DNA of 37,680 nt, taken from positions 146,320-183,999 of the forward strand of contig NZ_JACDNQ010000002.1 of NCBI RefSeq assembly GCF_013839515.1, written 5' to 3'. How positions within the stretch are numbered: the first letter of the stretch is position 1; each line of letters opens with the position of its first letter. Origin of the DNA: Natronomonas salinimetallica. Its GTDB lineage: Archaea; Halobacteriota; Halobacteria; Halobacteriales; Haloarculaceae. The position numbers and the translations under genes are program-made. Positions 1 through 37,680 of the stretch are shown one piece after another. Below the pieces are notes generated by a model. That model saw only the letters and a program-made list of their open reading frames with translations, did no database searches and had not been told where the DNA came from.

Positions 1-303
1 TTCCGGAGACGGTTCACGAGAAGGCGTTTCATTTGCTTCGGCTCCTCGTCGCCAATCATCCGTTCGTGGACGGCAACAAGCGCACCGCACTCAACGCGAC
101 GACTGTGTTCTATCTGCTCAAGGGAGATACTGAAGCAGTTGGGGACGGACGAGACGACGATCGATGAGGACCACGTGCTCGAATATTTCCGAACGCAGAC
201 GACGGCGGTCGATTTGAACGAAGTGCTAAAAGAATGGCGCGGCGACCTCGTCGAGTACGGACTCGGTCAACTGTCCGACGAATCATCGGACCCGAACGAT
301 TAA
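1..303 (+). pseudogene. Doc/Fic-family toxin gene, 5'-truncated by window and frameshifted
   Basis: Frame 3 reads into the Fic/Doc active-site motif HPFVDGNKR (about positions 57-83), followed by TALNATTVFYLL. That frame runs into a stop near 166. The family-like continuation (EILKQLGTDE to DEDHVLEYF and on to LSDESSDPND) is in frame 1 from about position 124 and ends with TAA at 301-303. The switch lies at about 117-130, where intact relatives carry extra residues, so a small out-of-frame deletion is the simplest explanation. Doc toxins modify translation or cell targets and are normally paired with an upstream antitoxin, which would be off the window. I infer that the gene is dead. A sequencing indel is the alternative. 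Confidence 0.75.
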
Positions 304-322
304 TCGGACCGACGGACAAGAA

Positions 323-469
323 ATGGTTATGGCGACGGAAGAGAAGACAGGCGAGCGCACCCCTCTTGACGACGTGATGGATGATATCCGTCGAGAACTC
401 GTATTGCGGGTCGCCAAGGCTGACCGCGACGAACACCGCGAGGTTTACGACGCACTCGAAACCGAGTAA
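323..469 (+). CDS. Small hypothetical protein, 48 aa
   Basis: ATG at 323 opens a 48-codon frame ending with TAA at 467-469. It is 19 nt downstream of the broken Doc gene and on the same strand. The product is acidic and helical-looking (segment DDVMDDIRRELVLRV) with no cysteine, signal peptide or membrane segment. I do not recognise a family. It may be a small gene of the same toxin-antitoxin locus or the tail of a decayed longer gene. Codon use resembles the neighbouring haloarchaeal genes, which is the main reason for listing it. Confidence 0.4.
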   Translation: MVMATEEKTGERTPLDDVMDDIRRELVLRVAKADRDEHREVYDALETE

Positions 470-490
470 CGCGCTCTGGCAGGGGGCCGG

Positions 491-609
491 ATGACGAAGC
501 AGGTGTCCTTCCGTATGCCCGGAATCACGAGCTGATTATCTCAATGGTCGATGCGCACCAGAATCGAGATTCGTTCGGTGGACGTGAGGAACTCGATCCA
601 TGGGTTTGA
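491..609 (+). pseudogene. Ribbon-helix-helix (CopG-like) gene remnant with frameshift
   Basis: ATG at 491 begins MTKQVSFRMP, a typical N-terminal beta strand of an RHH DNA-binding protein. This frame stops after 14 codons. A neighbouring frame from about 521 continues with a helix-like stretch (NHELIISMVDAHQNRD) and ends with TGA at 607-609. Together they look like a short RHH antitoxin or regulator broken by a frameshift and probably shortened. The assignment rests on the strand pattern only, so it is tentative. Confidence 0.4.
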
Positions 610-667
610 GCAGATGCGCTGATTTCACGTGTTTAAGCACCTTAGATCGGCTGGTGGACTTTCACCG

Positions 668-709
668 AGCCTACTAGTAGAAAATCACCCGGCAGTGTTC
701 CGGGCGTAC
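668..709. repeat. 42-nt repeat A, left flank of toxin-antitoxin pair
   Basis: Starts AGCCTACTAGTAG, which contains the perfect 10-bp palindrome CTACTAGTAG. It then has an 8-nt variable stretch and a small hairpin (CCCGG/CCGGG arms) and ends GGGCGTAC. It matches 1708-1749 at the same spacing, with only the 8-nt block and one other base clearly different. A TTTCAT/ATGAAA inverted repeat follows at 711-730. Confidence 0.7.
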
Positions 710-814
710 GTTTCATATATTCGATGAAAGAGGCCTCTATCAAATACCACTCTATTGAACTCGTATTGATATATGCGGTCACTTCGGCCGTAGACGGACG
801 CAAAAGAGGATCCT

Positions 815-845
815 GGAAAGTATTTAGTACATCTAATACAAAGCA
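815..845 (+). promoter_or_regulatory. Promoter and possible operator of the toxin-antitoxin operon
   Basis: An A/T-rich TATA-like box (AGTATTTAGT) is centred about 28 nt upstream of the ATG at 852, consistent with a leaderless transcript. It lies inside an inverted repeat at 820-839 (arms GTATT and AATAC around a 10-nt centre). Overlap of the TATA box with the dyad would fit autorepression by the antitoxin. That is inference. Confidence 0.5.
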
Positions 846-851
846 GTACAT

Positions 852-1214
852 ATGCCGATTAGTGCTGATCGGTTCGAGAAGATCGATGACAGTGAGGGGC
901 AACCGAGGCCTGAGACGAATGCCGCCAAGATACTCGAATTTCTCGAAGAGAATGCAAACGAGGCGTTCACGCAGACCGAAATAGCACAGGCGACCGAAGT
1001 CAAGCGTGGCTCGGTTGGACCGACGCTGGTACGGCTTCGTGAACGCGGACGAGTAGACCACAGAGGACGGTACTGGCGAATTAGCGATCACGATCGGAGT
1101 ATCGACGCTGCAACGGCCCACGCTAGTGAAGTCGCTAAAAGTCACGAAGAATCACCGTTCGAATACGACGAGTGGCAGGAGTACGCGGTCGACCCGCGTG
1201 AACAGCGTGAGTGA
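852..1214 (+). CDS. Winged-helix DNA-binding protein, probable antitoxin
   Basis: The 120-aa protein has a central winged-helix domain (about residues 25-75): AKILEFLEEN, then TQTEIAQATEVKRGSVGPT as the helix-turn-helix, then LRERGRVDHRGRYWRI as the wing. The C-terminal ~40 residues are acidic and probably disordered, the part that in antitoxins often contacts the toxin. The downstream toxin-like gene overlaps its 3' end (stop at 1212-1214, GTG start at 1207), implying coupled translation. The likely role is to repress the operon and neutralise the PemK/MazF-like partner. This is inferred from order and domain type, because a winged-helix antitoxin is less usual than an AbrB or RHH one. Confidence 0.8.
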   Translation: MPISADRFEKIDDSEGQPRPETNAAKILEFLEENANEAFTQTEIAQATEVKRGSVGPTLVRLRERGRVDHRGRYWRISDHDRSIDAATAHASEVAKSHEESPFEYDEWQEYAVDPREQRE

Positions 1215-1560
1215 CACCTATCGAAAAGGGGATGTTTTCTGGGCTCCAGACCCCTTTAGACAGGGCTCAAACCCTCGACTCTGGTTGGTTTTGGTCGCAG
1301 AGCAGCTACCGTATCCCGGCGAGGAGTACGTTTGTGCTGCACTCACGACGAGTGATCTTCCGGCAAACTACGAGGTCGGAAAAGCGTGGATTACAGGTCG
1401 AAACCCCGATAAGAGATCATACTGTTCTCCGTGGGTTATTGGAACAGTCAAACACCGTGCAGTAGCGAATCCACAGGGACGCATCACAACGGAGTTCACC
1501 GATCAAATAAGTGCTCAGAGTAAAGCGGTTCTTGACGGATCGTGGGAACTGTCGGAATAG
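1207..1560 (+). CDS. PemK/MazF-like toxin (probable mRNA interferase)
   Basis: From GTG 1207 the product is 117 aa and begins VSDTYRKGDVFWAPDPF, the N-terminal strand typical of PemK/MazF (basic-Gly-Asp-hydrophobic). It is followed by RLWLVLV and a later VCAALTTSD strand. An alternative GTG at 1198 adds three residues. MazF-family toxins cleave RNA, and the partner is the overlapping winged-helix protein. The fit to classical MazF is loose (extra residues such as WITGRNPDK near the middle), so I rate the superfamily higher than the activity. The pair is flanked by 42-nt repeats and an IS fragment, suggesting that it was acquired or is movable. Confidence 0.75.
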   Translation: MSDTYRKGDVFWAPDPFRQGSNPRLWLVLVAEQLPYPGEEYVCAALTTSDLPANYEVGKAWITGRNPDKRSYCSPWVIGTVKHRAVANPQGRITTEFTDQISAQSKAVLDGSWELSE

Positions 1561-1572
1561 ATTAGGGCATCC

Positions 1573-1693
1573 GTGCGAGTATTCTACAGGCGGAGCAGGC
1601 CGAGTGCCTCGGGGTCGGACGGAAGACGACGTCTTCCGTGATGACGAGAGACGGCGTCTCTCGAACCACCTGTCTCCGAGGTACTTCACTTAG
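1573..1693 (+). mobile_element. Solo IS200/IS605-type (tnpB) end element, no transposase
   Basis: A region of about 120 bp has two perfect hairpins, CGGAAGAC-GAC-GTCTTCCG (1620-1638) and CGAGAGAC-GGC-GTCTCTCG (1645-1663), separated by 6 nt. They are enclosed by CCTCGG (1607-1612) and CCGAGG (1676-1681), giving a cloverleaf. The right edge reads TTCAC (about 1686-1690). The same motif order, including GCGxGTATTCT on the left, recurs in inverse orientation at 15760-15890. The right half also matches the end of the tnpB remnant at 37.1 kb. It looks like a left end fused to a right end with the gene lost. The + strand is the tnpB-sense orientation. Confidence 0.65.
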
Positions 1694-1707
1694 TATACTT
1701 TCAGCTA

Positions 1708-1749
1708 AGCCTACTAGTAGCTTCTCGTCCGGTAGTGTTCCGGGCGTAC
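1708..1749. repeat. 42-nt repeat B, right flank of toxin-antitoxin pair
   Basis: Second copy of the repeat at 668-709: the 10-bp palindrome CTACTAGTAG, an 8-nt variable block, then the hairpin segment and CGTAC. It lies 15 nt beyond the solo IS end element. The two copies are in direct orientation and bracket the toxin-antitoxin operon. Confidence 0.7.
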
Positions 1750-2036
1750 ATTCGGAGGATGGATCCGTTGGCAGTATGAGTGCCTTTGCTCGGCTGATAC
1801 ACGTTCGGAACCCCTCGTCGACGACGTGCGTCCGCTCTACGGTGACGACGAGACGTACCGACACGCAGGCCCCTCGACGTCGCACCGGTTCGGCGGCATC
1901 CGACGCTTTGGTTATCCTGTAGCAAAAATCCTACTGGATAGCACTATCGGTCAGTTATGTCCATTCATAATTGTTGTATATTAACGAGTGGGCGTCTACA
2001 TGAAACGTTATTTATTCCGGGAGTGGCTGTATCCGG
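1750..2036 (+). other. Intergenic stretch with a possible decayed coding tail
   Basis: No intact gene. One open frame on the + strand (about 1748-1984) has protein-like composition in its second half (for example YGDDETYRHAGPSTSHRFGG) but no start codon in context and no family that I recognise. It may be the 3' remnant of a gene lost when the mobile elements arrived. The last 30 nt contain the APC transporter promoter (GTTATTTATT, about 2006-2015). Confidence 0.25.
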
Positions 2037-2063
2037 TTGAGACTCTGCGGTCTCCGCATCCCG

Positions 2064-4262
2064 ATGGGAAAACAACTAGAACGTGACCTCGGCCTCCCGT
2101 CAGTGACGGCCATCAGCATCGGTGCGATGGTGGGCAGCGGCATCTTCATTCTGCCGGGATTGGCGATGAAGATGGCCGGTCCGGCGGTCGTGTTCGCGTA
2201 CCTCCTCGCGGGTGTGCTGGTGTTGCCCGCGGCCCTGAGCAAGTCCGAGATGGCGACGGCGATGCCCGAGGCCGGCGGCACGTACCTCTACATCGAACGG
2301 GCCATGGGCCCGCTGTTCGGAACCATAGCCGGCGTCGGGACGTGGTTTTCACTGACGTTCAAAGGAGCGTTGGCACTGGTCGGCGGCGCGCCATACCTGG
2401 TGTTGTTATTCGATCTGCCGGTGACACCGGTCGCGCTCACGGTCGCGGCGCTTTTGATCGTCCTGAACGTCGTGGGTGCGAAACAGACCGGCCGGATGCA
2501 AATCGCCATCGTCGCGGTCATGCTTGCGGTGATGGTCTGGTTCATCGTCGCGGGCGCGCCAAGCGTCGAGAGCGCCCGGTTCGAGGGCTTCTTCGACAGC
2601 GGGTTCGAGGGCATTCTCGGCGCGACCGGGTTCGTGTTCGTCTCCTATGCCGGCGTCACGAAGATCGCCAGTGTCGCCGAGGAGGTCGAGAACCCGGACC
2701 GGAACCTCCCGTTGGGTATCCTCGGATCGCTCGTCATCACGGCCGGTATCTACGTCGCTATCGTGACCGTGATGGTCGGCGTCGCCGAGGAGGCCGCGCT
2801 CACCGACACGGAGACCCCGATGCAGGTCGCCGCTGGCAACGCGTTGCCCGCGATCGGTGTCGCAGCCGTCGTCGTCGCGGCGTTGCTCGCGTTGATCAGC
2901 ACCGCCAACGCGGGCATTCTCTCCTCCTCGCGGTATCCCTTCGCGATGAGCCGCGACGGGCTCGCCCCCGATATCTTCGAGAACGTCAGCGACCGGTTCG
3001 AAACGCCGGTCAACGCGATCACGATCACCGGCGGGGTGTTGCTCGTCCTCATCGCGTTCGTCCCGATCGACGACATCGCCAAACTCGCCAGCGCGTTCAA
3101 GATCCTCGTATTCATCCTGATCAACGTCGCGCTGATCGCCTTCCGTCAAGGGTCGATCGAAGCGTACGACCCGAGCTTCGAGTCGCCGTTGTATCCCGTC
3201 CCGCAACTGGTCGGGATCGTCGGCGGGGTCGTACTCCTGCGGTACATCGGATTCGTCCCACTGGTCGGTGCTGTCGTCATCATCGTCGGCTCGATGGTGT
3301 GGTATTACTTCTTCGTGTACCGCCGCGGCGGCGTCGCCCGCGAGGGGGCGATGACCGACGCCCTCCGTCGGAGCGTCGGACGGGACGTGGTCGAACAGAC
3401 GGAAGCCGAGGTGGGAACCGACGGCGACGAGGTCCTCGTTGCGGTCACCGATCGGACGCCGTCCGCCGTCGAGCGGTCGTTGATCGATCTCGCCGTGGAT
3501 CTAGCGCGCACCCGCGAGGGCGGTGTCCGAGTCGCGCAGTTCGACGAGACGCCCGACCAGACGCCGCTTCCACAGTCAGCTAGCACACTCACCGAGGCGG
3601 ATCAGGCGTTCGAAGCGAGGATGTCCGACCGGGCGACCGACTCGGAGATACCGATCCGCTACGGCGAGGTCGTCAGCCACGACACCCGCCACGCGATCGT
3701 CAATTACGCCGCGGACGTCGACGCCGACACCCTGATGATCGAGCGTTCGACCGGATCGGAAACGCTGTTGGGCAGCGACGTGGAGTGGATCGAAAACCAC
3801 GCGCCCTGTGACGTCATCGAGGCTTCGAACTTCGATCACGACACGGTCGATCGTATCGGCGTCGTGACCGACGAGGGGCCGTTCGATCCGGCGAAGGTCG
3901 GACTGGCCGATGCGCTCGCCACTGCCGTCGGCGGGACCGTCACGTTCTACCTCGCCATCGGCGCGGATCCACCCGAGAGCCACCGGAACACCACCGACGA
4001 CTACCTCTCCGAGCTGGTGGCGCTGTGTGATGCCCCGGTCGAGACCCGGGTCATCGAGTCGGGTACCGACGAGGCGATCGATCACGCAGCCACGACCTCC
4101 GACGTCCTAATCGTCAGCGGCATCCAGCGCGGTCTCACGGACCGACTGTTCGGTCACGTCTCCGATAGGGTAACGCTTCGAGCGGAACACGGGACACTGG
4201 TCGTCTACGGGGCGAGCCAGCCGGGGCGGTTCCGCCGGGCGGTCGAACGGCGGCTGTTCTAG
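2064..4262 (+). CDS. APC-superfamily amino acid transporter with C-terminal UspA domains
   Basis: The membrane domain (about residues 1-430) has roughly 12 hydrophobic segments. The first carries the APC signature GAMVGSGIFILPG that lines the substrate site. Two universal-stress-protein-like domains follow, from about residue 455 (EVLVAVTDRTPSAVERSLIDLA) and about residue 596 (RIGVVTDEGPFD), so the whole is a transporter with a cytoplasmic UspA tail, a common haloarchaeal design. Uptake of a cationic or other amino acid is likely, but the substrate cannot be read from sequence. I chose ATG 2064, which puts the protein right before the conserved ERDLG segment. A TTG at 2037 is in frame and sits about 28 nt from the TATA-like box, so a leaderless TTG start adding nine residues is possible. 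Confidence 0.9.
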   Translation: MGKQLERDLGLPSVTAISIGAMVGSGIFILPGLAMKMAGPAVVFAYLLAGVLVLPAALSKSEMATAMPEAGGTYLYIERAMGPLFGTIAGVGTWFSLTFKGALALVGGAPYLVLLFDLPVTPVALTVAALLIVLNVVGAKQTGRMQIAIVAVMLAVMVWFIVAGAPSVESARFEGFFDSGFEGILGATGFVFVSYAGVTKIASVAEEVENPDRNLPLGILGSLVITAGIYVAIVTVMVGVAEEAALTDTETPMQVAAGNALPAIGVAAVVVAALLALISTANAGILSSSRYPFAMSRDGLAPDIFENVSDRFETPVNAITITGGVLLVLIAFVPIDDIAKLASAFKILVFILINVALIAFRQGSIEAYDPSFESPLYPVPQLVGIVGGVVLLRYIGFVPLVGAVVIIVGSMVWYYFFVYRRGGVAREGAMTDALRRSVGRDVVEQTEAEVGTDGDEVLVAVTDRTPSAVERSLIDLAVDLARTREGGVRVAQFDETPDQTPLPQSASTLTEADQAFEARMSDRATDSEIPIRYGEVVSHDTRHAIVNYAADVDADTLMIERSTGSETLLGSDVEWIENHAPCDVIEASNFDHDTVDRIGVVTDEGPFDPAKVGLADALATAVGGTVTFYLAIGADPPESHRNTTDDYLSELVALCDAPVETRVIESGTDEAIDHAATTSDVLIVSGIQRGLTDRLFGHVSDRVTLRAEHGTLVVYGASQPGRFRRAVERRLF

Positions 4263-4476
4263 GCCGATTCGCCCGAGCGGGAGCGGAGTCCCTGCGACGG
4301 GCGAACACGAGCGAACGAGTCGGGCGGGGGAAGGGCCACAGCAGACGGAGTTCGTACCGGAGACCGGCGGGTACCCGACCGGAGTCGGCCCTCGCCGGCC
4401 CCCGACGACGGCGATCCGTATCGGTCCCGCTCCGTCCTTCGGGAAGGTTAAGTGATCAACGGGGATATCTCGGGCC

Positions 4477-5805
4477 GTGACCGGCGATACCCAACGCGCC
4501 ATCGGCTACCTCCTCGTCGGGAGCCTGGCTTTTGTCGCCCCGGTGCTCGAAGGGCGGGCCGGCGCCACAGCCGCCGCGGTCGGCACCATTGCCCCCTTCG
4601 CTCTCCTCGCGACGGTCGCGCTCGCATCGACGGGCGGGCCGCTGTTCGAGTTCTTCGCCCGTGGCAGCGACCGCGAGGAGGACCGCCTGTACAGCCTCGC
4701 GTCGTTCGCACTCGCCGTCTGTGCGCTCTCCGTGCTTTTCGTCGCGTTGGGCCTTCCCCTCGCCGCGTTCGTCGCCGCCGTGTTCGTTCTCACCGCCGGC
4801 AATGTGGGGCAGCGTCTGGCCGTCTCTCGGGTCCCGGTGCCGGTCGTCGGGGCCGCGGCGTTTTCGGCCCTCGGAACGATCGCCGGCGTCGTGGCGGTGT
4901 TCGTCGCTGGAGCGCTCGGAGGTGCCGTCCCCGCCGCCGGAACCGTCGTGTTCGTCACCGCCAGCGGGGCGATCGTCGGCGCGCTCGTCCGGGCTGCCAT
5001 CTCGCCGTTCGACGACTCGCTCGTGTTGTTATCGGCGGCGCTCGTCATCTGGTTTCTGCTCGGATTGGACCCCGTTTCCGGGCCGGCCCCGATCGCTATC
5101 GGCGTCGCCGTGACCGTCGTTTTGGGCTATGCGGCGTACGCGCTCGGGACCGCCTCGACGACCGGAACGCTCAGCGGCGTGTTGCTCTCGCTTTGGGCGA
5201 TCGTCCTCGGCGGGTACGGCTGGTTCGCCCTGCTCATCACGTTTTTCGGCCTCGGTGGCCTGGCGTCGAAGTACCGATACGAGGAGAAACTCGCGCGCGG
5301 GATCGCCCAGGAGAACGAGGGGGCACGCGGCGGCGGAAACGTGCTCGCGAACGCCGCCGTCGCGCTCGCCGCTGTCGTCGCCTACGCGGCCTCCGGCCGA
5401 CTCGGCGTCGACCCGACCGTGTTCCAGTTCGTCTTCGGCGGCGCGGTCGCGGCCGCGCTCGCAGACACGTTCTCGAGCGAGTTCGGCGGCCTCTTCGATG
5501 CGCCGCGGCTGATCACGACGCTCGAACCCGTTCCGCCGGGAACGGATGGGGGTGTCACGTGGCAAGGGGCTCTCGCGGGGGCCGTCGGATCCGGTGTCAT
5601 CGCGGCGCTCGCGCTTGCGTTTCCCGGGTTCGATACCACCCTCGCGCTCGTGATCTTCGGCGCGGGGGTCCTCGGGATGTTCGTCGACAGCGTCCTCGGG
5701 GCGACTCTCGAGGGTGATCGGCTCGGCAATCAGGCGGTCAACCTACTCGCGACGCTCTCGGCCGGGGTCGCTGCCGGGATGGCCGCGCTCGTCGGCCCCG
5801 TATGA
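4477..5805 (+). CDS. DUF92 family integral membrane protein
   Basis: The 442-aa protein is almost entirely hydrophobic with about 10-12 membrane segments. The DUF92 (TIGR00297) signature is clear near residues 315-350: VFGGAVAAALADTFSSEFG followed by TTLEPVPPGTDGGVTWQGALAG, and a short cytoplasmic loop with ARGIAQENEGARGGGNV precedes it. Some relatives in phototrophs are phytyl-phosphate kinases, so a polyprenyl-phosphate or lipid-linked role is possible, but none is established for the archaeal group. GTG 4477 is the start. It overlaps the following acetyltransferase gene by 4 nt (ATGA), indicating an operon. Confidence 0.9.
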   Translation: MTGDTQRAIGYLLVGSLAFVAPVLEGRAGATAAAVGTIAPFALLATVALASTGGPLFEFFARGSDREEDRLYSLASFALAVCALSVLFVALGLPLAAFVAAVFVLTAGNVGQRLAVSRVPVPVVGAAAFSALGTIAGVVAVFVAGALGGAVPAAGTVVFVTASGAIVGALVRAAISPFDDSLVLLSAALVIWFLLGLDPVSGPAPIAIGVAVTVVLGYAAYALGTASTTGTLSGVLLSLWAIVLGGYGWFALLITFFGLGGLASKYRYEEKLARGIAQENEGARGGGNVLANAAVALAAVVAYAASGRLGVDPTVFQFVFGGAVAAALADTFSSEFGGLFDAPRLITTLEPVPPGTDGGVTWQGALAGAVGSGVIAALALAFPGFDTTLALVIFGAGVLGMFVDSVLGATLEGDRLGNQAVNLLATLSAGVAAGMAALVGPV

Positions 5806-6209
5806 TCCGTCCGATAGAGGGGACGGACCGGCCGGCACTCCGGGCACTACAGGGGTGTCTCACCTACGCCGACCCGGCCCTCGTCGACGCCGCGATCGGA
5901 GGGCCGTTCCTCGGACGGATCGCCAGCGACCGAGGCCGGGTCGTCGGCTACGCGATCGCCCTCCCCGGATCGACGGTGACGCTCTCCGAGTTGGCCGTCG
6001 TCCCCGAAGCCCGCCGGAACGGCCACGGACGGCGGCTCCTCGATTCGATCGTCTCGGCCGCCGCCGCCGACCGGGTCGTCGTTACGACGCCCGTCGAAAA
6101 CGAGGCCGCGAGGCGGTTTTACCGACGGCTCGGGTTCGAGGCGTTCGAGGTCCGTCCCGGATTCTACGCCGATGGGACCGACGCCCTACGCCTCCGCAGG
6201 CGTGAGTAG
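5802..6209 (+). CDS. GNAT-family N-acetyltransferase
   Basis: The 135-aa protein is a single GNAT domain. LSELAVVPEARRNGHGRRLLDSIVSAA (about residues 63-90) is the conserved strand plus acetyl-CoA pyrophosphate-binding loop (Q/R-x-x-G-x-G/A, here RNGHGR). NEAARRFYRRLGFEAFE is the C-terminal motif B. The substrate is unknown, and RimI-like protein acetylation is one option. It is translationally coupled to the DUF92 gene (4-nt overlap) and converges on dnaG, sharing its last 24 nt with the 3' end of dnaG on the other strand. Confidence 0.92.
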   Translation: MIRPIEGTDRPALRALQGCLTYADPALVDAAIGGPFLGRIASDRGRVVGYAIALPGSTVTLSELAVVPEARRNGHGRRLLDSIVSAAAADRVVVTTPVENEAARRFYRRLGFEAFEVRPGFYADGTDALRLRRRE

Positions 6210-7709
6210 TTGATCGGCGGTGCGTATCCGGACGCTCGTCGGGCGCTTGACGAACTCGCCAGCCGACGCCCCGACCACGTGGTCGACGCCGCGCTGTGCG
6301 GCGACGTCGAGGAGTCGCTGTGTCAACTCTTCGTCGACGACGACCGCCGTCGGAACACGGTCGGCCCCGTCCAGGAGGTCGAACGCCTCCTCGGCACTCC
6401 CCGAGGAGATCACGTCGAAGGAGGCGTCCAGCAGGCGGGTGCGGCCGGTCTCCTCCCCGATGACGGTGCGGGTGTGTCCGCGAAGCGTTTCGGGTCGCTC
6501 GGGCGTCTCCGGCATCCCGCCGGCGGATCCGGCCGACGCGGCCTCGTGGTCGTCTCCGGACGTGGTCTCGTGGTCGTCCCCGGACGTGGTCTCGTGGTCG
6601 TCTCCGGACGTGGTCTCGTGGTCGTCTTCAGGAGTCTCCTCGGGACTGCCGCCCGACGCGTCCTCGTCCCCATCGTCGACGTCGGCGCCTTCCCGAGCGT
6701 CGTCGGAGCGCGCCCGGCCGTCTCCCGTCTCGCCCCCGGATCGGCTCGACGTCCCACTGATTGGGCCCCCGCTGATCGAGGGCTCCGACCGATCCGGCGA
6801 TGCGGCCCCCGACGTCTCCCCGGAGCGGTCGACCGAATCGGCCGTTCGGCCCGCCGTGTCCGGCTCCTTCTCGGAGTCGGGCGCGGTCCCGCCCGAGTGC
6901 TCGGCGTCCTGTAGCGTCTCGTAGGGGACCTTCTCACGGAGCGCCGTCATCACTTCGTGGCGCGCGAGGTCCTCGACCGAGCGCCCCTCGGGGGCCCGCG
7001 CGACGTAATCGATGTCGCCGATCTGTGCCAACTCCCGCGTGATGAGTTCGCCGCCGCGGTCGCCATCGAAGAAGGCGGTGACCGTTCGGGATTCGCTCAG
7101 GGCCGCGATGGCGTCGGGGACGTTCGTCCCCTCGACGGCGACGGCGTTTTTGATGCCGTACTGCAACAGCGTGAGCACGTCCGAGCGCCCCTCGACGACG
7201 ATGATCGCGTCCGATTTCTCGACGTTGGGCCCCGCGGGAAGCCCCTCGTACTCCGTGATGTCCTCGATCCGGATCGCCTCGCGGACCTCTTCGACGAGGT
7301 CGCTGCTCGATCGCATCGAGTCGTCGAAGGCGGTCCCGAGGAGCGATTTCGCCCGTTCGACGACCTCCCGGCGCTTGGCCGCCCGGACGTCCTCGATCTT
7401 TCGAACTTCGATGGTCGACCGGCAGGGGCCGACACGATCGATCGTCTCCAAGGCCGCCCCGAGGATGGCCGTCTCGACTTGGTCGAGGCTCGTCGCGATA
7501 GTGATTCGGCCGAACGACTGGCCGTTCTGTGAGTCGACCTCGACGTCGATCCGCCCGACCTTCGAGGAGTCCTGTAACTCCCGGAGGTCGAGTTCGTCGC
7601 CGAGGAGCCCTTCGGTCTGGCCGAAGACCGCCCCGACGACGTCGGAGCGCTCGACGATCCCCTCCGCCGTGATGTCCGCGTGTACGAGATATTTGGCTGT
7701 GTCTTGCAT
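6186..7709 (-). CDS. dnaG: Archaeal DnaG-type primase
   Basis: The 507-aa protein starts MQDTAKYLVHADITAEGIVERSDVVGAVFGQTEG, the archaeal DnaG N-terminus. A TOPRIM domain follows: IIVVEGRSDV with catalytic Glu at about residue 173, and FFDGDRGG with Asp at about 215 and 217. In archaea DnaG synthesises short oligoribonucleotides and is also an exosome subunit that favours A-rich RNA. Between the TOPRIM core and the C-terminal domain is a long acidic linker (about residues 265-400) that includes an 8-residue repeat, DDHETTSG, copied three times plus a variant. The conserved C-terminal segment resumes at RTRLLDASFDVI. The 3' end overlaps the GNAT gene by 24 nt. Confidence 0.97.
   Translation of the reverse strand: MQDTAKYLVHADITAEGIVERSDVVGAVFGQTEGLLGDELDLRELQDSSKVGRIDVEVDSQNGQSFGRITIATSLDQVETAILGAALETIDRVGPCRSTIEVRKIEDVRAAKRREVVERAKSLLGTAFDDSMRSSSDLVEEVREAIRIEDITEYEGLPAGPNVEKSDAIIVVEGRSDVLTLLQYGIKNAVAVEGTNVPDAIAALSESRTVTAFFDGDRGGELITRELAQIGDIDYVARAPEGRSVEDLARHEVMTALREKVPYETLQDAEHSGGTAPDSEKEPDTAGRTADSVDRSGETSGAASPDRSEPSISGGPISGTSSRSGGETGDGRARSDDAREGADVDDGDEDASGGSPEETPEDDHETTSGDDHETTSGDDHETTSGDDHEAASAGSAGGMPETPERPETLRGHTRTVIGEETGRTRLLDASFDVISSGSAEEAFDLLDGADRVPTAVVVDEELTQRLLDVAAQRGVDHVVGASAGEFVKRPTSVRIRTADQLLTPAEA
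6543..6630 (-). repeat. 24-nt in-frame tandem repeat within dnaG
   Basis: Three full copies and a partial fourth of a 24-nt unit (CTCGTGGTCGTCTCCGGACG on the + strand), encoding DDHETTSG in the acidic linker. One copy differs by a single synonymous change (TCC/CCC). Near-identity at the DNA level points to recent slippage expansion. Confidence 0.9.
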
Positions 7710-7775
7710 TGATGAACTGCCCGTCGCCGGGCGATGATGGTGATGGTAATCGGATCCGCGGGTAGCTCCGCGGCT

Positions 7776-7786
7776 GTTTTAAATAC
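7776..7786 (-). promoter_or_regulatory. TATA-like box of dnaG
   Basis: The - strand reads GTATTTAAAAC about 70 nt upstream of the dnaG ATG, implying an RNA with a leader of about 40-45 nt, unlike the leaderless genes around it. A 6-bp GC hairpin (CCGCGG arms) lies at 7756-7773, near the expected transcription start. Confidence 0.5.
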
Positions 7787-7873
7787 GACTGCTCGGACGT
7801 ATAAATGATGCGGCACGCTCGCTGTGGCCGAATCCGACGCGGCATTCATCGTCCGGCTCGATTCGGCGGTTAG

Positions 7874-7959
7874 CTATAGTGAACATCGCAACTATGTACA
7901 CATCGATCGCACTACCGCCGTGCGATCGAGTGTGTGTTGTCTTCAGATCTCTACTATAA
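7874..7959. repeat. 86-bp imperfect palindrome, copy 1 (MITE-like)
   Basis: Begins CTATAGTGAACATCGCAACT and ends TCTCTACTATAA, with a central hairpin (GATCGCAC/GTGCGATC). The two halves are imperfect inverted repeats of each other, so the whole can fold into one long hairpin. Closely related copies occur at 23363-23448 (same orientation), 33224-33308 (opposite) and, degenerate, at 36265-36328. It is the main content of the 368-nt gap between dnaG and the DUF3311 gene. No coding capacity is seen. Confidence 0.8.
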
Positions 7960-8077
7960 TCGGGCTCGGCACTCATCGGCGGGTTGCCACGATTTGAATA
8001 GTATTAGTCTTCAATAACATGCCCCGGATACAAACCGGTATTAATTAGTGATTTGAGTGTTGATTGCTCTTCAATAC

Positions 8078-8302
8078 ATGGCTTCGACAGTGGAACGTTA
8101 CGGATGGGCGGTCGTGATGGGAATACTGATTGTGCTCGCGATCCCGTGGTTCCTGTGGGGCGTCGACCGCGTCGTCCTCGGGCTTCCGCTCTGGCTGTGG
8201 TGGCACATCGGTTGGATGCTCCTCGCATCGGTCGTTTTCCGGCAGTTCACGCGACGCGCGTGGGGCATCTGGATCGTCGAGACCGGCGGTGAAGCCGCAT
8301 GA
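8078..8302 (+). CDS. DUF3311 small membrane protein, symporter partner
   Basis: The 74-aa protein starts MASTVERYGW and has two hydrophobic helices (VVMGILIVLAIPWFLWGVD and LPLWLWWHIGWMLLASVVF) joined by a short loop, the DUF3311 pattern. These proteins are encoded directly before sodium:solute symporter genes and are thought to be accessory subunits. Here the stop overlaps the symporter start by 4 nt. The ATG at 8078 was preferred to upstream in-frame alternatives because it gives the family length and follows an A/T-rich box (TATTAATTA) near 8039-8047. Confidence 0.88.
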   Translation: MASTVERYGWAVVMGILIVLAIPWFLWGVDRVVLGLPLWLWWHIGWMLLASVVFRQFTRRAWGIWIVETGGEAA

Positions 8303-9828
8303 GCACATCACTTCAACTCGGGATCATCGTCGGCTACCTGCTCGTCGCGCTCGGGGTCGGCCTCGCCGCCTATCGGGTGACGGACCGCGCCGCCGAGGAC
8401 TTCTACCTGGCGAGCCGGACGTTCGGAACCGTCGTGTTGCTTTTCACCGTCTTCGCGACGCTTCTGTCGGCGTTTACTTTCTTCGGTGGCCCCGATACGG
8501 CCTACGCTTTCGGCCCCGAGTGGATCCTCGTGATGGGGCTCATGGACGGGCTCATCTTCGCCGTACTGTGGTACGTCGTCGGCTACAAACAGTGGCTGTT
8601 GGGCCAGCGCCACGGCTACGTCACGCTGGGTGAGTTGCTCGGCGATCGCTTCGGTTCGCGGGCGATTCGCGCGCTCGTCGCCGTCGTCTCGCTGTTTTGG
8701 CTCTTCCCGTACGTCATGCTCCAACAGATCGGCGCGGGTGGGGCGTTGGCCGCCCTCACCGACGGAACCGTCCCCTTCGCCGCCGGGGCGACCCTGGTAA
8801 CGGGCTTTATGATCGCCTACGTCGTGCTCGCCGGGATGCGCGGGATCGCCTGGACCGATACGTTACAGGGGGCGTTCATGTTGTGTACGGTCTGGGCTGC
8901 GCTGGGATGGGTCCTCGTCGCCGTCGACGGCGGACTCGGGACGATCAACGCGGGACTCGCGGCGACAAGCCCCGAGTTCCTCGCGCTGGGGAGTGAATTC
9001 TACTCCCCTGAGACGATGCTCACGTTCGCTGTTTCGATCGCGTTCGGCGTGGCGATGTTCCCGCAGGTCAACCAGCGCTTTTTCACCGCGGCCTCCGAGA
9101 CCGTCCTGAAGCGTTCGTTCGCGCTGTGGCCGGTACTCGTGTTGGTGCTTTTCGTTCCGGCGTTCCTCCTCGGGACGTGGGGCCGCGGCCTCGGCCTCGA
9201 AGCGGACATCGGTGCGGGCGAGAGCATCCTTCCGGTCATCCTCGCGGAGTATACCCCCGCGTGGTTCGCCGCCCTCGTCGTCGCCGGCGCGATCGCGGCG
9301 ATGATGTCGTCCTCCGATTCGATGCTGCTCTCGGGGTCGTCGTACTTCACCCGCGATATCTACCGCCCGCTCGTCGACGAGGGGCTCTCGGAGAGGCGGG
9401 AGGACCGACTCGGACGCGCCGGCGTCGTGGTCTTCGCGGTCGGTGCCCTGCTGGCGAGCGTCTGGGCGGAGGCGGAGGCCTTCGGCGCGGCGACGGTCGG
9501 ATCGATCCTCGTCGAGATCGGAGACCTCGCGTTCGGCGGGTTCGCACAGCTCGCCTTGCCGGTCATCGTGGCCCTGTACTGGCGGCGGACGACCGCGACG
9601 GGGATCGCCGCCGGAATCGTCTGCCCGCAGGCGGTCTACGTCGCGTTCAATTTCCTGCCCGAGACCGCCGTCGGCTCCGTATCCCTGTTTTCGGATACCT
9701 ACTTCGGGTGGGGGATCTCGATCTACTGTATGCTTTTGGGGCTCGCCGTGACCGTCGCCGTCTCGGCCGCGACGTCCCCGAACCCGAACGCGAACGCCGA
9801 GGACCACTTCCGGTTGGAGGCGGACTGA
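8299..9828 (+). CDS. Sodium:solute symporter family (SSS) protein
   Basis: The 509-aa protein has about 13 transmembrane helices. SSS features include the N-terminal AEDFYLASRTFGTVVLLFT segment, the LFWLFPYVMLQQIGAGGALA helix and the conserved AAMMSSSDSMLLSGSSYFTRDIY motif (about residues 333-355), where the serines correspond to the Na2 site. It moves a solute inward with Na+, which fits a high-salt life. PanF/PutP-like substrates such as pantothenate, proline or a carboxylate are possible but not resolved. It is co-transcribed with the overlapping DUF3311 gene. Confidence 0.93.
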   Translation: MSTSLQLGIIVGYLLVALGVGLAAYRVTDRAAEDFYLASRTFGTVVLLFTVFATLLSAFTFFGGPDTAYAFGPEWILVMGLMDGLIFAVLWYVVGYKQWLLGQRHGYVTLGELLGDRFGSRAIRALVAVVSLFWLFPYVMLQQIGAGGALAALTDGTVPFAAGATLVTGFMIAYVVLAGMRGIAWTDTLQGAFMLCTVWAALGWVLVAVDGGLGTINAGLAATSPEFLALGSEFYSPETMLTFAVSIAFGVAMFPQVNQRFFTAASETVLKRSFALWPVLVLVLFVPAFLLGTWGRGLGLEADIGAGESILPVILAEYTPAWFAALVVAGAIAAMMSSSDSMLLSGSSYFTRDIYRPLVDEGLSERREDRLGRAGVVVFAVGALLASVWAEAEAFGAATVGSILVEIGDLAFGGFAQLALPVIVALYWRRTTATGIAAGIVCPQAVYVAFNFLPETAVGSVSLFSDTYFGWGISIYCMLLGLAVTVAVSAATSPNPNANAEDHFRLEAD

Positions 9829-9904
9829 CCGCCGGCCCCGACCGGAGTCGGCACTCGCCGGCGGGTTGTCACGCCGAGCGGTTTCGCACTGCCGGCTGTC
9901 CGTC

Positions 9905-9956
9905 GCGAACGCGTTTTCGGCCCTATGGTTGCGAACGCGTTTTCGGCCCTGGGGTC
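9905..9956. repeat. 26-nt tandem duplication in an intergenic gap
   Basis: The unit beginning GCGAACGCGTTTTCGGCCCT is present twice with a 26-nt period in the 161-nt gap between the converging symporter and DJ-1 genes. The two 20-nt cores are identical. It may simply be a recent slippage product, and no stable terminator hairpin was recognised. Confidence 0.75.
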
Positions 9957-9989
9957 GCAAGTCGCGTGTGCTGGGGACAGCCAGCAGTA

Positions 9990-10583
9990 TCAGTCGTCCG
10001 CGGTCGCGACCGCCTCGCCGTGGCTCACGTCGTCGCCCAAGAGATCCATGAAGGCCGACAGCCACTCGGGATGATCCGGCCACGCCTGGCCCGTAACGAG
10101 GTTGCCGTCGGTGACGACGCCGTCGACCCACGAACAGCCGGCAGCCTCACACTCGGCTCGAACCGCCGGATAGGCGGTCAGCTCGTACCCGTCGAGGACG
10201 CCCGCGGCCGCGAGGATCTGTGGGCCGTGACACACCGCCGCGACCGGCTTGTCGGTCTCGAAGAAGTGTCGGACCGCCTCGAGGACCGACTCGTGCGTCC
10301 GGAGGTACTCCGGGGCGCGCCCGCCGGGCACACAGAGGGCGTCGTAGTCGCTCGGCTCTATTTCGGCCATCGTCGCGTTCAACTCGAAGTCGTGACCCCG
10401 CGACTCCATGTAGGTCTGATCGCCCCGGAAGTCGTGGATCGCGGTTTTGACCGTCTCGCCGGCCTCCTTGTCGGGACAGACGGCGTGGACGTCGTGGCCG
10501 ACCATCTCGAGGGCTTGAAACGGGACCATGATCTCGTAGTCCTCGCCGAAGTCGCCGACGATCATCAGGATCTTTTTGTTCAT
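9990..10583 (-). CDS. DJ-1/PfpI family protein (protease/deglycase-like)
   Basis: The 197-aa protein starts [17 protein letters not shown]. The nucleophile is in the conserved elbow AVCHGPQ (Cys118, His119), with Glu14 or Glu17 in the first loop as the usual partner. The family length and the GGRAPEYLR segment before the elbow match PfpI/YhbO-type proteins, which are reported as peptidases, chaperones or glyoxalase/deglycase enzymes acting in stress. I cannot choose between these. The start was set at ATG 10583, because the longer open frame upstream lacks family similarity. Confidence 0.93.
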
Positions 10584-10639
10584 AGGTAACACCCACCAGG
10601 AGTAGGCCGGCGGAGATAATAAAGCCCCTAGCCGGATCG

Positions 10640-10965
10640 TACCGGGTGAATGCGACGGAACACGGAATCGAATCGCCGCTCCGGCTGCTTCAGTTGCATA
10701 GAAATCGTTGAAATCTGTATGGAAGTGCGTCGAACGCTGCCGGTCAAACTCGTCGTGGCCGACAGCGACAGAAACGCACTTCTCGAAACCATCGACCAGT
10801 ACAAACACTGTGCCAACGCGGCAAGCGACCACTGCTGGAACGAAACCGACTACAAGACCACAGCCAAATACGCCGTCAAAGACGACCTGTATCACGACGT
10901 AAACTACCCCACCCTACTCCCTCGGCGCATACGCGCCTCGGTTCGTTGAGGGTGGGGTAGTTTAC
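10640..10965 (+). mobile_element. IS1341-type (tnpB) element remnant
   Basis: A truncated tnpB 5' end joins directly to an IS-end hairpin with perfect 17-bp arms (GTAAACTACCCCACCCT at 10899-10915, its complement at 10949-10965) and an inner GGCGC/GCGCC stem. The same end sequence (ACTACCCCACCCTACTC) forms the tnpB-3' end of the IS at 29150-30656. The central and C-terminal two-thirds of tnpB are missing, so this is an internal-deletion derivative. The left boundary is a guess. Confidence 0.7.
10719..10904 (+). pseudogene. tnpB: TnpB N-terminal fragment (62 codons)
   Basis: ATG 10719 opens [20 protein letters not shown] then [14 protein letters not shown] and [18 protein letters not shown], the typical first ~60 residues of haloarchaeal IS1341-type TnpB (RNA-guided nuclease). 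After residue 62 the frame enters the IS-end hairpin and stops at 10949. No RuvC motif or zinc ribbon remains. It belongs to a different tnpB subgroup from the copy at 29-30 kb, because the N-termini do not match. Confidence 0.8.
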
Positions 10966-11006
10966 GGTTCCCGAGACAATGGCCCACATACCGATCGAAC
11001 TCGCTT

Positions 11007-11017
11007 GAATATATAAC
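11007..11017 (+). promoter_or_regulatory. TATA-like box for the CARF-like regulator gene
   Basis: GAATATATAAC is centred about 27 nt upstream of ATG 11039, the classic spacing for a leaderless haloarchaeal transcript. No ribosome binding site is visible in between. Confidence 0.6.
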
Positions 11018-11038
11018 CGCCCCGACGAAAGATACCGT

Positions 11039-11941
11039 ATGCAGACTCACATCGTCCCGGTCGGCTTCGACTACGACCGGCTGATCGCGCCGTTGGTCAG
11101 AGACCAACTCGACGTGGATCGGGTGGTCCTCCTCGAGGGGGCAGTCGGCAGCGAGGCCAACGTCGAGTACTCCAGAAACCTCGCGAGCAAGCTCCAAAAG
11201 GACTTCACGAACCTGCTCGGGGCCGAAACCGAGGAGTACGTCGTCGAGGACGTCTACGACTACGACGCCGCCTTCGAGCAGGCCTACGACCTCATCAACG
11301 GTGAGTTGGACACCGGCAGCGAGGTCTGGGTCAACGTCTCGGCGATGCCGCGAACGGTCTCGTTCGCCTTCGCCACCGCCGCCCACTCCATCATGGTCGA
11401 ACGCGAGGGCGACCGCGACCGGATCCACACCTACTACACCGTTCCCGAGAAGTACCTCGAAACCGAGCTAGCCGAGGAGCTCCGAATCCAGTGTGCACTC
11501 CTCGAAGAGATCCTCGAGGGCGAAATCGACGACGAGCGGATCGCCGAGCGTCTCGACGTCGGCCGCGACCTCCTCGAGGAGTTCGACGAGCGCGGGACCA
11601 CGATCGGCGCCAAGAAGTTCGGCGACAGTCACGTCATCGAGCTTCCGGTCGCCTCCTTTTCGAACGTCAAGCCGTTCGAGGAGCTGATCCTCTTTACGCT
11701 CGGTGAGCACGAGGAGTTCGAGTCGGTCTCCGAGCTTGCGGGAACGCTCGCACGCGAACTCGGCGAGGAGTACACCGACTCCTTCCGCTCGAAAGTGATC
11801 TACAACGTCGATCGACTCGGCCCGGGGGGGAAGGGGTACATAGAACAGGAGGAACACGGCAAGTCCTATCGGACCCGGCTCTCGCGGATCGGCGAACTGT
11901 GGGTCAGATCCCACGCCGACGGCTCCGGGAGCAATATATAG
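11039..11941 (+). CDS. HFX_2341-type regulator (CARF-like domain plus winged helix)
   Basis: The 300-aa protein has an N-terminal Rossmann/CARF-like half (about residues 1-135: THIVPVGFDYDRLIAPLV and later VWVNVSAMPRTVSFAFATAA, where GSEVWVNVSA resembles the ligand-binding strand-loop). The C-terminal half contains helix-turn-helix material (IDDERIAERLDVGRDLLEEFDERG and SVSELAGTLARELGEE). The family is widespread in haloarchaea (DUF6293/HFX_2341 type) and is annotated as a transcriptional regulator. CARF-type halves usually sense nucleotides, but no CRISPR locus lies in this window. The start is set by the TATA box. It is followed at 53 nt by a metallo-hydrolase gene on the same strand. Confidence 0.85.
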   Translation: MQTHIVPVGFDYDRLIAPLVRDQLDVDRVVLLEGAVGSEANVEYSRNLASKLQKDFTNLLGAETEEYVVEDVYDYDAAFEQAYDLINGELDTGSEVWVNVSAMPRTVSFAFATAAHSIMVEREGDRDRIHTYYTVPEKYLETELAEELRIQCALLEEILEGEIDDERIAERLDVGRDLLEEFDERGTTIGAKKFGDSHVIELPVASFSNVKPFEELILFTLGEHEEFESVSELAGTLARELGEEYTDSFRSKVIYNVDRLGPGGKGYIEQEEHGKSYRTRLSRIGELWVRSHADGSGSNI

Positions 11942-11994
11942 TCCGCTCGACCGCAGTGGAAACACCAAAGCGGCCGCCACGGGTAGAGCCATCC

Positions 11995-12582
11995 ATGACA
12001 ACCGTTCGAAACATCGCGCGCGGCGTACAGTCCTTTACGAGCAACGCTTTCCTCGTCGACGGCGAGCGAACCGTCCTCGTCGACGCGGGCAACGGGTTCG
12101 ACGCCGTCGAGCGGATCGAGGGAGCGGTCGGGACGCTCGATGCAGTCGTGCTTACCCACACGCATCCGGACCACGTCGGGAACCTCGATTCGGTCGTCGA
12201 GGCGTTCGACGTCGACGTCTGGGGATTCAGCCCCGACAGCGGATTCGTCGATCACGCGGTTTCGGACGGCGACGGCGTCCAGATCGGCGACGGACGCTAT
12301 GAGACCCTCCACACGCCGGGACACAAAGACGATCACGTCTGTCTGTATTCGGCCGCCGAGGGCTCGCTGTTCGCCGGCGATCTGGTGTTCGCCAACGGTG
12401 GGTACGGTCGAACCGACCTCGAGGAGGGCGATCACGCCGCGCTCGTCGGGAGCATCGAGTACCTGCTCTCGACGGTCGACGACACGCTGTCGACGATGTA
12501 CGTCGGCCACGGCCCGACCGTCGATGCCGACCCGAAACAGCATATCGAACTCGCCCTGCAGGCCGCCCGGATGAGCGCCTGA
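11995..12582 (+). CDS. Metallo-beta-lactamase-fold hydrolase
   Basis: The 195-aa protein carries the metal-binding motif THTHPDHVG (His55, His57, Asp59, His60), a further His110 in TLHTPGHKDDH, Asp129 in FAGDLVF and a last His in YVGHGPTVD. This is a complete two-metal glyoxalase II-like MBL site. The protein is compact, without extra domains. Hydrolysis of a thioester or phosphoester is likely, but the substrate is not known. A role with the upstream CARF-like regulator is only suggested by adjacency. Confidence 0.93.
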   Translation: MTTVRNIARGVQSFTSNAFLVDGERTVLVDAGNGFDAVERIEGAVGTLDAVVLTHTHPDHVGNLDSVVEAFDVDVWGFSPDSGFVDHAVSDGDGVQIGDGRYETLHTPGHKDDHVCLYSAAEGSLFAGDLVFANGGYGRTDLEEGDHAALVGSIEYLLSTVDDTLSTMYVGHGPTVDADPKQHIELALQAARMSA

Positions 12583-12584
12583 CC

Positions 12585-12632
12585 GTCCGCATCCACCACC
12601 GTCCGCATCCCCCGCCATTCGCATCCACCACC
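12585..12632. repeat. Three 16-nt tandem repeats between genes
   Basis: Units GTCCGCATCCACCACC, GTCCGCATCCCCCGCC and ATTCGCATCCACCACC are back to back immediately after the metallo-hydrolase stop codon. It is simple-sequence expansion in a short gap, with no clear hairpin. Confidence 0.75.
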
Positions 12633-12692
12633 GCAACCGACGGCGATTTCCGCCTCCCGTCGGCTTTTGCCCCCGCCGACCGTGACGTGGGC

Positions 12693-14117
12693 ATGGACAC
12701 TGCCGTGGTCTGGTTTCGGGACGACCTGCGTGTTCAGGACAACCCGACGCTCGCCGATGCCGTCGGCGACGCGGATCGGGTCGCCCCGCTCTACGTTTTC
12801 GATCCCGACCGGTACGGCGAAAGCGAGTACGGCCCGAAACGGACCGGACCCCACCGGGCCCGGTTCCGCCGGGAGTCGGTCATAGACCTCCGGGAGTCGC
12901 TCCGAGCGCGCGGCGGGGAGCTTTCGGTCCGTCACGGCGACCCCGAACGCGTCGTCCCGGCCGTCGCCGCGGCGGTCGACGCCGACGCGGTGTACGCCCA
13001 AACGAAGCCCGCGACCGAGGAGTTGCGGACCGAGAACGCGGTTCGAGCGTCGCTGGCCGACCGGGGCGTCGGGTTCGAACGGCGCTGGACGCATACCCTC
13101 TATCACCGAAGCGACCTCCCGACGCCGTGCGACGACCTCCCCGACACGTTCACGCCCTGGCGCAAGGAGGCCGAGGCCGAGGCAAGCGTTCGGGATCCGG
13201 TTCCGGCACCCGAGACCGTCTCCGGGGCCGCGAACGCCGATTCCGGACCGGTCCCGACGCTCTCGGAACTCGGCCTCGATCCCCCGACCGACGACGACCG
13301 GGCCGTCCTGCGTTTCGAGGGCGGCGAGACCGCGGGCAAAGCCCGGATCGAAGACTACGTCTGGGCGGGCGACCACCTCCGGAACTACAAGGAAACCCGA
13401 AACGGGCTGCTCGGGGACGAGTACTCCTCGAAGCTCTCGGCGTGGCTCGCCGCAGGGTGTCTCTCGCCGCGGTGGATCCACCGCCAGGTCGGGCGTTACG
13501 AGGACGAGCGCGTCGAGAACGAGGACACGTACTGGCTCGTCTTCGAACTCGCCTGGCGGGACTTCTTTCAGTTCCAGTTCCTCAAACACGGTGGGGCGTT
13601 CTTTACCCCCGGTGGGATCCGGGACGTCGACCCCGACTGGGACCACGACCGGACCGCATTCCGTCGGTGGGCCGACGCCGGGACCGGGATCCCCTTCATC
13701 GATGCGAACATGCGCGAACTGAACCGGACCGGCTACATGTCGAACCGGGGCCGACAGAACGTCGCCTCCTTTCTCGTCGACGCGTTGGACGTCGATTGGC
13801 GGTGGGGTGCCGCCTATTTCCAGGGGGCGCTCGTCGACTACGACGTCGCCTCGAACTGGGGCAACTGGGCCTACCAGGCCGGCGTCGGGAACGATTCGCG
13901 GGACCGCCACTTCGACGTCCTCTCGCAGGCCGAATACTACGATGACGACGGGGAGTACGTCCGGACGTGGCTGCCCGAACTCGACGGGATCCCGGGGGCG
14001 GCGATCCACCGCCCGTGGGCGCTCCCGTCGTCGAAACTGGCCGAGTACGGCATCGATCTCGGTGTCGACTACCCCGCGCCGATGATCGACCTCGAGGCCC
14101 GATATCGAGAGCGTTGA
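12693..14117 (+). CDS. Cryptochrome DASH / photolyase-family flavoprotein
   Basis: The 474-aa protein has the N-terminal photolyase alpha/beta domain (VVWFRDDLRVQDNPTLADA) and the C-terminal FAD domain. The DASH subfamily pattern is clear: NYKETRNGLLGDEYSSKLSAWLAAGCLSPR (about residues 230-260), then LAWRDFFQFQF, GIPFIDANMRELNRTGYMSNRGRQNVASFL and WRWGAAYFQGALVDYDVASNWGNW. DASH proteins bind FAD and usually an antenna and repair pyrimidine dimers in single-stranded or loop DNA, or act in light sensing. ATG 12693 is the start. A GTG two codons earlier is possible. Confidence 0.95.
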   Translation: MDTAVVWFRDDLRVQDNPTLADAVGDADRVAPLYVFDPDRYGESEYGPKRTGPHRARFRRESVIDLRESLRARGGELSVRHGDPERVVPAVAAAVDADAVYAQTKPATEELRTENAVRASLADRGVGFERRWTHTLYHRSDLPTPCDDLPDTFTPWRKEAEAEASVRDPVPAPETVSGAANADSGPVPTLSELGLDPPTDDDRAVLRFEGGETAGKARIEDYVWAGDHLRNYKETRNGLLGDEYSSKLSAWLAAGCLSPRWIHRQVGRYEDERVENEDTYWLVFELAWRDFFQFQFLKHGGAFFTPGGIRDVDPDWDHDRTAFRRWADAGTGIPFIDANMRELNRTGYMSNRGRQNVASFLVDALDVDWRWGAAYFQGALVDYDVASNWGNWAYQAGVGNDSRDRHFDVLSQAEYYDDDGEYVRTWLPELDGIPGAAIHRPWALPSSKLAEYGIDLGVDYPAPMIDLEARYRER

Positions 14118-14310
14118 TACTGGTGGATGAAATCAAATGAAACCGACTCACGAGTGATCCGCCGTTCGCTCCGTCGAACGGCGTGATCCTCGTGCGTCGT
14201 GTGTACATTCTTTTGTCCGTCAGTATGAACCGGATCGAAGGCGACGTGCTCGCCGACCGCCGGGAGCGTCGAGTAAGTACATATTTGTCGAGGGGCCCCC
14301 GAGACGGCGT

Positions 14311-14751
14311 ATGAAACTGTTCGAGCGGCTTCTCGGCCGCGAAACGCGGGTCGGGATCTTCGTCGACGGTCCGAACGTCTTCCGCCCCGAGTTCGACGTC
14401 GACCTCGACGAGCTTCGGGCGCTGGCGCGCGGGGAGGGGACCGTCGCGCTCTCCCGCGTCTACGTCGACGCGAACGCCGGCAGCGCGCTGATCCAGGCGG
14501 CCGAGGCCCGCGGGTTCGGGGTCGTGACGACAAGCGGTGACGTGGACGTGAAACTCGCTGTCGAGGCCGTCGAAGCGACGGTCGACGGGCAGATCGACAC
14601 CGTGATCGTCGTCTCCCGGGACACCGATTTCAAGCCCGTCCTCGAGACGGCCGCCAAGCGCGGCCTCCGGACCGTCGCCGTCGCCCCCGGGACACACGGT
14701 CGGTCGGACGCGCTCCGAAACGCCGCCCACCACGAGATCACCCTGGAGTGA
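14311..14751 (+). CDS. NYN-domain (PIN-like) ribonuclease-type protein
   Basis: The 146-aa protein shows the LabA/NYN pattern. RVGIFVDGPNVF has Asp19 and Asn22, GDVDVKLAVEAV carries two aspartates and VIVVSRDTDFKPVLETAAKRG carries the last two, together forming the acidic Mg2+ site of PIN-like nucleases. The family (TIGR00288) is common in archaea and likely acts on RNA, but the target is not known. A TATA-like ACATATTTG is about 28 nt upstream. The next gene (antiporter) starts 1 nt after its stop, so the two are probably co-transcribed. Confidence 0.9.
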   Translation: MKLFERLLGRETRVGIFVDGPNVFRPEFDVDLDELRALARGEGTVALSRVYVDANAGSALIQAAEARGFGVVTTSGDVDVKLAVEAVEATVDGQIDTVIVVSRDTDFKPVLETAAKRGLRTVAVAPGTHGRSDALRNAAHHEITLE

Positions 14752-14752
14752 G

Positions 14753-15763
14753 ATGGCCGGGATCGCATCGCTCGTGGGTATCGGCCTCGTCGGGACGGCC
14801 GTCGTCTGGGCCGGCTCCTCGGCGCTCGAGCGGTCCTCCGGGCGGTTGGGCCGACACTACGGACTGCCGAGGCTGATTCAGGGGGCGATCCTCGCGGCGG
14901 TCGGCTCCTCGGCCCCCGAGATCGCAAGTACGGTCATCGCCACCATCCGGTACGGCGAGTTCGAACTCGGCGTCGGCGTCATCGTCGGCTCCGCCGTGTT
15001 CAACATCCTCGTCATCCCGGCGCTATCGGCGCTTCTCTCGGACGGGACGCTCGATACCGGGCGGGACGTCGTATATAAAGAAGCGCAGTTCTACATGCTC
15101 TCGGTCGCCGCGTTGTTCCTCGTGTTCGCGCTCGCGGTCATCTACTACCCCGTCGAGGGACCGGGGCTCCAGGGGAACGTCACCCGCCCCCTCGCGCTGT
15201 CGCTTTTGATCCTCTATGCGCTGTACGTCTTCATCCAGTATCTGGACGTGAGCGACGCCGGCATCGAACCGGTCTCGCTGTCGCGGCGGCCGTTACTCAT
15301 CGAGTGGGGGCTGCTCATCGGCGGAATCGCACTCATTATCGCCGGTGTCGAGGGGCTTCTCTTCGCCGCTATCGGGCTGGGCGACGTCTTCGGGACGCCC
15401 TCGTTCCTGTGGGGAATGACCGTCGTCGCGGCGGCGACGAGTCTCCCGGACGCGTTGATAAGCGTCGCCGCCGCGCGCATCGACGAACCGGCCGTCTCGC
15501 TCGGCAACGTCCTCGGGAGCAACGTCTTCGATCTGCTCGTTGCGGTGCCTGCCGGCATCGTCCTCGCCGGGGCGACACCGGTGTCGTTTGCCGACGCGGT
15601 TCCCATGATGGCGTTTCTGGTCGTCGCGACCGTGATCCTCTTTGCGTTCGCCCGGACGGACATGGAAATAACCGACCGGGAGGCGTCATCGATGCTCATC
15701 CTCTATTTCGTCTTCGTGGGATGGCTGCTGCTCGAAAGCGTCGGCGTCGTGAGCGTGTTGTGA
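14753..15763 (+). CDS. Calcium/sodium antiporter (CaCA superfamily)
   Basis: The 336-aa protein has about ten membrane helices with the two signature alpha repeats. Alpha-1 is AVGSSAPEIASTVIA followed by GVGVIVGSAVFNILVIP, and alpha-2 is VVAAATSLPDALISVAAA followed by SLGNVLGSNVFDLLV. The inverted repeats with SAPE and SLPD acidic residues form the ion sites of YrbG/NCX-type exchangers. It exports Ca2+ (or exchanges K+/Na+) across the cytoplasmic membrane. The TGA stop at 15761-15763 is part of the GTGAA sequence that marks the terminus of the adjoining solo IS element, so the present C-terminus could have been set by that insertion. Confidence 0.93.
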   Translation: MAGIASLVGIGLVGTAVVWAGSSALERSSGRLGRHYGLPRLIQGAILAAVGSSAPEIASTVIATIRYGEFELGVGVIVGSAVFNILVIPALSALLSDGTLDTGRDVVYKEAQFYMLSVAALFLVFALAVIYYPVEGPGLQGNVTRPLALSLLILYALYVFIQYLDVSDAGIEPVSLSRRPLLIEWGLLIGGIALIIAGVEGLLFAAIGLGDVFGTPSFLWGMTVVAAATSLPDALISVAAARIDEPAVSLGNVLGSNVFDLLVAVPAGIVLAGATPVSFADAVPMMAFLVVATVILFAFARTDMEITDREASSMLILYFVFVGWLLLESVGVVSVL

Positions 15764-15890
15764 ATCGCCTCGAGGGCAAGTGGTTCGAGACGCGGAGCGT
15801 CTCGTCATCACGGAAATCTCCGATTTCCGTACGACCTCGGGGTATTCGCCTTGTCCGCTGATAACGAGCAAGGAGAATACCCGCGCTTTT
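15760..15890 (-). mobile_element. Solo IS200/IS605-type end element, inverse of the 1.6-kb copy
   Basis: Contains CGAGACGC-GGA-GCGTCTCG (15786-15804), a 6-nt spacer and CGGAAATC-TCC-GATTTCCG (15811-15829), both perfect 8-bp stems with 3-nt loops. A longer hairpin follows (GGTATTC...GAATACC, about 15840-15881). Read on the - strand it ends TTCAC, as the 1.6-kb and 37-kb copies do. No transposase gene is present. It separates the antiporter gene from the methyltransferase gene. Confidence 0.65.
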
Positions 15891-15916
15891 ACTTCTGGAG
15901 TGCGCTTCGGGTATGT

Positions 15917-16534
15917 ATGGAGCCGGACGACGTCCGCCGGGACTGGGCCGAACGGGCCGGGAAGTACTCGCCGGCGTACTACGCCCGTATCGGCCCGAAC
16001 GAGGTGAGCGAGACGCTCGCGGCTGTCCTCTCTCACTACGTGGGCGGGGACGCCACGGTCCTCGAAGTGGGATGTGGTTCGGGCCGGCATCTCGCACATC
16101 TCCTCGAACACGGATACGAAAACCTCACTGGCATCGACATCAACGGGACTGCCTTCGAGGTGATGGACGATCACTACCCTCGTCTCGCCGAGACGGGCAC
16201 GTTCCACGTCGGCGCTCTCGAGGACGTCATCCCGGACGTCCCGGACGGCGAGTTCGACGTCGTCTACTCGGTCGAGACACTCCAGCACGTTCACCCGGAC
16301 GATACGTGGGTGTTCGAATCGCTGGCCCGCGTCACCGACGACCTGCTCATCACGGCCGAGAACGAGGGGAACAGCCCCGACCGTGGCCGGGGGGACGCGG
16401 CGGTGAGCTACGTCGACGACGAGTTCCCGCTCTATCACCGCGACTGGAAGGCCGTCTTCACCGGTCTCGGCCTCGCAGAGCTGATACGCGAGCCGACGGC
16501 CAGGGACACGATACGGGTGTTCCGACAGATATAG
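15917..16534 (+). CDS. SAM-dependent methyltransferase
   Basis: The 205-aa class I methyltransferase has motif I VLEVGCGSGRHLAHLL (about residues 49-64), an acidic residue after strand 2 (NLTGIDINGTAFEVM) and motif IV FDVVYSVETLQHVH. A C-terminal PLYHRDWKAVFTGLG segment is typical of small-molecule methyltransferases of the methyltransf_11/25 type. The substrate is unknown. ATG 15917 is preferred, because upstream in-frame codons lie inside the solo IS element. The promoter may lie within that element's edge. Confidence 0.9.
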   Translation: MEPDDVRRDWAERAGKYSPAYYARIGPNEVSETLAAVLSHYVGGDATVLEVGCGSGRHLAHLLEHGYENLTGIDINGTAFEVMDDHYPRLAETGTFHVGALEDVIPDVPDGEFDVVYSVETLQHVHPDDTWVFESLARVTDDLLITAENEGNSPDRGRGDAAVSYVDDEFPLYHRDWKAVFTGLGLAELIREPTARDTIRVFRQI

Positions 16535-16659
16535 GCCCTCGAACACCCCGTATGCCGGTCTCCGGTTCCCTTCGGACGTCGGCCCGTGCGTTCGCTTCCG
16601 TCGGTTTCATCGAGTGAACTCGACCCACCTGTTTAGAACGCCACCGAGAAACCCCCAGT

Positions 16660-18462
16660 ATGGACAGCACTACATCGGACCACGGCGCTCGACGCCGGAT
16701 CGGGACCGCCTACAAGCGGCTGCTCTGGGGGACAATGGCGTTTCTCGGGATCAACGGATCGCTCTGGTGGAAGACGATGGTCGCCGTCGGGTTACAGTTC
16801 GGTGCCGGACTCGCACTCGTGACGGTCGTCGTCGTCTCGGAGGGGACGACGGGACTCGTCATCGCCGGCGGGCTGCTCGTGTTGGCTACCGCCGCCTTCT
16901 TCAACACGGCGTTGATCGTCCGCGAGGACCTGATCCGCCCGCTCCAGGCGCTCGAATCGAGCGTGGAGACGGTCGCCGAGGGCGACCTCGACGTCGATTC
17001 GCCGACGATCCGCCAGAACGACGAGGTCGGCTCGCTTTCGGGGTCGTTCGAGCGGATGCACGAGACGCTCCGGGTGACCGGCCGGCAGGCCGACGCCCTG
17101 GCGAGCGAGTCGTTCGACGACCCTGTCCTCGAGGAGTCGGTCCCGGGCGCGTTCGGTGACTCCCTCGACCGGATGGCGGAGAACCTCTCGACGGCGATCG
17201 CCGACCTCGAAGCCCGGTCGGCCCGGCTGACCCGGCTGATCGAGGAGTTCGAGTCCGCGAGCGCCGAGGCCGGCGACGGCGATCTGACGGTTCGGCTGCC
17301 AGAGGGCGAAATCGACGGCCGCTTCGAGGGCGTCGTCGATTCCTACAACGACCAGTTGGACGCCTTCGAGGCGGCGATCGGCCGGGCGAAGCCGTTCGCG
17401 GCCGACGTCGCCGAGGCGAGCGCAACGGCGCGCGGAGAGCTGTCGGCGGTGAGCGAGACGAGCGAGACGAACGCCGAACGTGTCGAGGGGATCGCCGACG
17501 ATGCGGCACGGCAATCGGAGACACTCGGCTCGCTCGCGGGGGACGCAGAAACGCTGTCGGCGACGGTCGAAGAGATCGCCGCGGCCTCGAACGAACTCTC
17601 GGAGATCGCCACCCGGACCGCCTCGAGCGCCGGCGACGGCGTGACCGCGGCCGAGGAGGCGAGAACGACTCTCCACGCGGCGGCCGAGATCGCGACCGAA
17701 ACCGACGAGGCAGTCTCCCGGCTCGTTGAGCGGACCGAGTCGATCCGCGAGATCGTCTCGTTCATCGACGAGGTCGCGAGCCGAACCAACCTACTCGCGC
17801 TGAACGCGTCGATCGAGGCCGCCCGTGCCGACACCGAGACGGCCGGCTTCGAGGTCGTCGCCGAGGAGGTGAAATCGCTGGCCGAGGAGACCCACGAATC
17901 GGCCGGCGACATCGAGGCTATCATCGGCGACATCGACGAGGAGAGCCACGACGTCGCCGCCGACGTCGAGGAACTGACGGCGCGGATCGACGAGGCGGTC
18001 GACACCGTCGACGCCGCGACCGAGGAGTTTTCGGCGATCGCCGAGGACACCGCGAGCGTCGAAGAGAGCGCCACCGAGATCAGTTCGGCGACGGACCAAC
18101 AGGCACAGGTCGCGACCGACGTCTCCGCGAGGGTAGACGAACTCGTCGAGATCGGCGACGCGACCGCCGACCGCGCCGATGCAGTCGCGACGGAAACGGC
18201 CGAGGGTGCGGAGCGGTTACAGGGGGCCGCCAAATCCGTCACGTCGCTGGCCGAACAGGCCGACCGGCTCTCGGCCGCGCTGGCGGCGTTCGAGGTCGAT
18301 GAGGAGGGAGTCGAGGTCGATGAGGAGGGAGTCGAGGTCGATGAGGAGGGAGTCGAGGCCGATGAGGAGGGAGTCGAGGTCGACGAGGAGGGAGCCGATG
18401 AGGCGGGGACCCCCGACACGAACGGCGGGACGAAGTCGCCTTCGCCCGGGGCGGCCGACTGA
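16660..18462 (+). CDS. Methyl-accepting chemotaxis transducer (Htr type) without extracellular sensor
   Basis: The 600-aa protein has two membrane helices close together (about residues 43-65 and 70-90, [17 protein letters not shown] and [17 protein letters not shown]) with only a few residues between them. It continues with a HAMP domain ([26 protein letters not shown]), a second HAMP-like segment and a long coiled-coil signalling domain. The hairpin tip is [27 protein letters not shown] at about residue 365. It should feed CheA/CheW for flagellar control. With no periplasmic domain it probably senses through a membrane or cytoplasmic partner, as sensory-rhodopsin transducers do, but no rhodopsin gene is nearby. 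The C-terminus has five 7-residue acidic repeats. Confidence 0.93.
18292..18396 (+). repeat. Five 21-nt in-frame tandem repeats at the transducer C-terminus
   Basis: The unit GAGGTCGATGAGGAGGGAGT plus C is repeated five times with a few substitutions (the last uses GAC, one uses GCC). It encodes EVDEEGV and adds a charged tail beyond the signalling domain. High nucleotide identity implies recent expansion. Confidence 0.92.
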
Positions 18463-18542
18463 ACGGCGACGCGTTCGGACGCGACCTCCCGACACGTCCG
18501 GAAGCGGAACCCTTGTTATCTGCCGTCCCGGCTGTATTTTTA

Positions 18543-19787
18543 ATGAGTTCCCCCGATACGACGGCCGTCAAGCGGCTCGCCGACTGGGACGGTGACCGCC
18601 TCGAACGGCTCGCCGCCGAGTACGACACGCCGCTGTACGTCACCGACCTCGATCGGATCCGCGAGAACTTCGCACGTTTCGAGTCGGCGTTCGATTTCGC
18701 CCACCTCATGTACGCCGTCAAAGCCAATACCGGCCGGGCGGTCGTCCGGACGCTCTACGACGCCGGGGCGGACATCGAGTGTGCCGCCGCCGGGGAGCTC
18801 CACCGTGCGTTGGCGGCCGGCGTCGCCCCCGAGGACCTCCAATACACCGCGGTCAACCCACCGGACGGCGACCTCGACTACGCCGTCGATCTCTGGGAGG
18901 ACACCCCCGAGTTGACGATCACCGCGGGCGCGGCGATGACGCTCGATCGGCTCGAGGCCCGCGGGTTCGACGGCCGCCTCTCGCTGCGGGTCAACCCCGG
19001 GATCGGTACCGGCCACCACGAGAAGGTCGCGACCGGCAAGGACGCGAAGTTCGGGATCCCCTACGAGGACGTCCCCGGCCTCGTCGAGTCGGCCCGCGAG
19101 CGCTTCGAGTTCGTCGGACTCCACGCCCACGTCGGAAGCGGCGTCCTCTCGGCTGATCTCGACGACCACCGGCGTGCCCTCCGGAAGGTCGCCGACATGG
19201 CCGAACGGGTCGGCGATCTCGAGTTCCTCGATTTGGGCGGCGGCTTCGGCGTCCCCTACCGACCCGAGGAACCGCCGCTGGACATCGAGGCCGCGGCCGG
19301 GATGGTTCGGGAGGTGACCGCGGACGTAGACGCGACGATCGCGCTCGAACCCGGTCGCTATCTCGTCGCCGACGCCGGTGCCCTCCTCACGCGGGCCAAC
19401 ACTATCAAACGGACCCCGAAGACGCGTGTCGTCGGTGTCGATGCCGGGCTCACCTCGTTGATCCGCCCGGCGATGTTCGACTCCTATCACCACATCCGGA
19501 ACGTGACCGGCGGCGATCGCGATCCGGTCGAATCCAGCGTTGGCGGCCCGTTGTGTACCAGCGCCGACGTGTTCTGTACCGATCGGCCGATTCCCCGACC
19601 CGAGGCCGACGACGTGCTCGCGATCGGCAACGTCGGTGCATACGGGATCAACCTCGCAAGCCAGTTTCACTCCCAGCCCAAACCAGCGGAGGTCGCCATC
19701 GAGGGTGGCGACGAGCGCGTGACCCGACGGCGTGAGACCTTCGACGATCTGATGCGACTGGAGGACGAAGCGCCCGGATATATTTAA
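18543..19787 (+). CDS. lysA: Diaminopimelate decarboxylase
   Basis: The 414-aa fold-type III PLP enzyme has the PLP lysine in MYAVKANTGRAV (about residue 60), HAHVGSG for substrate and cofactor contacts, FLDLGGGFGVPY (phosphate-binding glycines), EPGRYLVADAGALL and the catalytic-cysteine loop GGPLCTSADVFC. It converts meso-diaminopimelate to lysine, the last step of that route. ATG 18543 gives the family length, whereas an upstream in-frame start adds ten unlikely residues. The other dap genes are not in the window, and deoC follows at 23 nt. Confidence 0.95.
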   Translation: MSSPDTTAVKRLADWDGDRLERLAAEYDTPLYVTDLDRIRENFARFESAFDFAHLMYAVKANTGRAVVRTLYDAGADIECAAAGELHRALAAGVAPEDLQYTAVNPPDGDLDYAVDLWEDTPELTITAGAAMTLDRLEARGFDGRLSLRVNPGIGTGHHEKVATGKDAKFGIPYEDVPGLVESARERFEFVGLHAHVGSGVLSADLDDHRRALRKVADMAERVGDLEFLDLGGGFGVPYRPEEPPLDIEAAAGMVREVTADVDATIALEPGRYLVADAGALLTRANTIKRTPKTRVVGVDAGLTSLIRPAMFDSYHHIRNVTGGDRDPVESSVGGPLCTSADVFCTDRPIPRPEADDVLAIGNVGAYGINLASQFHSQPKPAEVAIEGGDERVTRRRETFDDLMRLEDEAPGYI

Positions 19788-19788
19788 C
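19777..19788 (+). promoter_or_regulatory. TATA-like box of deoC inside the lysA stop region
   Basis: GATATATTTAAC spans the lysA stop codon and is centred about 28 nt upstream of the deoC ATG at 19811, so deoC probably has its own leaderless promoter even though it directly follows lysA. Confidence 0.6.
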
Positions 19789-19810
19789 TCGGCGACGACG
19801 AACGTACGGT

Positions 19811-20482
19811 ATGTCGCTCGAAGGCTCCCTGCTGGACGATCCATCCGACGTCGTCTCGATCATCGATCATACCAACGTCGATCCGACCGCAACCGAAGCC
19901 GAGATCCGCGAACTGTGCCAGGAGGTCGACGACTATGGGTTCTGCTCGGCCGTCGTGGTCCCGTACCACGCCGAACTCGCGGACCGAATGCTCGACGATC
20001 GGGCGAACGTCGCGGCCGTCATCGGCTTTCCGTACGGGATACAGAACTCGACGGCGAAACGGGACGAGGTCGAGGAACTGCTCGAACACGTCGACGAACT
20101 CGACATGGTGATGAACCGAACGGCGTTCGCGAACGACGACCACGAGGCGGTCGTCGAGGACGTCGAAACGGTGGCCGAGGCGGTCGGCGATAAGACGCTG
20201 AAGTGTATCATCGAGTCGCCGACGCTGTCGCCTCCGGAGATACGGCGTGCCGCCGGACTCGTCGAGGAGGGGGGTGCGGACTTCGTCAAGACGGCAGTCG
20301 GCTACGAGGGACCGACGGACCGCGCGGAGGTCGAGGCGATAGCGGACGGGATCGGCACCGATACGGAGATCAAAGCGTCCGGCGGGATCGCCACCTTCGA
20401 GGCGGTCCTCGAGATGGTGCGGGCTGGGGCGACCCGGATCGGGGCCTCTTCGGGCGTCGAGATCTACGAGTCGACACGATAG
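19811..20482 (+). CDS. deoC: Deoxyribose-phosphate aldolase
   Basis: The 223-aa class I aldolase has IIDHTNVDP at the N-terminus, GFPYGIQNSTAK (phosphate loop), ELDMVMN, LKCIIESP, GADFVKTAVGYEG with the Schiff-base lysine at about residue 160, EIKASGGI with the second active-site lysine, and GATRIGASSG. It interconverts 2-deoxyribose 5-phosphate with glyceraldehyde 3-phosphate plus acetaldehyde, feeding nucleoside carbon into central metabolism. The length is normal for archaeal DeoC. Confidence 0.96.
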   Translation: MSLEGSLLDDPSDVVSIIDHTNVDPTATEAEIRELCQEVDDYGFCSAVVVPYHAELADRMLDDRANVAAVIGFPYGIQNSTAKRDEVEELLEHVDELDMVMNRTAFANDDHEAVVEDVETVAEAVGDKTLKCIIESPTLSPPEIRRAAGLVEEGGADFVKTAVGYEGPTDRAEVEAIADGIGTDTEIKASGGIATFEAVLEMVRAGATRIGASSGVEIYESTR

Positions 20483-20510
20483 CCGCTCACACGGACTGTC
20501 GTAGTCCGGC

Positions 20511-21770
20511 TCACACGAGCACGACGAAGAGGATCCCGACGACGGAGACGGCCCCCAGGACGGCCGTCACCGTGCGGCCGAGCTGTCGCGTTCCGAGCAG
20601 CCACGCGAGTCCGGCTTTCACGAGGGTGTTCGCGACGGCCCCGATCACGATGCCCGTCGCCGCGACCTCCGGGGGGACGGTCCCGTCGGCCGCGAGCGTA
20701 CTCAGCGTGAGCGTGATCGCATCCACGTCGGCGAGTCCGGAGACGAACGCGATCGCGTAGATTCCCGAATCGCCCAACTGCACGTGTGCGAACTCCGAGA
20801 TCGAGAGCACTACCGCGAAGACGGCCCCGAAAAACAGCGCCGGCCGCAACCGGAATGGGTTTTTGATTTCGGTGTCGGCGTGGAACTCCGTCTCGGTCCT
20901 CGAACGCCAGTAGACGACGACGGCCACGACCGCCCCGAACCCGGTCATCGCGCCGAGCGGAACGACGACGTACGGGAGTAGATCCGGGTTGACGACGGTG
21001 ACCTCGATGAGAGCCCTGGGGAACATTACGATCGAGGCGACGATCGTCGAGAACGCACAGATACGGTAGAGGGTGTGTTCTTCCGTCGTTCGCTCGGCCA
21101 TCGAGACGGCCGTCGCGGTCGAGGAGACGAACCCGCCCAACACGCCGGTCACCGCGATCCCCCGTTGGACGCCGATGACCCGCCCGAGGACGTACGCGAC
21201 GAAACTCAACCCGGAGACGAACACGACCATGAGCCAGACGTACCGGGGGTTGATCCCGAAGAGCGCATCGAGTTCGCGGTCGGGCACCAACGGGAGGACG
21301 ACCAGCACGACGAGGATGAACTTCATCGACGCGTGCCGTTCGCGTTCGTCGATCCGGTCGGCGAACCGATGGATGACGCCCTTCGCCGAGAGCAACACCG
21401 TGACCGCACCGGCGACGACGACCGCGAGGATGGCCCCGCGCTCCGAGTGGGTCGCCAACGCTCCCAACACGACGGTCAACAACGCGGTCACGAGCGTCGT
21501 GAGCCCGATATCGCCCTCCGCCCGGATCCTGCCGGCGTAGGCGACCGTCAGCGGGATCGTGACGGAGATCAACGCGATCGGGAGCATCGCCGGAAAGAAC
21601 GCCTGCACGAGCGCACCGTAGAGTGCGAAAAGCGGAAACGTACGGCTCCCGGCGAAGAGCCCCGCCGAATCGCTCTGTTCTCGCTCGAGCCCAATGAGGG
21701 CACCGATCCCGAACGCGATCGCGATCCGGAACACCGAAACCGAGAGCGAGACGGCGTCGGGATCGATCAT
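20511..21770 (-). CDS. MgtC/SapB-type and DUF4010 membrane protein
   Basis: From ATG 21770 the product is 419 aa with about 12-13 membrane helices. The N-terminal third is MgtC/SapB-like (FRIAIAFGIGALIGLEREQ, SRTFPLFALYGAL, GLTTLVTALLTVVLGAL). The rest fits DUF4010 (GVLGGFVSSTATAVSMAERT; GIYAIAFVSGLADVDAITLTLSTLA; NTLVKAGLAWLLG). The family is widespread with unproven function, and divalent-ion homeostasis is the usual suggestion. An in-frame upstream start at 21800 adds ten residues. It converges with deoC and runs in the same direction as purB. Confidence 0.9.
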   Translation of the reverse strand: MIDPDAVSLSVSVFRIAIAFGIGALIGLEREQSDSAGLFAGSRTFPLFALYGALVQAFFPAMLPIALISVTIPLTVAYAGRIRAEGDIGLTTLVTALLTVVLGALATHSERGAILAVVVAGAVTVLLSAKGVIHRFADRIDERERHASMKFILVVLVVLPLVPDRELDALFGINPRYVWLMVVFVSGLSFVAYVLGRVIGVQRGIAVTGVLGGFVSSTATAVSMAERTTEEHTLYRICAFSTIVASIVMFPRALIEVTVVNPDLLPYVVVPLGAMTGFGAVVAVVVYWRSRTETEFHADTEIKNPFRLRPALFFGAVFAVVLSISEFAHVQLGDSGIYAIAFVSGLADVDAITLTLSTLAADGTVPPEVAATGIVIGAVANTLVKAGLAWLLGTRQLGRTVTAVLGAVSVVGILFVVLV

Positions 21771-21838
21771 GTTCGGCGGTTCGTCCGCCCCTCTTGTCAA
21801 GCCTCGGAAAAGCCCCGGTTCGGAGCCGCCGGTATCGC

Positions 21839-23236
21839 CTACCGATCGCGCGGCGACCCGAGTTCGTCGACCAACTCGTCGCCGAAGCCGACGTAGCCCG
21901 CGGGCGTCAGGGCGTGCAGTTCCTCGCGGACGGACTCGTCGACGTCGAGTTCGTCGAAGAGGGTCCGGAAGTCCGACAGCGTCGCGCGTCGACCGCGTGT
22001 GAGTTCCTTGATACGCTCGTAGGCGTCGGTGTCGCCCTCCCGACGGAGGATCGTCTGGACGGCCTCGCCGATCACCTCGGGGGTGGCCTCGAGTTCCTCA
22101 CGCATGACCGTCTCGTTCGGCGTCACCTTCGCAAGGCCGGCGGCCGCCTTCCGGTAGCCGATGAGACAGTGCGAAAGCGCCGCTCCGACGTTCCGTTTGA
22201 CCGTCGAATCCGAGAGGTCACGCTGGAGTCTGGACGTTGTGACGTAGTCGGCGAGGAAAGTCAGATCCGAGTTGGCCTTCGTCAGGTTCCCCTCGCTGTT
22301 CTCGAAGTCGATCGGATTCACCTTGTGAGGCATCGTCGAGGAGCCGGTCTCGCCCGCCGCGGCCTCCTGGCCGAGGTAGCGATCCGAGACGTAGAGCCAC
22401 ACGTCGAGGTCGAGGTCCCGAAGGACGTTGTTGACGCCACGGAGGGCGTCAAAGACCGCCGCGAGGTCGTCACAGGGGTTGACCTGCGTCGAGAGCGCGG
22501 TGTGTTCGAGGCCGAGCGACTCGACGAACGCCCGAGAGAACTCGCGCCAGTCCACGTCGGGATAGGCGGCGCGATGGGCGGCGTAGGTTCCGGACGCGCC
22601 GGCGAGTTTGCCGGAGAGATCCGCCGTCACGGCCTCGAGGCGGCCGAGCGCGCGACCGAGGCGGGCGGCGTAGACTGCGAGTTCCTTGCCGTAGGTCGTC
22701 GGCGTCGCGGGCTGGCCGTGCGTGCGCGCCAGCATCGGCACGTCGCGGTGTCGCCTCGCGTCGTCGGCGAGGGCGTCACGGAGCTCTCTGATCGCGGGGA
22801 CGAGTACCTCCGTGACGGCCGGGGCGAGAAGCAGCCGGTGGGCGAGGTTGTTGACGTCCTCGCTCGTCAGCCCGAAGTGGACCCACGGACCCTGGACGTC
22901 CTCGTCCGGCAGGTGCATCCGGATGAAGTATTCGACCGCCTTGACGTCGTGGTTCGTCGCCGTATAGCCCTCGTACCCACTGGTTTCGAGCTGTTTGACG
23001 ACGCCGGCGTCGTCGGCGTCGAACGATTCGTACAGCTCCCGAAGCTCCGAGCGGGTCTCCTTGGAGAGCGCCAGGGGCGTCGCGTCGAGGTCAGCCAGGG
23101 CGATCAGGTACTCGACTTCGACTTCGATTCGTGCCCGCACGAGTGCGGCTTCGCTGGCGTAGTCGGTGAGCGGTTCCGTATAGCGTGCATAGCGACCGTC
23201 GAGCGGCGAGACGGCGTAGAGCGGCCCCCGTGTCAT
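21839..23236 (-). CDS. purB: Adenylosuccinate lyase
   Basis: The 465-aa protein starts with the family N-terminus YAVSPLDGRYARYTEPL. The superfamily signature SSTMPHKVNPIDFENSEGNL carries the mobile loop serine and is preceded by GETG. ARTHGQPATPTTYGKE has the catalytic His region. It acts twice in purine synthesis, splitting SAICAR to AICAR and adenylosuccinate to AMP. It is divergent from the purN-purH gene across a 367-nt gap that holds repeat copy 2. A TATA-like CTTTTT lies about 28 nt upstream of the start. Confidence 0.97.
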   Translation of the reverse strand: MTRGPLYAVSPLDGRYARYTEPLTDYASEAALVRARIEVEVEYLIALADLDATPLALSKETRSELRELYESFDADDAGVVKQLETSGYEGYTATNHDVKAVEYFIRMHLPDEDVQGPWVHFGLTSEDVNNLAHRLLLAPAVTEVLVPAIRELRDALADDARRHRDVPMLARTHGQPATPTTYGKELAVYAARLGRALGRLEAVTADLSGKLAGASGTYAAHRAAYPDVDWREFSRAFVESLGLEHTALSTQVNPCDDLAAVFDALRGVNNVLRDLDLDVWLYVSDRYLGQEAAAGETGSSTMPHKVNPIDFENSEGNLTKANSDLTFLADYVTTSRLQRDLSDSTVKRNVGAALSHCLIGYRKAAAGLAKVTPNETVMREELEATPEVIGEAVQTILRREGDTDAYERIKELTRGRRATLSDFRTLFDELDVDESVREELHALTPAGYVGFGDELVDELGSPRDR

Positions 23237-23362
23237 ACGTGTGGCTCCGGTGAGGCGCTGAAAAAGGATGTCGGTCGCTGCCAGAGACGAGGCCGACGAC
23301 CCCGACCGGCTGCCCTCGACCGGCCGACCCCGGGCGGAGCGGGAAAGCCGCCGTCGCGTTTC

Positions 23363-23448
23363 CTATAGTAGACATCGCAACTATGTACACATCGATCGCA
23401 CCGCCGCCGTGCGGTCGAGTGTGTCTTGTCTTCCGATCCCTACTATAA
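23363..23448. repeat. 86-bp imperfect palindrome, copy 2 (MITE-like)
   Basis: CTATAGTAGACATCGCAACT to CCCTACTATAA, with central GATCGCAC/GTGCGGTC arms around CGCCGCC. It is in the same orientation as copy 1 and differs at only a few positions. It sits in the purB/purN-purH divergent intergenic region but outside the likely purB promoter. It is the only recognisable content of that gap apart from A/T-rich boxes at about 23493-23503 and 23549-23556. Confidence 0.8.
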
Positions 23449-23603
23449 TAACGGACGTCCCAACGTGTGTTCCTGATTGGGGCCGGGAGTGATGCATATA
23501 TATCGCTATCACCGGCCACGCGAACCGAAACGTATGCACGTTATTGCATTATACCGTGGCGACAATCGCAACTACTTTGCGTTCGGCGCAGTCCGTTTCG
23601 GGT

Positions 23604-25175
23604 ATGAAACTCGCCGGTATGGCCTCGAACCGTGGCCGGAACCTGCTGCATATGGCCGACACCGCGCCGGGCGGTGCGGAGTTCGCCGTCGTCCTCTCGA
23701 ACGAGGAGGGCGCACCAGTCATCGAGGAGGCGACGGAGCGTGGCATCCCGACCGAAGTCCTCACGCGCGGGACGGACGAGTCGCGCGAGGCACACGAACG
23801 CCGGATCGTCGAGTGCCTCGACGGGTACGACGTCGATCTCGTCTGTCTCGACGGGTATATGCGGATCCTCACGGAGACGTTCCTCGATGCGACGCCACGG
23901 ACGCTCAACGTCCACCCGGCACTTTTGCCCGCGTTCCCCGGAATGGATGCCCACGAACAGGTGCTCGAAGCCGGTGTCTCCGTCACCGGCTGTACGGTCC
24001 ACGTCGTCGACGAGACCGTCGATGGCGGTCCGATCGTCACCCAAGAGCCCGTCCCGGTCTACGACGGCGACGACGCCGATAACCTCAAACACCGCGTCCT
24101 CTACGAGGCGGAGTTCAGCGCCTACCCCCGGGCGGTCAAGTGGTTCGCCGAGGGACGCGTCACCGTCGAGGACGGAACCGTGTCGGTCGAGGGCGACGAC
24201 GGCGGCGCGTTTCCCGCCCGTCGGATCGCCTGCGACGACCGTGGTCGTGAGCTCAGATACGGCGAGAACCCCCACCAGGACGCCGCGGTATACGTCGATG
24301 GGACCTGCGAGGCGGCCAGCATCGTCGGGGCCGAGCAACTGAACGACGGTGCGAAGGCGCTGTCGTATAACAACTACAACGACGCCGACGGCGCGCTTCG
24401 CCTCATAACGGAGTTCGACGAACCGGCCGCAGCCGTGATCAAACACACCAATCCCGCGGGCTGTGCGAGCGCCGACTCGCTCGCTGCGGCCTACGGGGAC
24501 GCCCTCTCGACGGACCCGATGAGCTCCTTCGGCGGTATCGTCGCGTTGAACCGCGAGTGCGACGCCGCGACCGCCGAGGCGATCACCGATTCGTTCAAGG
24601 AGGTCGTCGTCGCCCCCGGCTACACCGACGCCGCCCTCGATTCGCTCTTCGAGAAGGACAACCTCCGGGTGTTGGACGTCGGCGACCTCGACGACGGCTC
24701 CGAACCCATGACCGAAAGCGACCTCGTCGGCGGCCGACTGCTACAGGAGCGCGACCGCCAGTCGATCACCCCCGCGGACCTCGAAACGGTCACCGATCGT
24801 GAACCGACCGACGCACAACTCGAAACGATGTGTTTCGCCTGGCGGACCATCAAACACGTCAAATCCAACGCGATCCTCCTCGCCGACGGGACCGAGACGG
24901 TCGGCGTCGGGATGGGACAGGTCTCCCGCGTCGACGCCGTCCGTCTGGCGACGATGAAAGCCGACGAACACGCCGAGGGGAAAGACGCCGAGGGGGCCGT
25001 GATGGCCTCGGACGCGTTCTTCCCGTTCCCGGACGGGATCGAGGTCGCCGCCGAGGCCGGCATCGAGGCGGTCGTCCAGCCCGGCGGTTCGGTCAACGAC
25101 GAGGACGTCATCGCCGCCGCGAACGAACACGACATCGCGATGACGTTCACCGGCCAGCGGGCGTTCCAACACTGA
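23604..25175 (+). CDS. purH: Fused GAR formyltransferase (PurN) - AICAR formyltransferase (PurH C-domain)
   Basis: The 523-aa protein has residues 1-190 that are PurN-like (LAGMASNRGRNLLHMA; VCLDGYMRILTETFLDATPRTLNVHPALLPAFPG with the formyl-transfer Asn-His; DETVDGGPIV). From about residue 215 it is the PurH transformylase domain (RELRYGENPHQDAAVY, LSYNNYNDADGALRL, VIKHTNPAGCA, MSSFGGIVALNR, FVIA-like and TGQRAFQH end). The N-terminal IMP cyclohydrolase (MGS) domain of bacterial PurH is absent, fitting the archaeal use of a separate PurO enzyme. The fusion is a known haloarchaeal arrangement. ATG 23604 starts the conserved domain, and upstream in-frame codons look non-coding. Confidence 0.94.
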   Translation: MKLAGMASNRGRNLLHMADTAPGGAEFAVVLSNEEGAPVIEEATERGIPTEVLTRGTDESREAHERRIVECLDGYDVDLVCLDGYMRILTETFLDATPRTLNVHPALLPAFPGMDAHEQVLEAGVSVTGCTVHVVDETVDGGPIVTQEPVPVYDGDDADNLKHRVLYEAEFSAYPRAVKWFAEGRVTVEDGTVSVEGDDGGAFPARRIACDDRGRELRYGENPHQDAAVYVDGTCEAASIVGAEQLNDGAKALSYNNYNDADGALRLITEFDEPAAAVIKHTNPAGCASADSLAAAYGDALSTDPMSSFGGIVALNRECDAATAEAITDSFKEVVVAPGYTDAALDSLFEKDNLRVLDVGDLDDGSEPMTESDLVGGRLLQERDRQSITPADLETVTDREPTDAQLETMCFAWRTIKHVKSNAILLADGTETVGVGMGQVSRVDAVRLATMKADEHAEGKDAEGAVMASDAFFPFPDGIEVAAEAGIEAVVQPGGSVNDEDVIAAANEHDIAMTFTGQRAFQH

Positions 25176-25186
25176 GCCGTCCGGGG

Positions 25187-26461
25187 ATGGCCGAGAGAGC
25201 CGATACACCACCGTCCGACGGAACTGACACGCAGTCGATCACCGTCGTCTTTTTGCGACACGACGCGGAGATCCTGCTGATCCGGTATCGCGGACCGCTC
25301 GCGGCCTTCGAAGACCAGTGGGCTGGAGTCGTTACCCCGGCCGACCCGAGCGCTGACCTCCCCGAGAACGCGATCCCGGTTCGTGCCGGCGACCCGTTCG
25401 CAATCCGCGCTCGCGGGACGAAACTCACGGTCCGTCCGGCGCTGTTCGACTGTCCGTCGCGGAACGTCGGCCGCCCCGACGGCGCGATGGAATCCGAGTG
25501 GGTGCCGGCAACCGAGATCCACAGAAAAGAGACGGTTCCGGGGCTGTGGCGGGCGTACGACCGCGTCCGGCCGACGGCGGCGACGCTGGCGGCCGACACC
25601 GAGCACGGCTCCGGTTACATTTCGATCCGGGCGATGGAGGTCGTCCGGGACGCCGCGGGAGCGCTTTGGGCCGAGGGCGTCGGGACCGAGGCCGCGTGGG
25701 CCGAACTGACCGACGTCGCAGAGGACGTCCTCGCGGCGCGACCGAGCATGGCGGCCCTGCGGACCCGCATCGACCGGATCGCCTCGCGGGCGGCGGGCGA
25801 CCGAACCGCGGCGACGGTCGCGTCGATCGCGACCGAAGAGATCGACGCCGCCCTCGAGGCCGATCGGCGGGCCGCCGGGGCGGCGGGGGCGATCCTCGAC
25901 GGGACGACGGTGCTCACCCTTTCGCGGTCAGGGACGGTGTTGCCCGTATTGAAAGACGCGCCGGAGCGCGTGATCGTCGCCGAGTCCCGCCCCGATCGCG
26001 AGGGGATCGGGGTCGCAGAGCGCCTCACCGAGGCGGGCGTCGACGTCTCGGTCTGCGTCGACGCGGCCATCGCTCACGTCCTCGCGACCGAGCCCGTCGA
26101 CGCCGTGGTGCTCGGCGCGGACACGGTATTGGGCGACGGCACGCTTATAAACAAGGTCGGCTCGCGCGGGGCGGCCATCACCGCCTGCGAGGCGGGGATC
26201 CCGGTGTACGTCGTCACGGCCCGAGACAAGATCAGTCCCGACCGGACGCCGACGCTCGAGTCGGGGCCGGCCGAAGCGGTCTACGCCGGCGATCGGGCGA
26301 TCGACGTTCACGCCCCGACGTTCGACGCCACTCCGCCGGCGTACGTCACCGGCATTCTCACCGAGGACGGCCGGCTCGAACCGGCCGAGGTGGCCGAGGT
26401 GGCCGATACGCACGCGGCGCTGGCCGGGTGGCGGCGGGGGCCGTCGGAGTCGGGTTCGTAG
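25187..26461 (+). CDS. NUDIX-like domain fused to eIF2B-type (R15P isomerase-like) domain
   Basis: The 424-aa protein has a divergent NUDIX-like domain at about residues 1-135 (SITVVFLRHDAEILLIRYRGP; WAGVV; ESEWVPATEIHRKETVPGLWRAYDRV) without a clear canonical REx2EExGU box. From about residue 145 it is an eIF2B alpha/beta/delta-type domain (GSGYISIRAMEVVRDAAGALWA; VLTLSRSGTVLPVL; VVLGADTVLGDGTLINKVGSRGAAITAC; VYVVTARDKISP). The second domain matches the ribose-1,5-bisphosphate isomerase/translation-factor-like group, used in archaeal NMP degradation with AMP phosphorylase and type III RuBisCO. It starts 12 nt after purN-purH and is likely co-transcribed, supporting a nucleotide-related role. 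Confidence 0.87.
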   Translation: MAERADTPPSDGTDTQSITVVFLRHDAEILLIRYRGPLAAFEDQWAGVVTPADPSADLPENAIPVRAGDPFAIRARGTKLTVRPALFDCPSRNVGRPDGAMESEWVPATEIHRKETVPGLWRAYDRVRPTAATLAADTEHGSGYISIRAMEVVRDAAGALWAEGVGTEAAWAELTDVAEDVLAARPSMAALRTRIDRIASRAAGDRTAATVASIATEEIDAALEADRRAAGAAGAILDGTTVLTLSRSGTVLPVLKDAPERVIVAESRPDREGIGVAERLTEAGVDVSVCVDAAIAHVLATEPVDAVVLGADTVLGDGTLINKVGSRGAAITACEAGIPVYVVTARDKISPDRTPTLESGPAEAVYAGDRAIDVHAPTFDATPPAYVTGILTEDGRLEPAEVAEVADTHAALAGWRRGPSESGS

Positions 26462-26531
26462 CGGGCGACGGCGGGGCAGGCTTGGGTTCCGTCCCGCGCT
26501 GGGACGCAAGGCTTTCGGCTCTATCGCCGCG

Positions 26532-27902
26532 CTACTGGTCGGTGAGCGTGGCCTGATACGCCTTTCCCGCCACGTGGTCGGGGACGGGAAGTTTTCTCAT
26601 CACCCGCGATTGTAACCGCAGGTAGCCGTTGGCCGCCCGCTGGCAGTTGGCTTCGAACCATGCGTGGGCGTCCGGGCTGTTCAGATACGCATGGAGTGCG
26701 TGGAGGTCGTCCGGGTCGTCGGGAATGATGTAGTAGACGCTGTGGCGTGGCACGACTTCGCCGGTCTCGTCCAGCCAGAACGTCGGGTCGTCGGTGACGT
26801 CCTGACACAGAATCTTCGATTGTAATATGTCCTCCATCGGCGGGTTCTCGTGCCAGCCATACCACGGGCGTTTGTCCTTCTCGACACACGAACGGTCTTC
26901 GAGGCGGTCGCGGCGGAAACTCGCCCAGTCACCGAACGCCCCGATGTCGTCTTCGGGAGGGAGTCGACCGTCCTCACGGTACGGACAGATGAACACCTCG
27001 TCGCTGTCGGGGCCGTCGTTGATACGGAGCTGTTTCCCCGAGGTCGTCGGGTACGTCCAATCGGAGAGCTGTTCGGGGACTCCGTCGGCGTCCTGTACGA
27101 ACACGCTGTCCGCTCCCGTGGCGACGCCACAACTGACGCGCTGACACACGTCGCCCAGCGTTCGGTTCCCCGAGACGGTCAGTGTATCGCCACCACGGAT
27201 AGTGCTCGCCCAACTACTCCCGTCGGCACGCAGCGTGACGGTTTCCTCACTTCCATCGCGTCGGCGCACTCGTGTCTCGCCCGGTTCGGTGGCGTCGACC
27301 GTCGTGATGGCTGGGTACGTCGTGAAGCCGTCGAAGGCGTTCTCCTCGATGTGATGTATCCCTCCAACGTGGTAGTTCTGCCCGAGGAGACGCCGGAGCG
27401 GGGCCGCTGTCTCGGTGTATTCGAACTTCTCCGGCGTGATGAACGTCAGTCGGCCACCGTCGGCGAGCACGCTCAAAGACTGTTCGATGAACAGGATGAA
27501 CAGGTCGAACCGCCCGGTCGCTGTCTCGAACCGTTCCTTGTATTGAGTCTTTTCCTCCTCGCTCAGTCCCTCGATGGGGACATATGGCGGGTTCCCGACG
27601 ATGTAACGGAACTCGCCGAGGTCGGAGAGGTCGCCGAGGAAATCACGTTCGAGGAGGTCGACACCAGCGTCGGCGTGGGTCTCACGGGCTTCGGACAGCA
27701 GTTCGGGGTCGGTGTCCATCCCGACGCCGTCGGGAACGGGAAGCCCTCGCGTTTCGCAGTATCGCTGAACGGCGGCGACGAACGGGCCGGTTCCGACACC
27801 GGGAAAGAGAATCCGGTCGCCTTCGGACGGCGGCCTACCGTCAAATAACTTCTCGACAATTCGGTCAGCAAGTGCGGGCGGCGTCGGGACGTGACCCTTC
27901 AT
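26532..27902 (-). CDS. Adenine-specific DNA methyltransferase, Eco57I-like (modification gene)
   Basis: The 456-aa protein has motif I ILFPGVGTGPFVAAV (about residues 31-45), acidic motif II GMDTDPE, motif IV NPPY at residues 104-107 followed by VPIEGLSEEEKTQYKERF, and a FDLFILFIEQSLSVLADGGRLTFITPEKF segment. These mark an N6-adenine methyltransferase. The C-terminal half resembles TaqI/Eco57I-type target-recognition regions (VPRHSVYYIIP; LHALHAYLNSPDAHAWFEANC; LQSRVMRKLPVPD). It lies directly downstream of the broken nuclease gene on the same strand, 50 nt apart, and appears intact. It is therefore an orphan methylase of a lost restriction system. ATG 27902 is chosen because a TATA-like TTTAAATA lies about 33 nt upstream. 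A longer frame upstream would overlap the promoter. Confidence 0.92.
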   Translation of the reverse strand: MKGHVPTPPALADRIVEKLFDGRPPSEGDRILFPGVGTGPFVAAVQRYCETRGLPVPDGVGMDTDPELLSEARETHADAGVDLLERDFLGDLSDLGEFRYIVGNPPYVPIEGLSEEEKTQYKERFETATGRFDLFILFIEQSLSVLADGGRLTFITPEKFEYTETAAPLRRLLGQNYHVGGIHHIEENAFDGFTTYPAITTVDATEPGETRVRRRDGSEETVTLRADGSSWASTIRGGDTLTVSGNRTLGDVCQRVSCGVATGADSVFVQDADGVPEQLSDWTYPTTSGKQLRINDGPDSDEVFICPYREDGRLPPEDDIGAFGDWASFRRDRLEDRSCVEKDKRPWYGWHENPPMEDILQSKILCQDVTDDPTFWLDETGEVVPRHSVYYIIPDDPDDLHALHAYLNSPDAHAWFEANCQRAANGYLRLQSRVMRKLPVPDHVAGKAYQATLTDQ

Positions 27903-27927
27903 ACCCTCTGTTAGGGGCCTCGAGTTA

Positions 27928-27942
27928 TTTAAAGTTATTTGA
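27928..27942 (-). promoter_or_regulatory. TATA-like box of the methyltransferase gene
   Basis: The - strand reads AACTTTAAATAACTC about 30 nt upstream of ATG 27902, between two CTCGAG hexamers and over a GTTATTT direct repeat. It suggests that the methyltransferase can be transcribed independently of the upstream nuclease gene. Confidence 0.5.
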
Positions 27943-27952
27943 GTCTCGAGTT

Positions 27953-28100
27953 TCACTCGCGGGTGACGCCCCACTCGTTGAGGTGGTCGACGAGCCGGTC
28001 CAGTTCGTCCTGAAACACCACCGCGTGAATGTTCGCCGCGCTCGCCTTGTGAACCTCCTCGCGTAGTGCTTCGCGTCGTTCTCGTAGATTAAACTGTGTG
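27953..28100 (-). pseudogene. Restriction endonuclease gene, C-terminal fragment
   Basis: The - strand reads a 47-residue tail containing LREEVHKASAANIHAVVFQD then ELDRLVDHLNEWGVTRE, ending with TGA at 27953-27955. It has no start of its own. Its upstream edge is the 407-bp inserted element. After one GTGTG copy is removed, the frame joins exactly to the end of the fragment at 28508-29149. It ends 50 nt before the methyltransferase start. Confidence 0.8.
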
Positions 28101-28162
28101 AGAGCGTGTCATAGAAGAGTTCTCATGGTTTGCTGAATTAGCTTTGACGAGTTGAAATCGCC

Positions 28163-28177
28163 GTGCACTTGGTGCAC
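28163..28177. promoter_or_regulatory. Candidate operator upstream of the RHH gene
   Basis: GTGCAC-TTG-GTGCAC is a doubled 6-bp palindrome ending 23 nt before the ATG at 28201, where the TATA/BRE region of a leaderless gene would lie. RHH proteins bind such tandem short palindromes as pairs of dimers, so autorepression is plausible. Confidence 0.6.
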
Positions 28178-28200
28178 GCTGTTCTTAGCTTGTCGTAGCT

Positions 28201-28401
28201 ATGACGAAAGAGAAGTTCGGAGTCGCTGTTGACGAGGAAATCGTCCGAGAAGTGGATGAACTGGTCGGTGAGTGTGACGATTTCGGAGTCAGCCGCTCCG
28301 AGATCGTCGAGGCCATCCTCACAGCATTCGTTCAATCCGAGACAAACCACGTTGAACGGGTTCGAGAAATCATTATTCGGAAACGAAAAGGCACTCTCTA
28401 A
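28201..28401 (+). CDS. Ribbon-helix-helix DNA-binding protein (66 aa) inside the mini-element
   Basis: MTKEKFGVAVDEEIVREVDELV supplies the beta strand and helix 1. SRSEIVEAILTAFVQSE is the conserved second helix with its Ser-Arg-Ser-Glu cap, and the C-terminus is basic (IIRKRKG). The size and pattern are those of CopG/Arc-type repressors. It is the only gene of the 407-bp element, lies opposite to the host gene it interrupts, and sits between two nearly identical GTGCAC-N3-GTGCAC sites. It may repress itself, affect the mobilising transposase, or be an orphan antitoxin. No toxin gene is present in the element. Confidence 0.9.
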   Translation: MTKEKFGVAVDEEIVREVDELVGECDDFGVSRSEIVEAILTAFVQSETNHVERVREIIIRKRKGTL

Positions 28402-28416
28402 CTGTTTCTAAACGTC

Positions 28417-28431
28417 GTGCACCTAGTGCAC
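28417..28431. promoter_or_regulatory. Second GTGCAC-N3-GTGCAC site, downstream of the RHH gene
   Basis: GTGCAC-CTA-GTGCAC begins 15 nt after the RHH stop codon and matches the upstream site except in the 3-nt spacer. Its position after the gene is unexpected for a simple autoregulator and suggests binding toward both ends of the element. Confidence 0.6.
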
Positions 28432-28507
28432 GTATATCTAAATCAGTAATACGCTATAATAGTAATCGTACTGACTATAGCATGTGAAGAGTTCTATGAC
28501 ACGCTCT

Positions 28508-29149
28508 GTGTGACGTTAGCCACGGCCACGAACTTCGCGTCGGGGAAGTTCTCGGCGGCGGCTCGCGCCTCAGACCCGAACTCTTTGAATCGCTTCTGCT
28601 GGTCGCGCTGTTGGATGACCCGCACCTCGCCGACCACCTCATACGGTTCCTCGGTCGGAACGACAAAGTCCGGTTCGCCCGGAAGCGTGTTGCCCTTGAA
28701 GTTCGGATAGCCGTGCTCCTCGAGATACTCGCGGACGTACCCCTCGTACTTCGCCCGTTCGTGTCTCCGTTGGTCGTTCTCCCACAACTTCACGAAGGCG
28801 AACAGCACGGTTTCGAGTGTGAGGTCCCGAGGGAGAAGCTCAACAAGGGCATTTGCGAATTTGACGGCCGGTTCTTCGTCTCTGAAATCGGTTTTCCGGT
28901 CACGGAGGCTCCCGATGTTCTTCTCGCCGTACAACCGTTCGAACTCCCGGTCGGGGAGGCCAGTGATTTTCTGAAAGAGCGGCATCAGAGAGTGTGAGTC
29001 CGCCCACAACGCATCGAGAAAATCGGACGTAGTCGCTTCGCCGAAGACGACGCGCTCGTGTCCGCATTCGTCGGTCTCGACGAGGAAGTGTCGCCGAAGC
29101 GCGGTCTCGGCCTCATCGAGAAGTTCGTCCAGTTCTCCATACAGACCAG
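28508..29149 (-). pseudogene. Restriction endonuclease gene, central fragment
   Basis: The - strand reads about 213 codons with coherent protein sequence. It starts GLYGELDELLDEAETALRRH at the IS edge and continues through ADSHSLMPLFQKITGLPDRE, FDEEPAVKF-like text and PDFVVPTEEPYEVVGEVRVIQ to FVAVANVT at the mini-element. The PDFVV...GEVRV pattern resembles a PD-(D/E)xK nuclease core (with Arg where Lys is usual), and the gene precedes a DNA methyltransferase, so a type II restriction enzyme is the best guess. Both ends are cut by insertions. As it stands the frame runs 11 nt into the mini-element and stops (TAG, 28494-28496). Confidence 0.8.
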
Positions 29150-29206
29150 GTGAACTACCCCACCCTACTCGCTCACGGCTGAGGCCGTTCGTTTCCTGAG
29201 GGTAGT

Positions 29207-29255
29207 GCGGGACCTTCGGTCCCGCTGACCATGCGAACGGGCGCTTCGCGCCCGT
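29207..29255. repeat. Twin hairpin at the tnpB 3' end
   Basis: GCGGGACC-TTC-GGTCCCGC (29207-29225) and ACGGGCGC-TTC-GCGCCCGT (29237-29255) are two perfect 8-bp stems with 3-nt loops separated by 11 nt, inside the last codons of tnpB. This is the zone where TnpB guide (omega) RNA scaffolds usually end. Confidence 0.8.
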
Positions 29256-30139
29256 GAGCAGATGGGGCTTCCTGTTTCGACGACGTGACTTGCAGACACC
29301 TCTCGAAAGTCATCGGCGTCCGTAGCGGTCACAGTCTCCACAGGCGTTGATTCGGGCCATCCCAGCCCTAACTCAGCAAACCCGCGTTGCAAGACATTCA
29401 TCGCTGCATTCGCATCTCTATCCGTCTCGAATCCACACGACGGACAGGAGTGTTCCCGAACCCAGATAGGCTTCGCCGTCTCCACGCCACACCGAGCACA
29501 CTCTTTCGTCGTCCCCGCAGCTTCTACTTGAACGACGTGACAGCCGTACATGTCGGCCTTGTATTCGAGGAGCGTGATGAACTGTCGCCACGCCGCGTCC
29601 TGCTTGTTTCGGGCGTTCCCGTCGCCCTGAAGCATCCCCGTCACGTTCAAGTCCTCAACGAACACGGCATCGTACTCTGTGACGAGCCACGTCGTGATCT
29701 TGTGCTGATAGTCCAGTACCTTCCGCCGAATGTGGCGCTTGACTTTCGCTACCGCTCGGCGTTGCTTCTCGTAGTTGTTCGACCCTTCTTCCTTCCGCGA
29801 GAGTTTGCGTTGTTCGCGCTGAAGACGCTCGTACTCGTCTTCCAGCTCGAGCCAATCCACGGCAATCCCGTCAGAGGTGTGGATGTAGTTCAGGATGCCG
29901 AGGTCGATCCCGACGCTGTTGCTCGCGTCCAGCGAGTCCACGTCAGGTTTCTCGGGCAAGTCAGCCTCGTCTGTTTCGAGACCGAAGGAGACGAACCACT
30001 CGCCGGTTGTCTCCTCTTTGATCGTGACTTCTTTGATGTCAGCGTCGGCGGGGAGCTCGCGGTGATAGCGTATCTTCAGGTCGCCGATCTTGGAGAGTAC
30101 CAACGTCGCATGCCGGCCACTCGTGTTTTTGAGTTCGAA

Positions 30140-30191
30140 ACCGTCATCAGAAATCTCCGATTTCTGATTGCCCATCAGACGTAGTCTGATG
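30140..30191. repeat. 52-nt twin-hairpin insertion inside tnpB
   Basis: A 48-nt segment plus a 4-nt duplication (ACCG at 30140-30143 and 30192-30195). It contains CAGAAATC-TCC-GATTTCTG (30148-30166), a 6-nt spacer and CATCAGAC-GTA-GTCTGATG (30173-30191). Removing it restores the TnpB frame between residues SQSG and FELKN. The 8-3-8, 6, 8-3-8 layout is the same as in the solo elements at 1.6, 15.8 and 37.1 kb. Confidence 0.85.
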
Positions 30192-30589
30192 ACCGGACTG
30201 TGAAAACGTCATACTCTGGAACTCTCGGGGTGACTTCCAGTTGAGTTTCCCGACCGTGTTCCCGTTGTCTTTCTGGGCTTTCAGGTTTGAAAGGTTCTGG
30301 TAGAACCGGGTGACGGTCCGTTGCAGAGCCTTGGAGTTGACTTCCGAGAACACAGGGAACTCGTCTTTCCAGTCGGGGAGTCGGTAGTGGTGTTTGTACG
30401 CGGAGCCGATGTCGTCGGCGTCCACGTTCTCGTACTCGTACAGTGTGTAGTTGTACGCTTGGCGATGAATGTCGATATGGCGTTTCAGGTCAGCCGCTAC
30501 CTCTTGTGTCGGGGAGGCGTGGTAGCGGTGACTGTACTCCATCGCTATCTCTTGATTAGGGATATGTCTATGTAATTGTTTGTACTGGC

Positions 30590-30656
30590 GTGCGACGATT
30601 CATCCCCTCCCTACTCGCTCCCGGTGGTCGCTCGTTGAGGAAGGGGCATTCTCGCC
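30590..30656. repeat. IS end hairpin upstream of tnpB
   Basis: CCCTCCCTACTCGCTC...GAGGAAGGGG folds into an imperfect stem and continues to GGCATTCTCGCC. The complementary strand reads GAGAATGCCCC, the motif also seen at 33075. It marks the tnpB-5' end of the IS. Confidence 0.55.
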
Positions 30657-30702
30657 TCAATTCTGGTAATTCCTCACTATTGGGTTTCGGATACTGGACC
30701 AT
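30657..30702 (-). pseudogene. Restriction endonuclease gene, N-terminal fragment
   Basis: ATG at 30702 (- strand) opens MVQYPKPNSEELPEL, then meets the IS end. A TATA-like box lies about 28 nt upstream. The reading frame joins in phase with the central fragment at 29149 if the IS is removed (ELPEL then TGLYGEL). Assignment to the same gene depends on that join and on the promoter, because the fragment alone is too short to identify. Confidence 0.55.
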
Positions 30703-30724
30703 ACAGAAAGCCGACAAACAGACC

Positions 30725-30735
30725 GATAATAATAG
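30725..30735 (-). promoter_or_regulatory. TATA-like box of the disrupted endonuclease gene
   Basis: The - strand reads CTATTATTATC centred about 28 nt upstream of ATG 30702, with no other gene start in the 118 nt between this ATG and the tRNA gene. It supports a leaderless start for the nuclease gene. Confidence 0.5.
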
Positions 30736-30819
30736 CACCGACCGGACGACAGACTCGCACGTGATGGGTGTGTACCCACGGAATAGCGAGAATGTGGGGA
30801 ATCCGGCTGTACGCCTCAA

Positions 30820-30891
30820 GCCGGAGGAGGGATTTGAACCCTCGACCTAATCCTTACGAAGGATTCGCTCTGCCAGCTGAGCTACCCCGGC
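30820..30891 (-). tRNA. tRNA-Thr (anticodon CGT)
   Basis: The - strand folds as a 72-nt cloverleaf: acceptor GCCGGGG/CTCCGGC (one G-T pair), a D arm with TAGCTCAG...GGCAGAGC, anticodon stem AATCC/GGATT with loop TTCGTAA (anticodon CGT, codon ACG), and T arm GAGGG-TTCAAAT-CCCTC. CCA is not encoded, and no intron is seen in the anticodon loop. Confidence 0.93.
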
Positions 30892-30954
30892 GCGCATTCG
30901 ATACTGGGGGCATACGGCAAATAAGGGTTGCGAACTCGGCCGGCCGCCCTCGGG

Positions 30955-32010
30955 TCATCCGTCCCGCGAGAGCCGGACGTCGAGACAGACGTTCAGTTCC
31001 TGTGGGGCGTACGAGCGCACCTCGCGGCGGGCCTCGACGTCGACGGCGTAGGCCGGTTCGGCGGCCTCGCGGATCGCCCGCTCACCGGGGCCGAACGGGT
31101 CGGATTCGTGTTGGATGTCGTAGTAGTGGAGCAGACACTCCTCGCTCGCGAGCTCGACCGCAGTATCGAGGAACGCGTCGGCGCTGTGGGGGAGGTTCAT
31201 CACGATCCGGTCCGCCCAGCCGTCGTAGCCGGAGACGTCGCGGACGTCGGCGTGGATGGCGCTCACCCGATCGGAGACGCCGTTCCGTTCGGCGTTCCGC
31301 CGGAGGTACTCGATCGCCGTCTCGTTCAGGTCGACGCCGACGCACTCGGCACCGCGTTTCGCTGCCGGGATGACGAAGGGACCGACGCCGGCGAACATAT
31401 CGAAGAACCGCTCGCCCGACTCGACGCGGCTTACGACCCGGTGGCGTTCGGTCGCCAACCGGGGCGAAAAGTACACCTCGGTGATGTCGAGTTCGAACGC
31501 ACAGCCGTACTCGCGATGGACCGTCTCGGTGCCGTCCCCGCCCAGTACGTCCCACCGTCTGACCCGGAGTTCTCCCTCGATCGGCGAGGCACGGTTGAGG
31601 ACGGTCTCGGCGCGTAAATCCGACTCGAGGATCGCATCGGCGATCCGTTGGGCGCGACCCTCGTCGTCCTCGTCGACGATGACGATGTCTCCCAGGCGCT
31701 CGTAGGAGGGTTCGAACCCGAGGCGGTCCTTCGGCAGCGTCTGTGAGTCGCGGCGCGGGGGCTCTCGGTCGACCACCTCGGCGTCGGGGTCGATCGCCGC
31801 TATGTCCGAACCGATGGCATCAGGCTCCGAACCGATGGCATCAGGCTCCGAACCGATGGCCGCCGGGTCGATCGATGGGTCGAGCGGGATATATATATCG
31901 TCGTCGACGACCTCGATCTCGTACTCCTCGGAGATGGCGTCCGCCTCGGCGAGGGACTGGCGGACCGCCTCGCCGTTCTCGCGGGCGGTCCGAACACAGA
32001 GAACCGACAT
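30955..32010 (-). CDS. trm5: tRNA (guanine37-N1)-methyltransferase Trm5
   Basis: The 351-aa protein starts MSVLCVRTARENGEAVRQSL (the D1 domain of archaeal Trm5). It continues with DRLGFEPSYERLGDIVIVDEDD, then the SAM-binding DMFAGVGPFVIPAAKRG, GVDLNETAIEYLRRN and the catalytic NLPHSADAFL. It methylates N1 of G37 in tRNAs and prevents +1 frameshifting. ATG 32010 is the start, because the frame stays open far upstream through dphB but only as its antisense. A 7-residue acidic repeat (AIGSEPD, 2.7 copies, 31805-31860) is inserted after the D1 domain. It ends 63 nt before the tRNA-Thr gene. Confidence 0.95.
   Translation of the reverse strand: MSVLCVRTARENGEAVRQSLAEADAISEEYEIEVVDDDIYIPLDPSIDPAAIGSEPDAIGSEPDAIGSDIAAIDPDAEVVDREPPRRDSQTLPKDRLGFEPSYERLGDIVIVDEDDEGRAQRIADAILESDLRAETVLNRASPIEGELRVRRWDVLGGDGTETVHREYGCAFELDITEVYFSPRLATERHRVVSRVESGERFFDMFAGVGPFVIPAAKRGAECVGVDLNETAIEYLRRNAERNGVSDRVSAIHADVRDVSGYDGWADRIVMNLPHSADAFLDTAVELASEECLLHYYDIQHESDPFGPGERAIREAAEPAYAVDVEARREVRSYAPQELNVCLDVRLSRDG
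31805..31860 (-). repeat. 21-nt in-frame tandem repeat within trm5
   Basis: The unit TCCGAACCGATGGCATCAGG plus C occurs twice fully and once partially, encoding AIGSEPD on the - strand in the linker after the D1 domain. Copies are identical at the DNA level. Confidence 0.88.
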
Positions 32011-32154
32011 ACCGAACGCTCGGCGAGCGCGGGCGGTAAGTCTACCGTTCGAGGGTGGCGGCTCGCAAAGCGCGGCTCGCTCCGGTCCCCGCGGGAGCGC
32101 GGGTGCGTCGGCGCGAAACGCGGGGCTTTTGCCCCGGCGGGGTGGAATCGAGAT

Positions 32155-32955
32155 ATGCTTACTTTCGTCGGACTCGGGCTCTACGACGAGCGCTCGATCA
32201 CGGTCGAGGGACGGACGGCGATCGCCGACGCCGACCGGGTCTTCGCGGAGTTCTATACCAGCAAGCTCGCGGGCGCGACCGTCGCGGACCTCGAGGCGTA
32301 CCACGGCGTCGATATCGAACTTAGAGACCGCCCCGACGTCGAAGGGGATCCCGAGCCGATTCTCGGGGCCGCCGAGTCCGGGGACGTGGTCTTTCTCACC
32401 GCCGGTGATACGATGATCTCGACGACCCACGTCGATCTGCGGCTGCGGGCGGCCGACCGCGGGATCGAAACCCGGATCGTCCACGGGACGACCGCCGAGG
32501 CAGCCGCGGCCTCCCTGACGGGCCTCCAGAACTACCGCTTCGGCAAGGCGACGACGCTGCCGTTCCCGTACGCCCACGGCGGGGACGACGTCCCTGCGAG
32601 CGTCGTAGAGACGATCGCGGACAACCGTGACCGGGGTCTCCACACGCTCGTGTACCTCGATATCAAAGTCGGGATCGGTCCGTCCGGGCCGGATCCGGAC
32701 CACGAGGAGTACATGACCGCCGACCACGCCGCCGGACGGCTTGCGGAGCCTCTCGATGCCGTCGGCGTCGTCGTCGCTCGTGCCGGCGGACCCGACCCGC
32801 TCGTGGCAGCCGACCGGCTCTCGGCACTCGCCGACCGGACGTTCGGGGAGCCGCTTCACCTGCTCGTCGTTCCGGGGGACCTCCACGTCATCGAGCGCGA
32901 CGCTCTCGCGGAACTCGCCGGCGCGCCGGGGGACGCCCTCCCGGACCCCGTCTGA
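32155..32955 (+). CDS. dphB: Diphthine synthase
   Basis: The 266-aa tetrapyrrole-methylase-fold enzyme has an N-terminal MLTFVGLGLYDERSITVEG, GDVVFLTAGDTMISTTH (the SAM-binding G-D motif), IVHGTTAEAAAASLTGLQNYRFGKATTLPFPY and the LVYLDIKVG segment specific to DphB. It methylates the modified histidine of elongation factor 2 in diphthamide synthesis. It is divergent from trm5 with a 144-nt gap. Both genes support translation fidelity. Confidence 0.96.
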   Translation: MLTFVGLGLYDERSITVEGRTAIADADRVFAEFYTSKLAGATVADLEAYHGVDIELRDRPDVEGDPEPILGAAESGDVVFLTAGDTMISTTHVDLRLRAADRGIETRIVHGTTAEAAAASLTGLQNYRFGKATTLPFPYAHGGDDVPASVVETIADNRDRGLHTLVYLDIKVGIGPSGPDPDHEEYMTADHAAGRLAEPLDAVGVVVARAGGPDPLVAADRLSALADRTFGEPLHLLVVPGDLHVIERDALAELAGAPGDALPDPV

Positions 32956-33223
32956 TGCCACAGGTACACCAACGGGCGGAGCCGGCCCCGCCGTTCCCTT
33001 CGGACGTGTCCGCCCCGTCGTCCCCTCAGAACGCGCTTTTTGTCCGTCGCCCGGTATTTACAGAAGTGCGAGGAGAATGCCCCGAGGCTTGACCTCGGGG
33101 TTGAATCCGACACTCTGTGAAACAACCGATAAAGATGACTGATCTTGAATTAGAGGACGTGACGGCGTCAGTTTCGTCTGGCTTGGTGTCCGAAAACAAG
33201 GGCAGTCAGACGCTTTTCCGTCG
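32956..33223. other. Non-coding stretch with an IS-end fragment
   Basis: No convincing gene. At 33075-33107 is GAATGCCCCGAGG plus a hairpin (CCCGAGG/CCTCGGG, 33081-33099) and TTGAATCCGAC, a sequence typical of haloarchaeal tnpB-element ends and related to the end near 30645. A short open frame from ATG 33135 (MTDLELEDVTASVSSGLVSE) runs into repeat copy 3. It could be a truncated small gene, but nothing supports it beyond composition. Confidence 0.45.
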
Positions 33224-33308
33224 CTATAGTAGAGATCGGAAGACAATACACACTCGATCGCACGGCGGCAGTGCGATCGATGTGTACATAGTTGCGATGT
33301 TCACTATA
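33224..33308. repeat. 86-bp imperfect palindrome, copy 3, truncating a gene
   Basis: CTATAGTAGAGATCGGAAGAC to GATGTTCACTATA, with the central hairpin GATCGCAC-GGCGGCA-GTGCGATC, in opposite orientation to copies 1 and 2. On the - strand its terminal TATAG supplies the stop codon that ends the short reading frame at 33304-33378. Confidence 0.8.
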
Positions 33309-33378
33309 TCTTCGCCACCAAATTATCGCCCGGTTCGACAAGCCCAATATCCAGACCTCGGAACGTCAGCTCTGGCAT
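33304..33378 (-). pseudogene. Gene start truncated after 24 codons by repeat copy 3
   Basis: ATG 33378 (- strand) opens MPELTFRGLDIGLVEPGDNL and stops at TAG in the edge of the palindromic repeat. A TATA-like GGATTTATG is about 28 nt upstream, so this looks like a real leaderless gene start. The GLxxxxPGDxLxxxI pattern resembles the N-terminus of coenzyme F420-0:L-glutamate ligase-like proteins, but 24 residues are too few to be sure. The rest of the gene is not found beyond the repeat. Confidence 0.4.
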
Positions 33379-33570
33379 ATACGACTCTCGACGTGCTGTT
33401 TGCATAAATCCAGGGTGAAGAGGTTTCGCTGGCGAGTAAGCGGGCCAACTGGTCGTAGACGCTCGGAGGAATGACGCCGCATCACGCTTAAAACCGGATG
33501 TAACCGGGCGTCTGCCGTCCACGACAACCGCCGCTACCCTTTTGTTACCTAGGCACAAACTGGTCGAAGA

Positions 33571-35391
33571 ATGGCTGGACGCGAGTACGTCCTGCGAGCG
33601 GATCTTTCGGCAGGGACTATCAGCCGCGAGCGCATCCCCGAGCGGTGGCGTCGCCGCTTTCTCGGTGGAAAGGGCCTCGGCGCACGCTATCTCTACGAGG
33701 AACTCGACGCGGGCACCGATCCGCTCGGCCCCGAGAACCTGCTGGCCTTCTGTATCGGCCCCCTTTCGGGGTACCTACCGGGAGAAACCCGCTACGCCGC
33801 AGTGACGAAATCGCCGCTCACTGGCGGCTTCCTGGATTCGTACGCCGGCGGCGCCTTCGCGGGCCGACTTGTCGGGTCACTGGACGACTGTCTCGCGTTG
33901 CTCGTAAGGGGCGAAGCCGACGAGCCGATTCGTATCGTCCTCGAGGACGGCGACGGCCGCATCGAACCCGCCGAGACGTGGGGCGAAGACACGGTTGGGA
34001 CCGCCGAGGCGTACCCCGATTCCGGTGTGGCCTGCATCGGTCCTGCCGGCGAGCGCGGCGTCGCGTACGCGACTATCGCTTCCGACGCAGGCAACCATCA
34101 CGCCGGCCGTGGCGGCGCGGGCGCGGTCATGGGCGCGAAACGGCTCAAGGCCGTCGTCGCCGGGGACGACGCCCCCGAGACGCTGCCCGAACTCGCCGAC
34201 CTCCGGGCACGCTACGAGCGGGAGTACGCCGAGGGCGACACAGGGCGGTGGCAGGCCGCCAGCGAGACGCTCGAAAGCATCGACTTCGCCAACGAGGTCG
34301 GCGCCCTCGCCACCGAGGGCTGGCAGCGCGACCGGTTCGAAGCCGCGGACGACATCGGTATCGAGGCCGCCGAAGACGCCGCCGTCGGCCGGGAATACCC
34401 CGATCGGGAGGTGCCGGGTGGCTTCGAAATCGAGACCGACGAAGGCACGTCGGTACCCCGCGGCGCGACGCCGATGACCCTCGGGGCGGGCCTCGGCTTG
34501 GATGAGTTCGACGCCGTCGCGGAGTTAGGCGGCCTCTGTGACCGCCTCGGCATCGACGTTATCTCAGCCGGAAACGCCGTCGCGTGGGCGATTCGGGCCG
34601 TCGAGGCCGGTCGTATCGACTGTGAGTTGGCCTTCGGCGACGCCGACGGCGCCCGGAGCCTCATTGAGGCCATCGCGACCGGCAGCGATGGCCCCTGCGA
34701 GGCTGGTGTCGCCAAGACGCTCGCGCAGGGCGTCGATGCCGCTGCGAGCGAGTACGATACCGACGGCGGCATCCCGACGGTCAAGTCGATGGAACTGCCC
34801 GCCTATGACCCCCGGGCGGCCGTCGGGATGGCGCTGGCCTATGCGACGAGCGACCGGGGGGGCTGCCACCGGCGGGCTCGTCCCATCGAGTGGGAAGCCT
34901 TCGCCGAGGACGCCGACGCCGGCGAACGGGTCGCCGCGGTCACCGTCGCTCAAAACACCCGCTCGGCGCTGTGGAGTTTCGTCGCCGACGACTTCGCCGG
35001 CGAGCCGCTGTGGGATGATTTCGGCGCCGAGTGGTTCGACGCGCTCGGATACGACTACGACTCCGTTGACCTCCGGCGGATCGGCGAGCGCGTCTGGACG
35101 CTCGTACGCCTGTTCAACGCCCGCGAGGGCTTCGACCGGGCGGGCGACGAACTGCCCGCAGCCTTCAGTGATCCGATCCCCGACGGCCCGGCGGCGGGCG
35201 ACCGCATCGATCCCGAGGGGTTCGAACTCCTGCTGGATGCCTACTACGCGGCCCGCGGTTGGAACCGCGAGGGCCAGCCGACCCGCGAGACGCTCGAACG
35301 GCTCGACCTCGAAACGGCCGTCGACCCCGAAACGCCGGTCGGAAACACTCCTAAAATCGCCCCGCGAACCGAATCCAATGACGATGACTGA
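33571..35391 (+). CDS. Aldehyde ferredoxin oxidoreductase-like protein lacking the [4Fe-4S] motif
   Basis: The 606-aa protein has the AOR family length. N-terminal domain features are RFLGGKGLGARYLYEEL, GPLSGYLPGETRYAAVTKSPLTGG, DSYAGGAFA and HHAGRGGAGAVMGAKRLKAV. In domain 2, LCDRLGIDVISAGNAVAWAI matches the first pterin-binding loop (D-x-x-G-hydrophobic-D), and GERVWTLVRLFNAREGF is the late conserved helix. However, the CxxCxxxC cluster motif expected near residues 275-300 is replaced by sequence around DREVPGGFEIETDEG. The last cluster cysteine is also missing (NTRSALWSF in place of a C-containing loop). Tungstopterin binding may remain, but electron transfer to ferredoxin by the usual route is unlikely. 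It overlaps the next gene by 14 nt. Confidence 0.88.
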   Translation: MAGREYVLRADLSAGTISRERIPERWRRRFLGGKGLGARYLYEELDAGTDPLGPENLLAFCIGPLSGYLPGETRYAAVTKSPLTGGFLDSYAGGAFAGRLVGSLDDCLALLVRGEADEPIRIVLEDGDGRIEPAETWGEDTVGTAEAYPDSGVACIGPAGERGVAYATIASDAGNHHAGRGGAGAVMGAKRLKAVVAGDDAPETLPELADLRARYEREYAEGDTGRWQAASETLESIDFANEVGALATEGWQRDRFEAADDIGIEAAEDAAVGREYPDREVPGGFEIETDEGTSVPRGATPMTLGAGLGLDEFDAVAELGGLCDRLGIDVISAGNAVAWAIRAVEAGRIDCELAFGDADGARSLIEAIATGSDGPCEAGVAKTLAQGVDAAASEYDTDGGIPTVKSMELPAYDPRAAVGMALAYATSDRGGCHRRARPIEWEAFAEDADAGERVAAVTVAQNTRSALWSFVADDFAGEPLWDDFGAEWFDALGYDYDSVDLRRIGERVWTLVRLFNAREGFDRAGDELPAAFSDPIPDGPAAGDRIDPEGFELLLDAYYAARGWNREGQPTRETLERLDLETAVDPETPVGNTPKIAPRTESNDDD

Positions 35392-36061
35392 CAAGATCGA
35401 CCTCGACGATATCGACACCGACGATGCCGACGAGCCGGAGACCAACCACGGTGACTGGGTGTGGCGCAACGATGGGGCTCCCGACGCCGACCCCGAGGTG
35501 CCGATGACGGCGGCGGGCGCCGGGAGCGGGACCAATACCGACACGACCGGCGAGGAGGGGCCCGTTCCGCGCGTCCCCCGGGAGAACGAGGACAAGCCCG
35601 CGGGTGTGCCGACCGAAAGCGGTGGCTCGGGCGCTGGCGCGACCGTCAGCAACGCCCCTGACGACGCCGAGCCGATGGCCGAAGGCCCCCACGGCGGCGG
35701 CGTCGACGACATGACGTTGGCCTTGTCCTACAACGCCGTCACCGAGCTGGCCGACCCACAACTGGTTGTCGTCTCGGCCCGCGAGTGGGCCGACTGGGTC
35801 GGTATCGTCGGTGACGTGAGCGCGCCGGTGATCACCAAGTTCCAGCGTGAACACGGCATCGATGCCGACTTCTTCAACGGGACGGGGACCGGCCCCGCCG
35901 AACGGCTCGCCGATATCGGCAAGACATCGATGTTCTACGCCGATCGACTGGCCGTCGTCGGCACCTCCGGCGACGAGTGGATCGCCGAGGAAGCCGGCTG
36001 GGAGTTCGTACCGCTGGAAAAAGCCGCCGAGAAGGCCGACTGGGAACTCGAAGAAGGATAG
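35378..36061 (+). CDS. Haloarchaeal conserved protein, probably DUF7124
   Basis: The 227-aa protein has an N-terminal ~110 residues that are acidic and low in complexity (DLDDIDTDDADEPETNHGDW, many Gly/Pro/Thr), so probably disordered. The C-terminal ~110 residues are a compact domain (DDMTLALSYNAVTELADPQL; AREWADWVGIVGDVSAPVIT; KTSMFYADRLAVVGTSGDEW; WEFVPLEKAAEKADW). I associate this with the haloarchaeal DUF7124 group, with moderate confidence and no known function. The start overlaps the AOR-like gene by 14 nt (an ATG at 35384 is the alternative), so the two are translationally coupled and probably work together. Confidence 0.82.
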   Translation: MTMTDKIDLDDIDTDDADEPETNHGDWVWRNDGAPDADPEVPMTAAGAGSGTNTDTTGEEGPVPRVPRENEDKPAGVPTESGGSGAGATVSNAPDDAEPMAEGPHGGGVDDMTLALSYNAVTELADPQLVVVSAREWADWVGIVGDVSAPVITKFQREHGIDADFFNGTGTGPAERLADIGKTSMFYADRLAVVGTSGDEWIAEEAGWEFVPLEKAAEKADWELEEG

Positions 36062-36106
36062 CCGAACGGCATCGGGTCACCGACAACTCGACCACGCGGA
36101 AACCGT

Positions 36107-36268
36107 CTAGTCGGCAGCCGCGTCGCCGATCCCATCGCGGGCCGCCGAGGGCTTGTCTGCGCCGATGCGGTTGTCGATGGCGTAGGCGCCGGCGCCCAGC
36201 ACCCACAGTTCTGCGGGGACGGGCAGTACCGCGGCCTGATTGTACTGCTTGAGGACACCGAGAGCCAT
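36107..36268 (-). CDS. Small haloarchaeal protein, 53 aa
   Basis: Starts MALGVLKQYNQAAVLPVPAE and continues LWVLGAGAYAIDNRIGADKP, ending with a polar tail. There is one weak hydrophobic segment (LPVPAELWVLGAGAYAI), which may associate with the membrane. ATG 36268 abuts degenerate palindromic repeat copy 4, so its promoter may derive from or lie beyond the repeat. Function unknown. Confidence 0.65.
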   Translation of the reverse strand: MALGVLKQYNQAAVLPVPAELWVLGAGAYAIDNRIGADKPSAARDGIGDAAAD

Positions 36269-36328
36269 CTCTGGAGACAACGCGCACTCGATCGCTCGGC
36301 GGCAGTGCAATCGATGTGTAATTACTAT
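36265..36328. repeat. Degenerate palindromic repeat, copy 4
   Basis: Contains CACTCGATCGCTCGGCGGCA, then GTGCAATCGATGTGTAATT and ACTATAA, matching the core and one end of copy 3 in the same orientation. The other end is decayed and the element is shortened. It begins at the start codon of the 53-aa gene. Confidence 0.65.
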
Positions 36329-36396
36329 AACACAGGCTGTCGTGAAATCGAGGCTGGGCTACACGCAGGCGAAACTGATGCGGACGGTGGGACGAA

Positions 36397-36579
36397 CTAG
36401 ACTATAGTCGCCCACACGAGCGCCACCACGAACAACGTGACCGCCGCGATCGCCCCCCAGTCGCTCCACCGCGTCTCTTGATTGGTGCCGTCGTCGGACT
36501 GTGTCAGCACGTAAGCGTATCCGACGATGGCGACTAGAGCGACGATGACCGCGTACACGATGTTCAGTGTCCCAGCCAT
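36397..36579 (-). CDS. Small two-helix membrane protein, 60 aa
   Basis: MAGTLNIVYAVIVALVAIVGYAYVL and then WGAIAAVTLFVVALVWATIV form two transmembrane helices around a polar loop (TQSDDGTNQETRWSD). A TATA-like box (TTTTTATAC on the - strand, 36601-36609) lies about 26 nt upstream, supporting a leaderless start at ATG 36579. No family recognised. Confidence 0.78.
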   Translation of the reverse strand: MAGTLNIVYAVIVALVAIVGYAYVLTQSDDGTNQETRWSDWGAIAAVTLFVVALVWATIV

Positions 36580-36600
36580 ACGTTAACACATATTCCGTTT

Positions 36601-36609
36601 GTATAAAAA
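36601..36609. promoter_or_regulatory. TATA-like box between divergent small genes
   Basis: GTATAAAAA on the + strand, TTTTTATAC on the - strand. It has leaderless spacing to ATG 36579 (- strand). For the + strand gene at 36656 it would give a leader of about 25 nt. Confidence 0.55.
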
Positions 36610-36655
36610 CGTTATCGGCGCAATCGTTTTAGATCCCACACTGATACATCGTCGC

Positions 36656-37057
36656 ATGCGAATCGAGCTGCGGGTGTGTAAACACTGCTACGAAGGGGAA
36701 CACGGGAACCAACGCAAGACCGAAGTGACGAGGGATATGGTCAACTGCGCCGAGCAGGTCCGCGAGTACAAGGACCTGATCGGCCTCGACTCCGTCTACA
36801 TCACCAGAGTTGAGGAGGGCGATCCCGGGGGAGCGGAGGCCCTGCCAGCCATCGTCGCCAGCATCGAGAACAACCAGGTGACTCTCTCGGACACGCAGTT
36901 GGTGATGGAAGACGAAGACGGGAACATGTTGGTGTACCCGGAACCGAATGACATCCTCGAGGTTCTCACGCGCAACATCGACCAGATCCAAGAACAGACA
37001 CGGCAGGACGTCACCGTGGAGTTATCCGAAGAGGGGGCCGAGCTGCTGACGGCGTGA
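36656..37057 (+). CDS. Hypothetical acidic protein, 133 aa
   Basis: Starts MRIELRVCKHCYEGEHGNQR. The N-terminal CKHC pair could bind metal, but a second pair is absent (one more Cys in MVNCAEQ). The middle has IVASIENNQVTLSDTQLVME and EDGNMLVYPEPND, beta-rich in appearance, and the end is a helical acidic tail (ELSEEGAELLTA). No family recognised. The TGA stop is part of the GTGAA terminus of the tnpB remnant that follows, so the original C-terminus may have been different. ATG 36656 is the first in-frame ATG after the TATA-like box. Confidence 0.75.
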   Translation: MRIELRVCKHCYEGEHGNQRKTEVTRDMVNCAEQVREYKDLIGLDSVYITRVEEGDPGGAEALPAIVASIENNQVTLSDTQLVMEDEDGNMLVYPEPNDILEVLTRNIDQIQEQTRQDVTVELSEEGAELLTA

Positions 37058-37079
37058 ACCGCCTCGGGGGCAAGTGGTT

Positions 37080-37123
37080 CGAGAGACGCTGTCTCTCGTC
37101 ATCACGGAGGACTCCGTCTTCGG
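37080..37123. repeat. Twin hairpin at the end of the tnpB remnant
   Basis: CGAGAGAC-GCT-GTCTCTCG (37080-37098), spacer TCATCA, and CGGAGGAC-TCC-GTCTTCGG (37105-37123, one mismatch and one G-T pair). The layout is identical to those at 1620-1663 and 15786-15829. Confidence 0.8.
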
Positions 37124-37151
37124 TATGACCCTTGAGCTTCCCGTTTCGATG

Positions 37152-37197
37152 ACGTTGTCAGACTGCGTCTGACAGCCTGTCGAGGTTCCCTCGACAA
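37152..37197. repeat. 46-nt twin-hairpin insertion in the tnpB remnant
   Basis: TGTCAGAC-TGC-GTCTGACA (37156-37174), a 3-nt spacer and TGTCGAGG-TTC-CCTCGACA (37178-37196), flanked by ACG direct repeats (37152-37154 and 37198-37200). Removing 46 nt joins AKRV to VIETGSS in frame. Confidence 0.75.
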
Positions 37198-37370
37198 ACG
37201 CGCTTTGCAGACACTTCATGGGTATCGTCCGTATCCGTAGAGAGCGTAATCCGGGAAGTACCGTGATCACGGCTCTTCGTGGTATACGTCCCCGGATGCT
37301 CTTATGCTATAGCCCAATCCAAAAATATAAGTATCCCTGTGTTCATGTGCCATGATACGAAGTAACAATC

Positions 37371-37496
37371 ATGAAGGAAGACAACATGGAACTACTGTAC
37401 GAGGAGTGTTCGAACGGTAACGACCGGGCGTGTTACACGCTGGAGCAACTCTGCGAGGACGGCCTCGACAAGGCCTGCCAGCGCGTATCGAACTAG
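37371..37496 (+). CDS. Cysteine-containing small protein, 41 aa
   Basis: ATG 37371 opens MKEDNMELLYEECSNGNDRA followed by CYTLEQLCEDGLDKACQRVS and N, ending with TAG at 37494-37496. There are four cysteines spaced C-x7-C-x6-C-x7-C, which could bind one metal ion or form a helical disulfide pair like Sel1/Hcp-type repeats. A TATA-like AAAAATATAAG (37320-37330) lies about 45 nt upstream. Short cysteine-bearing proteins are frequent in haloarchaea, but I do not recognise this one. Confidence 0.55.
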   Translation: MKEDNMELLYEECSNGNDRACYTLEQLCEDGLDKACQRVSN

Positions 37497-37498
37497 CT

Positions 37499-37556
37499 CG
37501 TTCTGCACATCGTTCCGCACCCCGGAGCGTTCTGCACATCGTTCCGCACCCCGGAG
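37499..37556. repeat. Two 29-nt direct repeats after the small-protein gene
   Basis: The unit beginning CGTTCTGCACATCGTTCCGC and ending ACCCCGGAG is present twice without a gap, starting 3 nt after the stop codon. Within the unit CGTTCTGCAC and CGTTCCGCAC are themselves near-copies, so four half-units are seen. Function unknown. Confidence 0.8.
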
Positions 37557-37644
37557 GGTCGTTCGCGGGTCGCGTTGCTCTTGGTTTGCGGTTTCGCCGT
37601 TCGCGGCGCTCACGATAAAAATACACCGTCCGGAATTCTTGCAA

Positions 37645-37680
37645 ATGAAGCGAGGCGTCGGGCGGCGCACGACCGAGAGA
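37645..37680 (+). CDS. Possible gene start running off the window
   Basis: ATG 37645 opens MKRGVGRRTTER, open to the end of the window. A TATA-like GATAAAAATAC at about 37613-37623 is at leaderless spacing. Only 12 codons are visible, so this is a weak call based on the promoter alone. Confidence 0.25.
   Translation, partial: MKRGVGRRTTER

Follow-up and report, generated by a model that had tools for sequence, protein, structure and literature searches.

A 405-bp transposable element in the analysed window (the whole stretch of 37,680 nucleotides from Natronomonas salinimetallica) carries a single small gene for a ribbon-helix-helix (RHH) protein between two palindromes, and with a probability of about 0.7 we interpret it as a MITE that would be mobilised in trans and would bring along its own autorepressor. 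The element, its ends and duplications, the partner insertion sequences (ISs), the conserved gene with its sites, and a concerted change of both were read directly from the sequence. MITEs are usually regarded as passive; here, purifying selection acts on a gene within one, and this layout of one gene plus two sites recurred with ISH11-type, ISH8-type, and other ends, so that help of a MITE-borne protein in persistence or movement becomes directly testable.

Element Boundaries and Interrupted Host Gene

The element at 28,101–28,507 of the window proved to be real. Its core, MITEHsal2-like and with ISH11-type ends, was placed at 28,102–28,506 (plus strand) based on the sequence, the copies in the same genome, and 49 insertions collected elsewhere. 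It is bounded by perfect 15-bp terminal inverted repeats (GAGCGTGTCATAGAA; left, 28,102–28,116, plus strand; right, 28,492–28,506, minus strand) equal to the ends of ISH11-type ISs, and flanked by the 7-bp target duplication TGTGTGA (28,095–28,101 and 28,507–28,513), with the terminal A/T counted as target. The initial annotation had described 16-bp ends and a 5-bp duplication (GTGTG). Inverted ends and a duplication do exist, but the boundaries had been set one base off on each side; with the A/T assigned to the target, the duplication becomes longer in the window copy as well as in other copies, most of which display 6–9 bp.

On the minus strand, the element interrupts a nuclease-like gene, with the N-terminal part (start truncated near 29,140) at 28,507–29,140 and the C-terminal part past the insertion at 27,953–28,101. 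Removal of the core and one duplication turned the stop-to-stop frame of 271 codons into a continuous frame of 314 codons, as had been proposed initially. A nuclease homologue from another genome of the same family (47% identity, residues 1–213 of the 214 query residues aligned) spans the insertion junction as a single open frame. Adjoining the nuclease-like gene (27,953–29,140), we observed a methyltransferase-like ORF (26,532–27,974, minus strand), and at locus L339, in a second genome of the family, similar methyltransferase-like and nuclease-like ORFs occur together without interruption. By eye, we identified ORFs resembling TnpB in two frames that overlap (29,165–30,542, minus strand), immediately upstream of the nuclease gene.

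Copies and Distribution

The window's own genome harbors four full-length copies. While the window copy differs from the C3 copy at nine of 405 bases, the other two (L004 and L003, at G000:C23 and G000:C29) have a stop codon in the gene in common and are identical at 401 of 405 bases. Since all four differences are confined to the final 22 bases, a hybrid right end in one of the two is suggested; the shared stop codon and high identity also imply that duplication needs no intact gene in cis.

Some DNA match to the element was detected in 82 of 391 haloarchaeal genomes and a relative of the RHH protein in 49 of the 391, spread over 24 of 86 genera. Full-length copies are known from many haloarchaeal genera. 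Additional copies that share these ends and duplications, which the initial annotation had proposed to look for, were found both as the four copies in the own genome and as 49 full-length insertions in related genomes. Among the latter, duplications of 6–9 bp were found in 34, none in 10, and other lengths in five; the gene is intact in 44. Mobility of the element is thus supported by its own-genome copies, by insertions mostly flanked by 6–9-bp duplications, and by an interrupted gene with an uninterrupted homologue. A search for RHH relatives in phages and viruses found none, and phage or viral carriage of the element was therefore rejected.

Several genera also contain derivatives of 262–264 bp that lack a working gene, and clear duplications flank some of these. 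Gene-less relatives with the same ends as the MITE include L045:5,910–6,171, L096:2,133–2,396, L301:428–691, L345–L351, and L356, and five genomes with such derivatives lie outside the set having an RHH match.

Partner Insertion Sequences

ISs of c. 1.06 kb (about 1,063–1,071 bp) bounded by the exact 15-bp ends of the MITE were identified, encoding a transposase of about 330 aa, so that a full-length IS with matching ends, as looked for after the initial annotation, does exist. Full-length transposases of these ISs are 71–75% identical to that of ISH11 (IS5 family), whose own ends (GAGGGTGTCATAGAA) differ from those of the MITE by one base. Where present, the duplications of the partner ISs have lengths of 5, 6, 7, and 9 bp. 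Of 20 carrier genomes, 13 encode an ISH11-type transposase; the window's genome (assembly in 30 contigs) retains only a remnant of one. The left end of the MITE equals the variant of the resident IS in two genomes (GAGCC in G079 and GAGGG in G113), whereas G317 revealed a mismatch (GAGCG in the MITE vs. GAGCC in the IS).

The element shares its ends with an autonomous IS, has duplications like those of its partner, and lacks a transposase gene, its long conserved ORF being that of the 66-aa RHH protein, in agreement with the non-autonomous transposon first proposed. Judged by the type of ends, the similar duplications, and the co-occurring transposases, it is a MITE of ISH11, most likely mobilised in trans by an ISH11-type transposase.

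RHH Gene

The gene for the 66-aa protein is located at 28,201–28,401 (plus strand). The window protein matched Pfam family PF01402 (RHH_1) with 19.2 bits (E = 0.0012), slightly below the cut-off of 20.5, and relatives exceeded it (L243, 22.9 bits; L152, 26.0 bits). The median pairwise dN/dS was 0.14 (23 copies, with pairs not independent of each other), and variable sites were distributed over the three codon positions as 19/15/49, with third positions the richest. The RHH gene is under purifying selection. Among solved structures, all matches to the RHH profile were either weak or artificial; the best from a natural DNA-binding protein was to an antitoxin (E = 0.78). In an unsystematic look for a second conserved long ORF, such as a partner toxin, none was seen, and some copies have stop codons in the antisense frame. 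A putative composite of the RHH gene with a transposase gene in genome G128 was discarded, the second gene being a 416-aa ORF of TnpB-like appearance beside the cassette.

Candidate Operators

The gene is bracketed by two GTGCAC-N3-GTGCAC palindromes, which column conservation and genome counts mark as candidate operators, namely GTGCACTTGGTGCAC on the left (28,163–28,177, −38 to −24 from the ATG) and GTGCACCTAGTGCAC on the right (28,417–28,431, 15 bp past the stop codon). In the window, this motif occurs twice vs. 0.06 expected from shuffling, and all eight exact occurrences in the 2.78-Mb genome are within the four element copies. The 12 fixed bases of each operator are conserved to 97%, compared with 81% for other non-coding columns. 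In most cassettes, the palindromes are positioned at about −38 and +216 from the start codon (−39 and +212 in ISH2). Among the matches listed for 16 other genomes, most sites were also located within such elements, and further sites inspected in relatives were mostly pieces, remnants, or variants of RHH-cassette elements. Exceptions are six sites in an unrelated repeat of genome G048, one in apparently unrelated sequence (L303), and L302 and L308, which could not be clearly placed. The G048 repeat (L290–L295) is a separate unit of about 143 bp with ends ACAGTGGTTGCTGA and the palindrome in its middle.

Based on these data, the RHH protein probably binds the palindromes as putative operators. 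Since the conserved candidate sites lie 60–75 bp inward of the element ends, binding to the ends themselves is unlikely. The early idea of a portable operator fits in part only, in that two probable operators travel with every copy. Each operator is followed by a TTYTWAG-like motif, oriented alike in both cases (window positions 28,163–28,195 and 28,417–28,445), and A/T is conserved at a distance of 13 bases from the operator centre on both sides; together they could possibly represent an extended site or a promoter element. The gene-less derivatives harbor a single operator-like palindrome (0–3 mismatches) at the expected place of the right-hand operator. We did not accept this as proof of selection, as its columns are barely above the best other windows.

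Cassettes with Different Ends and a Putative Switch of Specificity

The operator-bracketed RHH gene was found between ends of four or more kinds, and operator positions relative to the gene are nearly constant. Besides the ISH11-type, these are elements of 521, 497, and 606 bp with ISH8-type ends, elements of about 416 bp with GAGTAT-type ends and 8-bp duplications, for which we identified an IS of the IS4 family that has similar ends and likewise an 8-bp duplication, and a single 415-bp element with CACT-type ends (L259 in G235; ends CACTGGTTATCGCTTTAGC) with a duplicated right part of about 100 bp and flanks that read N. In a tree of 51 rows, based on few columns and including one spurious antisense frame (L208), the ends require four changes, the minimum for five labels. 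ISH8-type ends appear in two separate places, namely in the ISH2 group and, with L243, beside the group with ISH11-type ends, a pattern suggestive of an exchange of ends.

GTGCAC sites accompany lysine at residue 5 of the protein in 53 cassettes and arginine in one, while all seven cassettes with glutamate (E5) have TTGCAG-N3-CTGCAA at the same places. Of the 11 exact TTGCAG-N3-CTGCAA sites in five genomes, 10 are inside E5-type cassettes. By this comparison of cassettes, one clade underwent a joint switch of residue 5 (from K to E) and of the two palindromes. As the E5 cassettes form a single clade, the association is one evolutionary event and counts as one observation, not seven. A single natural switch of protein and site offers a ready test of RHH specificity.

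Proposed Mechanism and Alternatives

In the reading we prefer, the element would be a MITE of ISH11, and could just as well be called a mobile insertion cassette; an ISH11-type IS would supply its transposase in trans, and this enzyme would recognise the 15-bp ends and insert the element with 6–9-bp duplications. Inside the ends, the RHH gene, one operator just before its start codon, and a second just past its stop codon would form a self-contained module. RHH dimers would most likely occupy the two palindromic half-sites of each operator and thereby repress the gene's own promoter, cover both gene flanks, and keep every copy quiet, the two sites perhaps being paired through a DNA loop. DNA binding, autorepression, silencing or looping, and a benefit to the element are what we infer from sequence comparison.

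The same looping could serve another purpose if the RHH protein were an accessory transposition factor, with dimers on the two subterminal operators bringing the ends together and any suitable transposase being improved. This appears unlikely to us, even if the gene lies between two sites whether the ends are of ISH11 type, ISH8 type, or another type, the arms outside the operators have similar lengths within each type (about 61/75, 73/74, 106/133, 120/135, and 163/174 bp, determined by hand), and operator sites were not seen within partner ISs. The operator-to-end distance varies widely among types, transposition also occurs in elements that lack a working gene and retain no more than one operator, and duplication has happened to a copy whose gene contains a stop codon.

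Limiting transposition in trans is a common job of small regulators in mobile elements, and the initial annotation had suggested that the protein could control its own mobilising transposase. However, exact operator sites in the own genome are found nowhere outside the elements, and most further sites in relatives are element remnants or variants. Allowing up to three mismatches, no operator-like site was detected in ISH11 or in nine ISH11-type ISs, not all of which are complete (L064 and L011 have truncated transposases, and the longest ORF of L016 is unlike the others), and ISH8B with its surroundings contained only two, each with three mismatches. With no such operator in any of the ISs inspected, we rejected as unlikely that the helper transposase is repressed through it, and a role of the RHH protein as repressor of the partner IS transposase is highly improbable. 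The least probable reading, with hardly any weight in our view, would treat the RHH gene as neutral cargo, left over from a plasmid or toxin-antitoxin regulator and now decaying. Some broken copies and the Pfam match slightly below the cut-off would agree with decay. Against it stand a median dN/dS of 0.14, 44 of 49 copies intact, operators that are conserved and have changed together with the protein, and the lack of any second conserved gene among the ORFs seen; it is purifying selection that makes this reading so unlikely.

For the trans-mobilised MITE with its own repressor, autorepression alone leaves the retention of a trans-acting protein unexplained, and the gene-less derivatives, the stop-codon duplicates, and the helper present only as a remnant in the own genome count against it. 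More tentatively, and at somewhat less than even odds, the operator-bracketed repressor may be a transferable module built into MITEs of several transposase families, which it would aid by silencing or end-pairing while repressor and operators co-evolve.

Comparison with Known Elements

For MITEHsal2 of Halobacterium salinarum 91-R6, lengths of 413 bp with 8-bp and 411 bp with 6-bp duplications are listed (PMC10264941, Table A2), and subtraction of the duplications results in a core of 405 bp. As plasmid pHSAL2 of the same strain carries the window's element (L157), the latter is most probably the published MITEHsal2, judged by length and plasmid copy rather than base by base. The tabulated account of MITEHsal2 differs in giving neither a gene nor operators.

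ISH11 shares with the element its 15-bp ends, apart from one base, and duplications of similar length, but encodes its own transposase and has neither the RHH gene nor the operator. Duplications of 6, 8, and 9 bp are listed for it (PMC10264941).

A further likeness is found in ISH2 of Halobacterium, a transposase-free 521-bp MITE with one small RHH gene and GTGCAC-N3-GTGCAC on both sides, which differs in its ISH8 (IS4 family) ends and 10-bp duplications, compared with ISH11-type ends and 7 bp in the window. ISH2 has been known since 1983, and we take protein VNG_0210H to be its RHH ORF. This ISH2-element protein was detected by mass spectrometry (PMC10134880), ISH2 is listed as a MITE with ends related to ISH8 (PMC10264941), and ISH2-type MITEs were described to contain a non-transposase ORF (PMC3119063). 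Since the ORF of ISH2 is a relative of the window RHH protein (52% identical), a lone RHH regulator as cargo, initially called unusual, is not unprecedented, and the module could provide a function for this long-unexplained ORF. Mobile insertion cassettes such as MIC231 resemble the element in having IS ends around passenger DNA and being mobilised in trans (PMC3129680, PMC2266710), while the cargo here is an RHH gene between probable operators. An RHH gene bracketed by two palindromes, across relatives with different ends, appears to be previously undescribed.

Follow-up and report, generated by a model that had tools for sequence, protein, structure and literature searches.

A single clade of haloarchaeal aldehyde ferredoxin oxidoreductase-like proteins without [4Fe-4S] ligands, linked to formate dehydrogenase and cofactor genes

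Why would a protein of the aldehyde ferredoxin oxidoreductase (AOR) superfamily be kept at full length without the cysteines that hold its iron-sulfur cluster? In AORs, this cluster hands electrons to ferredoxin. The question is raised by a gene in a 37,680-nucleotide stretch of DNA from Natronomonas salinimetallica, called the window here, in which an uninterrupted open reading frame (33571-35391, + strand) encodes an AOR-like protein of 606 residues. An earlier note on this DNA had described a full-length AOR with its N-terminal landmarks and first pterin loop. In line with this, a Pfam scan assigned residues 7-198 to AFOR_N (PF02730; E value, 2e-58) and residues 213-580 to AFOR_C (PF01314; E value, 5e-84), and the alignment showed that the first pterin loop, CDRLGID (residues 323-329; 34537-34557, + strand), is kept. 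No Pfam family besides the two AOR domains, FdhD (PF02634) included, was found at an E value of 0.1, and the PDB sequence relatives were AOR-superfamily enzymes only. The chain aligns over its whole length with Pyrococcus furiosus AOR (1aor), and an AlphaFold model built from window and locus sequences (mean pLDDT, 93.8) matched 1aor with a Z score of 48.7 and an rmsd of 1.9 over 570 residues. By both domains and predicted three-dimensional fold, the protein thus belongs to the AOR superfamily. Two further AORs are encoded in the host genome (contigs C4 and C11, respectively), each with CxxCxxxC.

The ligand positions were mapped in an alignment of 65 orthologues from the same order that lack the iron-sulfur ligands (Fe-S-less AORs), 15 cysteine-bearing outgroup AORs, and P. 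furiosus AOR. Cys288, Cys291, and Cys295 of P. furiosus lie opposite Asp278, Val281, and Phe285 of the window protein (codons 278-285, DREVPGGF; 34402-34425, + strand), where the three ligand cysteines are absent in 65/65 orthologues, and Cys494 lies opposite Asp473. Over all four [4Fe-4S] positions, cysteine was found in 0/65 Fe-S-less orthologues, compared with all four cysteines in 15/15 outgroup AORs. Within the Fe-S-less clade, Cys288 and Cys291 are replaced by variable residues, Cys295 by Phe or Tyr, and Cys494 by an invariant aspartate (Asp473, 65/65). CxxCxxxC was also absent from all of 39 more orthologues from named haloarchaea, some of which come from the same assemblies. The claim of the earlier note that this motif and the distant fourth cysteine are missing at full length was therefore upheld across the subgroup. 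The only invariant cysteines of the clade are Cys323 and Cys432, whose P. furiosus counterparts are non-ligand residues. A replacement cysteine was thus ruled out, and the cluster cannot have shifted elsewhere in the chain.

The changes extend beyond the ligands. At the site of P. furiosus Glu311 and Glu313 (codons 297-299, RGA; 34459-34467, + strand), Glu311 has become an invariant Arg297, Tyr/Phe312 has become Gly298, and Glu313 is Ala, Gly, or Ser, each in 65/65 Fe-S-less orthologues; all 15 outgroup AORs carry both glutamates. DxxGLC, the second pterin/cluster loop, has been rewritten (codons 468-473, WSFVAD; 34972-34989, + strand), with an invariant Trp468 (65/65) in place of Asp489, a residue that is also missing from some cysteine-bearing AORs. 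Since this loop is altered, binding of two pterins is not assured. The catalytic His448 corresponds to His433, which is followed by two new invariant arginines (codons 432-435, CHRR; 34864-34875, + strand). The invariant residues new to the clade are Arg297, Arg434, Arg435, Trp468, and Asp473, among about a hundred invariant columns. Much of the cofactor site is retained: Thr243 in 63/65 orthologues, Tyr427 in 61/65 (Phe in the other 4), His448 in 65/65, and Arg76 in 63/65, together with the RGG and KxxK region and most pterin-fold residues. In the first pterin loop (DxxGxD), Asp338 is found in 55/65 (Asn in 10), Gly341 in 59/65, and Asp343 in 65/65. Excerpts of a 2026 survey of tungsten-containing oxidoreductases (WORs) state that the residues binding the tungstopterin and the [4Fe-4S] cluster vary very little and name Glu313, Thr243, Tyr427, and His448 as cofactor-site residues with hardly any variation (PMC13328260). 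As judged from the alignment, the loss is a coordinated one, in which conserved acids and the second pterin loop changed along with the cluster ligands; the earlier note had not gone this far.

A motif missing from one lone sequence could be a mistake, and a pseudogene, frameshift, or sequencing error concealing the cysteines had to be considered. However, the same loss is seen in all 65 aligned and 39 named orthologues, the reading frames are intact, and dN/dS is about 0.2 (0.2-0.3 in pairwise comparisons). We regard such an error as ruled out for practical purposes. The same pattern, confined to one clade, bears out the view that the loss is specific rather than random decay.

Fe-S-less AORs were found in 71/146 genomes of the order, the host genome included, several of them with split or partial matches only; this count and the co-occurrence sets below were tallied by hand from result tables. 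A scan of named haloarchaea gave 39 loci, in Halorubrum, Haloarcula, Haloferax, Natrinema, Halobacterium, Halorientalis, and others. Outside the order, no orthologue in the score range of the clade was present among the matches listed from 345 genomes of the phylum. In a tree of 70 sequences, the Fe-S-less proteins formed one clade (support, 100/100) nested among cysteine-bearing AORs, with a cysteine-bearing group from haloarchaea and Bipolaricaulota as its sister. These closest relatives (L069, L071, L072, L137, L138, and L165; 40-42% identity) keep CxxCxxxC, and the haloarchaeal members examined are without formate dehydrogenase (FDH) or cofactor neighbours. The simplest reading of the tree is a single loss of the [4Fe-4S] site, in the haloarchaeal ancestor or early among haloarchaea.

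The surroundings of the gene were compared between 83 de-duplicated Fe-S-less loci and 54 cysteine-bearing AOR loci from the same order. At least one gene for an FDH, YqeC, MobA-like, TorD-like, MoaA, or HdrA-like protein lay within 4 kb at 66/83 Fe-S-less loci, compared with 1/54 cysteine-bearing loci (P value of about 1e-21, which is nominal because the loci are phylogenetically related). The most frequent neighbours were YqeC (39 of the 83 loci), MobA-like proteins (29), and FDH (29), and electron-transfer proteins were HdrA-like (14), NuoF-like (9), or FdhB-like (6). Both the FDH alpha subunit (TIGR01591) and YqeC (TIGR03172) scored over their cut-offs. Other neighbours comprised a NuoF-like FDH subunit, the MobA-like NTP transferase (PF12804), a TorD/NarJ-like protein (PF02613), a MoaA-type radical SAM protein (Mob_synth_C), and an HdrA/FlpD-like iron-sulfur protein. 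A gene for a protein of about 226 residues, a family with no Pfam match, was also seen near the Fe-S-less AOR at 13 loci (e.g., L130:10012-10689, - strand), often beside formate dehydrogenase. The window copy has no adjoining FDH or cofactor gene; YqeC and FDH are encoded on contig C26 and the MobA-like protein on contig C8. Upstream of it lies the diphthine synthase gene (dph5), and its sole follower is a gene for a DUF7124 protein.

This follower encodes 227 residues (35378-36061, + strand) and, with its ATG start at 35378, overlaps the AOR stop by 14 nucleotides; a second ATG lies at 35384. The product begins with an acidic tail (residues 1-104; 35378-35689, + strand) that contains 26 Asp/Glu and 5 Lys/Arg residues and the conserved short motifs IDLDD, GDWxWR, and PRVPRENxxKPxGVP. 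The overlap and the long acidic N terminus given in the earlier note were both reproduced. The tail is followed by a DUF7124 domain (PF23439; E value, 2e-38; 35711-36049, + strand), cysteine free in this copy, for which a small alpha/beta fold is predicted with moderate confidence (pLDDT, 80). The model gave no Foldseek match at an E value of <0.001, and its Z scores of 6 to 8 against HAD-like Rossmann cores fall within the range of chance arrangements. A HAD-like core is possible; an obvious DxD motif is absent. The DUF7124 family is near universal, being present in 144/146 haloarchaeal genomes, and the window gene is a second paralogue. A linked paralogue of this kind lies within 4 kb at 30/83 Fe-S-less loci and was not found there at 53/83, so that the coupling proposed in the earlier note holds for some members of the clade and fails as a general rule. 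No cysteine is invariant across the aligned domains, and no redox motif could be recognised in the linked paralogue, which speaks against a role as redox partner. DUF7124 would be an optional partner that is unlikely to carry electrons and is possibly an adaptor acting through its conserved tail motifs. A literature search of open-licence papers found no paper on DUF7124. The window AOR clusters with Halorubrum sequences (78-79% identity), and the copy in a genome of its own genus (G143) is only 59% identical; the window copy was therefore probably acquired horizontally. The AOR and DUF7124 pair is likewise Halorubrum-like (78-79%), and horizontal transfer is likely for it.

The distribution of Fe-S-less AORs across genomes follows that of YqeC and FDH. 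YqeC was present in 70/71 genomes with a Fe-S-less AOR, the exception being a genome that is 77% complete, versus 17/75 without. At the genus level, the only test through which kinship enters the co-occurrence P values, YqeC was present in 30/30 genera with a Fe-S-less AOR versus 6/26 others. In genera variable for the gene, the figures were 26/27 with it and 6/21 without. A strong FDH match was found in 64/71 genomes with a Fe-S-less AOR versus 9/75 without (20/27 versus 3/21 in variable genera); in the other seven genomes with the gene, the FDH-like matches were only weaker or fragmentary, below the threshold for a strong match. FDH is thus not strictly dependent on Fe-S-less AOR, given the nine genomes that have a strong FDH match without it. 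MobA-like proteins are widespread (122/146 genomes), so their co-occurrence says little and only their adjacency counts. FdhD is the usual FDH maturation factor. A search for it (FdhD-NarQ, PF02634) found 0/146 haloarchaeal genomes positive, and the same search found it in 8/14 controls, including other archaea. FDH homologues are common in the 146 genomes despite this result. YqeC has elsewhere been tied to selenium-dependent molybdenum hydroxylases (PMC2276186), and its deletion in Clostridioides difficile gave no clear phenotype (PMC11448449). The link to xanthine-dehydrogenase-type molybdenum hydroxylases that YqeC hinted at was dropped; these enzymes showed no association with Fe-S-less AOR (29/71 versus 37/75; P value, 0.32).

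The reading that we favour, at slightly under even odds (probability of about 0.48), is that Fe-S-less AOR belongs to the FDH/YqeC/MobA module as an accessory protein for the pterin cofactor, with no redox function of its own. An old paralogue of the tungsten aldehyde oxidoreductases would have lost its [4Fe-4S] site once and been retained as a distinct family, its remaining pterin-binding fold serving an accessory role that does not transfer electrons. The Mo/W-pyranopterin, or a precursor, would be bound beside the conserved His433, where Arg297, Arg434, and Arg435 make the pocket more basic, and the protein would finish, hold, or hand over the cofactor for formate dehydrogenase, sharing this work with YqeC and the MobA-like nucleotidyltransferase. 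Cofactor binding, the non-redox role, and the part in FDH maturation are what we infer from these patterns. Because the cluster, Glu313, and Glu311 are missing, the protein should not act as an aldehyde:ferredoxin oxidoreductase. Since no FdhD was found in haloarchaea, the protein may take on part of the job of FdhD. FdhD/FdsC proteins are bis-MGD chaperones required for the sulfido ligand and can function without their cysteines (PMC6239281), which makes it conceivable that an analogue would have no conserved CxxC. The more specific proposal, that in many haloarchaea an AOR fold stripped of its cluster was recruited as a Mo/W-pterin maturation factor at the FdhD step, is tentative, with odds of perhaps one in four.

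Of the two options left by the earlier note, a tungstoenzyme that uses another electron partner and a non-redox derivative, the evidence tends to favour the second, given the loss of the acids and second pterin loop and the cofactor and FDH neighbourhood. The first would have the protein still act as a W/Mo redox enzyme, with a bis-pterin centre, another substrate (perhaps formate-linked C1), and electrons passed straight to a protein or organic acceptor. It draws on the retained Thr243, Tyr427, and His448 equivalents and pterin-fold residues and on the FDH, NuoF-like, and HdrA/FlpD-like electron-transfer proteins at neighbouring loci. However, Glu313 and Glu311 are gone from every Fe-S-less orthologue, only a minority of the 83 loci have electron-transfer genes nearby, and a redox motif is lacking in DUF7124; we consider a redox role improbable, though the strongest of the competing readings. 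Somewhat less probable still is a non-enzymatic sensor, store, or scaffold whose task in FDH expression or assembly would be to report or buffer Mo/W-pterin status, with no direct cofactor chemistry. A fold retained while catalytic groups were lost would fit it, as would the optional nature of the gene even in genomes with FDH, but the invariant columns, with Arg297, Arg434, Arg435, Trp468, and Asp473 among them, point to a defined site for catalysis or binding. The dedicated complex with DUF7124 as functional or electron partner, which the earlier note had proposed, has the 14-nucleotide overlap and the linked paralogues with conserved tail motifs on its side; since DUF7124 was not found within 4 kb at most loci, lacks a redox motif, and belongs to a near-universal family, we give this reading little weight.

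How does the favoured accessory protein compare with known systems? Fe-S-less AORs share with the AOR superfamily (1aor; FOR, 1b25; and class I WOR, as described in excerpts of PMC13328260) two full-length domains, the fold (Z score of about 49), His448/Thr243/Tyr427, the first pterin loop, and the RGG and KxxK region. They differ in lacking the [4Fe-4S] ligands, in the replacement of Glu311/Glu313, in the rewritten second pterin loop, and in the invariant Arg297/Arg434/Arg435/Trp468/Asp473, which are the clade's own. WOR classes I to V, as far as the same excerpts define them, have class-specific subunits and a WorL with a [4Fe-4S] cluster, the ligands of which are missing here. The resemblance to FdhD/FdsC (PF02634) would be one of analogy, in the proposed FDH-linked handling of pterin cofactor; the protein family is another, and FDH is found also without Fe-S-less AOR. 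With YqeC (PF19842/TIGR03172), again another family, it shares the neighbourhood and an almost nested genome distribution. Whereas fold and superfamily are familiar, the passages covered from AOR/WOR papers did not mention Fe-S-less AORs, and a conserved single-origin Fe-S-less clade tied to FDH and YqeC was not found described in the open-licence papers searched. Although all members examined lack the cluster site, about half of the sampled haloarchaeal genomes have conserved the gene. The ties to FDH, YqeC, and MobA-like genes, together with the absence of FdhD matches, make haloarchaeal FDH maturation testable, and with it whether an enzyme fold can become a cofactor chaperone. They also caution against annotating Fe-S-less genes as aldehyde ferredoxin oxidoreductases.

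Three other features of the window were recorded. An open reading frame for 152 residues (36599-37057, + strand) had no Pfam match above the cut-off. A TnpB/OrfB_IS605-type transposase gene (29165-30542, - strand) is apparently split into overlapping frames at 29165-30175 and 30147-30542, and a protein with an Eco57I-type methylase domain is encoded at 26532-27974 (- strand).
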